Of a DNA stretch of 64,000 nucleotides, positions 1-64,000 are shown in pieces. Position 1 is the stretch's first letter. Each line of letters starts with the position of its first letter. The notes under the pieces are model-generated. The model had not been told where the DNA came from and did not search any database. It saw only the letters and a list, made by a program, of their open reading frames with translations. The stretch lies in assembly GCF_007994985.1 (NCBI RefSeq), contig NZ_VOQF01000012.1:62001-126000 (forward strand), written 5' to 3'. The translations under genes and the position numbers were made by a program. Origin of the DNA: Metabacillus litoralis (lineage in GTDB: Bacteria > Bacillota > Bacilli > Bacillales > Bacillaceae).

Positions 1-1
1 T

Positions 2-256
2 GGTACAGCAATTATGAACACTTTACAGCAAGTAGCAGGAGCTATTGGTACAGCTGTAGCTATCTCTATCTTATCGTCTGGAACTGAAAAGTATCTACAA
101 AATGTCACTGATTTAGCAAACCCAGCAAATCAATTGCTTGCTTTTACATCTGGTGTGCAGGACGCATTTGTTTTTGCTATTGTAGTGGCGATCGTTGGAT
201 TTATTATTGGTTTATTTATTAAACGAGTTAAAGTTGAGCAGCAGCAAGCTTCTTAA
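2..256 (+). CDS. MFS multidrug exporter, DHA2 (EmrB/QacA) type, C-terminal part
   Basis: This is the 3' end of a proton-driven drug exporter; the rest lies upstream of the window. The open frame runs in from base 2, and the first in-window Met (position 14) is internal, because the residues before it (GTAI) continue the conserved segment. The segment MNTLQQVAGAIGTAV is typical of the DHA2 family near TM13. A final hydrophobic helix (FVFAIVVAIVGFIIGLFI) and a short charged tail follow, as expected for a 14-TM exporter. A strong intrinsic terminator follows at 338. The substrate cannot be told from this fragment. Confidence 0.85.
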   Translation, partial: GTAIMNTLQQVAGAIGTAVAISILSSGTEKYLQNVTDLANPANQLLAFTSGVQDAFVFAIVVAIVGFIIGLFIKRVKVEQQQAS

Positions 257-337
257 TATATTTAGCTTTAGTAAAAGCTCTTTTGTGAACAGTTTTTTTG
301 AATAAAGTATGATCATCAATGATAGCATTATAAAAAC

Positions 338-372
338 TAGTTCCCTGTTATAACAGGGGACTAATTTTTATT
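338..372 (+). terminator. Intrinsic terminator of the MFS exporter gene
   Basis: The arms agttccctgtt and aacaggggact form an 11-bp stem with one G-U pair and a two-base loop, followed by aatttttattt. It lies about 80 bases after the exporter stop codon and is oriented for the plus strand. Confidence 0.85.
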
Positions 373-533
373 TCATTTAGGTTCTGTTAAACCTTGTTGT
401 TGATTTCCGTTATAGCAAACATTGCCTCTGACTCCAACCAAGACGGTGCTTTAACTAGTTATTGAGTGGCTGATGTTATCATGAGTTCATTGGTTCCAAT
501 GTTGGTGAGCAAGCCAGTACCTCGTACAGTATA

Positions 534-998
534 TTAATTCCTTCTTATTTTCAAATAAAGGGTTTGAAACATATATAATATAGGTACCTTAGATAAGAAA
601 TAAAGAAAAAATTGGAAATTATTAATGCGAACTAAGGAATAATACTTTAATTTTTCTGCAAAAAATGAGAATGGAAATGCAATAAAGGCATGTACTAATG
701 AATTGAGTAAAATAAACCGACTAAAATTTCCGTATGTCAGTTTAAGTGTCCACAATGCTACCATTAGAAAAGGACCAAGTTGAAAAGGGAATTCCCCAAA
801 TAAAGATGACTTGGGTTTATTATAAAAAACCCACCATCTTTGTTTTTTTCCATAACGTTGATGAAGCATTTCAATCAGCAAAATAAGGATTGATGCTGGA
901 AGAAATCTCTTTAAATTTCGTAATCCTAATGCGGGTAATGTCAAAAATGACACAACTACCATACCTATATTAAGTAACCATTGATTTTTCGTTGACAC
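534..998 (-). CDS. Hypothetical membrane protein, 154 aa
   Basis: I do not recognise a characterised family. The protein has about four or five hydrophobic segments (around residues 8-25, 30-45, 72-88, 98-115 and 130-148) separated by short basic loops, so it is probably an integral membrane protein with no large soluble domain. The GTG start at 998 has a good upstream SD (AAAGGAG). The gene diverges from the exporter at 1181, sharing the 999-1180 region, which may hold promoters for both. No terminator was found beyond its stop. Small Bacillus membrane proteins of this size and composition are usually annotated as hypothetical. Confidence 0.7.
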   Translation of the reverse strand: MSTKNQWLLNIGMVVVSFLTLPALGLRNLKRFLPASILILLIEMLHQRYGKKQRWWVFYNKPKSSLFGEFPFQLGPFLMVALWTLKLTYGNFSRFILLNSLVHAFIAFPFSFFAEKLKYYSLVRINNFQFFLYFLSKVPILYMFQTLYLKIRRN

Positions 999-1180
999 CT
1001 TTACAACTCCTTTCTTTCTTAAGATTTACCTATACTTATCAAGATATTCTCAAATTTGGCCTGATTACTTACCTTAAATTCAATTGATATTTAACTTGAA
1101 TTTTCCCCAGTAACTGTCAATAATATGAATATTGAAGTCTTTTCCAATTAAATTCAATTCCAACAAAGGGAGTATAACTA

Positions 1181-2422
1181 ATGTCAACTGCTTCTATTGA
1201 AAAACAAACAATACCTTCTGATCAACAAACAAAAACTGCCTATAATATTTTATTCATCATTGGTTTTTGTCATCTATTAAATGACAGTATTCAGTCCGTT
1301 ATTCCGGCGATGTTTCCAATCTTAGAAAAATCAATGGGATTAACTTTTACACAGCTTGGTCTTATTGGATTTTCACTTAATATGGTTTCATCTGTTATGC
1401 AGCCTGTTGTGGGTTTATATACAGATAAACGCCCTATTCCATATGCATTACCTATTGGTTTAACAAGCTCTATGCTTGGTGTGCTTGGTTTAGCCTTTGC
1501 ACCATCATTTATCACAATCCTACTTTCCGTTATCTTTATTGGATTAGGTTCAGCTATATTTCATCCAGAGGGCTCACGTGTTGCCTATTTAGCTGCTGGA
1601 AATCGTCGGGGACTTGCACAATCAATTTATCAGGTTGGAGGAAATAGCGGTCAAGCACTTGCACCTGTTATTACTGCATTAATTCTTGTTCCTCTTGGTC
1701 AATTTGGCGCAATTTGGTTTACAGTTGTAGCTGGAATAGCAGTTGTGTTTCTTTTCTACATAGCTGGTTGGTATTCTAGAAAAGTTCAAGCAGCAACACC
1801 AATTAAAAAAATGGCAAAAACAACAAATACAAAACAACCTGCCATTTCTAAAGCAGTTCGCAATGCCATTCTTGTCATCATATTCCTTATTTTCGCGCGA
1901 ACTTGGTACGGTAGTGCTATTGCTAACTTTTACACATTCTACGCCATTGAAAAATTCAATTTAACAATTGCAGGGTCTCAAATGTATATTTTTGTCTTTC
2001 TCGTAATGGGTGCAGTTGGTACATTTATTGGTGGTCCTTTAGCTGATCGTTTTGGGAAACGCAATGTGATTATCACTTCTTTACTAGCAACTGCTCCACT
2101 CACATTATTACTGCCTTTTACAGGTCCTGTTGTTTCTATATTTTTATTAGCTTTAATTGGAGTTATTCTCATGTCTAGCTTTTCTGTTACCGTTGTTTAT
2201 GCCCAAGAGCTGGTTCCAGGAAAAATTGGCACAATGTCCGGTTTAACCGTAGGACTTGCATTTGGTATGGGAGCAATCGGGTCAGTCGCATTAGGAGGAA
2301 TGATTGATGTTGTTGGTTTAACACCTACAATGATTAGTGTCGCATTTTTACCGCTTCTAGGTTTTCTAGCATTTTTGCTACCATCTGATCAAACTTTAAG
2401 AGAATGGCAATTTAATAGATAG
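1181..2422 (+). CDS. fsr: MFS exporter, fosmidomycin-resistance (Fsr) type
   Basis: A 413-residue, 12-TM major facilitator protein. The N-terminal segment FCHLLNDSIQSVIPAMFPIL and the HPEGSRVAYLAAGNRRGLAQS stretch (around residues 129-150) are hallmarks of the Fsr family, whose E. coli member exports fosmidomycin. A second MFS-type loop (GPLADRFGKRN) starts the C-terminal half. The start has a good SD (AAAGGGAG, about 8 bases upstream). The gene stands alone, and the next gene follows 100 bases later on the same strand. The family assignment is firm; the natural substrate is not known, since many Fsr-like proteins in soil bacteria have no tested role. Confidence 0.88.
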   Translation: MSTASIEKQTIPSDQQTKTAYNILFIIGFCHLLNDSIQSVIPAMFPILEKSMGLTFTQLGLIGFSLNMVSSVMQPVVGLYTDKRPIPYALPIGLTSSMLGVLGLAFAPSFITILLSVIFIGLGSAIFHPEGSRVAYLAAGNRRGLAQSIYQVGGNSGQALAPVITALILVPLGQFGAIWFTVVAGIAVVFLFYIAGWYSRKVQAATPIKKMAKTTNTKQPAISKAVRNAILVIIFLIFARTWYGSAIANFYTFYAIEKFNLTIAGSQMYIFVFLVMGAVGTFIGGPLADRFGKRNVIITSLLATAPLTLLLPFTGPVVSIFLLALIGVILMSSFSVTVVYAQELVPGKIGTMSGLTVGLAFGMGAIGSVALGGMIDVVGLTPTMISVAFLPLLGFLAFLLPSDQTLREWQFNR

Positions 2423-2523
2423 TTCCACTAATGGAAAAAGTTTCTGAAAACTTTAATCTAATTGTAACCTACGGTACCCCTTTTCTATGTTATAACTATT
2501 TAAGTATAGAAAGGGGTTGCTTT

Positions 2524-3696
2524 ATGCGAGCTTTTAAGAGAACCTTTGCCACAACACTTAGTGTACTTCTATTATCTTTATCTATTTCACATGTGGCAAA
2601 TGCCGAGTCTACTAAAAACACTTTAAACAGTGCCAATGAACAGCTAGAGCAAAAACAACAAACCATTCTTCAAAAGGAGAAGGAACAACAGACTATTTCT
2701 TCAGAAGTTGATTCCTTACAAAAAAATATACAAGCAATGGATGCAGAAATTACAAAAAACCTAGAATCTCTAGCTCATGTTGAAACAAAAATGACAGAAA
2801 TTAAACAGATTATTGAACAGAAAAAAGAAGAAATTGTTCTACTACAGGACAAGGTTTATGCTCGTGAAGGAATAATGGAAAAGCGTTTAGTTGCTCTTCA
2901 GCATAGTGATCATACAACAATCGTTATTGATACTTTAATAAATTCAGAAAGCATTGGTAACTTCTTTGAACGAATTGGTGCTGTTAGCACACTACTAAAT
3001 GCAGACAAAAAGATTCTTGATGAGCAAGAAGCAGATATAAAACAAATCGAAGAAGATAAGAAAGAAATAGATAAACAAGAACAGCTACTAGCTAGTCAAC
3101 AAGCTGATCTTGAAAGTAAAAGAGCTTCGCTTGAGGAAAACCGCACTCAAAGAAATCAAGCACTTATTGCGATGCAGGATAAGTACACGAAAATTGCAGC
3201 TGAATTAACAGATGCTAAGCAAGATAAAACAAAAATCCTAACACAAATAAACTCGATTCAAGCTGAAATCAAGAAGGAAGAAGCTGCAGCCAAAGCAAGA
3301 TCAGTTGAACTAGCAAAAGCTAAGAAAGAAGCAGAAACAGCTGTTCAACATACAGTCGCACCACCTTCTAAATCGAGTAAAGATAAACCAGCTTCAAGTA
3401 AAACAGCAGGTAAAGAAATGTATGTAACTGCAACAGCTTATAGCCATCAAGATACAAAAAATGATCTTACCTATTTAGGTTACAATATTAAAAAAAATCC
3501 CCATATGAAGCTCATCGCTGTTGATCCTGGTGTTATTCCACTTGGATCCAAGGTCTGGGTTGAAGGCTATGGTGAAGCAATCGCTGGTGATACGGGTGGA
3601 GCCATTATTGGACATAAAATTGATGTTCTAATGCCATCTAGTGCTCATGCTATACAATGGGGCCGTAAAACCGTTAAAATTGTCATTTTAGATTAA
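2524..3696 (+). CDS. Secreted coiled-coil protein with C-terminal 3D domain (cell-wall associated)
   Basis: A 390-residue exported protein. It has a Sec signal peptide (MRAFKRTF..., probable cleavage after VANA), a long charged coiled coil over about residues 30-290, a Ser/Lys/Pro-rich linker, and a C-terminal 3D domain (about residues 300-390). The 3D domain shows the expected aspartates in VDPGVIPLG, AGDTGGAI and KIDVLMP. 3D domains are the MltA/Rpf-like catalytic folds found in YocH, YabE and related autolysins, and the coiled coil resembles the N-terminal regulatory part of CwlO/PcsB proteins. The chosen ATG at 2524 follows AAAGGGG and begins directly with the signal peptide; an in-frame ATG at 2431 would put 31 residues before it. 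A bidirectional terminator follows. Confidence 0.85.
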   Translation: MRAFKRTFATTLSVLLLSLSISHVANAESTKNTLNSANEQLEQKQQTILQKEKEQQTISSEVDSLQKNIQAMDAEITKNLESLAHVETKMTEIKQIIEQKKEEIVLLQDKVYAREGIMEKRLVALQHSDHTTIVIDTLINSESIGNFFERIGAVSTLLNADKKILDEQEADIKQIEEDKKEIDKQEQLLASQQADLESKRASLEENRTQRNQALIAMQDKYTKIAAELTDAKQDKTKILTQINSIQAEIKKEEAAAKARSVELAKAKKEAETAVQHTVAPPSKSSKDKPASSKTAGKEMYVTATAYSHQDTKNDLTYLGYNIKKNPHMKLIAVDPGVIPLGSKVWVEGYGEAIAGDTGGAIIGHKIDVLMPSSAHAIQWGRKTVKIVILD

Positions 3697-3702
3697 TTTG
3701 AC

Positions 3703-3756
3703 AAAAAAAGGATAGATTAGATTAGTGTGGCGACTAGTTTAATCTATCCTTTTTTA
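3703..3756. terminator. Bidirectional intrinsic terminator between convergent genes
   Basis: The arms aaaaaaggatagatt and aatctatcctttttt pair over about 15 bp, with A-runs on the left and T-runs on the right. The hairpin can therefore end both the 3D-domain gene (plus strand) and the MpsC-like gene (minus strand). Confidence 0.85.
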
Positions 3757-3777
3757 GTGTAATATTTAACCTTACCC

Positions 3778-4458
3778 TTATGTTTGAAAAACAAACGCCA
3801 TTAATGATTTATCTTCTTTGAAGTTCCAATCAATAAATATATCTTTAATACTATTGTTGAAAATTTCATCAAATTTCCCATAGCGGTGGAAATAGCTTTT
3901 CTCTAATTCATCTTTTGTTATCTTCAGCTCATCCGCAAACCCCTTAGTAATTAATGCTTTTTCAATCGGAATTAATATCCCCTTCCTCTCAACTAAATAA
4001 ATTGATTGAGATAAAGGATAAACATGGATAATATCTGGAACCTTTTGAACTAATTCACTTATCCTCGCTATTTCTTTTTCTAACTTTTGTATGACTATAT
4101 TATTTTCATTGCAGGTTTCTTTTATTTCTTCATTCAATACAAAAAAAAGCAAACCGGAATTATTAGGAAAGTTCCAATCATGATAACTCTCTTCTACTTC
4201 ACGGTCTATAGTCACTTTAATTATTCCCTTCAATTCCTCTATTATGTGCTCAATAATAACCGCCCTTGCCTTTTCAACCTGTTCTTGTTGGCCTTGTTGA
4301 ATCAAAACCTCTTCCATTGGGGAAATAAAGCCCTGAATATAAATAACAAAGTGTTGCTTACAAATAGTCGACTGACATGACTGGGGACCCTTACCAAAAT
4401 TTTTCCTAAGTAACTTACTAGTTAGACTGCTGATTGAATTTAATCTATCCTGATCCAT
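3778..4458 (-). CDS. MpsC-like protein with two DUF2294 domains
   Basis: A 226-residue cytoplasmic protein made of two DUF2294 (MpsC family) repeats. The first (about residues 5-115) has the family signature LLRKNFGKGPQSC, then FISPMEEVLI and WNFPNNSGLLFFV. The second (about 125-226) repeats the pattern with ILIPIEKALIT and WNFKEDKSLMAFV. Single-domain Bacillus members such as YbcI are about half this length. In Staphylococcus, MpsC has been linked to the MpsAB sodium/bicarbonate membrane-potential system, but the biochemical role of DUF2294 is not settled, and no mpsA or mpsB gene lies in this window. A paralogue with the same double organisation lies at 5325-6020. Confidence 0.8.
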   Translation of the reverse strand: MDQDRLNSISSLTSKLLRKNFGKGPQSCQSTICKQHFVIYIQGFISPMEEVLIQQGQQEQVEKARAVIIEHIIEELKGIIKVTIDREVEESYHDWNFPNNSGLLFFVLNEEIKETCNENNIVIQKLEKEIARISELVQKVPDIIHVYPLSQSIYLVERKGILIPIEKALITKGFADELKITKDELEKSYFHRYGKFDEIFNNSIKDIFIDWNFKEDKSLMAFVFQT

Positions 4459-4571
4459 GCAAATCCACCTTTTTATAAAATAAATAAGATTATTCTAGCA
4501 TGTTACTTTTATTTTGGCATGAATTAGTGCTCTGATGATTTTTTACTAGTATACTCAACCTTCCTTTAAAA

Positions 4572-4604
4572 ACACAAAAAAGCATATTTTTTACAAATAT
4601 GCTT
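4572..4604 (-). terminator. Intrinsic terminator, minus strand
   Basis: On the minus strand, aagcatatttg and aaatatgctt pair, followed by TTTTTTGTG. It lies just beyond the stop of the 4625-5044 gene and should end its transcript before the MpsC-like gene. Confidence 0.75.
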
Positions 4605-4624
4605 GATAATTCAGCGTTCTGTAT

Positions 4625-5044
4625 CTATCTAATAAAATCTTCTAATAAGTAAGTTAAATACTCTAATTCATAGCTAGTAGTAATCTTAGAGTTCATTGTT
4701 ATGTCTAAATTGTTCAACATAACTTTTACATCCTCTATATATTTAATCATTTCACTTATAATCAACACAATGCTCGAAACAATGTTAATTATTAGCTCCC
4801 GATCAACATCTTCACTACATATTAGCTTCATACTTTGACTTTTTAAATTTAAAAGATCTTGAAAAGAAGTTTTCAATTGTGTGTTATTTAGATTCTTTAT
4901 TTCTATTAAATTCATGGTTTTATTGATACTATCAATCGTCACATTTATTTCCTTAGTTGTCTGTGACACAAGGTTATTAAGTATCTTTAATGAATATGAG
5001 TACTCATATGTTAGATTCATACAACTTTCCTCAGATCTTTTCAT
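4625..5044 (-). CDS. Hypothetical all-helical protein, 139 aa
   Basis: I do not recognise a family. The sequence is rich in Leu, Ile, Asn and Lys with near-heptad spacing, and is predicted to be a bundle of long helices. A hydrophobic stretch around residues 84-96 (INIVSSIVLIISEMI) looks like part of an amphipathic helix rather than a membrane span. The ATG at 5044 has AAAGGGTG five bases upstream; the next Met (5020) also has a good SD (GAGGAAAG), so the real start may be 8 codons later. The gene sits between two MpsC-like paralogues on the same strand but has its own terminator and upstream hairpin, so it is probably transcribed separately. Its position suggests, but does not prove, a functional link. 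Confidence 0.65.
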   Translation of the reverse strand: MKRSEESCMNLTYEYSYSLKILNNLVSQTTKEINVTIDSINKTMNLIEIKNLNNTQLKTSFQDLLNLKSQSMKLICSEDVDRELIINIVSSIVLIISEMIKYIEDVKVMLNNLDITMNSKITTSYELEYLTYLLEDFIR

Positions 5045-5077
5045 TTGAACACCCTTTATTCTTTTTAATTCCTTTTT

Positions 5078-5131
5078 AAATTAAAAGCCAAAACAGCAAG
5101 ATAAATAAAGCTAATTTCCTGCTATTTTGGC
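5078..5131 (-). terminator. Hairpin with U-run between the 5325 gene and the 4625 gene
   Basis: On the minus strand, GCCAAAATAGCA pairs with TGCTGTTTTGGC (12 bp, one G-U), and TTTTAATTT follows. It lies 190 bases after the stop of the upstream MpsC-like gene and just before the start of the helical protein gene. It can be read as the terminator of the first transcript or as a leader terminator of the second. Confidence 0.55.
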
Positions 5132-5324
5132 ATAATGATAGTTTAAAAGAATGGAATCTACAAACCTCATTGTACTATAACATATAATAAAAGCATTCCT
5201 AATTTCTATATGACTATAGATTAATAATAGTAAAAAATAGAAATAATGTAAATGAGGTTTTTGTATGGTTATCTTCCTTATACTACCTTTTTAGTAAGGA
5301 AAAATCAAAATAAAGAAAGATTAA

Positions 5325-6020
5325 CTACAGATGTACAAATAAAAGACTTCTATCTTTTTCATAATCCCACATTAAATACATTTGATTTATTTTAGTTTCA
5401 AAAACACGCTGTAAACGATCCTTATGCTCCAAATAACAATCTTTAATCTCAAATGATCGATCTTGTATGATATTTAAGTGGCCTTTACTAAAGAGTATTT
5501 TCTCAACCTGTAAAAGTATCCCCTGACTTTCAATCATATACATATTTGGATTAATACTTACAATTTCTAGTTTACTTGGAGCTTTGTGAATCTCAGCACA
5601 GATTTGGATCATTGTGTCAAAAATCTTATCTTTTAGAATTGGATTGAGTTGTGTCTCTTCCCACGATAGTGAGCTCATATTTTCCAGCAACAACATTCCA
5701 CTATTTTCTTCATAGTTCCAATCATCAAAATATGAATCAAATGTCACACCTAAAACATTTGTTGCTTCATCTGCAAACTCTCTAAATACCGTCTCCATGA
5801 CAGAAGTACGAAATAAATGCGCTAATCTTAATTGATCATTATTAACTAACACATCTTCAGCTGGAGTAATAAAGTTACGAATATGTACAATTATTTTATT
5901 TGAGTGAAAAGTCAGAGAGCAAGCCTCAGGACCTTTTCCAAATCTTCTTTTGAGCAACTTACTTAAAGTACTACTAAGTAGGAGGAGTTCTTCCTGGTAG
6001 TAACGATCGATTTTTTTCAA
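5325..6020 (-). CDS. MpsC-like protein with two DUF2294 domains, paralogue of the 3778 gene
   Basis: A 231-residue protein with two DUF2294-type repeats. The first carries LLKRRFGKGPEAC, FITPAEDVLV and WNYEENSGMLLLE; the second carries ILLQVEKILFSKG and WDYEKDRSLLFVH. It is clearly related to the 226-residue protein at 3778-4458 but diverged, so the pair comes from an old duplication or separate acquisition. The start is TTG at 6020 with a strong SD (AAAGGGGG). A sigma-A promoter and an intrinsic terminator lie in the 330 bases upstream on the same strand, which could make expression depend on read-through. The function is inferred only from the family: DUF2294/MpsC proteins are linked to membrane-potential or sodium homeostasis in Staphylococcus. 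Confidence 0.78.
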   Translation of the reverse strand: MKKIDRYYQEELLLLSSTLSKLLKRRFGKGPEACSLTFHSNKIIVHIRNFITPAEDVLVNNDQLRLAHLFRTSVMETVFREFADEATNVLGVTFDSYFDDWNYEENSGMLLLENMSSLSWEETQLNPILKDKIFDTMIQICAEIHKAPSKLEIVSINPNMYMIESQGILLQVEKILFSKGHLNIIQDRSFEIKDCYLEHKDRLQRVFETKINQMYLMWDYEKDRSLLFVHL

Positions 6021-6145
6021 TATTGTTCCCCCTTTTCAAATAGCAATCGATTTTTTGTAGATTTTATATTTTATTATTATCAAGAAAGGAAAATTTCGTG
6101 GTAACTATCTTTTTCCGTTTCATTGTCAATATAAACCTAGAAATG

Positions 6146-6188
6146 TAAAAAACAAAAAAGGCCTAACTCCTTGTTTAGAAGTTAGGCC
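6146..6188 (-). terminator. Intrinsic terminator of the candidate small RNA/leader
   Basis: The perfect stem ggcctaact/agttaggcc has an 11-base loop and a long U-rich tail on the minus strand. On the plus strand no U-run follows, so the direction is clear. Confidence 0.8.
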
Positions 6189-6311
6189 ATGGACAGACGA
6201 GCTATATAAAAAATAGTTTCTTCCATTTACCATATTATCTTAAGTATGATTTCATTTAATTTTGTTGCTAGAGTGATCTTTAAGTAACTAATAACAGCAA
6301 GAAATTAGTCA
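6147..6311 (-). ncRNA. Candidate small RNA or terminated leader, about 165 nt
   Basis: The interval runs from the predicted start of the minus-strand promoter to an intrinsic terminator. The terminator stem (6160-6188) has 9-bp arms ggcctaact/agttaggcc and is followed on the minus strand by TTTTTTGTTTTTTAC. There is no convincing ORF: one short frame begins MVNGRNYF but lacks an SD and runs through the terminator. Because the MpsC-like gene starts about 130 bases beyond the terminator on the same strand, this may be an attenuated leader rather than a free sRNA. It matches no riboswitch class I know. Confidence 0.5.
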
Positions 6312-6317
6312 ATAAAT

Positions 6318-6346
6318 ATGATAGCATAATTCAATTCTATTGACAA
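6318..6346 (-). promoter_or_regulatory. Sigma-A promoter, minus strand
   Basis: The minus strand reads TTGTCA, 17 bases, TATCAT, matching both consensus boxes at five of six positions. The predicted start is near 6311. The same bases hold a plus-strand TTGACA (6340-6345) without a convincing -10, so the stronger promoter faces the MpsC-like gene. Confidence 0.7.
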
Positions 6347-6446
6347 TAATGATTGAGTTATTCTCTATCTCTGTATCAATATTTAAGAATATTTCCCTTT
6401 ATGTTAACTCATCATAAGACGAACACTGTAAATGGAGATGATAGAT

Positions 6447-6674
6447 GTGGATAGAAGAAACCAAAATTCAGAAGTTACACCACATTCAGATGGTGAAAGA
6501 GAATCTATTATTAATGACTCTCTATCAACAGCAGGTGCTCAAATGGGGATTAAAATGGATAAAGATAATGAATTCCATCAGGAAAAAAATCCGTTTTATC
6601 ATCCTATTATCACTGACCCCTCAATGGTTGAATTTGAGAAGCTTATGAGAGGGAAAAAGGTTGAAGAAGAATAA
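6447..6674 (+). CDS. Hypothetical small acidic protein, 75 aa
   Basis: I do not recognise the family. The product is short, hydrophilic and without a signal peptide or membrane segment. It has an acidic, Asn-rich N-terminus and a conserved-looking PFYHPIITDPSMVEFEKLMRG segment near the C-terminus. I place the start at GTG 6447, which has GGAG nine bases upstream; the ATGs at 6432 and 6438 lie before or on that SD. A second tiny gene follows 20 bases later and may be cotranscribed. Confidence 0.55.
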   Translation: MDRRNQNSEVTPHSDGERESIINDSLSTAGAQMGIKMDKDNEFHQEKNPFYHPIITDPSMVEFEKLMRGKKVEEE

Positions 6675-6694
6675 TCGAAAGGTGTGAAGCTAAG

Positions 6695-6832
6695 ATGTCT
6701 GATTGGAATGAGCAAGCAGCACCAAATAATAACTTACCTGTTAAAAATCTTCGTGCTATAAATGGAAGATTAAATAAGGAAAGCTCTTTTAAAAGTAGAT
6801 CTTCTAAACAACGTTCACAACAAAAAGATTAG
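6695..6832 (+). CDS. Hypothetical basic small protein, 45 aa
   Basis: An ATG at 6695 with an AAAGGTGTG sequence upstream opens a 45-codon frame (begins MSDWNEQAAPNNNLPV, ends in a Ser/Arg/Lys/Gln-rich tail). It follows the 75-aa gene by 20 bases. The composition (hydrophilic, basic C-terminus, no hydrophobic segment) resembles small spore or nucleic-acid-binding proteins in Bacillus, but I see no match to a named Ssp family. It could be a chance frame; the spacing and SD make it plausible. Confidence 0.45.
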   Translation: MSDWNEQAAPNNNLPVKNLRAINGRLNKESSFKSRSSKQRSQQKD

Positions 6833-6891
6833 AAATGCTAACATGTAACTATCGAGGTCCGTATAAATGTAAAAAATTTCAGTTTCAATAA

Positions 6892-7195
6892 AGAGGCTGG
6901 GACATAAGTAAAGAAGTCATAAAAAAGATGAAAAAATCTAAATTCAGTTAAGCTGAAAGAAACAAGTTCGTTCCATTGCGCTGCAGACACTCGCTTTCCA
7001 CGGGGAGGAAGCTGAGCCTCCTCGCTGCGCTTGTGGGGTCTCAGCCTTTCCTCTATTCCCGTAGGTGCCCTAGTGTCTTCCGCTCCATTTCACTAGTTCA
7101 TTAAAATAGTATAAAAATCAAAAACAAAAAAAACCCGAAATATCACCTAATAATTCGGGTTTTTCATTAACTTACATACTTATGTCTTAGTATGT
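6892..7195 (+). repeat. Dispersed intergenic repeat, copy A (inverted ends, internal terminator)
   Basis: This is one of three copies in the window of the same element (others at 19367 and 59058). It starts agaggctgggacataa; the opposite end is a decayed inverted copy (cttatgtcttagta). The interior holds a GC-rich, foldable block (cactcgctttccacggggag ... cccgtaggtg) that is far richer in GC than the surrounding DNA, and near the right end a cccgaa/ttcggg hairpin with U-runs. It encodes no protein. The minus-strand scrK gene stops 82 bases to its right, so the hairpin is placed to end that operon. Confidence 0.85.
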
Positions 7196-7276
7196 TTTAT
7201 TTTTGTCCAACGTTCTGTAATAATTTCTAAGCAATTTCTGTGTTATTAAGAAAATGTAAAAGCCCAAACCCCATAT

Positions 7277-8254
7277 CTATTGTTCATGCTTTGTCATAAA
7301 CTCATGAATTTTTGCCTTTGTTGGTAAAGCAGATATTGCACCTTTACCTGTTGTTGTTAAAGCACCACTTGCATTAGCATATGAGAGTATTTCTTGATGA
7401 TTCGATTGTAGGATTGACTCTAGTTCAGAAAGCGATACGTTCTTCTCGAGAAGCTTATATAAAAATCCACCGATAAAAGCATCGCCAGCCCCTGTTGTAT
7501 CTTGTACTTCAACTTTATAGCCATTCGATTGGTAGCATTTTTCTTTTACATAAAGTTCGGCACCATTTGCACCACGAGTATAAATAACAGCTCTAACATC
7601 ACCGGTAAATAGTGAAAGTACCGCTTCATCTTCATTAGATATGCCTGCAATGAATTCTAGCTCTTCATCTGATATCTTCAATATATGTGCTTCTGGTATA
7701 AAAGATAAAATCGTTTTTCGACAATCTTCAGGAGTCTTCCATAATGGCAGTCGTACATTTGGGTCAAAGCTAATAATTGCACCATTCTCTTTCGCATATT
7801 GAATCGCTTTTTTATGTGCTTGTTTCATCGGACTTTCAACTAAATCAACCGAGCAAAAATGTAGAATATCTCCATCTTTAAACCAGCTCTCCTCAATTTC
7901 ATCCTCTGTTAATAGTAAATCAGCAGAAGGATTTCGATAAAAGGAAAAGTCTCGTTCTCCATCTTCTTTAAGAGAAACAAAGGCTAATGCTGTATTAGCT
8001 TCATTTGTTCTAAATACATGATTTGTGTTAACACCAACTTTTGTTAATGTTTCGATAAGGAAATCACCAAACGCATCTTCGCCAAGCTTAGTAATCATTG
8101 AGGAATTAGCTCCTGACTTTGCAACGGCAGCAGCTACGTTTGCTGGCGCGCCTCCTGGTGCTCTTTCAAAGGAAGTGACATCTTTTAGCGGCATCCCCTT
8201 TTGAGCTGGAATAAAATCAATCAACACTTCACCAATACAAAACAAACTTCCCAT
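7277..8254 (-). CDS. scrK: Fructokinase (PfkB family)
   Basis: A 325-residue cytoplasmic sugar kinase that phosphorylates the fructose released from sucrose-6-phosphate to fructose-6-phosphate. It shows both PfkB signatures: GGAPANVAAAVAKSGA (about residues 33-48) and DTTGAGDAFIGGF (about 250-262), the latter holding the catalytic Asp. Its length is normal for the family. It starts at ATG with AAGGAGTGATG upstream, 18 bases after scrB stops, and is the last gene of the sucrose operon. Transcription probably ends in the hairpin of repeat copy A. Position and family together make fructokinase much more likely than another PfkB substrate. Confidence 0.9.
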   Translation of the reverse strand: MGSLFCIGEVLIDFIPAQKGMPLKDVTSFERAPGGAPANVAAAVAKSGANSSMITKLGEDAFGDFLIETLTKVGVNTNHVFRTNEANTALAFVSLKEDGERDFSFYRNPSADLLLTEDEIEESWFKDGDILHFCSVDLVESPMKQAHKKAIQYAKENGAIISFDPNVRLPLWKTPEDCRKTILSFIPEAHILKISDEELEFIAGISNEDEAVLSLFTGDVRAVIYTRGANGAELYVKEKCYQSNGYKVEVQDTTGAGDAFIGGFLYKLLEKNVSLSELESILQSNHQEILSYANASGALTTTGKGAISALPTKAKIHEFMTKHEQ

Positions 8255-8272
8255 GACAACATCACTCCTTAT

Positions 8273-9736
8273 TTATATATCCCATTTCTCAGCATAAAAA
8301 GTAGTAGGTCCACCATTAGCAAAGAAACGAATTTCATCACTCTCTTTTTTCGGAAAAATTCTACTAGTGAATACCTCTTCACCATCATTTATAAATAGTT
8401 CAACCGATGATACATCAACAAATATGTGGAACTTAATGTGATCATCTGACATCGTACATTTTCTTTGTTCCCCATACTCTTTTGCTAAAGATTGTCCCGA
8501 TTTACTACGATCTACTATAATCTTTTTTTCTATGCTATCATACATAATGCTAGTATGTTCATCATCACTAGCTCGTATTTCAATTCCGAATTGAGTACTA
8601 TTATATTCTTTTAATTCACAAATTAACTCAAAAGTTACTCCACTAAAGAACTTTCTTGTTTCATTTGTTAGTGTTGCTTCAACAACTTGTTTTGATTTTC
8701 GAAGTTTTTGCAATTCTATTATAGGTTTTTGAAACAATTTCTCGTTTTTAATTGTTAACTCTCTTGGCAATGTTAAGCAGTGTGCCCAACCATCTTGATC
8801 TGTAGGATAATCAATTTCAGGCAAACCCATCCACCCAACTAAAATTCGACGACCATCCTGAGCTAATGTTGTTTGTGGAGCATAAAAATCAAAGCCGCGA
8901 TCAAGTTCGTTGAATCTGCTATGAGAAAAATCTTTCGTTTGCAAATCTAACTTCTGTCCTACTATATATCCTGATTGATAGATATTTTGATAATCATCAC
9001 CTGAAGCTTCAAGTCCTTGTGGAGAAAAAATAAACACACCACTATCATTCAGTTCAAAATAGTCCGGACATTCCCACATATATCCAAACTCATTCAACTG
9101 AGTTTTCACTTCTCCTAAAAATGTCCAGTCAAGAAGGTTATCCGATTTATATAATACCGCACAGCCTGTTAGATTTTCTCTTTGTGCTCCAATAATCGCA
9201 TAAAATAAATCACCTGATTTCCATACTTTAGGATCTCTAAAATGATCAGTGTAACCAGAAGGCACTTCAGTAATATTCGCTTGCTGTGGTTTTGTAATCC
9301 TACCTTGATTGTTCATTTTCGCAACAACCTGATAAGGATGACGTTCCCAGTTTTCGTCACGAGTATTTCCGGTATACATTAAGTATAACTGATCATTATG
9401 CTGAATTGCACTTCCAGAATAGGCACCATGGCTGTCATAATCATGATTTGGTTTTATTCCCACACCAACATTCTCCCACGTAACAAGGTCTTGTGACTTT
9501 GTATGGTACCAGTATTTGAGTCCGTGAACTGGGCCTAATGGAAACCATTGATAAAACAAATGATATTCACCATTAAAAAAGCAAAAACCATTAGGATCAT
9601 TTAATAATCCTGTTTCAGGCTGAATATGAAAGCTCTGTCTCCACTCACTATTATTTACTTTCTTTTTTAATTCTTCCATTTCATTTATATCTATTTCTTC
9701 AAGTCGACGATATCTCATCTCTTTTGTCCATTCCAT
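8273..9736 (-). CDS. scrB: Sucrose-6-phosphate hydrolase (GH32)
   Basis: A 487-residue cytoplasmic glycoside hydrolase family 32 enzyme (SacA/ScrB type) that splits sucrose-6-phosphate into glucose-6-phosphate and fructose. The three acidic active-site motifs are present: LLNDPNG (nucleophile Asp, about residue 47), FRDPKVW (transition-state Asp) and WECPDYF (acid/base Glu). The C-terminal beta-sandwich includes VDVSSVELFINDGEEVFTSR, typical for the family. There is no signal peptide, which fits an intracellular phosphate-sugar substrate. It is flanked by scrA and scrK on the same strand; a stem-loop without a strong U-run separates it from scrA. Confidence 0.93.
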   Translation of the reverse strand: MEWTKEMRYRRLEEIDINEMEELKKKVNNSEWRQSFHIQPETGLLNDPNGFCFFNGEYHLFYQWFPLGPVHGLKYWYHTKSQDLVTWENVGVGIKPNHDYDSHGAYSGSAIQHNDQLYLMYTGNTRDENWERHPYQVVAKMNNQGRITKPQQANITEVPSGYTDHFRDPKVWKSGDLFYAIIGAQRENLTGCAVLYKSDNLLDWTFLGEVKTQLNEFGYMWECPDYFELNDSGVFIFSPQGLEASGDDYQNIYQSGYIVGQKLDLQTKDFSHSRFNELDRGFDFYAPQTTLAQDGRRILVGWMGLPEIDYPTDQDGWAHCLTLPRELTIKNEKLFQKPIIELQKLRKSKQVVEATLTNETRKFFSGVTFELICELKEYNSTQFGIEIRASDDEHTSIMYDSIEKKIIVDRSKSGQSLAKEYGEQRKCTMSDDHIKFHIFVDVSSVELFINDGEEVFTSRIFPKKESDEIRFFANGGPTTFYAEKWDI

Positions 9737-9800
9737 AAAGTTCGTTCCCCTTAAATTGAAAATATCGTGAATAATTTATTTAAGTCTCAAAAATAAAGAT

Positions 9801-9830
9801 AGGAGAATCGTCAAAATGATTGATTCTCCT
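9801..9830 (-). other. Stem-loop between scrA and scrB
   Basis: The arms aggagaatcg and tgattctcct pair across a 10-base loop. On the minus strand the following sequence is atctttattttt, a weak tail, so this may be a partial terminator or an RNA-stability hairpin that sets unequal levels of scrA and scrBK. Confidence 0.5.
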
Positions 9831-9841
9831 AAACTATTTGA

Positions 9842-11269
9842 TTAGTTCTGTTCTTTTTTTGCTGCTCTTTTTCCTAAAATAAACGTTACAGTAAATGCTA
9901 CCGCACATGAGATTACCATACCAATTACGTAAAATGTAATCGAACCTGTTTTAATAGAGATAATCCCAGGTAGTCCTGCTGCTCCTAATGCAATTGCTTT
10001 TACTTTAAAAAGCCCTATAAATCCTGATGCTACTGCAGCTCCAATAATTGCACCAATAAATGGATAACGAAGCTTTAAGTTAACCCCAAACATAGCTGGC
10101 TCAGTAATTCCCAGTAGTGATGAAATACCAGCAGCAGATGCTATACCTTTAATTTTCGCATCACGAGTTAGTAATAAAACAGCTAGTGTTGCTGCACCTT
10201 GGGCAACATTTGACATCGCTGCAACAGGGAAAATAAATGATCCTCCAGTTTTGGCAATATCAGCAAGTAACTGAGTTTCAACAGCAATAAAGCTATGATG
10301 CATTCCTGTAATAACAACTGGTGCATACGCTAAACCAAATAGAGCTGTTCCAATAAAGCCTGTTGTATCATATAACCAAATCAACCCATCTGATAAAAGA
10401 TTTCCTGCTGTTCTTGTTAGTGGACCTACTATTGTAAACGTCAATAATCCTGTAATAAAAATTGATAATAACGGTGTTAATAGGTTATCTAATGAAGACG
10501 GTGTAATTTTGCGTAAATTTGTTTCAATTTTAGCTAAAATAAATGATGCTACTAATACCGGAAGCACCGTTCCTTGATAACCGATCTTAGCAATTTCGTA
10601 ACCTAGTATATTCCAATACGGAATTTCTCCACTTGTTAAAGCTGCTCCGTAATTATATCCATTTAATAAATCTGGATGAACCATTAACATCCCAAGTGTT
10701 GCACCTAAGTATGGATTACCTCCAAAGCGCTTTGTAGCTGAAAATCCAATTAAGATTGGTAGAAAAACAAATGCGGCATTTGCAAATGTATTTATAAGTG
10801 CTGCTAAATCAGCTATTCCTGGATTAGCTTCTACAAGTGACATCCCATCTACAAATAAATCAGAAGCAGTTAATAAATTGTTAAGCCCCATTAACAAACC
10901 ACCGGCAACAATTGCTGGGATGATTGGGACAAATATATCAGATAGCATCTTAACGAAACGCTGTAATGGATTCATTTTCTTTGAGCCTGCACTGCTAACA
11001 TCCTTTGTTGACATTTCTTCCATTCCAGTTAGCTTTGAAAGCTCATTATAAACATTGTTCACAGTACCTGACCCTATAATAATTTGATATTGTCCTCCAG
11101 TTGAAAATGTTCCTTTTACAATATCCATTTCATCTAATTTCTCTTGATCTACTTTTTCTTCATCATGTAATACAAGTCGTAATCTTGTTGCACAGTGTGC
11201 AGCAGCAGAAACGTTTTCTTTTCCGCCTATTGCAGCTAAAATTTCTTGTGCTATTTGTGGATAGTTCAT
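9842..11269 (-). CDS. scrA: Sucrose-specific PTS transporter, IIBC component
   Basis: A 475-residue membrane permease that takes up sucrose and phosphorylates it. The N-terminal IIB domain (residues 1-85) has the phosphorylated cysteine in AAHCATRLRL (about residue 26) and the GQYQIIIGSGTV segment. The IIC domain follows, with about 10 membrane segments, including the family motif GITEPAMFGVNLKLRYPF. There is no IIA domain, as in B. subtilis SacP, so phosphate must come from a IIA encoded elsewhere. It is the first gene of the scrA-scrB-scrK operon and lies just after scrR. Three palindromic operators overlap its upstream region. Confidence 0.93.
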   Translation of the reverse strand: MNYPQIAQEILAAIGGKENVSAAAHCATRLRLVLHDEEKVDQEKLDEMDIVKGTFSTGGQYQIIIGSGTVNNVYNELSKLTGMEEMSTKDVSSAGSKKMNPLQRFVKMLSDIFVPIIPAIVAGGLLMGLNNLLTASDLFVDGMSLVEANPGIADLAALINTFANAAFVFLPILIGFSATKRFGGNPYLGATLGMLMVHPDLLNGYNYGAALTSGEIPYWNILGYEIAKIGYQGTVLPVLVASFILAKIETNLRKITPSSLDNLLTPLLSIFITGLLTFTIVGPLTRTAGNLLSDGLIWLYDTTGFIGTALFGLAYAPVVITGMHHSFIAVETQLLADIAKTGGSFIFPVAAMSNVAQGAATLAVLLLTRDAKIKGIASAAGISSLLGITEPAMFGVNLKLRYPFIGAIIGAAVASGFIGLFKVKAIALGAAGLPGIISIKTGSITFYVIGMVISCAVAFTVTFILGKRAAKKEQN

Positions 11270-11305
11270 TTATACTCACCCTTTACTGATTTTAGTATGT
11301 AACGT

Positions 11306-11317
11306 GGAACCGGTTCC
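11306..11317. promoter_or_regulatory. ScrR (LacI family) operator O1
   Basis: The perfect palindrome ggaaccggttcc has the central CG typical of LacI/GalR-family operators and lies 37 bases upstream of the scrA start. Confidence 0.75.
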
Positions 11318-11341
11318 TTAAACGAATAAAAAAATATAGTT

Positions 11342-11353
11342 GGTACCGGTTCC
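11342..11353. promoter_or_regulatory. ScrR operator O2
   Basis: ggtaccggttcc matches O1 at 11 of 12 bases. It sits 36 bp (centre to centre) from O1 and just upstream of a TATATT that could be the scrA -10 box, so binding here should block RNA polymerase. Confidence 0.75.
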
Positions 11354-11383
11354 ATTTTTAATCAAAATAAAAACCGATGTAAT

Positions 11384-11395
11384 GGAACCGGTTTC
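11384..11395. promoter_or_regulatory. ScrR operator O3
   Basis: ggaaccggtttc matches O1 at 11 of 12 bases and sits 42 bp (four helical turns) from O2 and 19 bases after the scrR stop. The spacing allows cooperative binding or looping. Confidence 0.7.
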
Positions 11396-11413
11396 GAATA
11401 AATTATATATCGC

Positions 11414-12400
11414 TTACATACGATTGTCAACACTTTCTCGTTCAATCATTTCAACATGAGAAACAGTTAATTTTTCTACAGTTTCTCCGTTAATTAAACG
11501 AATCATTTTTTCAGCAGCAAGCTCTCCAGCATCTTTATAAAAGAACTTAACTGTCGTAATACTAGGGTGGATAATCTCCGTTACTTCATAGCCCCCAAAG
11601 CCTGTAATCGACAAATCAGTTGGTATGGATAATCCTCGAATTTGAGCTGCTTTTAAAATGCCAAGTGCAATGTTATCTGTTGCACAAACGATAATTGTCG
11701 GTGCATGTTGATCTACAATTTCACTGAATTTCTCTGTTGCATCTTTCACACTAAAGCTAGTTTCAAAATACATCAAATCACTATTGCTCTCTTCTTTTAT
11801 CGCCTGCTGAAACCCTCGTTTTCGTTTCACACCAACAGCTATATCCTTCTCTGTTACACCTAAATAGGCTATCTTTTTGTGACCGTTAGCTAAAACATAT
11901 TTACCAAGTAAAATACCTGCTTCTTCATCATTATGAATTAAGCTGTAGCAATGCTCACTTTCCTGTCCAACAAGTAACACAGGCACATCCACTTTTTCAA
12001 AAGCTTCTAGATGCTGATCCGTCACTTGTGTTGCAAGCAAAATAATACCGGCTATCTTTTGATTTGCTAAATTATAAATGCTCTCAATTTCTCGTTCTAA
12101 ATCCTGACTTGTATTTGATATAAGTAATTGATAGTTTTCTTCTCGAAGTCTTTCATCTATTCCAATTAACGTTTCTGCTGTCGCATACGAATTTAATCTT
12201 GGCACAATCGTCCCAATGATATTTGTTTTCTTTGCCTTTAAACTTCGGGCAAATGTATTAGGAACATAGCCAGTTTCACTTATCACTCGTTCTATTTTCA
12301 AACGTGTTTCTTTTCCTACTGATCCCCCATTAAGAAATCTAGAAACAGTACTTTTCGCAACCCCTGCAAGCTTGGCTATTTCACCAATTGTCATATTCAT
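11414..12400 (-). CDS. scrR: LacI-family repressor of the sucrose operon
   Basis: A 328-residue regulator with an N-terminal LacI helix-turn-helix (TIGEIAKLAGVAKSTVSRFLNG, about residues 4-25), a hinge helix (YVPNTFARSLKAKKTNIIG) and a periplasmic-binding-protein-like effector domain. It probably represses scrA-scrB-scrK and responds to a sucrose-pathway sugar. The support is its position immediately upstream of scrA and three LacI-type palindromes in the 144-base gap. I place the start at ATG 12400, which has GGAG four bases upstream; an ATG four codons earlier would contain that SD. A promoter-like TTAACT-17-TATACT lies upstream. Confidence 0.85.
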   Translation of the reverse strand: MNMTIGEIAKLAGVAKSTVSRFLNGGSVGKETRLKIERVISETGYVPNTFARSLKAKKTNIIGTIVPRLNSYATAETLIGIDERLREENYQLLISNTSQDLEREIESIYNLANQKIAGIILLATQVTDQHLEAFEKVDVPVLLVGQESEHCYSLIHNDEEAGILLGKYVLANGHKKIAYLGVTEKDIAVGVKRKRGFQQAIKEESNSDLMYFETSFSVKDATEKFSEIVDQHAPTIIVCATDNIALGILKAAQIRGLSIPTDLSITGFGGYEVTEIIHPSITTVKFFYKDAGELAAEKMIRLINGETVEKLTVSHVEMIERESVDNRM

Positions 12401-12430
12401 ACAACTCCACATTCATGTACTTTGCTTTAT

Positions 12431-12459
12431 AGTATACACCAAATGGTTGGGGTAGTTAA
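12431..12459 (-). promoter_or_regulatory. Probable scrR promoter
   Basis: The minus strand reads TTAACT, 17 bases, TATACT, about 30 bases before the scrR start. The -10 box is good and the -35 weaker. Confidence 0.5.
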
Positions 12460-12880
12460 AATAAGGATTATTGAGTTTTTTTGTGTATGTTAAATTTTAT
12501 TTAATAAACAATTAGATTTAATTAATTATTAAAAGTCGTTCTGTATCTTATTTTCGTAAACTTTGTTGCTAGATAATAAGTTTTTAGTGAAGGTTCAGCT
12601 GATTAAATAGTCCAGTAGATATTTATAAACATTCTAATTTTTTAAACTTGTGCTGAAGAGTGATGGTAGTTTTTATATTGATAAAATATAGACTGTTGTA
12701 TTATTATTACAAGTTTGTTTGTATTATTAATTATATACATATTTTGTTATTTCGAGGTAACTGCGTGCATTTTTAGAATTAACTTACTATATGTAGATCA
12801 ATTAAATTTATCAAGAATAGGTCAAATATCGTAGTGAAGGGAATAAAGCGAAAATTTATATAGAAATTGGGGTGTAGGGT
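12460..12880. other. AT-rich intergenic region without a recognised gene
   Basis: The 420 bases between the scrR promoter and the next plus-strand gene hold no ORF with a ribosome binding site. At 12551-12570 there is a 20-base stretch (ttttcgtaaactttgttgct) that recurs almost exactly at 16411-16430. Confidence 0.5.
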
Positions 12881-13633
12881 GTGGTATTTAATTGGTATTT
12901 TGAATGGAATCTTATTCAGGTGATGTTCATGTTACTTGCTTGGGGTTTCCTTGCTTATGGGGTTTGGCGTATCTATCAAGCTCAGCATATCGAGGAACGA
13001 CCAGTGCTTTGGAAATTAATAATCGTTGTGTTGATTGGGCTCTTTTCTTTTTCTATTAATCTTCCATTTTTTGAAGGTGTTCTTTCTATAGCCATTCTTC
13101 CTCTTGGGGTTTGGATTTTATATGCAATACTAAAGGGAAAAAGTCGGTGGGATGCCTATCGAAAATATGCTTGGTTGGGCTTTCTTTGGAATTACTTCTT
13201 TTTAGGAGCTGCTCTCTTGGCAATCGGAGTATCAGGAGTTGTTTATCCTAAGTATGAAGTGGAAACATATCTTGATGACGTTTCCAAAGCAGAGCTACTT
13301 TCTATCCACCCTTCAGGAAAAGAAGTTCATCTTAGCGTGATGAAACTAGAAGAATCCTTATCTTCTTTTAAATCGGAACAGTCAAATGTTACTCAGTGGT
13401 ACGAAGAAATTAGAGAGCAAATGTGGTCGAACGAAGATGACAAGGAACAGAAAAACGCACAAGAGAAGTTTCCCTATTTGTTAACTGATGTGAAAGCAAA
13501 AGCAGGAAAAAAAGTTCGAGTTTATGTGGAATATGACGGAAAAGGATTACTTGTTACCACAAAAGAACATCAATACTATTTTCGTTCTAACACTGCTTCC
13601 TTTTTGAAAGAAAGGGGGAGTGAAAATGAGTAA
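12881..13633 (+). CDS. Hypothetical membrane protein, 250 aa
   Basis: I do not recognise the family. The N-terminal half has four predicted membrane helices (about residues 10-28, 42-60, 63-82 and 98-122). The C-terminal half is a hydrophilic, charged domain (about 130-250) that ends in a beta-rich YVEYDGKGLLVTTKEHQYYF segment. The start is GTG 12881, preceded by a G-rich stretch. The last codons overlap the start of the next gene, so the two are probably translated together and may work as a pair. Confidence 0.65.
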   Translation: MVFNWYFEWNLIQVMFMLLAWGFLAYGVWRIYQAQHIEERPVLWKLIIVVLIGLFSFSINLPFFEGVLSIAILPLGVWILYAILKGKSRWDAYRKYAWLGFLWNYFFLGAALLAIGVSGVVYPKYEVETYLDDVSKAELLSIHPSGKEVHLSVMKLEESLSSFKSEQSNVTQWYEEIREQMWSNEDDKEQKNAQEKFPYLLTDVKAKAGKKVRVYVEYDGKGLLVTTKEHQYYFRSNTASFLKERGSENE

Positions 13634-14342
13634 AAAGAAGTTAGTGCTTCTACTATTCATTGCAGGTCTTGTAGCTGTATGTGCATATGCAATGTACATA
13701 TTCAGTATTCCAAAAGACTTTTATACAGAAGAAGAGCTTTTAGAGAAGATCCCTCTTATCACACCAAAGAAGGAAATTCAAGATATCATACAAATTGATG
13801 AAGAAACCTATTTTGTTCCTTTCTTATCAGCTGACGGCTCATATGGATCAAGTATTTGGGTATGGAATACTGGAAAATGGGAATGTGTTGGTACCGATTC
13901 TGCTTCTGGTCCTAGTATCCTAGCGAATAACGGAAACTCCTATGTTTATTGGAACGTCCATCCTCATGATAAAGTTCAGGAGTGGCAAATCTATTTAACA
14001 TCTGAGAGAAATTACTCTGTAACTGATGCCAACAGTGAAAACCGGTTGGAGGTATATTTTCCAAAAATTCAAGTGAAACATACGCTTACGTTAGGAAAAG
14101 AAAGCTATGGATATGTTGAGCTACCATCTAAATGGAAGGAAATTATTGGATCTTTTGATTTAAACCCTGCCCAATCAGGACTATTACCTTCTAGTCATTA
14201 CTACATGTTCCAATATCAAGCTTATAATGATAAACAAGAAGCTGTAGATCTTGAGCATACGTTTCGCAACGGTGGCGGTGGCACTTACACAGGAGATTTT
14301 ATCCAATACATGCAACAGGTGATTTCTGAGGAACTAGAATAG
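13626..14342 (+). CDS. Hypothetical membrane-anchored protein, 238 aa
   Basis: I do not recognise the family. A single N-terminal hydrophobic segment (about residues 5-25, LVLLLFIAGLVAVCAYAMYIF) is followed by a soluble domain of about 200 residues rich in aromatic residues (WVWNTGKWECVG, YVYWNVHP), which should face outside the cell. It overlaps the upstream membrane-protein gene by 8 bases. I prefer ATG 13626, which has GGGGGAG five bases upstream, over the in-frame GTG at 13620 that falls on the SD. A large hairpin follows at 14433. Confidence 0.65.
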   Translation: MSKKKLVLLLFIAGLVAVCAYAMYIFSIPKDFYTEEELLEKIPLITPKKEIQDIIQIDEETYFVPFLSADGSYGSSIWVWNTGKWECVGTDSASGPSILANNGNSYVYWNVHPHDKVQEWQIYLTSERNYSVTDANSENRLEVYFPKIQVKHTLTLGKESYGYVELPSKWKEIIGSFDLNPAQSGLLPSSHYYMFQYQAYNDKQEAVDLEHTFRNGGGGTYTGDFIQYMQQVISEELE

Positions 14343-14432
14343 GTAACCTTTTCTTTTAGTTCTCATTTAATTAAACCTATTTTCCAAGGGATTATTTAAA
14401 TACCCTGTTATAAAGGATAACCTATAATAAAC

Positions 14433-14501
14433 AGCACCTCCAATTGTTTAAATTATATTTGTTTAAATTATATTTCAAAACAAACGAGGTGCTATTATTT
14501 T
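14433..14501 (+). terminator. Terminator with long loop containing a tandem 16-bp repeat
   Basis: The arms agcacctc and gaggtgct enclose about 45 bases and are followed by attattttttaaa. The loop is mostly two tandem copies of tgtttaaattatattt (14444-14475), so it probably lengthened by slippage. Confidence 0.6.
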
Positions 14502-14546
14502 TTAAAATATTTAATTGTGTATAAGTTACAAATAAAAAACATTTCC

Positions 14547-14590
14547 CTCAAAAAAGAGGGAGTGAGATCCAAAATTAGGATCGCACCCCC
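14547..14590 (-). terminator. Intrinsic terminator of the aspartokinase gene
   Basis: On the minus strand ggtgcgatcc pairs with ggatctcactcc-type bases around a short AT loop, followed by CTCTTTTTTG. It lies 25 bases beyond the aspartokinase stop. Confidence 0.75.
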
Positions 14591-14613
14591 TTCTATCCAC
14601 CATGACATTATTT

Positions 14614-15975
14614 TTATACAGGAACCGCAACGAAAAATTCATTATAAAGTGCCTGAACCGCACGTTTTTCTTGTGGTTCTTTTACTCCGAACATCATACT
14701 TACCTCTGATGATCCTTGGTTGATCATCTCAATATTCACCCCGGCATCTGCTAAAGCTTTAGACGCACGAGCTGTAGTACCTACATTGTGACGCATTCCT
14801 TCACCAACAACCATGATTAACACAAGGTCATGCTCAATGATGACTTCGTCAGCTTGTAACTCTGTCATAATCCGTTCTGTAATTTGCTTTTCTACTTTTT
14901 TACTCATTTGCTTTTGTCTTAAGATAACTGTTACATCATCAATTCCAGATGGAACATGCTCATATGTTAAACCATAATCCTCTAAAATTTGTAGCAGCTT
15001 TCGTCCAAATCCAATTTCTCTATTCATTAAGTATTTGCTAATGTAAATGCTACAAAAGCCTTTGTCACTGGCAATTCCAATAACAGGACCATTTGAATTC
15101 GCACGCTCATTAACAATTTTTGTTCCTGGAGCTGATGGGTTATTTGTGTTTTTCACATTAACAGGAATTCCTGCACGAAAAGCTGGAATTAATGCTTCAT
15201 CATGGAAAACCGAAAAACCAGCATATGAAAGTTCACGCATTTCTCGATACGTTAACTCAACAATTTCTTTTGGATTTTGAACAATCGTTGGATTAACAGA
15301 GTATACAGCATCAACATCTGTAAAGTTTTCATATAAATCAGCTTTAATACCATTTGCAAGAATAGAGCCAGTGATATCAGAGCCACTTCTAGAAAAGGTA
15401 AGAACTTCTCCACTTTTGCTATAACCAAAAAACCCTGGAAAAATGATGATACCTTTACGATCACGAAGTTTATATAAATTTTCATATGACTCAGGAAGAA
15501 CTTGTGCATTACCTGGTTCATCTGAAACTAATAATCCCGCATCCTTAGGGTTAACATATTGGGCATCCACACCACTGTGTTGAAAGTAAGCAGCTATTAG
15601 TTTCGCGTTATTATCTTCTCCACTTGCTTTTACAGCATCTAAGTAGCTTTCTGGTTTACTTTTATCACTCTCTAATAATTCTTTTAGATCATTAGTGATC
15701 GTCTGTATAATATCGGAGGGAATTGATAATTCCTTTACAATGCTTTCATAACGGTCAATAATTGCTTGAAAGATTACTTTTGCATCTTCATTTTCTAGAT
15801 GCTTTTCTGCACATTCAATAAGCATGTCTGTCACCTTGATATCATCTGAATAACGTTTACCAGGAGCAGACACAACAACCACTTTCCGAGACGAATCTGA
15901 GACAACAATTTGTAAAACCTTTTTTAATTGTTCACCTGATGCTAAGGAAGATCCTCCGAACTTTACAACCTTCAT
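14614..15975 (-). CDS. thrD: Aspartokinase, monofunctional (YclM/ThrD type)
   Basis: A 453-residue cytoplasmic enzyme that phosphorylates L-aspartate, the first step toward lysine, threonine and methionine. The N-terminal kinase domain starts MKVVKFGGSSLASG and includes FSRSGSDITGSILANG (nucleotide and substrate binding). Two ACT domains fill the last 150 residues (for example YGLTYEHVPSGIDDVTVIL). Length and N-terminus match B. subtilis YclM (aspartokinase III), rather than the alpha/beta LysC or the DapG types. It is monocistronic, with a TTGATT-17-GATAAT promoter upstream and a terminator downstream. The allosteric effector is not readable from sequence; threonine with lysine is the usual pair for this type. 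Confidence 0.9.
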   Translation of the reverse strand: MKVVKFGGSSLASGEQLKKVLQIVVSDSSRKVVVVSAPGKRYSDDIKVTDMLIECAEKHLENEDAKVIFQAIIDRYESIVKELSIPSDIIQTITNDLKELLESDKSKPESYLDAVKASGEDNNAKLIAAYFQHSGVDAQYVNPKDAGLLVSDEPGNAQVLPESYENLYKLRDRKGIIIFPGFFGYSKSGEVLTFSRSGSDITGSILANGIKADLYENFTDVDAVYSVNPTIVQNPKEIVELTYREMRELSYAGFSVFHDEALIPAFRAGIPVNVKNTNNPSAPGTKIVNERANSNGPVIGIASDKGFCSIYISKYLMNREIGFGRKLLQILEDYGLTYEHVPSGIDDVTVILRQKQMSKKVEKQITERIMTELQADEVIIEHDLVLIMVVGEGMRHNVGTTARASKALADAGVNIEMINQGSSEVSMMFGVKEPQEKRAVQALYNEFFVAVPV

Positions 15976-16022
15976 TTCTACAACTCCTATTATTTAAAAT
16001 TTTCTGTCAAATTTTAATCCTT

Positions 16023-16051
16023 ATTATCACCTTTTTTTCATAAATAATCAA
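16023..16051 (-). promoter_or_regulatory. Aspartokinase promoter
   Basis: The minus strand reads TTGATT, 17 bases, GATAAT, about 50 bases before the start codon. No riboswitch or T-box sequence is seen in the short leader. Confidence 0.6.
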
Positions 16052-16113
16052 GAGTTTTCTTCCCAGAAAGAACATTTGTGTTTTTTGTAAGGACATAATA
16101 AAGTTTCTTCACA

Positions 16114-16138
16114 TAAAAAAGAGACATTATTGTCTCTC
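16114..16138 (-). terminator. Short hairpin with U-run, minus strand
   Basis: On the minus strand gagaca and tgtctc pair around a four-base loop and are followed by TTTTTTATG. It is the left copy of a 19-bp duplicated sequence and could end the amino-acid ABC operon, although it lies about 425 bases past it. Confidence 0.55.
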
Positions 16139-16316
16139 CAGTGTGTAGACAAAGTATATTTTCAAGCCCTTCAGACTGATTGAAAACGCTTGACTTTCAA
16201 GGCACGAAGCCTTGTGAGGAGCGGAGTTACCCGATTTGGTAATGAGCACCGCAGCAAGGTGAGTAACGAAGAAAGCGAGCGTTTGTCAACAGTCTGAAGA
16301 GACATTATTGTCTCTC
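16120..16316. repeat. Foldable insertion-like element flanked by 19-bp direct repeats
   Basis: The identical 19-mer agagacattattgtctctc occurs at 16120-16138 and 16298-16316. Between them lies a 131-bp block bounded by inverted 10-mers cttcagactg (16169-16178) and cagtctgaag (16290-16299), with further internal pairing (aaacgct/agcgttt). The block is GC-richer than its surroundings and encodes nothing. The layout suggests a small non-autonomous element that duplicated its hairpin target, though the left 30 bases between the direct repeat and inverted end are unexplained. Similar cgcttgactttcaaggc-type repeats occur in other Bacillus genomes, from memory. Confidence 0.6.
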
Positions 16317-16562
16317 TTTTCTATTGCTATAGGTATTTATTTTTTAACGTTTTCAGTGCAAATATTCTTATCTACTCTCAAGATTTAAATCAAGCGTTTG
16401 TTTAAGGCTGGTTTCGTAAACTTTGTAGCTTTTACAATTCCAAGTAAACAGCACTGTATCAAGCATAGTGGCTTCTTTTCTTCAAAGATTAGTACCTTAT
16501 TATCAATAAATAAATGTTTCAACTGAAAAATAGGGCAATTAGCAACATTTTTTTAGAAATGT
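16317..16562. other. Intergenic region, no gene seen
   Basis: The stretch between the repeat element and the ABC ATPase stop is AT-rich and carries no supported ORF. It contains the second copy of the roughly 20-base motif gtttcgtaaactttgtagct (16411-16430), first seen at 12551. Confidence 0.4.
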
Positions 16563-17285
16563 TTAAAGAACCTTACTTAAAAAGGCCTTTGTTCGTTCTT
16601 GCTGAGGGTTATCAAATAGCTCGCTTGGGACGTTTTCTTCTACTATATATCCACCATCCATGAAAAGAACTCGATCACCTACTTCTTTTGCAAAGCCCAT
16701 CTCATGAGTAACCACAACCATTGTCATTCCCTCTTTTGCGAGCTGCTTCATTACTTCAAGAACTTCTCCTACCATTTCTGGATCAAGAGCAGATGTTGGT
16801 TCATCAAATAGCATAATTTTCGGTTCCATAGCTAGTGCTCTGGCAATCGCTACTCTTTGCTTTTGACCACCAGATAAGGAGCTTGGATAGGCCTTTGCTT
16901 TTTCAGCTAATCCAACCTTTTGTAGTAGCTTCATTCCTCTATCTTTAGCTTGTTCTTCACTTAGCTTTTTTACCTTCATTGGAGCCAAGATGATATTTTC
17001 AAGTACCGTTTTATGAGGAAATAGGTTAAATTGTTGAAAAACCATTCCCACATCTTCACGAATTTTATTAAGATCAGTTTTTTTATCTGTTAAATCAACA
17101 CCATCAATCAAAACTTGTCCACCTGTTGTTGATTCAAGTAAATTTAAACAGCGTAAAAAGGTTGATTTTCCAGAGCCTGAAGGACCAATAACAACAACAA
17201 CCTCTTGCGGCTTAATTGTTGCATTAATATCTTTTAGTACCTGATTTTCACCAAATGATTTCTTTAATTGTTTTACCGTAATCAT
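16563..17285 (-). CDS. Polar amino-acid ABC importer, ATP-binding protein
   Basis: A 240-residue cytoplasmic ATPase of the GlnQ/ArtM/TcyN family. It shows Walker [10 protein letters not shown] (residues 33-41), Q-loop [11 protein letters not shown], signature LSGGQKQR, Walker [13 protein letters not shown] and the H-loop VVTHEMGFA, so it should be active. Its start codon overlaps the permease stop by four bases (ATGA), showing translational coupling. Together with the permease and the lipoprotein at 18128 it forms one importer for a polar or basic amino acid, probably arginine-type like B. subtilis ArtPQR. The substrate cannot be fixed from sequence alone. Confidence 0.88.
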
Positions 17286-17938
17286 TCCGTCGTCAACCTT
17301 CTTTCAAGTTTATTAAGTAGGAAGCTTAGCGATAATGTTAAAATTAAATAAATAAGGGCAACAGTTAAGTATGGCTCCCAAACACGATAGTATTGAGTTG
17401 ACATGGCTCTTCCCCAGTACATAATCTCTGGAGCTGCTACAACAGCTGCTAAAGATGACTCTTTTATTAACACGATAAACTCATTCCCAAACGGAGGAAT
17501 CATTCGCTTAAAAGCTTGTGGTAAGATAACATGTGTCATCGCTTGAACATGATTCATTCCAAGTGATCTCGCTGCCTCCATTTGACCACGATCAATGGAT
17601 TGAATTCCCCCTCTAAAGATTTCAGCAATATATGCTGCAGCATTTAATGAAAGAGCTATAATAGCTGCTGCTATCCCATTTGTTTGACCAGTAAAAAGTG
17701 GTACAACCCCAAAATGAATTAATAGTATTTGCACAAATAAAGGTGTACCTCTAAAGAACGTAATATACATTCTAAAAGGAAGCGCTAGCAATTTATTGTT
17801 CATCATTTTCCCAAGTCCAATACCAAGACCAAGAAGAGTTCCAATTAGAATCCCACCGAGAGATAAGCCAATTGTTAACAAAGTTCCCTTTAATAAAAAT
17901 GGCGCATATTCAACAATAATATCAAACCTAAAATCCAT
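17282..17938 (-). CDS. Polar amino-acid ABC importer, permease
   Basis: A 218-residue inner-membrane permease of the HisMQ family with about five helices. The EAA loop that docks the ATPase is clear ([22 protein letters not shown], about residues 142-163). It starts at ATG with AGGAGG upstream and couples to the ATPase by a 4-bp overlap. A terminator-like hairpin and a second 19-bp perfect hairpin lie between it and the binding-protein gene, so less permease than binding protein is likely to be made. A single permease gene implies a homodimer in the membrane. Confidence 0.88.
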
Positions 17939-18003
17939 TTATATTCCTCCTAAACAAAAGCATATAAGCGCCCTGGTCAGCATCAATTTTTCTTTGTTAA
18001 TTA

Positions 18004-18054
18004 CTTTTTTCATAAAATAATACCTAGCGTAAAAATATTATTTTATGAAAAAAG
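18004..18054. other. Perfect 19-bp stem-loop in the ABC operon
   Basis: The arms cttttttcataaaataata and its exact complement enclose a 13-base loop. The hairpin is long, AT-rich and perfect, but lacks a following U-run, so it is more likely an mRNA stability or processing element than a terminator. Confidence 0.55.
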
Positions 18055-18074
18055 CCTTCATGAAACACTTCTCT

Positions 18075-18117
18075 AAAAAGGAAAAATTGCGTATCACTAC
18101 TATTCTAGTGGTACGCA
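18075..18117 (-). terminator. Partial terminator after the binding-protein gene
   Basis: On the minus strand TGCGTACCACTA pairs with AGTAGTGATACGCA (two mismatches/wobbles), and AATTTTTCCTTTTT follows. It sits 11 bases beyond the lipoprotein stop and inside the operon, as is common where the binding protein is needed in excess. Confidence 0.65.
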
Positions 18118-18127
18118 AAGTTTTCAT

Positions 18128-18952
18128 TTATTGTTGTGCTTTTAAATTCTCTACATCTGGCTCAGAACCAAACCATTCAGTATAAATTTCAGCATATTTG
18201 CCATTGTCTAATACTGTATTGATTGCTTCATCAAAATCAGCTTTTAGCTCACTACCTTTAGGAAACATCAAACCATAATATTCTGCAGCAAAGCTATCCG
18301 CATCTTCAATAACAACTAACTTTTGATCTGGGTTATTTTTTACATATTCTTCAACAACCGTGTTATCAGCAACTACAGCATCTGCTCCACCACTAGTAAG
18401 CTCCATAATTGCTAAGTTATTATTTTCAAACTTTTTAATATTTGAACTGTTTTTTCCTAATAATTCATCCACAGCTTCTTGACCTGTAGTACCAGCTTGA
18501 ACGGCAACAACTTTATCTTTTAAATCCTCAGCCGATTCAATATCACTACCCTCTGGTACAAGAATTTTATTTGTAGATAAGAAATAAGGTGAAGTGAAGT
18601 CGTACGTTTGCTTACGATCATCATTAATCGTAATAGCCGATACAGCAAAGTCTGCAATTTCATCTTTAATTTCTACGAAAATTGGATCCCATCCAACATT
18701 GACTATTTCAACTTCATATCCAGCTTCCTTAGCAACTGCTTCAACGAAATCAACATCAAATCCAACAATTTCACCCTTGTCCATGTACTCAAAAGGTGCA
18801 TAAGCAGCATCTGTAACAACTCTTAGCTTTTCTTTTTTCTCTGTTTCACCCGCTCCATCACCTTCACCACTAGAAGAACTCTGACTTGATCCACATGCAG
18901 CCAAAGCAAAAGTAAACGTCAACACCATCAACATCATTAATAATTTTTTCAT
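18128..18952 (-). CDS. Polar (probably basic) amino-acid ABC importer, substrate-binding lipoprotein
   Basis: A 274-residue membrane-anchored solute receptor of family SBP_bac_3. It has a lipoprotein signal with lipobox LAAC (Cys about residue 20), a Ser/Gly/Glu linker, then the typical start LRVVTDAAYAPFEYMDKGEIVGFDVDFVEAVAKE. The arginine-type ligand contact region SAITINDDRKQTYDFTSPYF is present. The combination resembles ArtP and other basic amino-acid receptors more than glutamine receptors, but this is inference. It is the first gene of a three-gene operon and has AAGGGGG upstream of ATG. A TATAAT lies about 30 bases before the start. Confidence 0.88.
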   Translation of the reverse strand: MKKLLMMLMVLTFTFALAACGSSQSSSSGEGDGAGETEKKEKLRVVTDAAYAPFEYMDKGEIVGFDVDFVEAVAKEAGYEVEIVNVGWDPIFVEIKDEIADFAVSAITINDDRKQTYDFTSPYFLSTNKILVPEGSDIESAEDLKDKVVAVQAGTTGQEAVDELLGKNSSNIKKFENNNLAIMELTSGGADAVVADNTVVEEYVKNNPDQKLVVIEDADSFAAEYYGLMFPKGSELKADFDEAINTVLDNGKYAEIYTEWFGSEPDVENLKAQQ

Positions 18953-19366
18953 CTTTTAAATCCCCCTTTAGTTCATTATAATGCAAAAATTCTGATATTT
19001 GTCTTTGTATTTTAAGTAGCTCTTATTTTTATAGATCTACTAATTAACTGGACTAGAAAACTATGTATGAAGTATATCAGAATATGAATTATAATACAAT
19101 AATATGTATAAATAACTTTTATTAGAATAGAATTAATTTTCTATTAATAATAAGATATTTACTATATATCTAATATAATCCAGGATATTTAAATTTATTT
19201 CAATTGTATCGGTACATAATCTCACATTAATAAATTATAACGTTAAGTTTTTAGTACTTATAAAATTACTTATATTTATTCATCTTTTCTTTGGATATTC
19301 CTTTTATTTTTTAATGTTGAATCAAATTTCATAGCGACAATTGCACCTGTATAAAAAACTACACAA
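18953..19366. other. AT-rich upstream region of the amino-acid ABC operon
   Basis: These 410 bases contain a TATAAT close to the lipoprotein gene (about 30 bases upstream, weak -35) and otherwise only very AT-rich sequence. I see no ORF, T-box or riboswitch. Repeat copy B begins at its right edge. Confidence 0.5.
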
Positions 19367-19710
19367 AGAGCCTGGGACATAATTAAAGAAATCATACAGA
19401 AAGTCGAATTAATCTAAATCAGTTAAGATGAAAGAAACAAGTTCGTTCCATTGCGCTGCAGACACTCGCTTTCCACGGGGAGGAAGCTGAGCCTCCTCGG
19501 CAAGCCTGCGGGGTCTCAGCCTTTCCTCTATTCCCGTAGGTGCCCGAGTGTCTTCCGCTCCATTCCACTAGCTCTTAAAAATAGTATACAAAATTAAAAA
19601 ATCTATTGAAAATGCAAATAAAAACCCGAACTATTAGGCGAAAGATTACTTGAAATATCACCTAATAATTCGGGTTTTTCATTAGCTTAAATACTTATGT
19701 CCCAGCCTCT
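19367..19710 (+). repeat. Dispersed intergenic repeat, copy B (most complete)
   Basis: This is the best preserved of the three copies. The left end agagcctgggacataa and right end ttatgtcccagcctct are 16-bp inverted repeats with one mismatch. The interior has the same GC-rich foldable block as copy A and, at the right, the hairpin acccgaa ... ttcgggt with flanking A- and T-runs. No ORF is seen. The minus-strand permease gene ends 11 bases beyond the right edge, so the element supplies its transcription terminator. Confidence 0.9.
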
Positions 19711-19720
19711 TTTAAAACAA

Positions 19721-20722
19721 TTATTTTAGCTTATAATACGTCAATGCTAGTGCAAAAGCTAGCACTGCCCCTTTTACAATATCCATCGCAAAATAAGGAA
19801 CGGACATCATAACAAGTCCATTTTGTAAAATTCCGATTAATACAGCACCAACAAATGTTCCAAAAGCGTTAGGTTTACCAGCTCCTAGAACGGAAAAACC
19901 GATAAATGCTGCTGCAACTGAATCCATTAAATATGGTCCTCCTGCATTAATTTCCGCTGTCATTACTCGAGAAGCTAAAATAATACCACCAATTGCTGCA
20001 AAGAGCGCTGAAAGTAGATAAGCAGCAACTTTATATTTATTAACAGGAATACCAGATAACCTTGCAGCCTCGATATTTCCACCAATCACATACATATATC
20101 GTCCATGCTTTGTGTACGTAAGGAATATATGAACAACTACAACAATAACAACCATAATAATGATAATCCAAGGAACTTGTCCTAGCTTTTGAAATAGCGG
20201 ACTAATTAATCCTGTTGCAAACGACCCATCAGGCATGACCATATTTTGTGAAACAGTTGCTCCTTTTGTATATGTGAGAGCAATTCCTTGAACGATAAAC
20301 ATGGTTGCAAGTGTAATCAGCATATCAGGAACTTTGAGTTTGATAATAAAAAACGAATTTAATACACCGACTAATAGTGAAGCAACAATTGCTGAGAATA
20401 TAGCGATAAAGGTATTTTGTGAAAACCACACAAACATAGATATAACAATCGCATTAGAAAGTGATGCAACAGATCCTACTGATAAATCAAACCCATTAAC
20501 TGAAAGTGAGATTGTAATTCCTATCGCAATAATGGTCACAATAGAAATGGAACGTAGAATATTTATAAGATTATTTCCTTGAATAAACGCTGGATTTGAT
20601 AATGCGAAAACAGCTACAAGTACAACAATTGTTAAAATTGTTCCATATTTATATAAAAATTGAAAAAGATCAAAAGTATTTTTAGTTGAATTCTTAGCTT
20701 GTACAGGATTTAATTCACTCAT
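19721..20722 (-). CDS. Ribose-type ABC importer, permease (S-box operon)
   Basis: A 333-residue membrane permease of the RbsC/AraH family with 8-10 helices. Family segments are VNGFDLSVGSVASLSNA and NAGGPYLMDSVAAAFIGFSVLGAGKPN. I place the start at ATG 20722, one base after the ATPase stop and preceded by CAGGAGGTAAC; an upstream in-frame start would overlap the ATPase gene. It is the last of three genes (binding protein, ATPase, permease) behind a SAM riboswitch. Substrate: sugar or sugar-like compound by family; methylthioribose or another methionine-salvage compound is inferred from the riboswitch. Confidence 0.9.
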   Translation of the reverse strand: MSELNPVQAKNSTKNTFDLFQFLYKYGTILTIVVLVAVFALSNPAFIQGNNLINILRSISIVTIIAIGITISLSVNGFDLSVGSVASLSNAIVISMFVWFSQNTFIAIFSAIVASLLVGVLNSFFIIKLKVPDMLITLATMFIVQGIALTYTKGATVSQNMVMPDGSFATGLISPLFQKLGQVPWIIIIMVVIVVVVHIFLTYTKHGRYMYVIGGNIEAARLSGIPVNKYKVAAYLLSALFAAIGGIILASRVMTAEINAGGPYLMDSVAAAFIGFSVLGAGKPNAFGTFVGAVLIGILQNGLVMMSVPYFAMDIVKGAVLAFALALTYYKLK

Positions 20723-20723
20723 C

Positions 20724-22226
20724 CTAGTTACCTCCTGTTGAATAATATAGTAAATCTGCTTCTTTGGTATCACTAGTATCAAGCTCTTTTACAGCCCTAC
20801 CATCGTATAATACATACACACGATTTGTTATACCGATTATTTCAGCAAGCTCTGATGATGCATAAATAATCGCTTTTCCTCTACTAGCAAGCTCACAAAT
20901 TAATTCGAATATATCTTTTTTCGCTCCAACATCGACACCTTTTGTTGGCTCATCAAAGATATACACCTCTGCATCTGCTATTAACCATTTACCAATCGCA
21001 ATTTTTTGCTGATTTCCACCTGATAGGTTTTTAACAATTGCTTCCTCAGATGGAGTTTTAACACCAAGACTTTCAATTACCTGCACCGCACGTTGTTTTT
21101 CTGCTTTTCGATTCAAGAAGCTGAACGGTCTTGTAAAAGCACCTAAATTTGCTGCCGTTAAATTAGTCACAACAGATTCGTGTACAAGTATTCCTTCTTT
21201 TCTTCTTTCCTCTGGAACTAATGCTATTCCTTGTTTAACTGCATGATAAGGAGATGTTAGTGTTAACTTCTTTCCATGCAGCTTCACTTCACCTGATGTG
21301 ATTTTTGTTTCGCCAAAAAGAGCTTTGCATAATTCTGTTTTCCCAGCTCCAACTAACCCAGCAATGCCAACTATTTCACCTTTACGAACTGTCATGGACA
21401 CTTTTGATAGTTTATCAGCATCATGAAGGTTACTCACTTCATAAATTACTTCACCACAATCAGAAGCTTTTTCAGGAAATTGTTCCTCAAGCTCTCTTCC
21501 AAGCATGTTTTCAACGACTTTGTTTTGTGTTGTATGTTTAATCAGCTCATGTGTAACAAGCTTGCCATTTCTCATGATTGTAATTTCCTCACAAACCTCA
21601 AAAATTTCTGGAAGTCTGTGTGAAATAAAAACAATGCCAACATTCTTGTCCTTTAATTCTTTCACAATTCTAAAAAGCTCTTTCGTTTCCGAATAGCTAA
21701 GAGGTGCGGTTGGTTCGTCCAAAATTAAAAACTTACAATCTGTTGATACTGTTCTAGCAATCAGTACCATTTGCTTCTCTGCTAGCGTTAACTCACTTAC
21801 TAGTTTTTTAGAAGAAACATTTATATTTAAAGTTTTTAGGATGTCTGTAGCTTGTTTATGCAGCACTTTCCAATTAATAAACTGCTTTTTCCCCATACCA
21901 TTAACTGTACTTGAAAGCATAATGTTTTCACCCACTGTTAAATAGGGAATTAACGCAGTATCTACTTCTTGATGAACAATTTGTATTCCATTTACTAATG
22001 CATCCTTTGGTGAACGAATACTCGTTTTCTTACTATCTAGCAAAATATCACCTGTATAGTGATCATAAGCTCCTGATAACACTTTCATTAATGTTGATTT
22101 ACCTGCACCATTGGCTCCAATCAGTGCATGAGTTGTTCCACTCTTCATCGTAAAATCCACACTATCTAATGCTTTTACACCGGGGAATTCAATTGAGATA
22201 TTAGTCATTTTTAAAACGGATTGCAT
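20724..22226 (-). CDS. Ribose-type ABC importer, double ATPase (S-box operon)
   Basis: A 500-residue fused ATPase of the RbsA/MglA family. The first half has Walker A GANGAGKST and Walker B FLILDEPTAPL with the usual degenerate signature (ELTLAEKQ). The second half has GLVGAGKTE as degenerate Walker A, the strong signature NLSGGNQQK and VYIFDEPTKGVDVG. Length and domain order are normal for the family. It starts at ATG with GGAGG upstream. An internal terminator-like hairpin at 22338 separates it from the binding-protein gene. The permease gene follows after one base. Confidence 0.92.
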   Translation of the reverse strand: MQSVLKMTNISIEFPGVKALDSVDFTMKSGTTHALIGANGAGKSTLMKVLSGAYDHYTGDILLDSKKTSIRSPKDALVNGIQIVHQEVDTALIPYLTVGENIMLSSTVNGMGKKQFINWKVLHKQATDILKTLNINVSSKKLVSELTLAEKQMVLIARTVSTDCKFLILDEPTAPLSYSETKELFRIVKELKDKNVGIVFISHRLPEIFEVCEEITIMRNGKLVTHELIKHTTQNKVVENMLGRELEEQFPEKASDCGEVIYEVSNLHDADKLSKVSMTVRKGEIVGIAGLVGAGKTELCKALFGETKITSGEVKLHGKKLTLTSPYHAVKQGIALVPEERRKEGILVHESVVTNLTAANLGAFTRPFSFLNRKAEKQRAVQVIESLGVKTPSEEAIVKNLSGGNQQKIAIGKWLIADAEVYIFDEPTKGVDVGAKKDIFELICELASRGKAIIYASSELAEIIGITNRVYVLYDGRAVKELDTSDTKEADLLYYSTGGN

Positions 22227-22324
22227 TTAGTTGTTCCTCCTCTCTATTTTTAAAAGCAGTATTTTTGATTATTTAGCAAAATTTTCTTTCACATGGAATT
22301 GGTTAATGAGGGGGTTCATATACA

Positions 22325-22376
22325 TTTGAGGAATAAAAGGTAACACTCTCTATAAGAAATAGAGAGTGTTACCTTC
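22325..22376 (-). terminator. Internal terminator between binding protein and ATPase genes
   Basis: On the minus strand AAGGTAACACTCTCTA pairs with TAGAGAGTGTTACCTT around a short loop, followed by TTATTCCTC. The stem is long and perfect; the U-run is poor, so partial read-through is likely. Confidence 0.65.
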
Positions 22377-22395
22377 GTTTTCTACTTCAAAAACT

Positions 22396-23520
22396 TTATT
22401 TTTTATAATATTCTTTTAACGTTTTCATCCACTCTTCTTCAAATGCAGTAGATTGTCCCCAGCCTTCAATTGTATCTGCTAGGTTTACCATGTTAATTGG
22501 TTCACTAGATTGTAATAATGCTTCTTGAGAAATTAATGAAGCTTCTAAATTATAAGTTGGCGGTGTTTCTTCACCAGCTAATTTTTTTGCTAGTAATCTC
22601 ATATCAACAGCTCCAATTAACTTCGGATCAACTGCTGCTGTATATTTCCAAGAGCTTTCTTCTGTTTGAATTTCTTGAAGATCTGCATTGGAAACATCAA
22701 TACCGTAGATTTTAATTTCATCTCGACCAGCTTCCTTAATCGCACGTGCTGCACCAATTGCAAATGCATCCCATGTTGCAAAAATCGCATCAATTTCACC
22801 TTTAGGATGTTTGTTAAGCATAGAAGCTACAGCATTTTGTGTTTGAACAGATGTATCCTCAGCTGCCACACCAAATCTCTCAATCTCTTTAATACCTGGG
22901 TTATTATCTAAAATTTCTTGATACACTTTATTTCTTCTTACCATTGGAGGAAATCCATCTACCCAAAGATACGCTATTTTAGCCTCACCATTAAAATCCT
23001 TCACCAACTGATCTAACGCTAGCTTTGCAAGTGCTTCATCATCCTGTGAAGTTAATGTTACACCTTCAATCGTTGATAACTTGTCATTTGAATCAAATGT
23101 AACAACACTTTTACCAGCATCAACTAGCTTTTGCACAGCCTCAACTGTTGCATCATCATCACCATGTGAAATAATAAAACCATCATAATCTTCTGTTAAT
23201 CCTTGTGCAATCGCATCATGGAACTTCGCTGTATCACCGTTTGCAGTGAATACATCAACTGTAAAGCCAAGTGCTTCTCCTTCTTCTTTCGCACCAGCTA
23301 AAAATTGTGCTGTATGATCGTCTCCACCAATTTTACGAATAACTTTAATTTTCGCACCTTCACCATTTGCAAAGCGTTCTGGTACATTTTCTAATGAAAC
23401 ATCTGGATTACCTTTAGCTGCTGTTGATTCAGTAGAATCTCCGCTTGAAGAACAGCCTGTAAGTAGTAAAGTAAATGCTAAAATGAAAATAAATGCTGAG
23501 TTGAAAAATTTGTTTTTCAT
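22396..23520 (-). CDS. Ribose-type ABC importer, substrate-binding lipoprotein (S-box operon)
   Basis: A 374-residue membrane-anchored receptor with lipobox LLTGC (Cys about residue 23) and a Peripla_BP_4 (RbsB-like) fold. It is longer than RbsB (about 300 residues). Typical segments are FLAGAKEEGEALGFTVDVF, VTFDSNDKLSTIEGVTLTSQDDEALAKLALDQL and AIFATWDAFAIGAARAIKEAGRDEIKIYGID. It is the first gene of the operon; its start has GGGGAG upstream and lies 55 bases after the S-box terminator. Family and riboswitch together point to a sugar moiety linked to methionine metabolism, such as methylthioribose; autoinducer-2 or ribose are alternatives. Confidence 0.88.
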   Translation of the reverse strand: MKNKFFNSAFIFILAFTLLLTGCSSSGDSTESTAAKGNPDVSLENVPERFANGEGAKIKVIRKIGGDDHTAQFLAGAKEEGEALGFTVDVFTANGDTAKFHDAIAQGLTEDYDGFIISHGDDDATVEAVQKLVDAGKSVVTFDSNDKLSTIEGVTLTSQDDEALAKLALDQLVKDFNGEAKIAYLWVDGFPPMVRRNKVYQEILDNNPGIKEIERFGVAAEDTSVQTQNAVASMLNKHPKGEIDAIFATWDAFAIGAARAIKEAGRDEIKIYGIDVSNADLQEIQTEESSWKYTAAVDPKLIGAVDMRLLAKKLAGEETPPTYNLEASLISQEALLQSSEPINMVNLADTIEGWGQSTAFEEEWMKTLKEYYKK

Positions 23521-23574
23521 GTTAGTTAACTCCCCTTTTTTCTTTTTAAAATTTTTGTTTACTTATAAAGACAT

Positions 23575-23602
23575 CAAAAAACCTCTCTAAGATAGAGAGG
23601 TT
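23575..23602 (-). terminator. S-box expression-platform terminator
   Basis: On the minus strand AACCTCTCTA pairs with TAGAGAGGTT around two bases and is followed by TTTTTG. The 5' arm can alternatively pair with AGAGAGG in the 3' strand of aptamer helix P1, giving the expected antiterminator when SAM is absent. Confidence 0.88.
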
Positions 23603-23625
23603 TCACCGCAAAAATATAGGGATCG

Positions 23626-23742
23626 CCTCTCTTATCTTCCAAAACCAATACGGTTCTGCAGGATTTAGCACCAATTCTAATTTGTATAGAACGGTTGCCG
23701 GGCGTCATCGGGCCAGTCCCTCTGCCACTCTTGATAAGAGAT
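23626..23742 (-). promoter_or_regulatory. SAM-I (S-box) riboswitch
   Basis: The minus strand contains all S-box conserved blocks in order: CTCTTATCAAGAG at the 5' side of P1, AGAGGGACTGGCCCGATGA, GCCCGGCAACC, GGTGCTAAATCCTGCAGA, and GAAGATAAGAG closing P1. SAM binding stabilises P1 and lets the downstream terminator form, so the transporter operon should be expressed when methionine/SAM is scarce. This is direct sequence recognition of a well-characterised class. Confidence 0.95.
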
Positions 23743-23777
23743 TAGTTTATGAATTTAAGTAATTTAACAATATGTTT

Positions 23778-23806
23778 ACTTTAATAGGGTATCGCATTAA
23801 TGTCAA
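23778..23806 (-). promoter_or_regulatory. Promoter of the S-box operon
   Basis: The minus strand reads TTGACA, 17 bases, TAAAGT, placing transcription start near 23771, about 30 bases before the aptamer. Confidence 0.6.
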
Positions 23807-24087
23807 CCACTATTTTTAATTTTCTAACTTATTAATTTTTATTTTTAGATGGAATTCGATGTTGAGAGGTAGGCTTACAGCTTGATGTGTGGCGTTTTTT
23901 GTCGAATGATGGATTAATTGAAAAAGTTGAATGATTATCGTGAAAAGTTGAATGATTATCTCAAATGTTGGCTGCTAATTAAACTATTTATGTGTTGGGA
24001 ATCGTATTTTATAGAACAAACAACAAAGATAACGAAAACAGCTTATATAAAAGAAGGTAAGCATCAAATGAGGCTTACCTGTCCAAA
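23807..24087. other. Intergenic region with a small repeat array
   Basis: The region between the S-box promoter and the small gene at 24088 is AT-rich. Apart from the 21-bp tandem repeats at 23916-23957 I see no element. The plus-strand frame through the repeats (KLNDYREKLNDY) has no SD and is created by the 21-bp period, so I do not call it a gene. Confidence 0.5.
23916..23957 (-). repeat. 21-bp tandem repeat array, two units
   Basis: On the minus strand the units are AATCATTCAACTTT followed by seven variable bases (tcacgat, ttcaatt), then a decayed third unit (aatccatcattcgac). The same 14-base core and 21-bp period occur at 43400-43483. Confidence 0.75.
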
Positions 24088-24213
24088 TTATTTACGTTTT
24101 TGACTCTTCAATTTGTTCATCTCAAGTTCTGCTGCATATTCTTCTTGAGATTTTCCTTGCTTTTGACTTTCTGACTGGATTTTTCTGAATTTGTTATCGT
24201 TTAAGTTTGGCAT
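24088..24213 (-). CDS. Hypothetical small hydrophilic protein, 41 aa
   Basis: An ATG at 24213 with a perfect SD (GGAGGTGGAAAT) opens a 41-codon frame beginning MPNLNDNKFRKIQSESQ and ending in KSQKRK. The product is Lys/Gln/Glu-rich with no hydrophobic core. It resembles the short basic proteins common in Bacillus (some spore-associated), but I cannot assign it to a named family. The SD quality is better than that of most neighbours, so I consider it a real gene. It is on the same strand as the MFS gene to its right but separated by that gene's terminator. Confidence 0.6.
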   Translation of the reverse strand: MPNLNDNKFRKIQSESQKQGKSQEEYAAELEMNKLKSQKRK

Positions 24214-24265
24214 ATTTCCACCTCCTCATTGACCTGGTTATTTTCTACAATTATTTCTCAATTAT

Positions 24266-24316
24266 TCAAAAAAGCATAAGAGCATGGGTTCTACGTAGAC
24301 CCAATTTCTTATGCTT
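24266..24316 (-). terminator. Terminator of the MFS gene at 24326
   Basis: The arms aagcataag and cttatgctt enclose an inner hairpin (tgggtctacgtagaccca-like). On the minus strand TTTTTTGAAT follows. Confidence 0.8.
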
Positions 24317-24325
24317 AATATACTT

Positions 24326-25579
24326 CTACTTAACAGCCTTCACAGCTGTTTCCACATTCATTTGACTACCCACAGAACGCTTTAGGACAAGTGGAAGAAC
24401 AAGAATGACTCCAAGAAGCATGCACACTCCTGAAATTTGATAAGAAAGAACTAAACCGAGATATGTTTTTAATAAACCAGCGAGACTCATCATGATGACC
24501 ATCGCTCCCATAAATAGTGGTGTCATAATCCCGTTTACACGTCCTATAAATGCTTCCTCTGCATTTTGTAAAATCATTGTATTAATACTAATTTGTATTG
24601 CTGGCATCATTAAGCCTGTAAAAAACTGTGCAACTAATGTTAGCCAGAGAATCTCTGAAAACCCGATCACTGAAATCATGATTGCATTTACTATCATTCC
24701 TGCTGCTAGCATTCTAATTGGTGTTATTTTTTTAGATAGAGCTAAGGCGATTCCCCCACCTATAATCATTGCAATTCCATTTATCGCCATAAACCACTGC
24801 ACAAATTCTTTATCCATCTGTAACTGCTCGGTCACGATGAAGATACCTAAAGGCTGGATTAAACCTATAGCTAAACCAGCAACAAAAAAATTTGCTCCTA
24901 ATAATCTTAAAAACTTATTGTTCACTACATATTTGAAGCCTTGAATAAATTCTTCTTTCACAGTAGTTGGAATTTCCTTCTTTTCCACCTCTCTATCTCT
25001 AGGCAGGAATGTAAGTGCTAAAGCTGAGAGAATAAACATGACTCCAGTTATTGCAATTGACAGTTCAATTCCATATTGTTGAAAAACAAAAGCTCCAATG
25101 ACAGGTCCTAAGATCATAAATAATGCAATCATTGTTTGATAAATGGACATTCCCATTTGAAGTTGCTCTTCTGGAACATGCAACTTAAATAATTTCATAC
25201 CTGAAGGCTGTGAAAATTGTGAAAGGATAGACGAAATTAGCATGGCAAAAAAGACAATTTTCCAAGTGGCAAACATTAACGTAAATAACACAGCAAAGAC
25301 TGAGATGGCACTTAATACATCACACCAAACCATCGTTTTCTTCGGTCTCCACCGATCAGCAAATGTTCCACCAATAATTGAAAAGATAAAAATCGGTGCA
25401 AATTCTGCAACTGAAATCATTGAGACAGCAAACGGGTCTTCATTTGTTTGCTCCATAACAAACAAAAGCACTGAAAAATTCCTTACCCAAATGCCAAGCT
25501 GTAGAAACAATCCAGAAAGTAATATAGCACGTACAAACCTATTACTCATAAACTCTTTAAAACTTGATTGTTTGTTCAT
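24326..25579 (-). CDS. MFS exporter, macrolide-efflux (MefA/DHA3) type
   Basis: A 417-residue, 12-TM transporter. The N-terminal layout FKEFMSNRFVRAILLSGLFLQLG, the A-motif-like GGTFADRWRPKKTMVWCD (about residues 61-78) and FIGRVNGIMTPLFMGAM in the C-terminal half are typical of DHA3 (MefA-like) proteins. It starts at ATG and is transcribed alone, with a hairpin terminator directly downstream. Family members export macrolides in some species, but most chromosomal Bacillus copies have no known substrate. Confidence 0.85.
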   Translation of the reverse strand: MNKQSSFKEFMSNRFVRAILLSGLFLQLGIWVRNFSVLLFVMEQTNEDPFAVSMISVAEFAPIFIFSIIGGTFADRWRPKKTMVWCDVLSAISVFAVLFTLMFATWKIVFFAMLISSILSQFSQPSGMKLFKLHVPEEQLQMGMSIYQTMIALFMILGPVIGAFVFQQYGIELSIAITGVMFILSALALTFLPRDREVEKKEIPTTVKEEFIQGFKYVVNNKFLRLLGANFFVAGLAIGLIQPLGIFIVTEQLQMDKEFVQWFMAINGIAMIIGGGIALALSKKITPIRMLAAGMIVNAIMISVIGFSEILWLTLVAQFFTGLMMPAIQISINTMILQNAEEAFIGRVNGIMTPLFMGAMVIMMSLAGLLKTYLGLVLSYQISGVCMLLGVILVLPLVLKRSVGSQMNVETAVKAVK

Positions 25580-26041
25580 CTTTTTTCCTCCACATGTTCA
25601 TTAACTAAGGCTCTTTTCTGAAAGGATGTTGCTTTGTAATAAAATATGTATCTAGAGACTGTGTTAGCTTTTACGAAGAAAAAATTGCCACAAAACTTAA
25701 TACAACGCCCACTTCTTTGGTATTTAAAAGCAAACAAGTTTTCGATAGCCAGCCTTTACGAAACATTTTACATAACACACGATATATAATAATTCAACAA
25801 ATTCCAATTAATTCCTCTTTTTTAAATCTATAGTAATGTAGTTGTAAAGCAACCAAGCTTGTGAAAACATTCTTTTTTTATTATCGTTAGTATACTGATC
25901 ACGAGTTTCTGCAATTATATATATTATTAGTAAGATATGACTCGTTCTTACCTTGCATTTCCTAAATAATTGTAAAAAGAACTATTCAGTTCTAAATTAA
26001 TGAAATTTTTTTATCTTACCTAGAAAAATAACTTCGTAAAA
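25580..26041. other. Intergenic region between MFS and glnS, no gene seen
   Basis: About 460 bases of AT-rich sequence with no SD-supported ORF. I searched by eye for a T-box leader for the tRNA synthetase (AGGGTGGNACCGCG-like sequence) and found none. Confidence 0.5.
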
Positions 26042-26070
26042 TTAACCTTTTGCTTATCTATTGGTATAAT
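26042..26070 (+). promoter_or_regulatory. glnS promoter with overlapping inverted repeat
   Basis: TTAACC, 17 bases, TATAAT, about 45 bases before the start. The inverted repeat gcttatc (26052) ... gataagc (26071) straddles the -10 box and could be a repressor site. Confidence 0.65.
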
Positions 26071-26116
26071 GATAAGCAGGACTTATTTTACATATAAAAG
26101 AAAGGTTTGATTTAAC

Positions 26117-27787
26117 TTGGAACACAATTCCTCAAACTTTATTAGAAGTATTATTAAAGAGGACCTAGAGACCGGAAAACGTGACAATGTCTATACTCGA
26201 TTTCCACCTGAACCGAATGGCTATTTACATATCGGTCATGCAAAATCAATTGTCATTAACTTTGGATTAGCGGATGATTTTAAAGGGAAAACCAACCTAA
26301 GATTTGATGACACAAATCCATTAAAAGAAGATACAGAATATGTTGAAGCGATTAAAGAAGACGTAGCATGGCTCGGGTATGAATGGGATGGTATGTTCTT
26401 CGCTTCTGACTATTTTGAAGAAATGTACAGCCGTGCAATCCTTCTTATTAAAAAAGGAAAAGCATATGTGGATGACTTAACTGCTGATGAAATCAGGGAA
26501 TATCGTGGAACTTTAAAGGAGCCAGGTAAAGAAAGTCCATATCGCTCTCGTTCTGTTGATGAAAATCTTGATTTGTTTGATCGCATGCGTAAAGGTGAAT
26601 TTGCCAATGGCGAAAAGGTCCTTCGTGCAAAAATTGATATGTCTTCACCAAATATCAATCTACGTGACCCCGTGATCTACCGTGTTGCACATGCATCACA
26701 CCATAATACAGGAGATGCTTGGTGTATTTATCCAATGTACGCTTTTGCTCACCCTCTTGAGGATGCAATTGAAGGAATCACACATTCTTTATGCACAACA
26801 GAATTCGAAGATCAACGCCCATTATATAACTGGATTGTTGAAGAATGTGAAATGGATAATAAGCCACAGCAAATTGAATTTGGCCGCTTAAATATTACAA
26901 ATACTGTGATGAGTAAACGAAAATTAAAGCAGCTTGTTGATGAAAGATATGTTGATGGCTGGGATGATCCTAGAATGCCAACGATCTCTGGATTAAGAAG
27001 AAAAGGATACACTCCAGAATCCATTCGTGAATTTGTTAAAGAAACAGGTGTTTCAAAAGGATCTGGTTTAGTAGATGAAGCAATGCTTGAGCATTTCGTT
27101 CGTGAAGATTTAAAGCTTAAATCGCCACGAACAATGGGTATTTTAAAGCCACTAAAGGTTGTTATAACAAACTACCCTGAAGATCAAGTTGAAATGCTTG
27201 ATGCAGAAATCAATCCAGAAAATCCAGATATGGGATCAAGACAAATTCCATTTTCTCGTGAAATTTACATTGAACAAGAAGACTTTATGGAGGATCCTCC
27301 AAAAAAATATTTCCGACTATTCCCAGGCAATGAAGTTCGCCTAAAGCATGCATACTTCATTAAATGCGAAGACGTTATTAAAGACGAAGCTGGGAATGTT
27401 GTAGAAATTCATTGTACGTACGATCCTGAAACAAAGAGCGGCACTGGTTTTACAGGTCGTAAAGTAAAAGGAACGTTACACTGGGTTGACGCAAAACACT
27501 CACTTCCAGCTGAATTCCGTTTATACGAGCCACTTATTCTTGATAAAGAAGAAAAAGAAGATGAAGGAGATCAATCTGAGGAAAAAACATTCCTTGATTA
27601 TGTAAATCCAAATTCATTAGAAATCTCTCAAGGCTTTGTTGAACCAAATATGGAAAATGTGCAAGCTCACGACAAATACCAGTTTTTCCGTCACGGCTAC
27701 TTTAATGTAGATCCTAAGCATACAACTAAGGAAAAGGTAGTTTTCAATCGCATTGTTTCATTGAAAAGCTCTTTTAAATTAAAATAA
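26117..27787 (+). CDS. glnS: Glutaminyl-tRNA synthetase
   Basis: A 556-residue class I synthetase that charges tRNA-Gln directly. The HIGH motif is in [15 protein letters not shown] (His38-His41) and the KMSKS-equivalent in [13 protein letters not shown] (about residue 270). The anticodon-binding beta-barrels follow, with [20 protein letters not shown] near residue 455-475. Length equals the E. coli enzyme, and no YqeY fusion is present. The start is TTG 26117, with AAAGG upstream. This gene is uncommon in Bacillaceae, most of which make Gln-tRNA by the GatCAB amidation route, so it may have been acquired. It has its own promoter and terminator. Confidence 0.95.
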
Positions 27788-27794
27788 AGTGTAG

Positions 27795-27829
27795 AAAAGG
27801 ATGACAATTGGTTTTGTCATCCTTTTTTT
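27795..27829 (+). terminator. glnS terminator
   Basis: aaaaggatgac pairs with gtcatccttttt around a short loop with a seven-base U-run; it begins 8 bases after the stop. Confidence 0.88.
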
Positions 27830-27849
27830 GATATGGGTGTTTATTAGAG

Positions 27850-28010
27850 AGCTTATTGGTGCTTATGATGACCTTTTGCTCGAGGTTTTCTCTCGCTTAA
27901 GGGCTTCATCTCATCGGCTTTATGACGGACTTTTGATCGTTCTTCACCTTCGCTCATGTCCTACATCAACTCTATATAACGACTTTCTACTCAGACTCTC
28001 CCCTAACCTA
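27850..28010. repeat. Probable decayed short tandem repeat array
   Basis: Between glnS and the histidine kinase there is no gene. The sequence contains related roughly 20-base stretches such as gcttatgatgaccttttgct, cgcttaagggcttcatct and ctttatgacggacttttgat, suggesting a degenerate array with a unit like gcttatgangnacttttgct. The alignment is imperfect and my confidence is modest. Confidence 0.35.
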
Positions 28011-28119
28011 TAAGCTTCACCAACGTAATATCATCAAACACAAAAAGCGTGAATTCAAATATGAATCCACGCCATATCCCTGCTATATCCTTTTCATCAT
28101 ACAACTATCAAATCAGCCC

Positions 28120-29913
28120 TTATTTCAAAGGTAAACTGATTAAGAAGGTTGTTCCTTCTGTAGATGTTTCATGTAACTCTATATGTCCATTGTGGTTTTC
28201 AATAACTCTTTTTACCACCATTAATCCCAAACCTGTTCCATTTTCCTTATTGCTTGTAAATGGTTCATAGAGATTATCAATAATGTGTTTAGGAATTCCT
28301 TGGCCACTATCCTTTATAAAGATGTGATAAAAGTTATTTTGCACAACTGAAAAAATAGATAGATTTCCTTTACTTTCCATTGCTTCAATACTATTACGTA
28401 TTAAATTATGAAAAACCTGTTTTATTTGTTTAGCATCTATGTTTAGCGGAATTCTGTTCAGATCAATTGAAAAGTTGACATTCTCAGACGCTTCAATAAT
28501 AAGTGGTAAAAAGTCTTTAAGAACATCCTCCAGGAAAACTTCCTTTTTATTTGGAGCCCCTGGCTTAGATAAAAGCAGCATCTCTTCAATTATCGTGTTG
28601 ATTCGTTCTACTTCCTTCATAAGGAGAGGAATATGAAATTGTTCTTTATTTTCATTTGATATGGATTGTTCCATCAACGAAAGAAAACCATGAATAACAG
28701 CGAGCGGATTACGAATTTCATGAGCAGCTCCTGCTGCTATCTCACCGACAACAGCTAACTTCTCTGATTTATGCATTCGTTTTTCCAATACTTCTGTTTC
28801 TGTTATGTCTACGAAATTAACGATTCTTCCTATAACCTGCTGTTGTTGATTTTTAAGTTCTGCCTGAGAAACTAGTAAGTGTTTTGCTCCCTGCTCTGTT
28901 ACAAAAAGAACTTTTGTATGAGATGTTATTTCCTTTGTTGAGAGAATGCTCCAGAACTCTGCATTTAACTCTTCGATATTTTCTAAGCATTTATTATCGA
29001 TCTCTTTGTTATCCATGTTAAGTATATTAGCAGCCGTAGAATTACTCGTCATTTCTAATGGATCATCTGTAATTCTGATAATTCCAACAGGTAATGAGTT
29101 TAATATTTGTTCACGGTATACCTTATCATTCACAATCGTATTAAACGATTCTCTTAGTTTCACTGACATTTGATTGATTGAATTTGTTAGATGGTTAAAT
29201 TCAGTTTGTTCTGTAGAATCGATAGTTAGACCATATTCTCCATTAGCTATTTTATCTACTTTGTTTACAACCGTTTCAATCGGTTTTGTTAAGCTAGAGC
29301 TTATTCGGTAAGAAACAATAATTGACATTAAAATAGCTCCAGCTGTAACTAAGATGAGTAGCCATAACGAGCTTTTGATAATTGTAGAAAATTGGTTAGA
29401 GTGACCATCAAACTGTGAAACTGTTTGCTTTTTTGCCGTATTAATATCTTGTTTCAGCTCATTAAGCTGTGGAAGAAAGGTTGAATGAAAATACTCTCTT
29501 GTAGCTGGTTTATCATCAAAAGAAATAAGGCCTTGGATATTATTGATAATCATAAAATCTAGCAAATCTATTCTTTTTTTTATATTGCTCAATGAATCTG
29601 GAATAGAGTCTGAATCCTTCAATTCTCCTTCCATATCTGTAGCATATGCTTGGTAATCTTCTACAAGATTACAACATAAGTTATTTTCTAGATAATCATT
29701 AACAATATATTCTTTTACACCAAGTTCTTGCTCCCACTGACTTAATAGATGAAGCTCTGGTATATTTGTTCGTTTAATTTTATTACTCACTTGTGTAATA
29801 TCCTCGATTGATTGCACAAGAATTAATGAAAATCCACTTAAAATAATCGTTAGAATAAGAAGGATTGTGAGAATTTTTGTACGGAACGACATTGTTTTTA
29901 GTAATTTTTTCAT
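28120..29913 (-). CDS. Membrane sensor histidine kinase with HAMP and PAS domains
   Basis: A 597-residue sensor. TM1 (about residues 14-33) and TM2 (about 188-207) bound an extracytoplasmic helical sensor of 150 residues. A HAMP domain (about 208-260, SSSLTKPIETVVNKVDKIANGEYG), a PAS domain (about 270-385), the HisKA domain (AAGAAHEIRNPLAVIHGF, phospho-His about residue 398) and the ATPase domain (N box HNLIRNSIEAMES, G1 DSGQGIP, G2 NGTGLGL) follow. All catalytic boxes are intact. The closing architecture resembles the sporulation kinases KinC/KinD and similar orphan kinases. No response regulator is adjacent. ATG 29913 follows GGAGG by six bases. The Med-like gene lies 50 bases upstream on the same strand, so the two are probably one transcript. 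Confidence 0.88.
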   Translation of the reverse strand: MKKLLKTMSFRTKILTILLILTIILSGFSLILVQSIEDITQVSNKIKRTNIPELHLLSQWEQELGVKEYIVNDYLENNLCCNLVEDYQAYATDMEGELKDSDSIPDSLSNIKKRIDLLDFMIINNIQGLISFDDKPATREYFHSTFLPQLNELKQDINTAKKQTVSQFDGHSNQFSTIIKSSLWLLILVTAGAILMSIIVSYRISSSLTKPIETVVNKVDKIANGEYGLTIDSTEQTEFNHLTNSINQMSVKLRESFNTIVNDKVYREQILNSLPVGIIRITDDPLEMTSNSTAANILNMDNKEIDNKCLENIEELNAEFWSILSTKEITSHTKVLFVTEQGAKHLLVSQAELKNQQQQVIGRIVNFVDITETEVLEKRMHKSEKLAVVGEIAAGAAHEIRNPLAVIHGFLSLMEQSISNENKEQFHIPLLMKEVERINTIIEEMLLLSKPGAPNKKEVFLEDVLKDFLPLIIEASENVNFSIDLNRIPLNIDAKQIKQVFHNLIRNSIEAMESKGNLSIFSVVQNNFYHIFIKDSGQGIPKHIIDNLYEPFTSNKENGTGLGLMVVKRVIENHNGHIELHETSTEGTTFLISLPLK

Positions 29914-29963
29914 CACAATCCTCCTATCTTTTCTTGTATAGAGTGCTAGTTTTATAGGTAACT

Positions 29964-30965
29964 CTATGGAAAGATTAACTCACCATTATCGTATTGCTTC
30001 ATTTCATTTTCAATAAATTTTATATCTTCATTAGAAAATATTGGGCCAAAAGGTGCCAAGCTGTATACTCCATCTTCTTTAGTTAACAACACTTTTCCTT
30101 GAGGTATCCCTTTCGAACTGAAGTAATCTTCCATTATCGAAACATATGCTTGTGGCACATCATTTGTCACACTTGTTAAAACAAGATTCTTCGCCATATA
30201 TGATTGATCATCTAAATAACCAATAACATATATCCCTTCTTTTTTAGCTAAATCTATAATATCACGATTAAAGGAATTTCCCTTACTATAAACAACGTCA
30301 ACACCTTGCTCAATCAACTTCTTAAATATCTTCGTTGCAGTAATACCATCATCTCTGCTTCCAACCGCTTCATAAAAGAACTCTATCTCAGGGTTATAAT
30401 GGGTGAGAGCTGTTTCAAATTCAGGATTTTTTTCACGTGCGTAATTAGCATCGATTAAACCTACTTTATTTGTTTTTGTAGCAAGAACAGCAGATAATGC
30501 AGCGAAATATTCTACTTCTCCTTGATCGAATGTATAAACAGATTGATTACTATATTTAGATGAACCATGAATTGTAATAAAATGTACATTTTTATGTTTT
30601 TTTGCAGCTGCAGTAAAGGTATCTGAAAATTCTCGACCATGACCAATAATAAGCTTTGATCCTGCATTAATTGCTTCTGAAATAGTAGCTTTCATTTCCT
30701 TCTCTTTGTCTATTTCACTATAAAACGTAACATTGACCGGATATTGCTCTTCTATCTTCAACATCCCTTTATAAGCAAGACTTCCCCAGCTTTGATCAAT
30801 GACAACATCTGATGTTATAATTGCTACCTTTGTTTTACCACTAAATACATTGGATGTAGTTTGTAAGATTATTCCCCTAGATTGAAAGATAATTGTCCCT
30901 AATATAACAATAACAACAATCCCCGTTATTATACTAATCATCTTAAGCTGACTAGATTGTTGCAT
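29964..30965 (-). CDS. Med-like BMP-family ligand-binding protein, membrane anchored
   Basis: A 333-residue protein with one N-terminal transmembrane anchor (about residues 8-27) and an outward-facing BMP/PBP1-type ligand-binding domain. It resembles B. subtilis Med (positive regulator of comK) through segments such as DQSWGSLAYKGMLKIEEQY, IIGHGREFSDTF, KNVHFITIHGSSKYSNQSVYTFDQGE and GVDVVYSKGNSFNRDIIDLAKKEGIYVIGYLDDQSYMAKNLVLTSV. Med is a lipoprotein; this protein has no lipobox. BMP proteins bind nucleosides or purines in several species. The start has AAGGGGAG upstream. Being directly in front of a sensor kinase gene suggests a sensory rather than a transport role. Confidence 0.75.
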   Translation of the reverse strand: MQQSSQLKMISIITGIVVIVILGTIIFQSRGIILQTTSNVFSGKTKVAIITSDVVIDQSWGSLAYKGMLKIEEQYPVNVTFYSEIDKEKEMKATISEAINAGSKLIIGHGREFSDTFTAAAKKHKNVHFITIHGSSKYSNQSVYTFDQGEVEYFAALSAVLATKTNKVGLIDANYAREKNPEFETALTHYNPEIEFFYEAVGSRDDGITATKIFKKLIEQGVDVVYSKGNSFNRDIIDLAKKEGIYVIGYLDDQSYMAKNLVLTSVTNDVPQAYVSIMEDYFSSKGIPQGKVLLTKEDGVYSLAPFGPIFSNEDIKFIENEMKQYDNGELIFP

Positions 30966-31274
30966 CTATTTTTCTCCCCTTAAAATTAGTTCTATATTCT
31001 TATATCATTATAGCGAACAATTCTCTACTAGGCTATAATTTTCTAAAAATATCTACATTATTCGACATATATTGCAAGTAATTGATTCATAGGAATTAGC
31101 ATAAACTCTATAAAAGCTCATATATTACCAAAGGAAATATTTCCAACCCTAAAACCATGTCGAATTACACCATTATATCAGTGTAGCTATCTTTCTGTTC
31201 TTATATAAGAACAACATAAATGTTTTTATGAAAACAAGGGTGGTTGTGGCATCTAATAATTAGAGACTTTCTTC
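30966..31274. other. Intergenic region upstream of the Med-like gene, no gene seen
   Basis: AT-rich sequence with short inverted repeats (ttcttatataagaa at about 31197) but no supported ORF. Promoters for the Med-kinase transcript must lie here. Confidence 0.4.
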
Positions 31275-31313
31275 CCATAAAAAAAACTACTTACCTTATT
31301 TTTGTAAGTAGTT
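31275..31313 (-). terminator. Terminator overlapping the hydrolase stop codon
   Basis: On the minus strand AACTACTTAC pairs with GTAAGTAGTT, followed by TTTTTT. The stem begins inside the last codons of the hydrolase gene. Confidence 0.8.
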
Positions 31314-32267
31314 TGCATGTAACCATGTAACCAACTCTTCTTTTAATTGAAAGTGAATTGGATCAGTTGCTTCTTTTTTATATTGTTTTATAATATTTAA
31401 AATGGTTTTCTCACCTGAATATTCTTTTAACATATGATCCATATCTTTAATACTCACTACAGTAACATCGTTTTTATCAAGCTGTTGAAGATGACTTAAC
31501 TCTGCTATATCCATTTGAACATCTTTATCACCTGTAATAGCTAATATCGGACAATTAGCTCTCTCCAAAGCATGTAATACATCTTCACTTTTATAAGCAA
31601 AATGCTCTCTGAACCATTTTGCTGGTATTTTCTTCATGCTCATTCTAATAAAATCACCTGATGATTGTTCTAATTTTTTATGCAACTGCTGTGTTTGCTT
31701 GTTTATTTTCTCTTTCGTTACAAGTTTTCTTAATAGCTTACCCTTTAATCCCTTCATTCTCTGAATTTCTTCTAATAAAAGCTGATTTTGGTAATCCATT
31801 GGTTCTGCTAAGTTTGTTCCAGCACCACCTAATAAAATTAAGCCAGCTATATCCTCAATCTCTTCACTAACTCTTGTTGCTAATATGCACCCTTCACTAT
31901 GTCCAAGGAGTATAATTTCTTTTCCTTTTACTTTTGGATGTTGTCTCAAGAAAGTAACCATACTCTTTACATCTGTTACCAAATCTTCCATTCCAGAAGT
32001 AAATGGATTTCCTTCACTTTCACCTACTGACCTTTTATCATAACGAAGAGTTATGAAGCCTAGATTTGTTATGAAATGAGCTAGCTCTTTATATAAATTC
32101 GTGATTAGCTTTGGTTTTTTCATATTACCATCTCTGTCTGCACTGCCTGAGCCATTAATCATGATGATTGCAGGAAATTGCTCTTGATCAATTTGCGGTA
32201 TTGCTAAGGTTCCTTTTAAGGTAATATCATTTTTAACTGAAAAGAACTCCTCTGTTATCGATAGCAA
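31296..32267 (-). CDS. Alpha/beta hydrolase
   Basis: A 323-residue cytoplasmic hydrolase of the YqkD/dienelactone-hydrolase-like type. The nucleophile elbow is GHSEGC (about residue 125-130), the acid is probably the Asp in ITGDKDVQM, and the catalytic His is in DMDHMLKEY near the C-terminus. IIMINGSGSADRDGN forms the oxyanion region. No signal peptide is seen. I place the start at TTG 32267, eight bases after GGAG; a GTG three codons earlier lies on the SD. The substrate is unknown; related enzymes act on esters. Confidence 0.8.
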   Translation of the reverse strand: MLSITEEFFSVKNDITLKGTLAIPQIDQEQFPAIIMINGSGSADRDGNMKKPKLITNLYKELAHFITNLGFITLRYDKRSVGESEGNPFTSGMEDLVTDVKSMVTFLRQHPKVKGKEIILLGHSEGCILATRVSEEIEDIAGLILLGGAGTNLAEPMDYQNQLLLEEIQRMKGLKGKLLRKLVTKEKINKQTQQLHKKLEQSSGDFIRMSMKKIPAKWFREHFAYKSEDVLHALERANCPILAITGDKDVQMDIAELSHLQQLDKNDVTVVSIKDMDHMLKEYSGEKTILNIIKQYKKEATDPIHFQLKEELVTWLHANYLQK

Positions 32268-32485
32268 AAAATTCACTCCTTTTCATTATAACCATTATCG
32301 ATAATGATAACATTATTATAAAAAAAGTTCATCTCTTTTTTCTAAAATGACCAATAAATTTTTTAGAGCATTTATCGAACAAAAATAGAGAGTAAACTTT
32401 TCCTGTACTCTTTTAATATCCCTAAATTTAAAATCTACAATATAGTGGCATATCTTCTTCATTAAAAGTCACCTGTTATGGGGAT

Positions 32486-32716
32486 TTAATCTTCATCTTT
32501 GACATCTGGATCTTCTGGAATTGGCTCCTTCATATATTCATCAATTAGCTCTTTATACTTTTCTAATTGTTCGAAATGAGTTTGAAATTGATCTTTATTA
32601 ATTAGATACTCATCACCATCATATAGAGCTCTTATTTTCTTCTCTAAAATAAGACTTTTTACCTGTTCCTCTGAAATTGATAAATACTCGGCTGCTTCAT
32701 TTAATGTTAAATACAT
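32486..32716 (-). CDS. Excisionase/MerR-type helix-turn-helix protein, 76 aa
   Basis: A small DNA-binding protein with an excisionase-family HTH (LTLNEAAEYLSISEEQVKSL, about residues 3-22), a wing (RALYDGDEYLINKDQF) and a short acidic tail. I chose ATG 32716 because AGGTG lies six bases upstream; a GTG five codons earlier is possible. No integrase or other phage gene is nearby, so it is more likely a chromosomal regulator or cofactor than an excision factor. It is monocistronic, with unrelated genes on both sides. Confidence 0.7.
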   Translation of the reverse strand: MYLTLNEAAEYLSISEEQVKSLILEKKIRALYDGDEYLINKDQFQTHFEQLEKYKELIDEYMKEPIPEDPDVKDED

Positions 32717-32891
32717 ATTCTTCACCTGCACAGTCTGTTAATACCTCTATTATAGTTGAACAAAATATAAAAAAGCTATAGAACAAATTTTCTGCCATTA
32801 AGTAAGGGCACCTGTTTCTTATAAGGAAACAGAATATCTAAAAAGACCACAATTTATTGCTTCAAGCAGGATATAGAAAGTAATAACTCGA

Positions 32892-32971
32892 ATTATAAAA
32901 AATCAACACCCAACAGCCTCGGCGTAACCCTCTTTCCATGGTGGCGTAACGAAATCTGATCAGGGTGTTGA
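32892..32971 (-). terminator. Large structured terminator of the germination operon
   Basis: On the minus strand TCAACACCC and GGGTGTTGA close a long hairpin whose loop contains two GTTACGCC copies, followed by TTTTTTATAATT. The extra internal structure makes this longer than a standard terminator. Confidence 0.7.
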
Positions 32972-32989
32972 GATTTTACAAGGGACATG

Positions 32990-34198
32990 TTATTCTTCTT
33001 CATCACTTGGAATATCAGACAAAAAGCTTTTGTTTTTTATGCCATTTCGTAATAAATGCATATCAACATGGACTTCAACTTCTCCCTTAATAAATTCTTC
33101 ATTCCAATTGCTTTCGACTTCTTTAAATTTCTTAGGCTGTGATCGATTTAGTGTATCACCAAAACCGAAGATATCAACACCTTGCTTTTCTTGTACTTTT
33201 TGAATCGTGCTTGTTACTTCCCTTTTTATATGTTCTTCTACATTTTTTTCATATTCAAGGAACACGTCCAGATTTGTTATATCTTTTCTGCACTCCGTTC
33301 CCTGTAATCTCCCTTCTCCATTTATATCTACATGGAAAATTGGATTACCATTTTTATAACTTGTTCTCAACTTTCTATGAGAATGAATAATTCTCACATC
33401 AATATTTTCTTTTGTTTCATCTTTCTCACAAGGTATCGTTAAGCTAGTCTTTTCAAGATCCTGAGTCCATAAATAATTTCTAGCATCTTCAAGGCCTAAT
33501 TTACCTACCATTTTTTCATTATCAAACAGTGCAATTCCGTCCATTTCCACCCTTGTGCCAACATCTATTTCCTTATTATTTTCCGTCGAAGCTCCTTTTT
33601 CAGGGTCACCACTTATTATGATTGTTGAAGCAACAGGGCTTCTTCCTTTGGAAATAATTGCTTCAATAAAATCTGTTAATTGCACATGAGGATCACCGCC
33701 CCATTCATTTAGAAATGTCTTTATTTGTTGGTGAACCTTTAGTGATGGACTTTTTAAAACTGGGTATGTAACTTTTGTATAATCTGAAGCAGGTCCTTCA
33801 GTAATTAGGATATTAAAATCATTTCTAAAGTGACCACTTCTTTCTAAATAATCTAAAAATCCTAAAATTCCTTCTTTAGCTACTTCCTCATTTATATATA
33901 AAACCCTTGTATGAGAGTATATTACTTCTCGGATAAATCCAACATTCATTTTATTTGCAAGCTCTGATAATGAATTTCCTTCTTGGGAAAAGGTTATAAC
34001 AGGTGCATTACCTTCAGCACCTTGCTTTGAGAATTCAGAGGAATTCACAACCTCAACTGTAAGTTTATACTTTTTATCTTCTCCCTTGTCAATAGCAATA
34101 CCTGTTGCAATTGATACGTCATTTAGCTCTGTTTTATCCCAACATCCAGTTAGTAGGAACATAGAAAATAAAGAGAGTATGAAAGGTTTTATTTTCAT
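32990..34198 (-). CDS. Germinant receptor C subunit (Ger(x)C lipoprotein)
   Basis: A 402-residue spore inner-membrane lipoprotein. The lipobox and family hallmark are fused in LTGCWDKTELND (Cys about residue 19). The three-domain GerC ectodomain follows, with ATGIAIDKGEDKKYKLTVEVVN near the N-terminus and the C-terminal domain from about residue 220 (WTQDLEKTSLTIPC...). It starts immediately after the A-subunit stop (TAA directly before ATG), so the two are coupled. Together with the A, B and D genes upstream it makes a complete nutrient receptor of the GerK/GerA type. The germinant cannot be deduced. Expression is expected in the forespore under SigG. Confidence 0.9.
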   Translation of the reverse strand: MKIKPFILSLFSMFLLTGCWDKTELNDVSIATGIAIDKGEDKKYKLTVEVVNSSEFSKQGAEGNAPVITFSQEGNSLSELANKMNVGFIREVIYSHTRVLYINEEVAKEGILGFLDYLERSGHFRNDFNILITEGPASDYTKVTYPVLKSPSLKVHQQIKTFLNEWGGDPHVQLTDFIEAIISKGRSPVASTIIISGDPEKGASTENNKEIDVGTRVEMDGIALFDNEKMVGKLGLEDARNYLWTQDLEKTSLTIPCEKDETKENIDVRIIHSHRKLRTSYKNGNPIFHVDINGEGRLQGTECRKDITNLDVFLEYEKNVEEHIKREVTSTIQKVQEKQGVDIFGFGDTLNRSQPKKFKEVESNWNEEFIKGEVEVHVDMHLLRNGIKNKSFLSDIPSDEEE

Positions 34199-35788
34199 TT
34201 AACTTTCCTCCCCAGAGTCTTGTTTTGGAGGAGATGGCGGCTTAATTTCTTCATTTTTAACAGGAGTTTTTGTCATTAAATAAGATGGTCGTTTATTGTC
34301 AGCCCAAATAGGAAAACGCACAAAAATATCTGTTTGATCACCAATTTTAAACGGAGCAACAGGTGTTAGATATGGTATTCCAAAAGATCGTAAGCTCACA
34401 AGATGGATAACCATCATTATGAGTACCCAAAGCACACCATATAAGCCAAATACAGCTGCAACTAATATCAATAAAAATCGAATTAACCTTGCAGCAATCG
34501 CAAAATTATAAATGGGTGACACAAAGCTGGCAATCGCAGAAAAAGCAACTATAATAACAAGTACATTGGAAACTAAACCTGCTTCAACAGCTGCTTGTCC
34601 TATAACCAGCGCACCAACTATTGATAATGTTTGCCCAACAACACGGGGCATCCTTACTCCTGCTTCTCGTAATACCTCAAAGGTTAATTCCATCACCAAA
34701 ATTTCAATAACAGCAGGGAAGGGTACACCTTCTCTTTGTGCCTGTACACTTATCAAAAGCTGTGTTGGTAACAGTTCATGATGATAGGTTGTGAGAGCTA
34801 CATATAGTGATGGCAATACAAGTGTGATCATAAAAGAAATATACCTAATTATTCTAATAAAGCTAGTCATAAAATAAGGCTGATAATAATCTTCAGCAGA
34901 CTGAAAAAAGTCTGTGAAAACTGTAGGTGCAATTAAGACAAAAGGTGTGCCATCTAAAAAGATGGCAATTTTCCCATCTAATATATTTCCACTAACACTA
35001 TCAGGTCTTTCCGTGTTATATAAAAGAGGAAATGGTGTGAAATTTTGATCAGTTATAAATTCCTCAATATTCCCCGTATCTAATACAGCTGAAGTGTTAA
35101 TCTTTTTTATTCGATTTTTTAGTTCGTCCAATATATCTTCGTTTACAACATTTTTTAAATACCCTATAGACAATTTTGTGTTTGAATCACGGCCAATATA
35201 AAAATCCTCAAATACTAGCTTTGGGTTTTTTATTCGACTCCGAACTAAACCAATATTTGTATCGATACTTTCTACAAAACCATCTTTAGGTCCACGGATA
35301 ATCGTTTGTGTACTCGGCTCTTCTATCGAACGTCTTTCTGCTCCACCGACCTCTAAAGCAATTGCTTTGTCATGTTGATCCACAAGTAAAACAGCATAAC
35401 CATTTAAAATATGCCATACAATATCATGAAGTGTTTCTGCATATTTATAAGAAATGACTGGAAAATAGGCTTCTCTGACTTCCTCTATATGTTTAAAGTC
35501 TTTCTCTTTAAAAGCCTGCCTTAAAGAATCTAGCACTTGAGAATTCAGGTCATTTTTATTAAGCATTGTACTTAAGTAAAAAACACAGCCATTTTTATTA
35601 CCTATTTTCACTTCAATTTTCTCAAAATCTGAGCTATCATTAAAAAGTTCTTCTAGACATTTAGAGTTTTTATCTAAGCTTTGAAAATATTTCTTAGGTA
35701 CACCCGCACTATCAAAAAACTCTTTGTCTGTTTTATTTCCACTTTTTTTACTTTTTCTCCGATACAACAAATCAGTAAGTATACTCAA
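34199..35788 (-). CDS. Germinant receptor A subunit (GerA family)
   Basis: A 529-residue membrane protein of the GerA/SpoVAF family with an N-terminal hydrophilic domain (about residues 1-280) and about six C-terminal membrane helices. Landmarks are VIRGPKDGFVESIDTNIGLVRSRI-type sequence near residues 135-160, AIFLDGTPFVLIAPTVF and QREGVPFPAVIEILVMELTFE. I place the start at TTG 35788, which overlaps the B-subunit stop (TTGA) and has AAAGGAG eight bases upstream. A 14-codon longer reading from an ATG at 35830 would overlap the B gene and is rich in Glu/Lys. GerA subunits of this family form ligand-gated ion channels in the spore membrane. Confidence 0.9.
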   Translation of the reverse strand: MSILTDLLYRRKSKKSGNKTDKEFFDSAGVPKKYFQSLDKNSKCLEELFNDSSDFEKIEVKIGNKNGCVFYLSTMLNKNDLNSQVLDSLRQAFKEKDFKHIEEVREAYFPVISYKYAETLHDIVWHILNGYAVLLVDQHDKAIALEVGGAERRSIEEPSTQTIIRGPKDGFVESIDTNIGLVRSRIKNPKLVFEDFYIGRDSNTKLSIGYLKNVVNEDILDELKNRIKKINTSAVLDTGNIEEFITDQNFTPFPLLYNTERPDSVSGNILDGKIAIFLDGTPFVLIAPTVFTDFFQSAEDYYQPYFMTSFIRIIRYISFMITLVLPSLYVALTTYHHELLPTQLLISVQAQREGVPFPAVIEILVMELTFEVLREAGVRMPRVVGQTLSIVGALVIGQAAVEAGLVSNVLVIIVAFSAIASFVSPIYNFAIAARLIRFLLILVAAVFGLYGVLWVLIMMVIHLVSLRSFGIPYLTPVAPFKIGDQTDIFVRFPIWADNKRPSYLMTKTPVKNEEIKPPSPPKQDSGEES

Positions 35789-36903
35789 AGAGATGTCTCC
35801 TTTTTCTGCTTCTTTTTCCTCGTCTTCCATAAGAGAATTGGTAAAACAAGAAGAGGTATAACAAATTGAAACGGCAGATGTAAATAGAAAGGAACAAAGA
35901 TAAGACCTTCCTCTATATGCTCAACAAAGTTATCACTTATAATAACAGCTAAAAATGCAATAATGGTTCCCATTGGAAGGGTCATCGTCCGATAAGGTTT
36001 ATTGGTAATTAATTCAAGCCCTTTAAGTCCTCCGTAAAAGAAAACGGTAACCTTAACAATAATTCCAAACATAACAAAGAAAACAATCACTAAATCTACA
36101 CGTTCTATAAAATTAAGCAGAGAGATTTCTCTTGATGCACTAAGTAAAGGAAAATTTGATCTTTCCTTCAAAGTAGCTCCTAATGTCGTAATTTGTACAA
36201 GTGCTCCATAAGTTAATAAAAAGCCACTAGTAAATACAGCAGCTGAAGCTACCTTTCCTACCTTTTTCACATTACCGACATAAGGGATAATAAGTGTAAA
36301 AGCTATAATTTCCCCAAATGGGAAGGTCAGTAACCCAGGAAAAACAGCCTTCAGGATTGGACCAAAACCTTCAGATAAAACTGGCTGGAGATTTTTAAAT
36401 TCAATGCCTCCTGATAAAAAGATGGCAATTCCTATCGTTACAATAAAAGTAATCACATAAGGGAAAAAAATCTCACTTGTTCTTCCTAATACCTCCAAAC
36501 CATGCTGTAGCATATAAATAACAATAAACATCATTGAAATAGCTATAACTTCAATAGGTGTAAATTCGAAAATAGATGAAACAAGTAGCTCACAAAAATC
36601 TCTTAGCACTCTTGCAGCAATGTAAAAAAAGTAAATCACATATAAAAAAGTAATATATTTCCCAACCCATTTTCCAAAACAAAAAATCAGTATCTCAAAA
36701 AGGTTTTTGTCAGGAAGCTTTGATAAAAAGAAAATATAAAAAAGAACAACACCTATTCCTAATATTGTTGCGATGATCACGGCAATCCAAGCATCCTGCT
36801 TTGCATCATTTCCAATCCCAACTAAAGCAGCACTACCAATTTGAAAGCAAATGATAATAATATATAATTGCCAAAGCGAAATCTGTTCGACAAGCTTCTT
36901 CAT
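35785..36903 (-). CDS. Germinant receptor B subunit (APC-like permease)
   Basis: A 372-residue, 10-TM protein of the GerAB/ArcD/ProY family, the amino-acid-permease-like subunit that binds the germinant. It starts MKKLVEQISLWQLYIIIICFQIGSA and has the family's charged C-terminus (RKKKQKKETSL). Its ATG follows directly after the D-subunit stop, and its stop overlaps the A-subunit start by four bases, so all four genes are translationally linked in the order D-B-A-C. Gene order differs from B. subtilis gerA (A-B-C). Confidence 0.9.
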   Translation of the reverse strand: MKKLVEQISLWQLYIIIICFQIGSAALVGIGNDAKQDAWIAVIIATILGIGVVLFYIFFLSKLPDKNLFEILIFCFGKWVGKYITFLYVIYFFYIAARVLRDFCELLVSSIFEFTPIEVIAISMMFIVIYMLQHGLEVLGRTSEIFFPYVITFIVTIGIAIFLSGGIEFKNLQPVLSEGFGPILKAVFPGLLTFPFGEIIAFTLIIPYVGNVKKVGKVASAAVFTSGFLLTYGALVQITTLGATLKERSNFPLLSASREISLLNFIERVDLVIVFFVMFGIIVKVTVFFYGGLKGLELITNKPYRTMTLPMGTIIAFLAVIISDNFVEHIEEGLIFVPFYLHLPFQFVIPLLVLPILLWKTRKKKQKKETSL

Positions 36904-37131
36904 TTAAGATCGTTTCCTAATTTTATCTAGCTTTTCTTTTATACCAATCCAGATACTAAACAAAAATCCAATACATAGAAAAATGTAGACCATCCAAAAA
37001 TTTGTACCAGGCTTAAGCCTTGTTATTCGCTTCAGTTCAACAAAAAGATAACTCTTATATATAACTGCATCCACTTGGGCAATTAACAGTATCAGAAATA
37101 AAAAGACGACTAAAAACATAATTGTTCTCAT
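36904..37131 (-). CDS. Germinant receptor D-type subunit, two-TM protein, 75 aa
   Basis: A 75-residue protein with two membrane helices (about residues 3-22 and 45-64) joined by a basic loop (KSYLFVELKRITRLKPGTN) and ending in a Lys/Arg tail. Size, topology and position inside a ger operon match the small D subunits described for some Bacillus germinant receptors. I place the start at ATG 37131; the frame stays open upstream to 37293 but those codons include terminator and repeat-like DNA and are unlikely to be translated. The SD is weak (TTGAG). It ends one base before the B-subunit ATG. Confidence 0.65.
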   Translation of the reverse strand: MRTIMFLVVFLFLILLIAQVDAVIYKSYLFVELKRITRLKPGTNFWMVYIFLCIGFLFSIWIGIKEKLDKIRKRS

Positions 37132-37261
37132 AATCTCAACTTCAATCCCAACAGACATATTTTTAACTGCAAAACCAGTATATGGAATAGTATGTACAGC
37201 AAACTGCATTTTTAGTGATCTTTTTTTCGGATGGTGCCTGTCACGCCCCGAATTTTGTCGC

Positions 37262-37303
37262 AAAAAAAGCCTTTGCGAATAATAAATTCGCAAAGGCTTT
37301 TTT
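37262..37303. terminator. Bidirectional terminator between methyltransferase and ger operon
   Basis: aaaaagcctttgcgaat and attcgcaaaggcttttt form a perfect 17-bp stem with A-runs left and T-runs right. It directly follows the methyltransferase stop on the minus strand. Confidence 0.88.
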
Positions 37304-37306
37304 CTA

Positions 37307-37924
37307 CTATTCCCCTTTAAGAGAAATACGGTATATTAAATAACGTTCATGTTGATTTTTTTCATACAGATTCGGAATAGGTATTTCTTGTTTCAGCTTT
37401 ATTAATGGATGATTTTCTAAATAGTAGATATAGTCTTCAGACACATAATATAACACCAGCTCTATGTCCCTGTCGTACTTTTCTAAGGATTTGATAATAT
37501 TGTTAACAACCTTAATAAAAATTTGGATTGAAAATGGATTAAAGAAATAAAATCGGTTTTCTAAAGCACTAATTTCATATTTCTCAGCTAAGCAGTTTTT
37601 AAAATCAATATTATCAATTGGTTTACTCATACTCTTTGAATAAGAAACAAGGTTTTCTATCGCATCATAATATAGCCCTTCGTTCATTTCTACCCCTACT
37701 ACAGTTGCACCAAATAAATAATGAATGAAAAACGCCAACCTCCCTTTACCTGATCCAAAATCTACTACCGTATCACTACTTTTTAATTCATATAATTGAA
37801 ATAAATATGTTAACCCCTCATATGGTGTTGGCTCATAACGGTTATAATGGACAGATTGAACAAATCCTTTATTGTCCTCTTCTGTTCTAATGCTTAGCAA
37901 TTTATCATAATCTTTCTCTATCAT
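37307..37924 (-). CDS. SAM-dependent methyltransferase, class I
   Basis: A 205-residue cytoplasmic methyltransferase. The SAM-binding motif I is VVDFGSGKGRLAFF (about residues 54-67) and the acidic motif II end is VVGVEMNEG (about 75-83). The post-motif FYFFNPFSIQIF gives the NPF sequence near the active site, a feature of some N-methyltransferases. It starts at ATG with AGGAG upstream and is monocistronic, divergent from the YpiB-like gene. The substrate is unknown; the C-terminal half has no recognised substrate domain. Confidence 0.8.
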   Translation of the reverse strand: MIEKDYDKLLSIRTEEDNKGFVQSVHYNRYEPTPYEGLTYLFQLYELKSSDTVVDFGSGKGRLAFFIHYLFGATVVGVEMNEGLYYDAIENLVSYSKSMSKPIDNIDFKNCLAEKYEISALENRFYFFNPFSIQIFIKVVNNIIKSLEKYDRDIELVLYYVSEDYIYYLENHPLIKLKQEIPIPNLYEKNQHERYLIYRISLKGE

Positions 37925-38108
37925 CTATATACTCCTGTAGTAATAGCATTTTAATACTGCTAAAGTTTAATTTCATAATGACCCAAAGTAACAAAACAAC
38001 CAAGCTAATGTTAATGACGATTAATCTTGTTTTCTAAACGAAACACATTACTACTCCCTATGAACATGTTATGATAAAAATAAGATGAACTAGAGAGGAT
38101 GGGTGAAC

Positions 38109-38627
38109 ATGAACTGGGTATCAACGTCTAAAAAAAGTGACTTTCTTAATTGGTTTTTACAGCATCATCAGCTAAAAAATCCAGAAGCACGAAGACTGCT
38201 TCAATTTATACAAAAAAACAATCACATCCTCACGAATCTTTCCTTCTCAGATACGATTCACCGACATGAACGCAGCATCATGATTTCAAGTGTAAATTCA
38301 GATGAAGCTGGATTTCTTTTTAATTATAACAATATGAAAACAGAAGATGTGTCTAGAGCTTTTGGTACGTTAATGAGTTCTCCAACAGAAAAGGTATATC
38401 TTGTTCTCAACTATTTTGGGAAACAATCAGATTTTCGTTATACACAGCTTATTGAACCAACAAGAATTCAATCTATTAAACAATATGAACAATCTGAAAA
38501 AGATGCAAAAGCAACAGATAAGGTAGTTGAAATTGCACTATTAAAAAGTCGAATCAATAAAGCTTTAGATGATCGAGATGAGGAACTCTTTAAACAGCTT
38601 GTGACCAAGCTAAAAGAAATTCAATAA
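38109..38627 (+). CDS. YpiB-like protein (UPF0302 plus IDEAL-type C-terminus)
   Basis: A 172-residue cytoplasmic protein related to B. subtilis YpiB. The N-terminal UPF0302 domain begins MNWVSTSKKSDFLNWFLQHHQLKNPEARRLL, close to the YpiB start, which is why I take ATG 38109 rather than the GTG at 38103. The last 35 residues (VEIALLKSRINKALDDRDEELFKQL) match the short helical IDEAL domain. YpiB normally sits near the cytochrome bc genes; this copy is isolated and may be a paralogue. The function is not established for the family beyond a possible role in protein regulation. Confidence 0.75.
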   Translation: MNWVSTSKKSDFLNWFLQHHQLKNPEARRLLQFIQKNNHILTNLSFSDTIHRHERSIMISSVNSDEAGFLFNYNNMKTEDVSRAFGTLMSSPTEKVYLVLNYFGKQSDFRYTQLIEPTRIQSIKQYEQSEKDAKATDKVVEIALLKSRINKALDDRDEELFKQLVTKLKEIQ

Positions 38628-38639
38628 ACATAAAACCTT

Positions 38640-38672
38640 GGAAAGAAAGGTGAACTTTCTGTCTTTCTTTCC
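38640..38672. terminator. Hairpin between convergent genes
   Basis: ggaaagaaag and ctttctttcc pair across 13 bases, 12 bases after the YpiB-like stop and 11 bases before the oxidoreductase stop. The U-run is poor in both directions. Confidence 0.5.
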
Positions 38673-38683
38673 GCTTTACTCCA

Positions 38684-39658
38684 TCATTCTTTTAATCTAT
38701 TAACCATTTCCTGTCCTGCCGCTACCCCTGAGAGAAAAGCACTTTCAATTCTTGTTCGATCTGAAGGGTCATTTTTTGTTAAAAAAGCATCACCTGCAAC
38801 TAGAAATGGCTTTTCTAGCTTCAAGTCTAAGAAAGGCTCAGAAATTGTGGTGATCGCCTCTGAATATCTCCATCTTTTAAGCTGAATGTCAATAATATGC
38901 TCATCACTTATTATACCTTTTATTTTTTCAAGTAATGTCTTGCGAATTTCTTCTTCCGTTAATTCATAATGCTTCTTAGCCCATTCTCCTGTTGAGTAGA
39001 CACAAATTGTTGGAGACGAAGAAATCCCTTTTTTCTGATGATCAACAATGCGTTCAATTCCATCTGGAAGCTCATCAATCAAATATCCTGATTCTGGTAG
39101 CTGTGAAGATTGATTTAATGTGATAAGTAAAACAAAGCATGGATTAAAATGAATTGCTTCTAACTGCTGTTTTTCATATTCTCCAATTTCTAAGTGCTGA
39201 ATCATATCAAGTGATTGTGGAGCAGGTGCAGTCAAAATAACGCCTTGGGCTTCTATCTTTTCTCCTTTATCTGTTAGCAAAAGATAATGATCTTTCTCCT
39301 GCTTAACACTTACTACTTTAGTATGTAGCTGAACCGGAAGCTGTTCTGCTAATTCTTTTACAATACTATTCATACCTTCATTGCCCTTATATCGTGGATA
39401 AGGATCACCAAACCAAGTACTAACTAAATTCTGATCTTCCCATTTTTCAACATAAGACTTAAAAATTTCCGTTCTTACTGTCAAAAACTGTGCACCATGA
39501 TCTACTTTTCCCTTATCAATTCTACGAGTTGCCATTCTTCCGCCAACACTTCTGCTTTTATCTAAAACAATGAGGTTATCAATTCCATTTTCTTTTACTA
39601 TTGAAGCTGCCATAACACCTGATATTCCAGCTCCGATCACTACAACAGGCTTTTTCAC
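38684..39658 (-). CDS. FAD-dependent amine oxidase-like (renalase-type) oxidoreductase
   Basis: A 324-residue flavoprotein. The N-terminal dinucleotide motif is KKPVVVIGAGISGVMAA, followed by the family signature LDKSRSVGGRMATRRI and GAQFLTV. The C-terminal FAD contact is PFLVAGDAFL. This arrangement matches the renalase/NAD(P)-binding amine oxidase family found near photolyase genes in many bacteria. I place the start at GTG 39658, immediately before the Rossmann strand; an alternative GTG at 39721 would add 21 hydrophobic residues of uncertain value. It is the last gene of the photolyase-DUF429-P450 group. The substrate is unknown. Confidence 0.8.
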   Translation of the reverse strand: MKKPVVVIGAGISGVMAASIVKENGIDNLIVLDKSRSVGGRMATRRIDKGKVDHGAQFLTVRTEIFKSYVEKWEDQNLVSTWFGDPYPRYKGNEGMNSIVKELAEQLPVQLHTKVVSVKQEKDHYLLLTDKGEKIEAQGVILTAPAPQSLDMIQHLEIGEYEKQQLEAIHFNPCFVLLITLNQSSQLPESGYLIDELPDGIERIVDHQKKGISSSPTICVYSTGEWAKKHYELTEEEIRKTLLEKIKGIISDEHIIDIQLKRWRYSEAITTISEPFLDLKLEKPFLVAGDAFLTKNDPSDRTRIESAFLSGVAAGQEMVNRLKE

Positions 39659-39736
39659 TATAAACACCAACCAATCAATTATTGGGATTATTTCTCTTGG
39701 AACGTAGAGTGACTTAAGCACAAGCCACTCACTTTA

Positions 39737-41053
39737 CTAACGTTTTTCCACCTTCACCTTTAATCCCTCTTTTATCCTCAGAGAAACTAATGGATCTGGA
39801 GTCACTGTTTCTTGTTCAACCTTGAATTTATATTCTTTTACTAATATGGCTAAAATAAGTGTTGTTTCCATTATCGCAAATTTGCTGCCAATACAGCTTC
39901 TAGAGCCACCACCAAATGGAAGGTATGCAAATTTAGGAACATCTTCTCCCTTTTTATCTGCGAATCTCTCTGGTTTAAATTTTTCAGGCTCTGGAAAAAC
40001 TTTTTCATTGCGATGAATGGCATACGAACAAATCATAAATGTACTACCCGCTTTAAACGTCTCACCTAATAGTTCCACTGCTTCTTCAGATTCCCTATAA
40101 ATCAGCCATGCAGGAGGATACATTCTCAGTGCTTCTTTAATAACAAGCTGTGTATAGTTAAGCTTGCTATACAACTCAAACGGTGATTGTTCTAAATCGA
40201 TCATCTTAATTTCTTCGTAAAGTTTTTGTTCTACATCTGGATTTTGATTCAGTGCATAGAAAATCCATGTTAATAAGTTTGCTGAAGTTTCATGTCCTGC
40301 AAGTAGCATTGTCATCATCTGGTCACGAATTTCCTCATCATCAATAGCAGAGCCTGTATCATTTTGTGTATCTAAAAGCATTCCCACCATTGTCATCTTG
40401 TATTGATCAGGATGCTGCTTTGCATCATGTAATATGCAATAAATCATATCCTCTAGCTTGTTTATTGCCTTCTTATGAATTTTGTTTCCTTTTGTTGGAA
40501 TGGCTAATGGTACAATAATTGGGGTAAACAATGTTTGTGCAGTTTGCTCAATTGTGTCACTAACAGCATCTGCAAGCTGTTTTTTATTTTCCTCTACATT
40601 TGTTGCAAACATGACCCTTGCAATAATCGCTAAAGTTAACTGCATCATTTCATCATTTAATTTGCAGTATTCAACATCCTGTAATGATGTAACAAGGCTC
40701 TTTGTTTCTTCAACAATTGTCTTTGCATAGCTATTCAGTCTTTCTTTATAGAAAATCGGTTGATAATAACTTTTCTGCCTCTTATGATCATGTTTTTCTG
40801 CAGTAAGAAGTCCATTATGTATTGTTCTTCTTAACACTTTATCAGTTCGACCCTTTTTAAAAGAAGCATCTTTTGCAACAAGAATTTCTCTCACAAAATC
40901 TGGTGAGTTCACGATAAAAGAAGGCTGCAAACCTGTACGTAATGAAACAACTTCACCACCATTTTGCATCTTCATAAAAAAAGCGAGAGGATCATTCCTA
41001 AAATCTAAATAATTTTGCATCCTTGAGGTTGTTACATCTTTTACTCTACTCAT
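39737..41053 (-). CDS. Cytochrome P450
   Basis: A 438-residue soluble heme monooxygenase. The I-helix oxygen-binding motif is LLAGHETSA, the K-helix ExxR is KEALR, and the heme loop is PFGGGSRSCIGSKFA with the axial cysteine. The sequence type (FGGGSRSCIG, long meander PERFADKKGEDVPKF) is closer to the eukaryote-like bacterial CYP110/CYP120 kind than to CYP102 or class I CYP107. There is no fused reductase, so it needs separate electron donors, and no ferredoxin gene lies nearby. ATG 41053 follows AGGAG by seven bases. The cluster is discussed as a candidate light- or stress-linked group. Confidence 0.9.
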   Translation of the reverse strand: MSRVKDVTTSRMQNYLDFRNDPLAFFMKMQNGGEVVSLRTGLQPSFIVNSPDFVREILVAKDASFKKGRTDKVLRRTIHNGLLTAEKHDHKRQKSYYQPIFYKERLNSYAKTIVEETKSLVTSLQDVEYCKLNDEMMQLTLAIIARVMFATNVEENKKQLADAVSDTIEQTAQTLFTPIIVPLAIPTKGNKIHKKAINKLEDMIYCILHDAKQHPDQYKMTMVGMLLDTQNDTGSAIDDEEIRDQMMTMLLAGHETSANLLTWIFYALNQNPDVEQKLYEEIKMIDLEQSPFELYSKLNYTQLVIKEALRMYPPAWLIYRESEEAVELLGETFKAGSTFMICSYAIHRNEKVFPEPEKFKPERFADKKGEDVPKFAYLPFGGGSRSCIGSKFAIMETTLILAILVKEYKFKVEQETVTPDPLVSLRIKEGLKVKVEKR

Positions 41054-41111
41054 GAACATTCTCCTGACATATAGAGTTTTCGATACAGATTTTTCAAACT
41101 ATCATGATTGA

Positions 41112-41771
41112 TTAACAACAAAATTCATATGGATGTTCTTGTGATGTTTCTGACCAACACCATGTTGGTTTTTTCGTTTCATCTATCCAGTACCATGCTG
41201 CTAAAGCTGCTGCACACGCATCTATTTCATGTGAGGTATCAACCAATTGATCAGGCAGGTTTACTAACTTCTTTGTTCGTAGCCATTCGAGAATGACTTT
41301 TCGAGATTGAAGTTCTTTTTTATATAAAAGAGCATGTTGTATTTTTGTAGATTCAATACGTGTACCAATCGCTGCACCAGGATGTACTTCAACAATTCGG
41401 ATACTATGTTCAGATTGCATTGATTGTATTCTCCGTGTGAGTGAAATACCACGAAGAGTTAAATAAACCATTTTCGTTAAGGTGGGTGGCATAATTGAGC
41501 TACCAGATAGTCCATAGCTTTTTATAATTTGACGAATACTTTTATCCTGCGGTCGATCTCCGCCACCATCTTGATAGGAAAGCGGTGCATCTATACCAAT
41601 CACAACATCATCTTCTAATGAGGCTTCAAAAATAGCTGAAATAACATCATGATCACTACCATGTTTCATCATGCCTTCAAAAATGAGCTCAGATTGATTT
41701 TGTTTAAATACTGTTAGAACAGTATCTTTATGATTAGCTGGTCCTGACAGATCAATTCCAATTATTTTCAA
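41112..41771 (-). CDS. DUF429 domain protein
   Basis: A 219-residue protein of the DUF429 family, an RNase H-like fold of unknown function. Signatures are MKIIGIDLSGPANHKDT at the N-terminus, VVIGIDAPLSY, RIVEVHPGAAI and the C-terminal SHEIDACAAALAAW. The conserved acidic residues (IGIDLS, IGIDAP, EVHP, HEIDA) form the usual putative metal site. The start is TTG with AGGAGGATAC upstream. It sits 24 bases downstream of the photolyase gene, so it is probably translated from the same mRNA. DUF429 proteins recur in this kind of cluster, but no enzyme activity is established. Confidence 0.8.
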   Translation of the reverse strand: MKIIGIDLSGPANHKDTVLTVFKQNQSELIFEGMMKHGSDHDVISAIFEASLEDDVVIGIDAPLSYQDGGGDRPQDKSIRQIIKSYGLSGSSIMPPTLTKMVYLTLRGISLTRRIQSMQSEHSIRIVEVHPGAAIGTRIESTKIQHALLYKKELQSRKVILEWLRTKKLVNLPDQLVDTSHEIDACAAALAAWYWIDETKKPTWCWSETSQEHPYEFCC

Positions 41772-41794
41772 TATATGAGTATCCTCCTGAATTA

Positions 41795-43285
41795 CTATAG
41801 ATCAAAGCTTAATTGTTCAAAATCACGATCATTAGACTTTTGTTTATGTGAAGGTTGTTCCTGTCGACGAGATGGTTTTGTCTGATTTTCTAAAATTTTA
41901 TTTGTTTCAATATTTTGCTTCATTGATTTCAATACTTCACGTGCTTTTTTATTAGCTTTTTGGATATCAACGATAGGTGTGGCATAGTTCAATGAATAAA
42001 ACCCTGGATACATCCACGGCTCATGAATATATTTTTCTGGAATATTTGCTAATTCAGTTACATATCTTCGCACAAAAGCCCCCTCTGGATCTTCGTCCTT
42101 ACCGATTTTAACTGGGTTATGAAATTTAATAGCTTGTGTACCAGTTGTTCCCACCTGCATTTGAATTTGATTGTAATGAATTCCCGGCTCATAATCTAAA
42201 AACAGCTGTGCTAAAGCAATAGCTGGACGTCTCCAATCAAGAAGCAGCGTATTACATGCAAATGAAACAACCATTGCTCTTGATCTATAATTTATCCAGC
42301 CCGTTTTATGTAAACATCTCATTGCTGCATCAACTAAAGGAATTCCCGTATTGCCCTTATACCAACGTTGAAAAGCCTCTTCATCCCAATCTTGACGAAA
42401 GTGATTATAATCATCATTGATTGCCTTTGTCATAATGTCAGGGTCATTTTCTATTTTTTGAACAAGCTGACAATGTAATTTTAGTTTGTTCAAAAAAGTC
42501 TCCAGCTGCTTTTTACTATCTATATTTTGTTCCATTGCTTCTCTCGTTTGAGTGACCACATACCGAAGCGAAATATTCCCCCAAGCAAGATAAGGTGATA
42601 ATCGACTACAAGAAGCGGTAGATTGTAATGGCTTTGAAAGATTACTATTATAATTTTTATGGCGATTTTCTAGGAAACTCTCTAATGTTTCAAGCGCCTG
42701 TGACTCTCCACCTTGTTGACCAAAACGAATAGGGTCACCTTGTATTTTGAATTTAGCTAGCTTCTCTAATTGATTTGATAAGATTTCTGGTATCTCTTCT
42801 GGTATCATAAGTTGTTTTGGAGCAGGAACAAATCCTTCTGCCATAAATGACTCCCAGTTTTTTTGAAAACTGTTCTTTATTTTAGGCCCACGAACGACAC
42901 CAAAGCCTTGATATTCTAGAAAAGTTAAGTCGCGACTCTTCATCCACTGACGAACACGTTTATCTCTTGAAAAAGTAACAGATGTCCCATGTTCTTCATG
43001 AGCATGCAGTCGAAAAGCTCCTAATGCTTCATATATAGATTCTAAAACATCCTCCATTTCAGCAATTGCAACAAAAAGCTTACCTCCTACATCACTTAAC
43101 TGACGTGAAAGCTCTTCTAAGCTTTCTTGAACAAACTGATAGTGACGTAGTGACATATCTTCCTTTTCCCAAAGAGATGGCTCCACTATATAAATAGGAA
43201 GCACTTCACCTAATTTACTTGCTTCAAATAATGGACGATGGTCATGAATGCGTAAATCTCGCTTAAACCAAACGACATTAATCAT
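41795..43285 (-). CDS. phr: Deoxyribodipyrimidine photolyase / cryptochrome
   Basis: A 496-residue flavoprotein. The N-terminal antenna domain begins NVVWFKRDLRIHDHRPL (residues 3-19) and the FAD domain spans about residues 200-460, with the conserved TGWINYRSRAMVVSFACNTL and a FHNPVKIGKDEDPEGAFVRRYV C-terminal segment. The FAD-contact region reads EPGIHYNQIQMQVGTTGTQ, a different clade from E. coli PhrB (which has NGGWQWAASTGTD there). A Gln/Lys/Ser/Arg-rich tail follows. The enzyme may repair CPD lesions or act as a light sensor; both occur in this clade. It is the first gene of the group. Confidence 0.88.
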   Translation of the reverse strand: MINVVWFKRDLRIHDHRPLFEASKLGEVLPIYIVEPSLWEKEDMSLRHYQFVQESLEELSRQLSDVGGKLFVAIAEMEDVLESIYEALGAFRLHAHEEHGTSVTFSRDKRVRQWMKSRDLTFLEYQGFGVVRGPKIKNSFQKNWESFMAEGFVPAPKQLMIPEEIPEILSNQLEKLAKFKIQGDPIRFGQQGGESQALETLESFLENRHKNYNSNLSKPLQSTASCSRLSPYLAWGNISLRYVVTQTREAMEQNIDSKKQLETFLNKLKLHCQLVQKIENDPDIMTKAINDDYNHFRQDWDEEAFQRWYKGNTGIPLVDAAMRCLHKTGWINYRSRAMVVSFACNTLLLDWRRPAIALAQLFLDYEPGIHYNQIQMQVGTTGTQAIKFHNPVKIGKDEDPEGAFVRRYVTELANIPEKYIHEPWMYPGFYSLNYATPIVDIQKANKKAREVLKSMKQNIETNKILENQTKPSRRQEQPSHKQKSNDRDFEQLSFDL

Positions 43286-43399
43286 TAAATCACTCCAACA
43301 ATTCTAACCTTTATCTTTATTGTAAATGACCCTACCTTAAATGTGTAATCTGAACCTTCTGAAATAGCAATATGATGCAATATAAATATATTTTTATGG

Positions 43400-43490
43400 A
43401 ATCATTCAACTTTTAATGTTAATCATTCAACTTTACCCAGTAATCGTTCAACTTTTGATAATAATCATTCAACTTTCACTAGTATTCGTT
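43400..43490 (+). repeat. 21-bp tandem repeat array, four units plus remnant
   Basis: Units start at 43400, 43421, 43442 and 43463. Each is AATC(A/G)TTCAACTTT followed by seven variable bases (taatgtt, acccagt, tgataat, cactagt); a decayed fifth (attcgttcattag) follows. The period is exactly 21 bases. The same family occurs as two units at 23916. Confidence 0.85.
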
Positions 43491-43518
43491 CATTAGACAA
43501 AATCCGCTACTATTTGAG

Positions 43519-43557
43519 TAAAAAAGCCCTACTCCAATTTAAATAGAGAGCAGGGCT
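43519..43557 (-). terminator. Terminator of the mscS-type gene
   Basis: On the minus strand AGCCCTGCTCTC and GAGTAGGGCT pair with a few internal mismatches, followed by TTTTTT. Confidence 0.7.
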
Positions 43558-43574
43558 TCATTATAGGTAATACA

Positions 43575-44660
43575 CTATTTATAAGCATCAAAATTTTCAG
43601 TAACAGTTCGATGCATACTTTTTATATGTAAATCTCTCTGCGGAAATGGAATTTCAATATTATTTTCAGTAAGAATGCTGTTAATTCTAAAATTAAGATT
43701 GCTTTTTATCACAATAAATTGATTAGGATCAGCAATCCAAACAAATAGTTCGAAATCTAGTGATGATTCGCCAAAGCCTACAAAATTAACAAATGGCTCT
43801 GGTGTTTTTAAGACAACTGGAGAAACCTCGCTTTCCTGCTCGGCAACTTGTAGTAATAACTCCCGTACCTTTTCTACATCTGTTCCATATGCTACTCCAA
43901 TTGGTATAACTAGACGTAATCGCGGATCTGCGAATGATCGGTTCACTACTTTTTCTTCTAAGAAATAAGAATTTGGCACGATAATGTGCTCGTTATTAAG
44001 TGTTTTGATAATGGTTGCTCGCATATTAATCTTCTCTACATCTCCAATAATATCATCAACAATGACACGATCTCCTACTTTAATCGGTCTTTCAAATAAT
44101 AAGATAATCCCGGATATAAAATTTGAAGCGATATTTTGAAGTCCAAAACCAATACCAACACTGATAATTCCAGCAAACACGGTCAAAGCACTTAAATTTA
44201 TCCCGACTGTTGTTAAACTAATCATTATGGCAATAATCATGATGGAGTAATGAATAATTCGATCAAAAGTAAATCTCATACCCTTATCTAAGTTATACCG
44301 ATTATAGATTGTCGGTAGCAGAAAGCTTGTGAAAATTTTTGAAATGCGACTTGCTAATGAAATGATAAGGACTGCTACAATAATTAAAAACAGTGTCACT
44401 TTCACTTTTCCAACAGTGAATAAATTCATAAACATCCAATCAGCATTTGAAAAGTATGACAGCACAAACAAAATCAAACCATAAAAAGTGAACCAATTAA
44501 CAATACTCCTTGTCGCATCATAGTACTTGGGCAACTTCTTCGCGCTCCACAGAAAGAGCGTACGAATAAGTAAAATAGCTATGATAACAGCCACAATAAT
44601 AAATAAATCTCTGTAATTAAAATGTTCTAACCAGTTTGTATTCGTTAAAAGCTCCAACAA
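43575..44660 (-). CDS. Small-conductance mechanosensitive channel (MscS family)
   Basis: A 361-residue membrane channel with about five helices. The pore helix/beta domain junction is clear: FAGIISVGIGFGLQNIASNFISGIILLFERPIKVGDRVIVDDIIGDVEKINMRATII (about residues 165-220), the MscS hallmark. The cytoplasmic cage follows. Extra N-terminal helices make it a YbdG/YnaI-like version rather than a minimal MscS. It releases osmolytes on hypo-osmotic shock. The start is TTG with AGGAGGAG upstream. It ends at the terminator at 43519 and lies after the chemoreceptor gene. Confidence 0.88.
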   Translation of the reverse strand: MLELLTNTNWLEHFNYRDLFIIVAVIIAILLIRTLFLWSAKKLPKYYDATRSIVNWFTFYGLILFVLSYFSNADWMFMNLFTVGKVKVTLFLIIVAVLIISLASRISKIFTSFLLPTIYNRYNLDKGMRFTFDRIIHYSIMIIAIMISLTTVGINLSALTVFAGIISVGIGFGLQNIASNFISGIILLFERPIKVGDRVIVDDIIGDVEKINMRATIIKTLNNEHIIVPNSYFLEEKVVNRSFADPRLRLVIPIGVAYGTDVEKVRELLLQVAEQESEVSPVVLKTPEPFVNFVGFGESSLDFELFVWIADPNQFIVIKSNLNFRINSILTENNIEIPFPQRDLHIKSMHRTVTENFDAYK

Positions 44661-44699
44661 ATCTCCTCCTTACCTCCATTATAAACGATAGCTAAATCA

Positions 44700-44736
44700 G
44701 AAAAAAACCTGTGGATTGTCCACAGGCCTTTTTGTA
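44700..44736. terminator. Bidirectional terminator downstream of the chemoreceptor gene
   Basis: cctgtgga and tccacagg pair around ttg; A-run on the left, ctttttg on the right. Confidence 0.8.
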
Positions 44737-44763
44737 AACTTCCATTTCTAGTCACTATCAGTA

Positions 44764-46878
44764 TTACAACTTAAATTCCTCTACAATATCATGCAGCTGC
44801 TGTGCTCTTGAACTTAATTCATTGGCTGAAGACGTAATTTCCTCCATCGATGCTAACTGTTCTTCTGTAGAAGCAGCAACAGATTGTGTACTATCTTCGG
44901 TAACTTCTGATTGCTTCGCAGCTTCCATAATAGAATTTGATAATTGATCTATTTGTGAAAGCATTAATTTCGCAGATCTAGCTACTTCATGAACTTCGTC
45001 TGCTACTTTTTTCGTACTAGTAAAGATATGTGAAAATGAAACACCTGTTTTTTCAACTAAGTTCATTCCTTCATTTGTTTCTAAGGAAACACGATCCATT
45101 GAGCCCATTGATTGCTTCGTATCTGTTTGAATCTCCTCGATTATTTCACGTATTTTGTTAGCAGATAAAGATGATTCCTCTGCAAGCTTCTTTACTTCAC
45201 CTGCAACAACTGCAAATCCTTTACCATGTTCACCAGCACGAGCCGCTTCTATGGCAGCATTTAAGCTTAGTAGATTTGTTTGCTGAGCAATTGATGTAAT
45301 AGCGTCTAGGATCGAACCAATTTCATTTGATCTTTCTCCTAATCTTTGAATAACAGCAGACGTTCTCTTTACTGCATCTTGAATCACTTTCATTTGTAGA
45401 ACTGTTTCATTTACATTCTTATTTCCCGATTCTGCTTCTTCTGCTGATAAGGTAGACTTAGCTGAAACCTCAGCTGTAATAGCAGATATAGCTGATAACT
45501 GGTGTGTTAATTGTTCTGCAAGTTGAACATTTTCCTTTGATTGTTGATTTTGTTGCTCAGCAATCATCGCTACTTCTTCAACTGCTGACGTAATCTGATT
45601 TGTAGCTTGAGCTGACTCTTCAGTAATAGCCAGTAGCTCCTGACTTGATGAAGCAACTTCTTGTGATACTTGTTGACTACTATTAATAACTTCTCGAACA
45701 GAAAAAATCATCGTGTTAAGCGATTGAGAAATTTGACCAAACTCATCTTTAGAGGATACAGTCAAATTCTTGGTTAAATCCTTCTCGGCAACCTGCTTTG
45801 TTGCTTCTTGAATTCTTCTCACCTGATCTTGTACACCAAAATAGAATCCCATTAAAAGATAAATTAGTAGAAACATAACAAAAACCACAATGCTAATTAG
45901 AATAACTCTCTCAAAGCTTAATGAGCTTACCTTTTTGTCTAAAAGCTTGTTCAACGTTTCTGTTTGATAAGCAAGTAATTCATAGATACTATTAATTGTG
46001 TTCGTTGTTTTTTCAAAATAATCCTTAGGTTTAATAGTTATATTTGTTACTCCTAATAAATCTTGATTAATGATCTCCACAATATTTTTCGCTTCACTAA
46101 TAGATTTGCTCACATAAGGACCAACTTCATCTTTTAATGTTGGTTGTAATTCAAAGGCTGTATCATATGTTCTTTCTGCTGTTATGATATATTCATCCAT
46201 CATTTTCATTAAATAGATCAGTTCTATACGCTCATCCTCTGTCATGGTTTGTTTTGTTGCTACCCCCACTCCCACAGCTCTTGATTTCCCCATGAATTCT
46301 GTAATTTGTGGCAATGTATTTACAAGTAAATTATTTATATGGTTATTAACTAAATCAGAATCTAGCGTTAAATTCGTCTCATCTGCAATATCTAGCAACA
46401 TACTAAACATCATCGCTATTAAATGATTATGTTGTGTAACAGAATCCTTCACAGACATAGAAATTGTATTTTCCTCTGTTGTTTTCCATTCAGAAATAAC
46501 ATCTTTATAGCCTTCATTTACATGCAGAAGTGCTACGTTTTCTTTCTTCTTTAGCTGTTTCTGAACTTTATCAAGCTGAAGGTTTAATTGTTTTCTCACT
46601 TCTTGTAAATCAGATTCGGCACTTTTATCACCAGATATCACGTTAACTGTTAGTCCGCGATGTTTCTGGGTTAATTGAATGAGTGGATACAATTCCGAAA
46701 GCAGCTCTGTTCCTGTTTGTTCTTTTTTTACAAAAGCTAGCTCGCTATTAATCTTTAAAATCACATTTCCTACTAACATACCTACTGTAAGAAAAATCAC
46801 TAAAAATAATAATAAAAACTTCTTAGAAAATGTTAATCGGTTCATTAACTTAATCGCTGGAAATAATAATTGCTTCAT
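44764..46878 (-). CDS. Methyl-accepting chemotaxis protein with NIT-like sensor
   Basis: A 704-residue receptor. TM1 (about residues 20-43) and TM2 (about 324-347) enclose a 280-residue sensor made of helices, with [14 protein letters not shown] near residue 72-85 that resembles the start of NIT (nitrate/nitrite-type) domains. HAMP (about 350-400) and the signalling domain follow, with the conserved hairpin [44 protein letters not shown]. The C-terminus has no CheR pentapeptide. The start has GGAGAAAAACG upstream. The ligand is unknown. Confidence 0.85.
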
Positions 46879-47055
46879 CGTTTTTCTCCTTTAATGTCTC
46901 GGTTACAGGTATCTGTACCTTCATGTTGTTTTCTATCAACTAGTATTAGTTATTTTTATTTATAGCAAAATCACTTCAATATGACAGTGAGAAAAATCAC
47001 TGACTTTCACGACTGATTCATTTTACCCTTAACTAAAGAGGTTGTAGGGGGTAGT

Positions 47056-48789
47056 ATGAAGCATTCATATTTAGAAGATCAACTAAAACTAGCTCTAAAA
47101 AACTTAAAAGATATAGAATTTGCGTTAAATGAAGCTTCCATTGTTGCGATAACTGATCATCATGGTAATATCAATTACGTCAACAAAAAGTTTTGTGTTC
47201 TATCACAATACAGCCATGCTGAACTTATTGGTCAAAATCACCGAATTATCAACTCAGGCTATCATTCTAGGGATTTTTTTAATTCCATGTGGAAGACAAT
47301 TAGCAATGGACGTACTTGGCATGGGGAAATTAAGAATAAAGCTAAAGATGGGAGTTATTATTGGGTAGACACAACAATTGTTCCTTTTTTAGATGATGAT
47401 GGCAAACCTTATCAATATATTTCCATTCGAAATGAGATTACTTCTCGAAAAGAGTTTGAAGAAGAAATTAAATTTCTGGCATATTATGACTCACTCACAA
47501 AACTACCAAATCGTAATCTTATGGAAAAACATTTCCATACAATAGTATCTTATAAAGAAAGAGAAAAACCTCTTGCATTACTATTTATAGATTTAGACCG
47601 GTTTAAGAAAATTAACGATACCTTTGGTCATTCTATTGGTGATCGTTTATTAGAAAAAGTCGCAGAAAGACTACAACATATATTTGGTGATACGGCCTTT
47701 GTTTCCAGGTTAGGTGGAGATGAGTTTATTCTTCTTTTCGATCAAATTGACCAAAAAACAGTCATTAAGTTAGCTAATAAAGTTTTAGTGAAAATGATAG
47801 AACCATTTGAACTAAATAAACATAAAATTATTGTCACCACTAGTATCGGAATTAGCTTTGCTACACCAGATGACATTAGGAATTACAGTAGTACAGCGGA
47901 ATTTATTGAAACACTTATTCAACAAGCTGATATTGCAATGTATCATGCAAAACAACAAGGTGGAAATCGTGCTCAATTTAATAACCCTACTATAAATGCA
48001 GCTGTCAAAAGAACATTTAATCTTGAAAACGAATTACAACATGCCCTTGAAAACGAAGAATTCTTTATTCATTATCAACCAATTGTTGATTTGCAAAATA
48101 AAGATATTGTTGAATTAGAAGCACTATTAAGATGGGAAAACTCTAAATACGGATATATATCTCCTGATGAATTTATTCCCATTCTTGAGGAAACTGGTTT
48201 AATAAGAAAGGTTGGGAAATGGATTCTTAAAACAGTGAGTGAACAAATAAATTCCTGGCATAAACAGGATATTCATTTATCAAAGGTTGCAGTAAATATT
48301 TCACCAATACAATTTAATGACGAAAACTTTATTCGTGATCTGCATGAAATATTACAAGAAACACAGCTAAACCCTAAATATCTAAATTTTGAAATCACTG
48401 AAAATGTCCTATATGACTTTAATAAATCATTAGATATCTTATATAAACTACATAACCTTCATATAAATATATCTATCGATGATTTTGGAACAGGGTATTC
48501 TTCTCTCAGTTATTTGAAATTTCTACCTATTGATACAATTAAAATAGATAAATCCTTTATTGATAATTTAGATGAAGATGGAAAAATGATCGTACAATCT
48601 ATTATTACGATGGGGAAAAATCTGCATTATACTTTAATTGCTGAAGGCATTGAGACGGAAAAACAGTTAGAATTTTTAAAGATGCTTGGATGTGAAAGAG
48701 GACAAGGTTATTTATTTTCTACCCCTCTTTCAACAGATGCAGTGACAAGGCTATTGGGAAGAAATTCGGTTACTAAGCATTTATTATAA
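47056..48789 (+). CDS. PAS-GGDEF-EAL protein (c-di-GMP synthesis/breakdown)
   Basis: A 577-residue cytoplasmic signalling protein with no membrane segment. A PAS domain (about residues 20-135), GGDEF domain (about 145-310, signature RLGGDEF intact) and EAL domain (about 320-570, signature ELEALLRW, DDFGTGYSSL, KIDKSFI, AEGIET all intact) are present. Both activities are therefore possible. No RxxD inhibitory site precedes GGDEF (GDTAFVSRLGGDEF), so product inhibition is unlikely. The PAS domain starts TDHHGNINYVN. The SD is AGGGGGT. It is monocistronic and diverges from the chemoreceptor gene, sharing the 177-base gap. Confidence 0.9.
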   Translation: MKHSYLEDQLKLALKNLKDIEFALNEASIVAITDHHGNINYVNKKFCVLSQYSHAELIGQNHRIINSGYHSRDFFNSMWKTISNGRTWHGEIKNKAKDGSYYWVDTTIVPFLDDDGKPYQYISIRNEITSRKEFEEEIKFLAYYDSLTKLPNRNLMEKHFHTIVSYKEREKPLALLFIDLDRFKKINDTFGHSIGDRLLEKVAERLQHIFGDTAFVSRLGGDEFILLFDQIDQKTVIKLANKVLVKMIEPFELNKHKIIVTTSIGISFATPDDIRNYSSTAEFIETLIQQADIAMYHAKQQGGNRAQFNNPTINAAVKRTFNLENELQHALENEEFFIHYQPIVDLQNKDIVELEALLRWENSKYGYISPDEFIPILEETGLIRKVGKWILKTVSEQINSWHKQDIHLSKVAVNISPIQFNDENFIRDLHEILQETQLNPKYLNFEITENVLYDFNKSLDILYKLHNLHINISIDDFGTGYSSLSYLKFLPIDTIKIDKSFIDNLDEDGKMIVQSIITMGKNLHYTLIAEGIETEKQLEFLKMLGCERGQGYLFSTPLSTDAVTRLLGRNSVTKHLL

Positions 48790-48805
48790 GACTTCATTCT
48801 GAATA

Positions 48806-48836
48806 GTTCGATTGTGATGAAACAATCGAACTTTTT
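48806..48836 (+). terminator. Terminator of the PAS-GGDEF-EAL gene
   Basis: gttcgattgt and acaatcgaac pair perfectly around a six-base loop, followed by tttttc. Confidence 0.88.
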
Positions 48837-48896
48837 CAATCTCACTATATTATCCTCTAGTTTCTATAATCTACTTTATATAAAATCTACAATAAA

Positions 48897-48943
48897 TTTA
48901 CAAAAACCTGCCCTTTTTTACCAAAACTTAACATGATTTTACA
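48897..48943 (+). promoter_or_regulatory. Pho box (PhoP binding repeats)
   Basis: Hexamers TTTACA (48897), TTTACC (48917), TTAACA (48928) and TTTACA (48938) match the PhoP direct-repeat consensus TT(A/C/T)ACA. The last three are 11 and 10 bases apart, the helical spacing required. They lie 70-115 bases upstream of the nucleotidase start, just before an AT-rich -10-like stretch. Confidence 0.65.
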
Positions 48944-49013
48944 CTTTGTAAAGTGCCTTATACATTATTATTAAGTAGTATCCTAATTTTCGATGTCGAA
49001 AGGCGGTAGTAAT

Positions 49014-52000
49014 GTGAAAAGAAAGATTAGAAGAAATATGAAGAGGCGAATGCTTAATAGTACGTTAGCAGTAAGTTTAAGTTTAAGCATTATGGCACCT
49101 TCATTGGCTCAAGCTGCACCAACTGCTGGAACCGGGGCTGACGCAGCTGTAAGTGAAACAACAAATGCAGCAGCACCTGTTAAGCTTCGTATCATGGAAA
49201 CAACTGATCTTCATGCAAACATGGTAAACTTCGACTATTATTCTCTTAAAGAAGATAATTCAGTCGGTTTTGCAAAAACAGCTACCCTTATTAAACAGGC
49301 AAGAAAAGAAGTAGATAATAGTTTATTATTTGATAATGGAGATTTACTTCAAGGTAATCCACTTGGTGATTATATTGCAAAAGTAAAGCAATGGGGAGCA
49401 ACTGACACGAATCAAATTTACGATGCAATGAATCTATTAAACTATGATCTTGCCACTTATGGTAACCATGAATTTAATTATGGGTTAAGCTTTTTAGAAA
49501 AGAGTATTAAATCTGCTAATTTCGAGTATGTGAACTCTAATATTTATAAAAAAGATAATAATAATGATCCATCAGATGATGTTAATTATTTTGATCCTTA
49601 TGAAATTATCGATAAAGTAGTGACGGATTCTGCTGGAAATCAGCATACAATTAAAGTTGGTGTGATCGGGTTTGCTCCACCTCAAATAACACAGTGGGAC
49701 AAAACTCATCTAGAAGGAAAAGTTATCACACATGATATTAAAGAAACAGCTGAAAAATTCGTTCCTAAAATGAAACAAGAGGGTGCGGATATTATTGTTG
49801 CATTATCACACTCAGGTTTAGGAGATACAGAATATAAAAAGGGTGATGAAAATCAATCCTATCAGTTAAGTCAGGTAGAAGGCATTGATGCTATTCTATT
49901 AGGTCATACACACTCTGTTTTTCCAGGTACAAGCTTTGAGGGCATGCCAAATGTTGATATCAGTAAAGGTACCATTAACGGTGTTGCAGCTGTACAGCCA
50001 GGGAACTGGGGCAGTCATTTAGGAGTTATTGATTTATCTCTTGAAAAAGATGCTAATGGTAGTTGGAAAGTTGTTGATTCCATTTCAACAAATCGAGCAA
50101 TTTTCGATAAAGCTTCAAAAACTCCTTTAGTTGATGCTGATCAACAAGTACTTGATGCTGTTAAAGAAGATCACGAACAAACAATAGAATATGTAAGTGG
50201 TCCTGTTGGAAGTACAACTTCTGATATTTATAGCTACTTTGCTCAAGTAAAAGATGACCCTTCTGTTCAAATTGTTGCTGATGCACAAAAGGTATATATC
50301 GAAAATGCGATTAAGGGTACTGAATTTGAAGGACTACCCGTTTTATCTGCTGCTGCACCTTTTAAATCAGGTCGTGACAGTTCAGCAGATTATACGGAGA
50401 TTCCTGCTGGTGATATCGCCATTAAAGATACAGCCTCTCTTTATAAATACCCGAACACAGTTATGGCAGTAAAATTAACAGGCGCTGAAGTAAAAGAATG
50501 GTTAGAGTGGTCTGCTGGACAATTTAATACAATTGATCCTTCATCTACTGATGAGCAACAGTTGGTTAACAAAGATTTTCCTAGCTATAATTTTGATATT
50601 ATTGATGGAGTTACATATGAAATCGATGTGACTAAACCAGCACGTTATGACAAAGATGGAAAAAATATAATCAACAACTCAGAGAGAATTGTTAATCTAC
50701 AATTCAATGGTAAGCCAATTGATCCTAACCAAGAATTTATTATTGCATCTAATAACTACCGTGCATCTTTCACACCAATTGCAAATCCTGGTGGAGATAA
50801 CATCGTCATTGAATCTCCTGATGAAAATCGTCAGGTGTTAGTTGATTATATCCGTAATAACGGAGTCATTAATCCAGCAGCAGATAGTAACTGGTCATTC
50901 TCTCCTATTAATGCTGATTTAAACGTTGTTTTTAATTCAGCACCAGGTGGGGAGAAATATACACAAGACACAAACAATATTAAATATATTGATACATTAG
51001 AATCTGGTTATGCTAAATACTCAATTGATCTAGCATCAACTGAAACAGTGCCAGAATCAGATTTTGACTTAACATTAATGCATACAAATGACACACATGC
51101 ACATTTAGAGAATGTAGCTCGCCGTGTAACAGCAGTTGAAAATGTTCGCTCACAGGTAGAAAACTCAATTCTTCTTGATGCTGGTGATGTTTTCTCTGGA
51201 ACGCTTTTCTTTAATCAATATAATGGACTAGCTGATGTACAATTCATGAACATGATGGGCTATGATGCGATGGTTCCTGGAAATCATGAGTTTGACAAAG
51301 GTACTGAAACATTAGCAAACTTTGTTAAGGAAGCTGACTTCCCAATCATTAGCTCTAATATCGATTACAGTAAAGACGAAAAAATCAATACTCTCTTTAA
51401 AGATGAAATTGGACAACCTGGTCAAGGTGGTAACATCTACCCTGCAACAATTTTAGAAGTTGATGGTGAAGAAGTTGGGGTATTCGGCTTAACAACAGAA
51501 GAAACAGCTATCCTAGCTAACCCTGGTAAAAAGATTGTTTTTGAAAACTATCTTAAAAAAGCAGAAGAATCTGTTTCAGCTCTTAAAGAAGCTGGAGTAA
51601 ACAAAATTGTTGCTCTTACTCATTTAGGATACACATATGATAAAGTTCTCGCTGAATCTGTTGACGGTATTGATGTTATTGTTGGTGGCCATTCTCATAC
51701 TTTATTAGATGAAGCTACTGTATATAACGAAGATAGTGAGCCAACATTAGTTGTTCAAGCTCAAGAATATAGCAATTACTTAGGTCGTCTTGATCTTTCA
51801 TTCAATGATGAAGGTGTACTTGAAGCTTGGAATGACGAATTAATAGATTTAAACGCAAAAGATAGCAATGATAACTATGTTATTGCTGAGGATGAAGAAG
51901 CAGCAACACTTCTTGATAGTCTTTCAGGTCCTATAGAAGAGTTAAAACAACAAAATGTTGGAAAGTCTTCTGTATTTCTTGATGGAGATCGTAACAGTGT

Positions 52001-53363
52001 TCGAGATAGTGAAACAAACTTAGGAAATCTAATTACAGATGGTATGCTTTCAAAAGCAAAAGAATTTATTAAAACAACAACGATTGCCATACAAAATGGT
52101 GGCGGAATTCGCGCTTCAATCGAAAAGGGTGATATCTCATTAGGTGATGTTTTAACAACAATGCCATTTGGTAATACACTTGTTACGCTTGATTTAACAG
52201 GTGCTGAAATCGTTGAATCATTAGAAAACGGTGTAAGTAAAATTGAAGAAGGTGCAGGCCGTTTCCCTCAAGTTTCTGGCTTACACTATTCATTTAACCG
52301 CAGTTTACCAGCAGGCGAACGTATTCTTGATGTAATGGTAGAAACAGAAGATGGTTTTGAACACATTGATTTAAATAAAACGTACACAGTTGCTACAAAC
52401 GCTTATATGGCTGATGGTGGAGACGGCTATGAATCTATGAAAAAAGCAAAAAATGAAGGGCGAATGAAAGAATTATTCTTAGTAGATTATGATGTTTTCA
52501 CTAGTCATTTAGAAAAAGCAGGCACAGTTAACGCTGAGATTGAAGGGCGAATCATGGAAGTTATTGATCCTATCAAGCCAACGTTAAACACTGAAGGAAG
52601 CACAACTACTGTAACTGTTACGTTAGACGATGTTAAAAAGGCCCCTGTTAATGGTGCATTTCCAATTGACTTATCGGAAACTCAGGATTTAGAAACAGTT
52701 GAAGTATTTTTAACAGCTGAACAAATTGCAGAACTAAAAGCTCTTAATGTTTCTTCAATTCAATTGATTCGCGATGATGTATATTTAGACATTCCTGTTG
52801 CAAATTTTGGTGAAGGTGATGCAACAATCACTATCGATAAGCTAGACTCTAATGGAAAAACACTAACAAACCTTTATGACTTTACAATTCAACAAAACGG
52901 AGACCTTATTACTACGTTTGAAGAAGGTAATGAAGTAACCATTGGATTTGGCGTTGATCCTGAAGTGGCAAAAGATCCACGTATATTCTACTTAAATGAA
53001 GAATCAAATGAGTGGGAAGAACAAGAAAGTTACTATGAAAGTGAGTTTGGAGAAGTTTATGCTTTCGTCAACCATTTTAGTGTGTACACTGTGATGGAAA
53101 ATGAACCACAAGTTCCTCCTAGTACTGATCCTAAACCTGATAACCCAGATGATAAGGATAACGATGGTGACAACGGCTCTACACCTGGAGATAACAACTC
53201 TGACAAAGATGATAAATCAAATGATAAAACTGATGGTGACAAGGATGGTAAATCATTACCAAATACAGCAACAAATAGCTTTAACATCCTATTAGCAGGA
53301 TTATCCGCTCTTGTAGCTGGGGGCTATGTCTTTATCACTCAACGTAAAAAGAAGATACAATAA
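49014..53363 (+). CDS. yfkN: Cell-wall-anchored trifunctional nucleotide phosphoesterase (YfkN type)
   Basis: A 1449-residue surface enzyme with signal peptide (cleavage probably after AQA), two tandem metallophosphoesterase plus 5'-nucleotidase modules and a sortase tail. Module 1 starts KLRIMETTDLHANMVNFDYY with DNGDLLQG and ATYGNHEFNYG; module 2 starts LTLMHTNDTHAHLENVARR with LDAGDVFSG and VPGNHEFDKG; each is followed by a nucleotidase C-domain (for example IAIQNGGGIRASIEKGDIS). The tail is an Asp/Asn/Pro-rich linker, LPNTA, a hydrophobic segment and RKKKIQ. I place the start at GTG 49014, which has AAAGGCGGT upstream; ATG 48993 has none. It releases phosphate from extracellular nucleotides and cyclic nucleotides. 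Confidence 0.92.
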   Translation: MKRKIRRNMKRRMLNSTLAVSLSLSIMAPSLAQAAPTAGTGADAAVSETTNAAAPVKLRIMETTDLHANMVNFDYYSLKEDNSVGFAKTATLIKQARKEVDNSLLFDNGDLLQGNPLGDYIAKVKQWGATDTNQIYDAMNLLNYDLATYGNHEFNYGLSFLEKSIKSANFEYVNSNIYKKDNNNDPSDDVNYFDPYEIIDKVVTDSAGNQHTIKVGVIGFAPPQITQWDKTHLEGKVITHDIKETAEKFVPKMKQEGADIIVALSHSGLGDTEYKKGDENQSYQLSQVEGIDAILLGHTHSVFPGTSFEGMPNVDISKGTINGVAAVQPGNWGSHLGVIDLSLEKDANGSWKVVDSISTNRAIFDKASKTPLVDADQQVLDAVKEDHEQTIEYVSGPVGSTTSDIYSYFAQVKDDPSVQIVADAQKVYIENAIKGTEFEGLPVLSAAAPFKSGRDSSADYTEIPAGDIAIKDTASLYKYPNTVMAVKLTGAEVKEWLEWSAGQFNTIDPSSTDEQQLVNKDFPSYNFDIIDGVTYEIDVTKPARYDKDGKNIINNSERIVNLQFNGKPIDPNQEFIIASNNYRASFTPIANPGGDNIVIESPDENRQVLVDYIRNNGVINPAADSNWSFSPINADLNVVFNSAPGGEKYTQDTNNIKYIDTLESGYAKYSIDLASTETVPESDFDLTLMHTNDTHAHLENVARRVTAVENVRSQVENSILLDAGDVFSGTLFFNQYNGLADVQFMNMMGYDAMVPGNHEFDKGTETLANFVKEADFPIISSNIDYSKDEKINTLFKDEIGQPGQGGNIYPATILEVDGEEVGVFGLTTEETAILANPGKKIVFENYLKKAEESVSALKEAGVNKIVALTHLGYTYDKVLAESVDGIDVIVGGHSHTLLDEATVYNEDSEPTLVVQAQEYSNYLGRLDLSFNDEGVLEAWNDELIDLNAKDSNDNYVIAEDEEAATLLDSLSGPIEELKQQNVGKSSVFLDGDRNSVRDSETNLGNLITDGMLSKAKEFIKTTTIAIQNGGGIRASIEKGDISLGDVLTTMPFGNTLVTLDLTGAEIVESLENGVSKIEEGAGRFPQVSGLHYSFNRSLPAGERILDVMVETEDGFEHIDLNKTYTVATNAYMADGGDGYESMKKAKNEGRMKELFLVDYDVFTSHLEKAGTVNAEIEGRIMEVIDPIKPTLNTEGSTTTVTVTLDDVKKAPVNGAFPIDLSETQDLETVEVFLTAEQIAELKALNVSSIQLIRDDVYLDIPVANFGEGDATITIDKLDSNGKTLTNLYDFTIQQNGDLITTFEEGNEVTIGFGVDPEVAKDPRIFYLNEESNEWEEQESYYESEFGEVYAFVNHFSVYTVMENEPQVPPSTDPKPDNPDDKDNDGDNGSTPGDNNSDKDDKSNDKTDGDKDGKSLPNTATNSFNILLAGLSALVAGGYVFITQRKKKIQ

Positions 53364-53370
53364 TTCATCA

Positions 53371-53404
53371 AGAGGCATGCCGAACCATCGGCATGCCTCT
53401 TTCA
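53371..53404 (+). terminator. Terminator of yfkN
   Basis: agaggcatgccga and tcggcatgcctct form a perfect 13-bp stem with a four-base loop; only a short ttt follows. Confidence 0.7.
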
Positions 53405-53425
53405 TATCTTTAAAATTAATTAATC

Positions 53426-54037
53426 TTATAGCTTATTTCCTTCTACCGGAATTGGATGTTCGTCTAAAAGTCTAGCAAAATGGATCAAATTATAAGACAT
53501 TGTCTTCGATTTTTTCTTGGTGAAATCACTATCTTTGCCCTCTTCAATATATGAAGGACCAGGGCCTGCCTCTCCTACCCAATAGGCATCTACATTTGGA
53601 GGAATCGTAAAACCAATATGTTGTAATCCATATATGATAGATTTAGCAGCATCCTTTGCTCCATCTTCATTACCAGTCATAATAGCTCCGCCTATCTTGT
53701 TATAGAAGATTGATTGTCCTTTATCATTTTCTTCTGAACTGGATGCATAGAGTCTCTCCATAACTAAAGTGGCAATACTACTTTTCTCTCCCAGCCATAT
53801 AGGAGTTCCAATCACAACAATATTAGCTTTCTTTACTTTTTCAAAAATAGCAGGCCACTCATCGTCTTCTCCTAGATCAGAGCCCATTCCAAAAGCAATA
53901 TTATAATCTGCCATTCTTATTTCTTCCGATTCTATCCCTTCTTTTTTAAGCCATTCTCTCGACTCCTCTATAAGTGCGCTTGTGTTAGATTCTTCCGTAC
54001 CTTGTTTTAATGATGTGTTCAAGTATAATGCTTTCAT
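53426..54037 (-). CDS. Flavodoxin-fold NAD(P)H/FMN oxidoreductase
   Basis: A 203-residue flavoprotein of the NADPH-dependent FMN reductase family. The phosphate-binding loop is NTSLKQGTEESNT (about residues 7-19), and the isoalloxazine-contact region is VIGTPIWLGEKSSI (about 75-88). GGAIMTGNEDGAKDAAKSIIYGLQHIGF is a typical later helix. It starts at ATG with GAGGAG upstream. It is transcribed alone on the minus strand. The substrate may be a quinone, azo dye or free FMN; sequence alone cannot tell. Confidence 0.8.
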   Translation of the reverse strand: MKALYLNTSLKQGTEESNTSALIEESREWLKKEGIESEEIRMADYNIAFGMGSDLGEDDEWPAIFEKVKKANIVVIGTPIWLGEKSSIATLVMERLYASSSEENDKGQSIFYNKIGGAIMTGNEDGAKDAAKSIIYGLQHIGFTIPPNVDAYWVGEAGPGPSYIEEGKDSDFTKKKSKTMSYNLIHFARLLDEHPIPVEGNKL

Positions 54038-54235
54038 TATGATCTCCTCTCTATTTGTAAGCGTATTAATCTATTTAATAGGTTTATTCCTATAAGAAAA
54101 AAGGAATATTGAGTATAGTGTTCTATTCCTCATATGACTAAATATAAAACATGTATCAAAAAATAAGATTAATTGCACTAGCAAGATTATGTATCTAGTA
54201 GTACTCCTCATGCTTTGCAAAGAAAGGTGTATAAA

Positions 54236-55207
54236 GTGATTACTTTTAATTCTGTAACAAAAACGTTTGAAGATCATACTGTTGCTGTTAATGATGTTTC
54301 ATTAACAATTGAAAAGGGTAACTTAGTTACGTTAATAGGTCCAAGTGGCTGTGGGAAAACAACCACAATGAAGATGATCAACAAACTGATCCCAATTACA
54401 TCTGGGACAATCAAAATTGATGGAAAAGATATTTCTGAGGAGAATGATGTAGAGCTACGAAGAAATATTGGCTATGTGATTCAACGAATTGGATTACTAC
54501 CACATATGACAATTGAAGAAAATGTCTCATTAGTTCCTAGATTAAAAGGCTGGAAAAAGGAAAGCTATGAAAAAAGAGTTGATGAACTACTAGATTTAGT
54601 AGGGCTTGAGCCGAATTTGTACAAAAAAAGATATCCATTAGAGCTAAGTGGAGGACAACAGCAACGTGTTGGTGTCATAAGAGCACTAGCAGGGGAACCA
54701 CCGATTATCCTTATGGACGAGCCGTTTAGTGCGCTAGATCCAATTAGTCGTGAACAGCTACAAGACGAGTTAAAGTCACTTCAGAAAAGCATTCAAAAAA
54801 CCATCGTCTTTGTTACACATGACATGGATGAAGCTTTGAAGGTTGCTGATGAAATTGTTGTAATGAAGGATGGGGGAATACAACAAATTGCTTCACCTAT
54901 AGACCTTATCCAACATCCTGCAAATGATTTTGTTCGGTCGTTTATCGGCGAGGAACGCGTTAATCAGGCGTCTAACAATAAGAAAGAATACTTAGCCTCA
55001 TCTATTATGAAGCCTTTAGTACAAAATCAACATCTAACTGAGGTACCGAAACTATCACAAGATACATCACTACAGGAGGTAGCTCGTGTTATTTTGTTAA
55101 GTCAATCAGACGCTGTTATCCTTTGTGATCAAGCGGGTCAACCGATTGGATTAATTGAAAAAAACCACTTACTTCATGAACTAGCCGGAATACCAGAGGA
55201 GGTCTGA
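54236..55207 (+). CDS. Osmoprotectant ABC importer, ATP-binding protein (OpuBA/OpuCA type)
   Basis: A 323-residue ATPase with Walker A GPSGCGKTT, signature LSGGQQQR, Walker B IILMDEPFSALD and VFVTHDMDEA. The C-terminal part (about residues 240-323) carries a CBS-like regulatory region (DTSLQEVARVILLSQSDAVILCDQAGQPIGLI), typical of the glycine betaine/choline importers that sense ionic strength. The start is GTG 54236, six bases after AAAGGTG, in line with the family start MITF. The permease gene begins four bases after the stop, using an SD inside this gene. It belongs to the OpuBA/OpuCA/YehX group. Confidence 0.88.
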   Translation: MITFNSVTKTFEDHTVAVNDVSLTIEKGNLVTLIGPSGCGKTTTMKMINKLIPITSGTIKIDGKDISEENDVELRRNIGYVIQRIGLLPHMTIEENVSLVPRLKGWKKESYEKRVDELLDLVGLEPNLYKKRYPLELSGGQQQRVGVIRALAGEPPIILMDEPFSALDPISREQLQDELKSLQKSIQKTIVFVTHDMDEALKVADEIVVMKDGGIQQIASPIDLIQHPANDFVRSFIGEERVNQASNNKKEYLASSIMKPLVQNQHLTEVPKLSQDTSLQEVARVILLSQSDAVILCDQAGQPIGLIEKNHLLHELAGIPEEV

Positions 55208-55211
55208 ATTA

Positions 55212-55862
55212 ATGAATGCCTTTTCTATGTTTCTCGATACGATTGTCACAAGACAAGAGCTTATTTTTGAAAGTACCATTGAGCATTTATACATATCATT
55301 TTTGGCTATCTTTATTGCTGTTGCGATTTCATTACCTCTTGGCATTTATATTTCTCGTAAAAAGAAAGTTGCTGAATTTTACATAGGAATAACAGCTGTC
55401 CTACAAACAATACCAAGTCTTGCGTTGTTCGGATTTCTTGTTCCACTATTAGGTATTGGAACACCGACTGCTCTTGTTGCACTTATTGTTTATGCATTAT
55501 TACCAATTCTCCGAAATACATATACCGGAATCACTGGAGTAGATGAAGGAATTGTTGAAGCTGGAGAAGGAATGGGAATGACACCAAGGCAAATTCTTTG
55601 GAAAATTCAATTACCACTTTCACTACCCTTTATGATGGCTGGAATTAGAACAGCAACAGTTTTAACAGTCGGGGTTGCTACTCTTGCAACCTTTGTAGGA
55701 GCTGGTGGATTAGGAGACGTGATTTGGAGAGGACTTCAATCTTGGGACAATAGCCTAGTATTAGCAGGTGCAATTCCTGTCGCATTACTGGCGCTAGCCT
55801 TTGATTATATTTTAAAGCTAGTAGAGAAAAAAGTAACACCTAAAGGAATTAAATCTAAATAA
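55212..55862 (+). CDS. Osmoprotectant ABC importer, permease (OpuBB type)
   Basis: A 216-residue permease with six membrane helices and the EAA loop (VEAGEGMGMTPRQILWKIQLPLS, about residues 115-137). Length matches OpuBB/OpuCB. It is the only permease gene in the operon, so it would form a homodimer; B. subtilis OpuB and OpuC each have two (B and D). The SD GAGGAGG lies in the end of the ATPase gene. Confidence 0.88.
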   Translation: MNAFSMFLDTIVTRQELIFESTIEHLYISFLAIFIAVAISLPLGIYISRKKKVAEFYIGITAVLQTIPSLALFGFLVPLLGIGTPTALVALIVYALLPILRNTYTGITGVDEGIVEAGEGMGMTPRQILWKIQLPLSLPFMMAGIRTATVLTVGVATLATFVGAGGLGDVIWRGLQSWDNSLVLAGAIPVALLALAFDYILKLVEKKVTPKGIKSK

Positions 55863-55876
55863 AGGAGCGTTTTATA

Positions 55877-56797
55877 GTGAAAAAGAAAATACAGTTATTA
55901 GCAATACTTACAGCAATATCTCTCCTACTTAGCGCATGTGGCGGAGATTCAAATGAAAACGAAGCAGCAGCATCAAAGGAACCTCTTGTTGTTTCAGGTA
56001 AAAACTGGACAGAGCAATATATTTTATCAGAGGTTTTAGCTGTTTATATTGAAGAAAACACAGACTATGAAGTCGATCTCCAGGATGGTCTTGGCGAGGT
56101 TGCCATTTTAACACCAGCACTTGAAAATGCAGAAATTGATATGTATGTAGAATACACTGGTACAGGATTAGAAGCTGTTTTGAAAGAACAAGCAGAGCCT
56201 GGAGAATCTAGTGAGAGCATTTTAGAACGAGTGAGAAATGGCTATGAAGAAGATTATCAAGCAACATGGTTAGAGCCACTAGGTTTTGAAAATAATTACA
56301 CATTAGCATATTCAGAAGGTGCTGAATTTGAAGCAGAAACGTATTCAGAAATAGCGGCTATTTCCAAAGATCTTTCCTTTGGTGCACCACATGCCTTTTA
56401 TGAACGTGAAGGTGATGGGTATGATGCTTTCTCAGAAGCCTATGGTTTAGAATTCTCAGAAACAGCAAGCTTTGATCCAAATGTGATGTATCAAGCATTA
56501 AAGCGTGGAGATGTTGATGTGATCCCTGCTTTCACAACAGATGGTAGAATTCAGCGTGATAACATCCAAACGACAACAGATGATCTTGGCTTTTTTCCTA
56601 AGTATGACGCAGCTATTGTTATCAGACAGGAAGTATTAGAAAATTATCCAGAACTAGAAGAAGCTCTTAATGGATTAGCTGGGAAAATTTCCGAGGAAGA
56701 CATGCAACAAATGAACGCTAGAGTAGATATAGACGGAGAACAAGCTGAAGTTGTCGCAAGAGAATTTCTTGCAGGAAAAGGGTTAATAAACGAATAA
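55877..56797 (+). CDS. Osmoprotectant ABC importer, substrate-binding lipoprotein (OpuBC type)
   Basis: A 306-residue lipoprotein (lipobox LLSAC, Cys about residue 21) of the OpuAC/OsmF family for quaternary ammonium compounds. Typical segments are VSGKNWTEQYILSEVLAVYIEENT, EIDMYVEYTGTGLEAVL and DVIPAFTTDGRIQ, which hold ligand-contact residues. It starts GTG 55877 with GGAG upstream and is the last gene of the three-gene operon. Substrate (choline, betaine, carnitine or related) cannot be fixed. Confidence 0.88.
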   Translation: MKKKIQLLAILTAISLLLSACGGDSNENEAAASKEPLVVSGKNWTEQYILSEVLAVYIEENTDYEVDLQDGLGEVAILTPALENAEIDMYVEYTGTGLEAVLKEQAEPGESSESILERVRNGYEEDYQATWLEPLGFENNYTLAYSEGAEFEAETYSEIAAISKDLSFGAPHAFYEREGDGYDAFSEAYGLEFSETASFDPNVMYQALKRGDVDVIPAFTTDGRIQRDNIQTTTDDLGFFPKYDAAIVIRQEVLENYPELEEALNGLAGKISEEDMQQMNARVDIDGEQAEVVAREFLAGKGLINE

Positions 56798-56814
56798 TAG
56801 AAGCATCATAGAAA

Positions 56815-56842
56815 GACCAATCAGAATTTGATTGGTTTTTTC
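56815..56842 (+). terminator. Terminator of the osmoprotectant operon
   Basis: accaatca and tgattggt pair around gaatt, followed by tttttt. Confidence 0.88.
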
Positions 56843-56917
56843 TTATGAATACGGATTGGAGAATTTACTAAAACTAAATAAAGAATGTAATCTTATTGAA
56901 AGCACGAGGAAAATGAC

Positions 56918-57676
56918 TTGCTAGAAACTAAATTGGACCTCTATCTACCTTCCATCTTAACTTTAAACTCAACCAAAACTCTAACAAAAGATGATCTACT
57001 CACAGATAAGTTTTTAATTGCTAAAGAAGATCAATTAAGTATGTATTACTCGCCCCATAATGAATATATAAACAAATCTGCTAAAATTGTGATTGTCGGT
57101 ATTACCCCAGGCTGGGTACAAATGAAAGAAGCATACACACAATTAATCAAAAGCATAAATCATAACCATTCAATAGAACAATCATTAAAAGCAGCAAAAA
57201 TGGCTGCCAGTTTTTCTGGAAATATGAAAAAAAATCTAGTAGACATGCTTGATCAATGCTCCATTAATGAAATTAGTCAGTCATATAGCACTAGCTCACT
57301 ATTTCATGAACATAGACATTTATTACATACCACATCAATCATTAAGTATCCTGTTTTTTTAAAAGAAAAAAATTATACTGGGCATAAACCTAGTATCATA
57401 AGCTCTCCATTATTATCTTCATATGCTTTTCATGAATTTTCAAAAGAACTAGAGCAAATTCAGTCACCTGCTCTTATCATCCCACTAGGCAAAACAGTAG
57501 AACATTTGATTAAACAACTACTGTCTAGAGGTAAGCACTTAGAGCATACTTATTTATATGGTTTCCCTCATCCTTCAGGTGCTAATGGACATCGAAAGAA
57601 GCAATTCGAAGAGCAAAAACAAACACTTAAAAACCTTGTAGAAGATTGGTTGGAGAAAAATAAACCATGCACATAA
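56918..57676 (+). CDS. Uracil-DNA glycosylase-superfamily-like protein
   Basis: A 252-residue protein that I do not recognise as a named family. Two motifs look like the UDG superfamily: KIVIVGITPGWVQMKEAY (about residues 55-72; compare the GxxPGxxQ/E motif 1) and YGFPHPSGANGHRKKQF (about 216-232; compare the HPS(P/G) motif 2). The intervening FLKEKNYTG and LIIPLGKTVEHL (compare LGxxA) also fit a UDG-like order. A missing catalytic Asp/Asn in motif 1 is not excluded. The start is TTG 56918 after GAGG. Its 3' end overlaps a hairpin. The role could be base excision or a defence-type function. Confidence 0.6.
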   Translation: MLETKLDLYLPSILTLNSTKTLTKDDLLTDKFLIAKEDQLSMYYSPHNEYINKSAKIVIVGITPGWVQMKEAYTQLIKSINHNHSIEQSLKAAKMAASFSGNMKKNLVDMLDQCSINEISQSYSTSSLFHEHRHLLHTTSIIKYPVFLKEKNYTGHKPSIISSPLLSSYAFHEFSKELEQIQSPALIIPLGKTVEHLIKQLLSRGKHLEHTYLYGFPHPSGANGHRKKQFEEQKQTLKNLVEDWLEKNKPCT

Positions 57677-57689
57677 ATGCATGGTTTAT
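57660..57689. terminator. Perfect hairpin overlapping the end of the UDG-like gene
   Basis: ataaaccatgca and tgcatggtttat pair around six bases. It lies between convergent genes; no U-run follows the stem. Confidence 0.5.
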
Positions 57690-57698
57690 GTCAGCTAT

Positions 57699-58583
57699 TT
57701 ATTGTAATGGCTGATTAGTCATTTGATTTGGCTCCATCTTTCCAGCGCCTTGCATCATTCTCATATTCATTGGATTTGTGCCATGAATATACACTGGTCC
57801 TGGTTGTAGACTTGGCTTTTGTCCCATTGCTTTGGGATTTTGAATGTATTCAAAGTTCGCTTGTCCATCAAATGTTGGACCATTCGCCCATCTACCTGAA
57901 CTACTTTCTTCACCTTCAGAGTAATTCATGAAAGAGTATGAAACCTCTTGTTTTTCATATTCCTGGTTAAATGTACTTGGAACAATTGCTCCTTGAGTTT
58001 GTTCAAGCTCCTCAATAGCAGCCATCCACTGATTTTGATGCATTGTATCACGAGCAATTAAAAATGAAAGCATATCTCTAACTCCAGGATCTGTTGTCAT
58101 TTCATATAAACGACATACTTGAAGTCTTCCCTGTGATTCTGCATTTAAATTGGCTCTAAAATCTGCTAACAAATTACCGCTTGCAATTGTATAGCGTGCT
58201 GTCCAAGGAAACCCAACACTATCGTTAGGTTGTGCACCAAGTCCATTAACAATTGCATGCTGTGGGTTCATTCCTCCAAGCACAGCTTCTACAGCAGGAT
58301 CCTTTGCACCTTGTTCTTGATCATTTGCTGGTGCTCCATCTAATAACTGTGCAATCATTGTTGCAATCATTTCAACATGTGCTATTTCTTCTGTTGCTAT
58401 ATCTAAAATCATATCACGATATTTACCTTCTGCACGACAATTCCAGCCTTGAAAAAGGTACTGCATCATAACTGACATTTCACCATATTGTCCACCAAGG
58501 ATTTCTTGTAGCTTTTTAGCATAAACAGGATCCGGATGACTTGGTTTTGCATCATATTGAAGCTCTTTTACATGATAAAACAT
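57699..58583 (-). CDS. Manganese catalase (YdbD/CotJC type)
   Basis: A 294-residue di-manganese catalase that breaks down hydrogen peroxide. The metal ligands are all present at the expected positions: Glu35 (GGQYGEMS), Glu66 and His69 (ATEEIAHVE), Glu149 (NLNAESQG) and His182 (RDTMHQNQW). Tyr42 lies beside the first site. The C-terminal tail is Gly/Pro/Met/Gln-rich and should wrap around neighbouring subunits. It starts at ATG with GGAGGG upstream. B. subtilis homologues are YdbD (stress, SigB) and CotJC (spore coat); length favours the YdbD type. Confidence 0.93.
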   Translation of the reverse strand: MFYHVKELQYDAKPSHPDPVYAKKLQEILGGQYGEMSVMMQYLFQGWNCRAEGKYRDMILDIATEEIAHVEMIATMIAQLLDGAPANDQEQGAKDPAVEAVLGGMNPQHAIVNGLGAQPNDSVGFPWTARYTIASGNLLADFRANLNAESQGRLQVCRLYEMTTDPGVRDMLSFLIARDTMHQNQWMAAIEELEQTQGAIVPSTFNQEYEKQEVSYSFMNYSEGEESSSGRWANGPTFDGQANFEYIQNPKAMGQKPSLQPGPVYIHGTNPMNMRMMQGAGKMEPNQMTNQPLQ

Positions 58584-58744
58584 TCGTGAAATCCCTCCTA
58601 TTTATTAAGCAAGTACATCTTTTAGTGTGGATAAGATTTAAAGATATATCTACTCCATAAAAATCCATTTAAGATTATGGTTAATCCACAACAATTAAGA
58701 CATATTAAAAAATAAATATAGTCTAAGAAAGGAGATGTTTTTCC

Positions 58745-59047
58745 ATGGACAATAACAGTCGAGAATCAGTTATAAACGAGCTACAAAATTCATTTGAGCA
58801 CCTTATGACTAAATATAATATTGAGGATATTGGTGTATTTGAAGAAGAAGGTGCTAAGGATCTTTATCATATGGGCTATACAATCCGCAAAGACGGAAAG
58901 TCGTATATGGTACATACCCCGTATATTAAAAAAGACGATGGTCGCTTAGAAAACAGCGATTCAGAATGGACAATTGAAACAGATGAACCAACTTCTGAGG
59001 ATGTGAGTGGATTTAAAGGGTTGGATGAGGCTTTGAAGTCGATTTAA
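58745..59047 (+). CDS. Small acidic protein, probably DUF5634 family, 100 aa
   Basis: A 100-residue hydrophilic cytoplasmic protein with the pattern VINELQNSFEHLMTKYNIEDIGVFEEEG, YHMGYTIRKDGKSYMVHTPY and EWTIETDEP. I recall this pattern from a Bacillus family of unknown function (DUF5634). No catalytic motif is visible. It starts at ATG with AAGGAGATG upstream. Repeat copy C begins 11 bases after its stop. It has no obvious partner gene. Confidence 0.65.
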   Translation: MDNNSRESVINELQNSFEHLMTKYNIEDIGVFEEEGAKDLYHMGYTIRKDGKSYMVHTPYIKKDDGRLENSDSEWTIETDEPTSEDVSGFKGLDEALKSI

Positions 59048-59057
59048 CAAGATCAAA

Positions 59058-59400
59058 TGAGGTAGGAACATAATTAAAGAATTCATACAAAAAGACGACT
59101 AAAACTAAATACAGTTAAGCTAAAAGTAAAATGTTCGTTCCATTGCGCTACAGACACTCGCTTTCCACGGGGAGGAAGCTAAGTCTCCTCAGCTGCGCTT
59201 GCGGGGTCTCAGCCTTTCCTCTATTCCCGTAGGAGTCGAGTGTCTTCCGCTCCATTACACTAGTTCTTAAAAATAGTATGAAAAATTAAAAAATCTATTG
59301 AAGATGGCAATAAACCCGAATTATTAGGCTAATGATTAATTAAGATATCACCTAATAATTCGGATTTATCATTAGCTTAAATACTTATGCCCCAGCCTCA
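59058..59400 (+). repeat. Dispersed intergenic repeat, copy C (decayed ends)
   Basis: The left end tgaggtaggaacataa and right end ttatgccccagcctca are inverted copies with some mismatches. The interior GC-rich block (ccattgcgctacagacactc ... cccgtaggagtcgagtgtct) and the internal cccgaa/ttcgg hairpin match copies A and B, but the hairpin is weakened (ttcggattta). The aldo/keto reductase gene on the minus strand stops 7 bases to the right. Confidence 0.85.
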
Positions 59401-59406
59401 TTCCTA

Positions 59407-60324
59407 TTAATTTATGCCACTAGGGTGTTGATCACTCACTAAGCTAAGATCAGCAGCCTTTGCATTTGCTTCTACTTGTTCAGGATTTTTACACCCGGGA
59501 ATAACAGTTGTGACAGCAGGATGCTGCAAGCACCATGCTAAAGCCCAAGTTGCCATATTAACTCCTTCTGGCACTTCTTCACGCTTGATTTTTTCTACTA
59601 AGCGAAGCTTTTCATCAATAACTTCCTGCTGATGTCTTTTACGAACAACATCATTAAAAGATGCACCAGGTTGATATTTACCACTCAAAAATCCACTTGC
59701 TAATGGAACTCTAGCTAGTACTCCTAGATCCTGTTCAATACATGAAGGAAATACCTTTTCCTCAGGAACTTGATCAAGTCTGTTATACACAACTTGAATG
59801 GCTTTTGCATTTATTTCGGTAGCTCTTGAGGTTTGGTAGATATTATCGTTTGCACCAATGGAAATTCCTAAGTTGCGAATTTTACCAGCTTGCACTTGTT
59901 TATCAAGCATTGTCCACAAATCATCATGATTAAACACATCATCAGATCCTGAATGAAATTGATAAAGATCAATATAATCTGTTTTCAATGCTTTTAACGA
60001 TTCCTCTAACTGTATCAGAATATCATCCACATTCCACGATGGTTCTCTTTGATCATGCCATTTATGACCGAACTTAGAAGCCACAATCCAATCATCTCTG
60101 TTATGTCTTGATAAATAATCACCAATGAATTTTTCAGACATATGATGTGGACCATAACATTCTGCTGTATCAATTAAATTAATACCTAAATCTTTAGAAT
60201 GTGAAAAAATCGCATCTACTTCAGATTGTGTAAAATCCTTTCCCCATTCGCCACCAAATTGCCATGTGCCAATACCAACAACAGAAACCTTTAAATCTGT
60301 TTTACCAAGTCTTCTATATTTCAT
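59407..60324 (-). CDS. Aldo/keto reductase
   Basis: A 305-residue NADPH-dependent oxidoreductase. The catalytic tetrad is intact: Asp52 and Tyr57 in IDTAECYG, Lys84 in VASKFG and His124 in YQFHS. The C-terminal VIPGCKNPEQVEANAKAADL holds the cofactor-binding loop. Its N-terminal pattern (RRLGKTDLKVSVVGIGTWQFGG) matches the general-stress YtbE/IolS-like subgroup. The ATG has AGAGGTG upstream. It is monocistronic, and its terminator must come from repeat copy C. The substrate is unknown. Confidence 0.88.
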   Translation of the reverse strand: MKYRRLGKTDLKVSVVGIGTWQFGGEWGKDFTQSEVDAIFSHSKDLGINLIDTAECYGPHHMSEKFIGDYLSRHNRDDWIVASKFGHKWHDQREPSWNVDDILIQLEESLKALKTDYIDLYQFHSGSDDVFNHDDLWTMLDKQVQAGKIRNLGISIGANDNIYQTSRATEINAKAIQVVYNRLDQVPEEKVFPSCIEQDLGVLARVPLASGFLSGKYQPGASFNDVVRKRHQQEVIDEKLRLVEKIKREEVPEGVNMATWALAWCLQHPAVTTVIPGCKNPEQVEANAKAADLSLVSDQHPSGIN

Positions 60325-60375
60325 GGTTACACCTCTTATTAGGTATTTTTTAATATATTTTGCAAGCTTAACATA

Positions 60376-61335
60376 TTAATTTCTCATAAGAATGTAAGTC
60401 ATATACACGACATACGAAATTATGAGGAATACACCCTCGCGCTTACCTATTCTAAAGCCTGTTCTTGAGAACACAAGTAAAACAACTGTAATGATCATCA
60501 TCAGTAGAACATCTATAAAAATCTTACTATCAACAGCTAATGGAGATACAACAGAAGCTGCTCCTAAAACAAATAAAATATTAAAAATATTACTTCCAAC
60601 TATATTTCCTAAAGCAATTTCACTTTCCTTTTTAATGGCAGCAGTTATGGAGGTAATTAACTCAGGAAGTGATGTACCGATTGCAACAATTGTTAGCCCG
60701 ACTAATGTTTCACTCATTCCAAAAGAAAAGGCAATTGTTGTTGCATTATCAACAACAATATCACCACCAAATATAATGGCAGCCAAACCACCAATCGTAA
60801 ATAAAATATTTTTCACTTTCGATGAAGACTTAGGGAAATCTTCATTTTCTTCTTTCACCTTATCACGACTATGTCTTGCGACTTCAAAAATGTAATACAG
60901 AAAGATGGCAAAGAAAAGTAATAAAATGAACCCATCACTTCTCGTGATAAAGTTAGCATTTAACGATTGTAATGTGATGTCACTTATTAAAACAAGCAAC
61001 ACTGTACTTGCCAGTAATGTATAAGGAATCTCCTTCCGAATCGTCTCACTTTCCACCTTTAACGGATTTAACAATGCTGTTATCCCAACAACAAGCGTAA
61101 TATTGAAAATATTACTTCCTACAACATTACCTAACGCCACTCCAGCATTCCCTTCTAGAGCAGCAATAATACTAACAGTTGCCTCAGGTGAACTTGTTCC
61201 AAAAGCAACGATCGTCAAACCAATCAGCAAAGGCGATACATTTAATGAACGTGCAATACTTGAAGCACCTTCAACAAAATAATCAGCACCCTTAATAAGT
61301 AAGGCAAGACCAACAAGTAATAAAATATAAGACAA
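60376..61335 (-). CDS. Calcium/sodium antiporter (YrbG/CaxA type)
   Basis: A 319-residue inner-membrane exchanger with about 10 helices and two inverted alpha repeats. The first repeat has GLTIVAFGTSSPEATVSI and GNVVGSNIFN; the second has GLTIVAIGTSLPELITSI and GNIVGSNIFN. The acidic Glu in each GTSxPE motif is expected to bind Ca. The start is TTG with GGGGG upstream. It is transcribed alone. The 1060 bases to its right are repetitive and non-coding. Confidence 0.9.
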   Translation of the reverse strand: MSYILLLVGLALLIKGADYFVEGASSIARSLNVSPLLIGLTIVAFGTSSPEATVSIIAALEGNAGVALGNVVGSNIFNITLVVGITALLNPLKVESETIRKEIPYTLLASTVLLVLISDITLQSLNANFITRSDGFILLLFFAIFLYYIFEVARHSRDKVKEENEDFPKSSSKVKNILFTIGGLAAIIFGGDIVVDNATTIAFSFGMSETLVGLTIVAIGTSLPELITSITAAIKKESEIALGNIVGSNIFNILFVLGAASVVSPLAVDSKIFIDVLLMMIITVVLLVFSRTGFRIGKREGVFLIISYVVYMTYILMRN

Positions 61336-61620
61336 TGACTATTCCCCCTTTTTTCACATACTAGAAAAACTTATGTAAATTCAATGATACATGGTATAAG
61401 TATAACCCTTCTTATCTATTGAGAAAGTAGCTTTTCATCTCTCAATCTATACTGCCTAATGGTACCCTTTTATACAATAAATTACACTAATTCAAAAGAA
61501 TTTAATTGGCAACAATTCTTCAGGAAAGTGCCTTATTTTAAGAATTCCCTTTTGAGCTATAATTCTAAACAAGTTTTTAGTACTGAACATATTCATTATT
61601 TAATGATTAAGAAAACAAAT
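61336..61620. other. AT-rich intergenic region upstream of the antiporter gene
   Basis: I see no gene here; it contains the antiporter promoter region and leads into the duplicated segment that starts at about 61621. Confidence 0.4.
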
Positions 61621-61740
61621 CAAGCTTAAATCCTAGGTTTTGTACTAGTTTTTTATAGTTGAGCTACAAATGATGATTCAAATGGGTTGCAAGTGGCTTT
61701 TGAAGAAGTCTTTTAGTAGCTTTGTTCTTTGAATATTGAC

Positions 61741-61860
61741 TTTATCAGCGATTTTTTGGATTTATCAGCGATTTTGAGAAAATATCAGCGATTTTTCGGA
61801 TTTATCAGCGATTCTGGGAATTTATCAGCGATTCTGGGAATTTATCAGCGATTAGACTAT
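61741..61860 (+). repeat. 20-bp tandem repeat array, six units
   Basis: Units of exactly 20 bases start at 61741, 61761, 61781, 61801, 61821 and 61841. The core is tttatcagcgatt (one unit begins aatatcagcg), with about seven more variable bases. Five units are nearly full; the last diverges after the core. Confidence 0.9.
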
Positions 61861-61929
61861 TCTCGACAAAAATCGCACAACATCACCCCGCTCATACAAA
61901 AAAAGTACTTTCCTCATATAAAAAAAGTG

Positions 61930-62091
61930 CCAACAATAATTGTAACTGGTACAACCGACTTCATTAGAAGAGCTACAAAGCGTGAACATCCCAGGTGATA
62001 ATTTGTTGCTTAAAGTAAATTCATCCTTCACAAGCTGCTTGTTTATTTTATAAGAAAACACAGAGATCAGTAAGCAGCCTAGTGGCAGCAA
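61930..62091 (-). pseudogene. 3'-end fragment of the SNF symporter gene
   Basis: On the minus strand this segment resembles the last 65 codons of the intact gene at 62398-63747 (MLPLGCLLI..., NKQLVKDEFTLSN(K/R)LSPGMFTL). It carries frameshifting changes, lacks the final codons and stop, and has no start. It is a duplication remnant with no expected product. Confidence 0.8.
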
Positions 62092-62215
62092 AATTCAAGC
62101 TAAACCCTAGGTTTTGTAATAGTTTTTTATAGTTGAGCTACAAATGATGATTCAAATGGATCCCAAGTGGCTTTTGAAGAAGTCTTTTAGTAGCTTTGTT
62201 CTTTTGAAAATTGAC

Positions 62216-62315
62216 TTTATCAGCGATTTTTTGAATTTATCAACGATTTTGAGAAAATATCATCGATTTTTCGGATTTATCAACGATTCTGGGAATTTAT
62301 CAGCGATTAGACTAT
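62216..62315 (+). repeat. 20-bp tandem repeat array, five units
   Basis: Units start at 62216, 62236, 62256, 62276 and 62296. They correspond to the left array less one tttatcagcgattctgggaa unit. The core centre has mutated in some units (atcaacgat, atcatcgat). Confidence 0.85.
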
Positions 62316-62354
62316 TCTCGACAAAAATCGCACAACATCACCCAGCTCAAGCAC

Positions 62355-62388
62355 AATAAAAAGCACTTTCCCCATAGAGAGAAAGTGC
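62355..62388 (-). terminator. Terminator of the SNF symporter gene
   Basis: On the minus strand GCACTTTC and GAAAGTGC pair around tctctatgg-type bases, followed by TTTTTATTG. The equivalent hairpin in the duplicated left unit is mutated. Confidence 0.8.
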
Positions 62389-62397
62389 CAACACATA

Positions 62398-63747
62398 TTA
62401 TCCTTTTAAAATCCCAAGTGTGCCTAAAAATACAACAATAATTGTCACAGGAACAACCCATTTCATCAAAAAGCTCCAAAGTGTGAACATCCCAGGTGAC
62501 AATCTGTTACTTAAAGTAAATTCATCCTTCACAAGCTGTTTATTCATTTTAAAAGAAATAAACAAAGCAATCAGTAAACAGCCTAGTGGCAGCATAATAT
62601 TACTTACTAGAAAATCAGTTGCATCAAAAACGGTTTTACCGAAAATTTTAAAGCCTTGTAGGTAACTAAAAGATAGGGCAGCTGGAATGCCTGCTATAAA
62701 CACAATGAGTCCTGATATCCATGTAACTTTCTTTCTTGAGCGTTTTCCACTTTCCGTAAATGCCGATACAATAATTTCAAGTAAACTAAACGATGATGTT
62801 AACGTTGCAAATAAGAATAGCACTAAAAATACCGCTAAAAAGAATTCTCCAGCTGGAATTTGCGAAAAGACAGCTGGTAATACCATAAATAGCAAGCCTG
62901 GTCCTTCAGCTGGTTCAAAATCAAAGGCAAATACAACAGGGAAGATTGCCAGTCCTGCAAGAATTGAAACAAAGATATTCATCACAACAACAGAGCCTGC
63001 TGAAGAAGGAATACTTACTTTCTTATCTAAATATGAGCTATATGTGACCATACATGAAAAACCAACAGCTAAAGCAAAGAATGATTGTCCAAGTGCATAC
63101 AAAACAGATCCACCAGTAATTTCAGAGAAGTCAGGTTTTAAGAAGAATTCGATCCCTTCCATTGCACCTTCTAATGTTAGTGATCTTACAACTAAAATGA
63201 TAAAAAACACAAACAAAAGTGGCATCATATATTTACTTGCTTTTTCAATTCCATTTTTGATACCAATTGAGATAACAAGAATATTGATTAGTAAAAACAC
63301 TGCTAAGCCAAGTAATGTTGTTGTAGGCGTTGCTGTAATACTTCCAAATAAATCGGGATAGCTTGCATTTGCTTCAATAACATTTCCACTAATCGCCATG
63401 ATGCTATAAATTAAAACCCAGCCACCTACAACTGCATAAAAAGATAACAACAGAAAGCAACCAATTACACCTAATGGTCCTGTTATTGTCCATAGGCTAT
63501 TAGGTGCTAGCTTGCGGTAGGCAGAAACAGCTTCTTTTTGTGCACCTCGTCCGATGATGAACTCGGAAATTAACATTGGAAGTCCAATGAGAATGGTGAA
63601 AGCAATGAACATTAATAAAAATGCTCCCCCACCACTCATGCCTGTTACATACGGAAACTTCCATATTGCTCCAAGACCGATCGCAGCCCCGGCTGATGCC
63701 ATGATAAAACCAAATTTAGAAGACCACTGCTCTCTATTTTTACTCAA
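62398..63747 (-). CDS. Sodium:neurotransmitter symporter family (SNF) amino-acid transporter
   Basis: A 449-residue, 12-TM sodium-coupled transporter, LeuT-like. The N-terminal Na/substrate site GFIMASAGAAIGLGAIWKFPYVTGMSGGGAFLL (about residues 13-45) is intact, as is the TM6 region QSFFALAVGFSCMVTYSSYL. Length and start (TTG after GGGGGATGGG) fit the YhdH/YocR group. Its last 65 codons have a tandem duplicate downstream. It lies 96 bases downstream of a tryptophan 2,3-dioxygenase gene on the same strand; a tryptophan or related aromatic substrate is possible because TnaT-type transporters belong to this family, but this is inference. Confidence 0.9.
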   Translation of the reverse strand: MSKNREQWSSKFGFIMASAGAAIGLGAIWKFPYVTGMSGGGAFLLMFIAFTILIGLPMLISEFIIGRGAQKEAVSAYRKLAPNSLWTITGPLGVIGCFLLLSFYAVVGGWVLIYSIMAISGNVIEANASYPDLFGSITATPTTTLLGLAVFLLINILVISIGIKNGIEKASKYMMPLLFVFFIILVVRSLTLEGAMEGIEFFLKPDFSEITGGSVLYALGQSFFALAVGFSCMVTYSSYLDKKVSIPSSAGSVVVMNIFVSILAGLAIFPVVFAFDFEPAEGPGLLFMVLPAVFSQIPAGEFFLAVFLVLFLFATLTSSFSLLEIIVSAFTESGKRSRKKVTWISGLIVFIAGIPAALSFSYLQGFKIFGKTVFDATDFLVSNIMLPLGCLLIALFISFKMNKQLVKDEFTLSNRLSPGMFTLWSFLMKWVVPVTIIVVFLGTLGILKG

Positions 63748-63843
63748 TTATCCCATCCCCCTCGATGTCCATGACCAGTCGATATGCATGATTTCACTTA
63801 CTAACTTTTCAAACGATTTTTCTTAAAAATTTTCACTCTCAAT

Positions 63844-64000
63844 TTATAATTCAGTTCGGATATCCCATAATTCAGGGAAAAATCTCTGATCTAACACCTT
63901 TTTCAAATAACCAACACCTGATGATCCTCCTGTACCCATTTTGAAGCCTATCACTCTTTCTACTGTTTTCATATGACGGAAGCGCCATTGCTGTAGCCAA
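63844..64000 (-). CDS. kynA: Tryptophan 2,3-dioxygenase, C-terminal part
   Basis: The last 51 codons of a heme dioxygenase that converts tryptophan to N-formylkynurenine, the first step of the kynurenine pathway. The frame reads [18 protein letters not shown], then [20 protein letters not shown] and [10 protein letters not shown], which is the characteristic TDO C-terminus. The His in WRFRHM is probably the axial heme ligand, and GTGGSSG contacts the substrate. The N-terminal part lies beyond the window. In Bacillus this gene usually starts a kynABU group. Confidence 0.93.

Follow-up and report, generated by a model that had tools for sequence, protein, structure and literature searches.

What does a ribose-type ABC importer carry when its genes lie behind a riboswitch for S-adenosylmethionine (SAM)? 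An operon of this kind is found in Metabacillus litoralis, within the window of 64,000 nucleotides that is the whole stretch of DNA analysed here. A sequence-only reading had suggested methylthioribose or a similar sulfur-containing pentose as the substrate. Our comparisons support this suggestion: a protein titled as part of a 5-methylthioribose (MTR) transporter is the second-best structural match of the binding protein, homologues share gene strings with mtn genes, and a predicted MTR route is present in the genome. We consider it very likely that the operon encodes an importer for MTR under the control of the SAM riboswitch.

The operon is apparently one transcription unit on the minus strand, running from 23806 to 19721, in which a promoter-like site, the aptamer, a leader terminator and the three importer genes follow one another (Table 1). 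As in an MTR ABC importer, the genes for the ribose-type binding protein, the double ATPase and the permease lie side by side, and the operon holds no gene beyond these three. This arrangement on one strand, with an RbsA-like ATPase and an RbsC-like permease, had been read from the DNA before and was confirmed by the Pfam and NCBIfam models. The ATPase scores 502.4 bits with the NCBIfam model AraG and 496 bits with RbsA, both under the cut-offs (689 and 745, respectively), and the permease scores 187.8 bits with RbsC, under the cut-off of 398. The curated models thus recognize the transporter only as a sub-threshold ribose-type system, and our study provides comparative support for its substrate.

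Table 1. Features of the importer operon, listed in the direction of transcription
Feature	Position in the window	Strand	Basis or remark
Sigma-A-like promoter, TTGACA-17-TAAAGT	23806-23778	-	Consensus scan 10/12; just upstream of the S-box
SAM-I (S-box) aptamer	23629-23740	-	Rfam RF00162, 91.6 bits, E 1.3e-20, positions 1-108 of 108
Antiterminator: P1 3' strand and following bases with the terminator 5' arm	23643-23590	-	Duplex -14.3 kcal/mol and fold
Leader terminator hairpin, 12 pairs, loop of 3, into a U run	23604-23578	-	RNA folding
Substrate-binding protein, 374 aa, MtrB-like, probable lipoprotein	22396-23520	-	Cys23 invariant in both alignments made
Hairpin between the binding-protein and ATPase genes, 17-18 pairs, then TTTTATT on the coding strand	22337-22375	-	Consensus scan (listed on the + strand), coding-strand fold
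ATP-binding subunit, two nucleotide-binding domains, 500 aa	20724-22226	-	Pfam ABC_tran in 2 stretches
Permease, 333 aa from an in-frame ATG	19721-20722	-	Pfam BPD_transp_2, 129.5 bits
Terminator-like inverted repeat 3' of the permease	19620-19679	-	Arms of 22, 91% complementary, 16 between; coding-strand T run after the stem

The aptamer matches the curated SAM-I model over its full length, with a score that compares with a gathering score of 44.4, and it is the sole RNA family match at gathering threshold in the whole window. Downstream of it, the 3' strand of P1 competes with the terminator in the duplex and fold calculations, as expected of a SAM-I expression platform, and its pairing with the terminator arm is the usual antiterminator arrangement. 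The S-box aptamer and antiterminator/terminator pair that had been proposed ahead of the ribose-type cassette are therefore confirmed. The aptamer is clear, whereas neither the promoter match nor the terminator fold outdoes shuffled sequence by more than a modest margin. The promoter claimed upstream of the S-box is in the right place, but its match is weak taken alone and does not exceed chance: two other sites in 19200-24330 score equally, and 24 sites compare with a shuffled mean of 18.9. The terminator fold stands moderately apart from its shuffles (z -1.95; 12 of 200 equally good), and the hairpin is absent from the list produced by the consensus terminator scan. With 10 S-boxes in 4,884,777 bases, simple arithmetic gives a chance of ~0.0007 that an S-box falls within 700 bases upstream of a given gene on the right strand. 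The importer is probably switched on when SAM is low.

The terminator-like stem 3' of the permease sits within a dispersed repeat. This non-coding, MITE-like element of ~350 bases with inverted ends (window positions 19365-19712) supplies the stem after the operon. At least 40 near-full-length copies with 85-100% identity, this copy included, were found in the same genome (40 of 225 candidates scored).

The genome of M. litoralis was available as 75 contigs. The nine S-boxes outside this operon precede, for example, mtnK-mtnA, mtnW-mtnX-mtnB-mtnD, metK, a MetNPQ-like importer and methionine synthesis genes, the names being given partly by eye. MtnK, MtnA, MtnW, MtnX and MtnB pass the NCBIfam equivalog cut-offs; the single MtnK scores 548.8 bits against a cut-off of 275, which identifies it as an MTR kinase at the level of this model. 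MtnN is also present. The 178-aa product called MtnD by its position has no NCBIfam match at 1e-10. Judging from these sequences, the genome encodes a route from MTR to methionine, with most of its enzymes assigned by family. The Pfam family Peripla_BP_4 has matches at 26 places in the genome (4 of them weak), two of which, judged by their coordinates, lie behind an S-box, namely this importer and a BMP-type protein. When 15 of the 26 loci were scanned with the S-box model, a match was found solely at this importer.

Other importer genes in the genome are also associated with S-boxes. A second S-box heads a nucleoside-type ABC importer of the BMP family, with a binding protein, an ATPase and two permeases; S-box and genes together span G000:C75:75073-81369 (genes at L011 1074-7112). 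The same operon encodes a nucleoside phosphorylase-like protein, whose scores are under the model cut-offs, and a protein that by eye resembles sulfite oxidase. It is a candidate importer for methylthioadenosine or a 5'-deoxynucleoside. Among 30 related loci scanned, an S-box before the BMP binding protein occurs only here and at L170 (74% identity). A similar sulfite-oxidase-like protein (also by eye) is located between an S-box and mtnK at L059 (9569-10237). A further S-box precedes an amino-acid-type three-gene ABC importer, named by eye, after which comes a gene for homocysteine S-methyltransferase (442.9 bits, cut-off 215); with the S-box the operon spans G000:C75:163650-167522 (genes at L013 3651-7256), and it is a candidate for the uptake and use of S-methylmethionine. 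In the window itself, at 28120-30965, a gene resembling that of a sensor histidine kinase (by eye) is immediately preceded on the same strand by one for a binding protein of the BMP family (Pfam Bmp, 126.1 bits), and the two are possibly a ligand-sensing pair.

The linkage of the importer to methionine metabolism is conserved in related genomes. A survey taken within Bacillales, with a cut-off of E 1e-30, found homologues in 64 of 199 genomes, at 65 places, M. litoralis included. They form group A (30 places including our own, 63-100% identical) and group B (35 places, 36-47% identical). All 30 loci of group A were examined, together with 20 of the 35 in group B, hand-picked for genus spread and for their distance from contig ends. 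An S-box stands at the head of the gene or gene string in 40 of these 50 loci, our own included; nine have mtn genes alone and one has neither. S-boxes were counted with Rfam in group A and with a model called R1 in group B and in the named genomes described below; 14 of the 20 training rows of R1 are leaders of this operon type, and the latter counts therefore lean on R1. In group A the S-box is directly upstream of the importer in 22 of the 30 loci, and in three of these (L038, L040 and L041) the importer is divergent from an mtnW that has an S-box. The importer follows mtnX-mtnB-mtnD in L036, L037 and L039 and precedes mtnK-mtnA in L015, L027, L033 and L042; the 17-18 kb around these last four contain no S-box. 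L043 shows neither an S-box nor mtn genes. In group B, 18 of the 20 loci have an S-box, either directly before the binding protein (4) or heading a string of genes on one strand that includes mtn genes (14). At the other two, L044 and L045, the importer lies with a DeoR-type regulator, mtnK and mtnA. Over the 11 kb read at each group B locus, mtn genes were found in 16 of the 20. In all, the homologues share gene strings with mtnK, mtnA, mtnW, mtnX, mtnB and mtnD.

A set of loci from named genomes, the best 80 of 543 confirmed loci (64-99% identical), overlaps with the survey of the order in its organisms (L015, L064 and L075 are one contig), and the counts are not additive. The nearest named binding protein among the matches listed is 99% identical and belongs to Metabacillus crassostreae. 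Of these best 80 loci, 66 have an S-box, 64 directly upstream and 2 heading a longer string. One S-box heads a single same-strand string of mtnW-mtnX-mtnB-mtnD, the importer and mtnK-mtnA at L131 (3657-12808) and at L135 (3686-12838). Another seven have mtnK-mtnA without an S-box, and the remaining seven have neither S-box nor mtn genes in view (L076, on a short contig, L138, L139, L142, L143, L144 and L147). Methionine-responsive control or linkage to mtn genes is thus found in 49 of the 50 loci of the order, our own included, and in 73 of the best 80 of 543 named loci. The hairpin between the binding-protein and ATPase genes in the window is a candidate partial terminator that would keep the binding protein in excess. 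In 35 of the 75 named loci that have both genes, a stem of at least 10 pairs is located between them, and 12 of the 35 also have a T-rich tail. These 12 loci out of 75 hint weakly at a conserved attenuator.

Among solved structures, 5ulb and 4ry8 stand clear of all others as matches of the binding protein. The former is, by its title, a sugar ABC transporter of Yersinia enterocolitica, and the title gives no ligand. The latter, the second-best of all solved chains by sequence and by fold, is Tlet_1677 of Thermotoga lettingae and is titled 5-methylthioribose transporter solute binding protein; MTR is presumably present in the crystal. At several site positions 4ry8 departs from the window protein and comes nearer to the order's second subfamily. 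The structure model used was one built with an alignment; the alignment-free model was poor (pLDDT 52.9) and was discarded.

Other substrates have to be weighed against these data. A ribose importer that came under a SAM riboswitch by chance would have the same architecture and belong to the same family, but the binding protein scores 50.8 bits with the RbsB equivalog, against a cut-off of 337. Of the 16 positions that we take to form the ribose site of RbsB, D67, D89, R141 and D215 are identical (4/16), I132 is replaced by Val, and 11 are replaced or gapped. A residue-for-residue ribose site, named by the sequence-only reading as evidence against its own proposal, is therefore not found. Together with the mtn linkage, these differences make import of ribose extremely unlikely. 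Autoinducer-2 (AI-2) also comes from by-products of SAM, since it arises from S-ribosylhomocysteine, and an Lsr-type importer could be imagined behind an S-box. This is the least likely of the substrates considered, with next to no weight: at the level of profile scores and structure matches, the protein reaches 29.4 bits with the LsrB equivalog (cut-off 384) and matches the LsrB structure 1tjy weakly (E 4.8e-5). In addition, the Lsr importer has two permeases and the present one has one, and the neighbours found, in a search that covered mtn genes, are mtn genes. Ribose and AI-2 were set aside on these scores, the changed site and the weak 1tjy match. Uptake of 5'-methylthioadenosine or another methylthio-nucleoside instead of the free sugar would feed the same salvage route, in a genome that has MtnN. 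However, mtnK, which encodes a sugar kinase, is found in the gene strings of many group B homologues, the title of 4ry8, one of the two nearest structures, names an MTR transporter, and the S-box BMP importer of nucleoside type in the same genome fits such a substrate better. We regard a nucleoside substrate as very unlikely.

The breadth of the substrate is a different matter, and here the copies without an S-box are informative. The importer may be a general one for 5-deoxypentoses that takes MTR and 5-deoxyribose alike, the S-box setting only the timing of its expression; this overlaps with an MTR importer and differs from it in substrate breadth only. Close homologues without an S-box have mtnK-mtnA, and in several cases a class II aldolase, beside them in place of the methionine enzymes, so the range of ligands may be broader than MTR. 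Among the best 80 of 543 named loci, an aldolase match is found in 6 of the 7 with mtnK-mtnA and no S-box. Four of these aldolases are 74-92% identical to that of L065, and those of L146 and L149, upstream of the importer, are 36-38% identical to it. In the available text of PMC6079011, a kinase, an isomerase and a class II aldolase make up a 5-deoxyribose salvage set, and the L065-type aldolase was likened to DrdA for this reason. That text also reports that DrdK of B. thuringiensis has near-equal kcat/Km for 5-deoxyribose and MTR and does not use ribose, and that some 5-deoxyribose clusters contain sugar transporters (PMC6079011). The rows with mtnK-mtnA and no S-box are interleaved among the S-box rows in our tree, with 8 label changes, at least 6 of them forced by starred branches; the tree was made by a quick method, has several long branches and carries hand-set labels (L036, L037 and L039 were assigned to the S class as they follow mtnX-mtnB-mtnD with no S-box in view, and L015 and L075 to the D class with no aldolase in view). 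A comparison of 50 positions between 91 S-class rows and 11 S-box-less mtnK-mtnA rows of group A, two of the 11 from the same contig, gave identical commonest residues; the count leaves out L044, L045 and 8 rows with neither feature. At the thresholds used, positions 110 and 284 alone differ in commonest residue between the classes. A different ligand for the S-box-less copies of the close group thus finds no support in the residues compared. The interleaving in the tree and the shared residues suggest that the importer may serve 5-deoxypentoses in general.

Several observations weigh on the other side. The 50 positions were picked as pocket or conserved core from the RbsB alignment and conservation, not from a ligand-bound structure, and at 18 of them L044 and L045 carry another residue than group A. 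Class II aldolase models recognize the L065 enzyme only with scores under their cut-offs, and its DrdA-like name rests on the cluster. No close relative of this aldolase was found in the genome of M. litoralis (best 29% identity), which gives no indication of a DHAP shunt for 5-deoxyribose there. A general 5-deoxypentose importer is a serious possibility, to which we give slightly less than even weight. It leaves the reading for M. litoralis unchanged, since only the methionine route was found in its genome. We can also envisage, somewhat short of favoring it, one family serving two salvage routes for sugars that SAM chemistry leaves behind: copies with an S-box would import MTR for methionine, and S-box-less copies with mtnK, mtnA and aldolase would import 5-deoxyribose for central metabolism, the switch of role being regulatory and genomic and having occurred several times in the order. 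With closely similar binding proteins, two controls and two neighbouring pathways, the family is a clean test case.

For the MTR importer that we favor in M. litoralis, a scheme of action can be drawn. When SAM is plentiful, the leader RNA would bind SAM and P1 would close, the terminator would form and transcription of the operon would stop. With less SAM, pairing of the P1 3' strand with the terminator arm would let the operon be read. The binding protein would then catch MTR outside the cell, and the permease and double ATPase would bring it in. MtnK is predicted to phosphorylate MTR, and MtnA, MtnW, MtnX, MtnB, MtnD and an aminotransferase would convert the product to methionine. The ligand, the direction of transport and the response to SAM are what we infer from the comparisons above.

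Importers of this kind have been proposed before. According to the available text of PMC3228920, Bacillus cereus is where a probable MTR transporter, mtrACB, was first recognized; it has an S-box in that species and MetJ sites in gammaproteobacteria. The prediction is cited to reference 26 of that 2011 paper, and mtrACB had not been functionally characterised at the time. The sequence-only reading was therefore right that ribose-type cassettes linked to an S-box have been put forward for such a role (PMC3228920). In partial views of other reports, mtnXYZ is listed for MTR uptake (PMC4239095), the annotation "5-methylthioribose ABC transporter" is used in B. cereus strains (PMC9502454), and mtrB is a putative methylthioribose binding protein in Pectobacterium (PMC7843439). 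Our literature search, with most subscription journals outside its coverage, found no experiment on this ABC importer in Bacillaceae, be it on binding or on growth. The operon described here is a new member of an importer kind already proposed, with broader comparative support. It is not the only solution, as B. subtilis imports MTR with MtrA (YfnA), according to the part of PMC5743806 available. RbsABC of E. coli resembles the importer in architecture, fold and the four shared site residues, and differs from it at the replaced or gapped positions of the ribose site and in its shorter binding protein. The drdK-drdI-drdA clusters, as far as described in the available text of PMC6079011, resemble the neighbours of several S-box-less homologues, whereas the window has an S-box and its genome no close aldolase. 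In design the importer is like mtrACB, under an S-box in Bacillus cereus and MetJ in enterobacteria (PMC3228920), and mtnXYZ (PMC4239095): a sugar-type three-part set, methionine-responsive control and co-occurrence with mtn genes. From the available parts of these sources no difference of kind was found; the operon in the window stands alone, and the mtn genes are located elsewhere in the genome.
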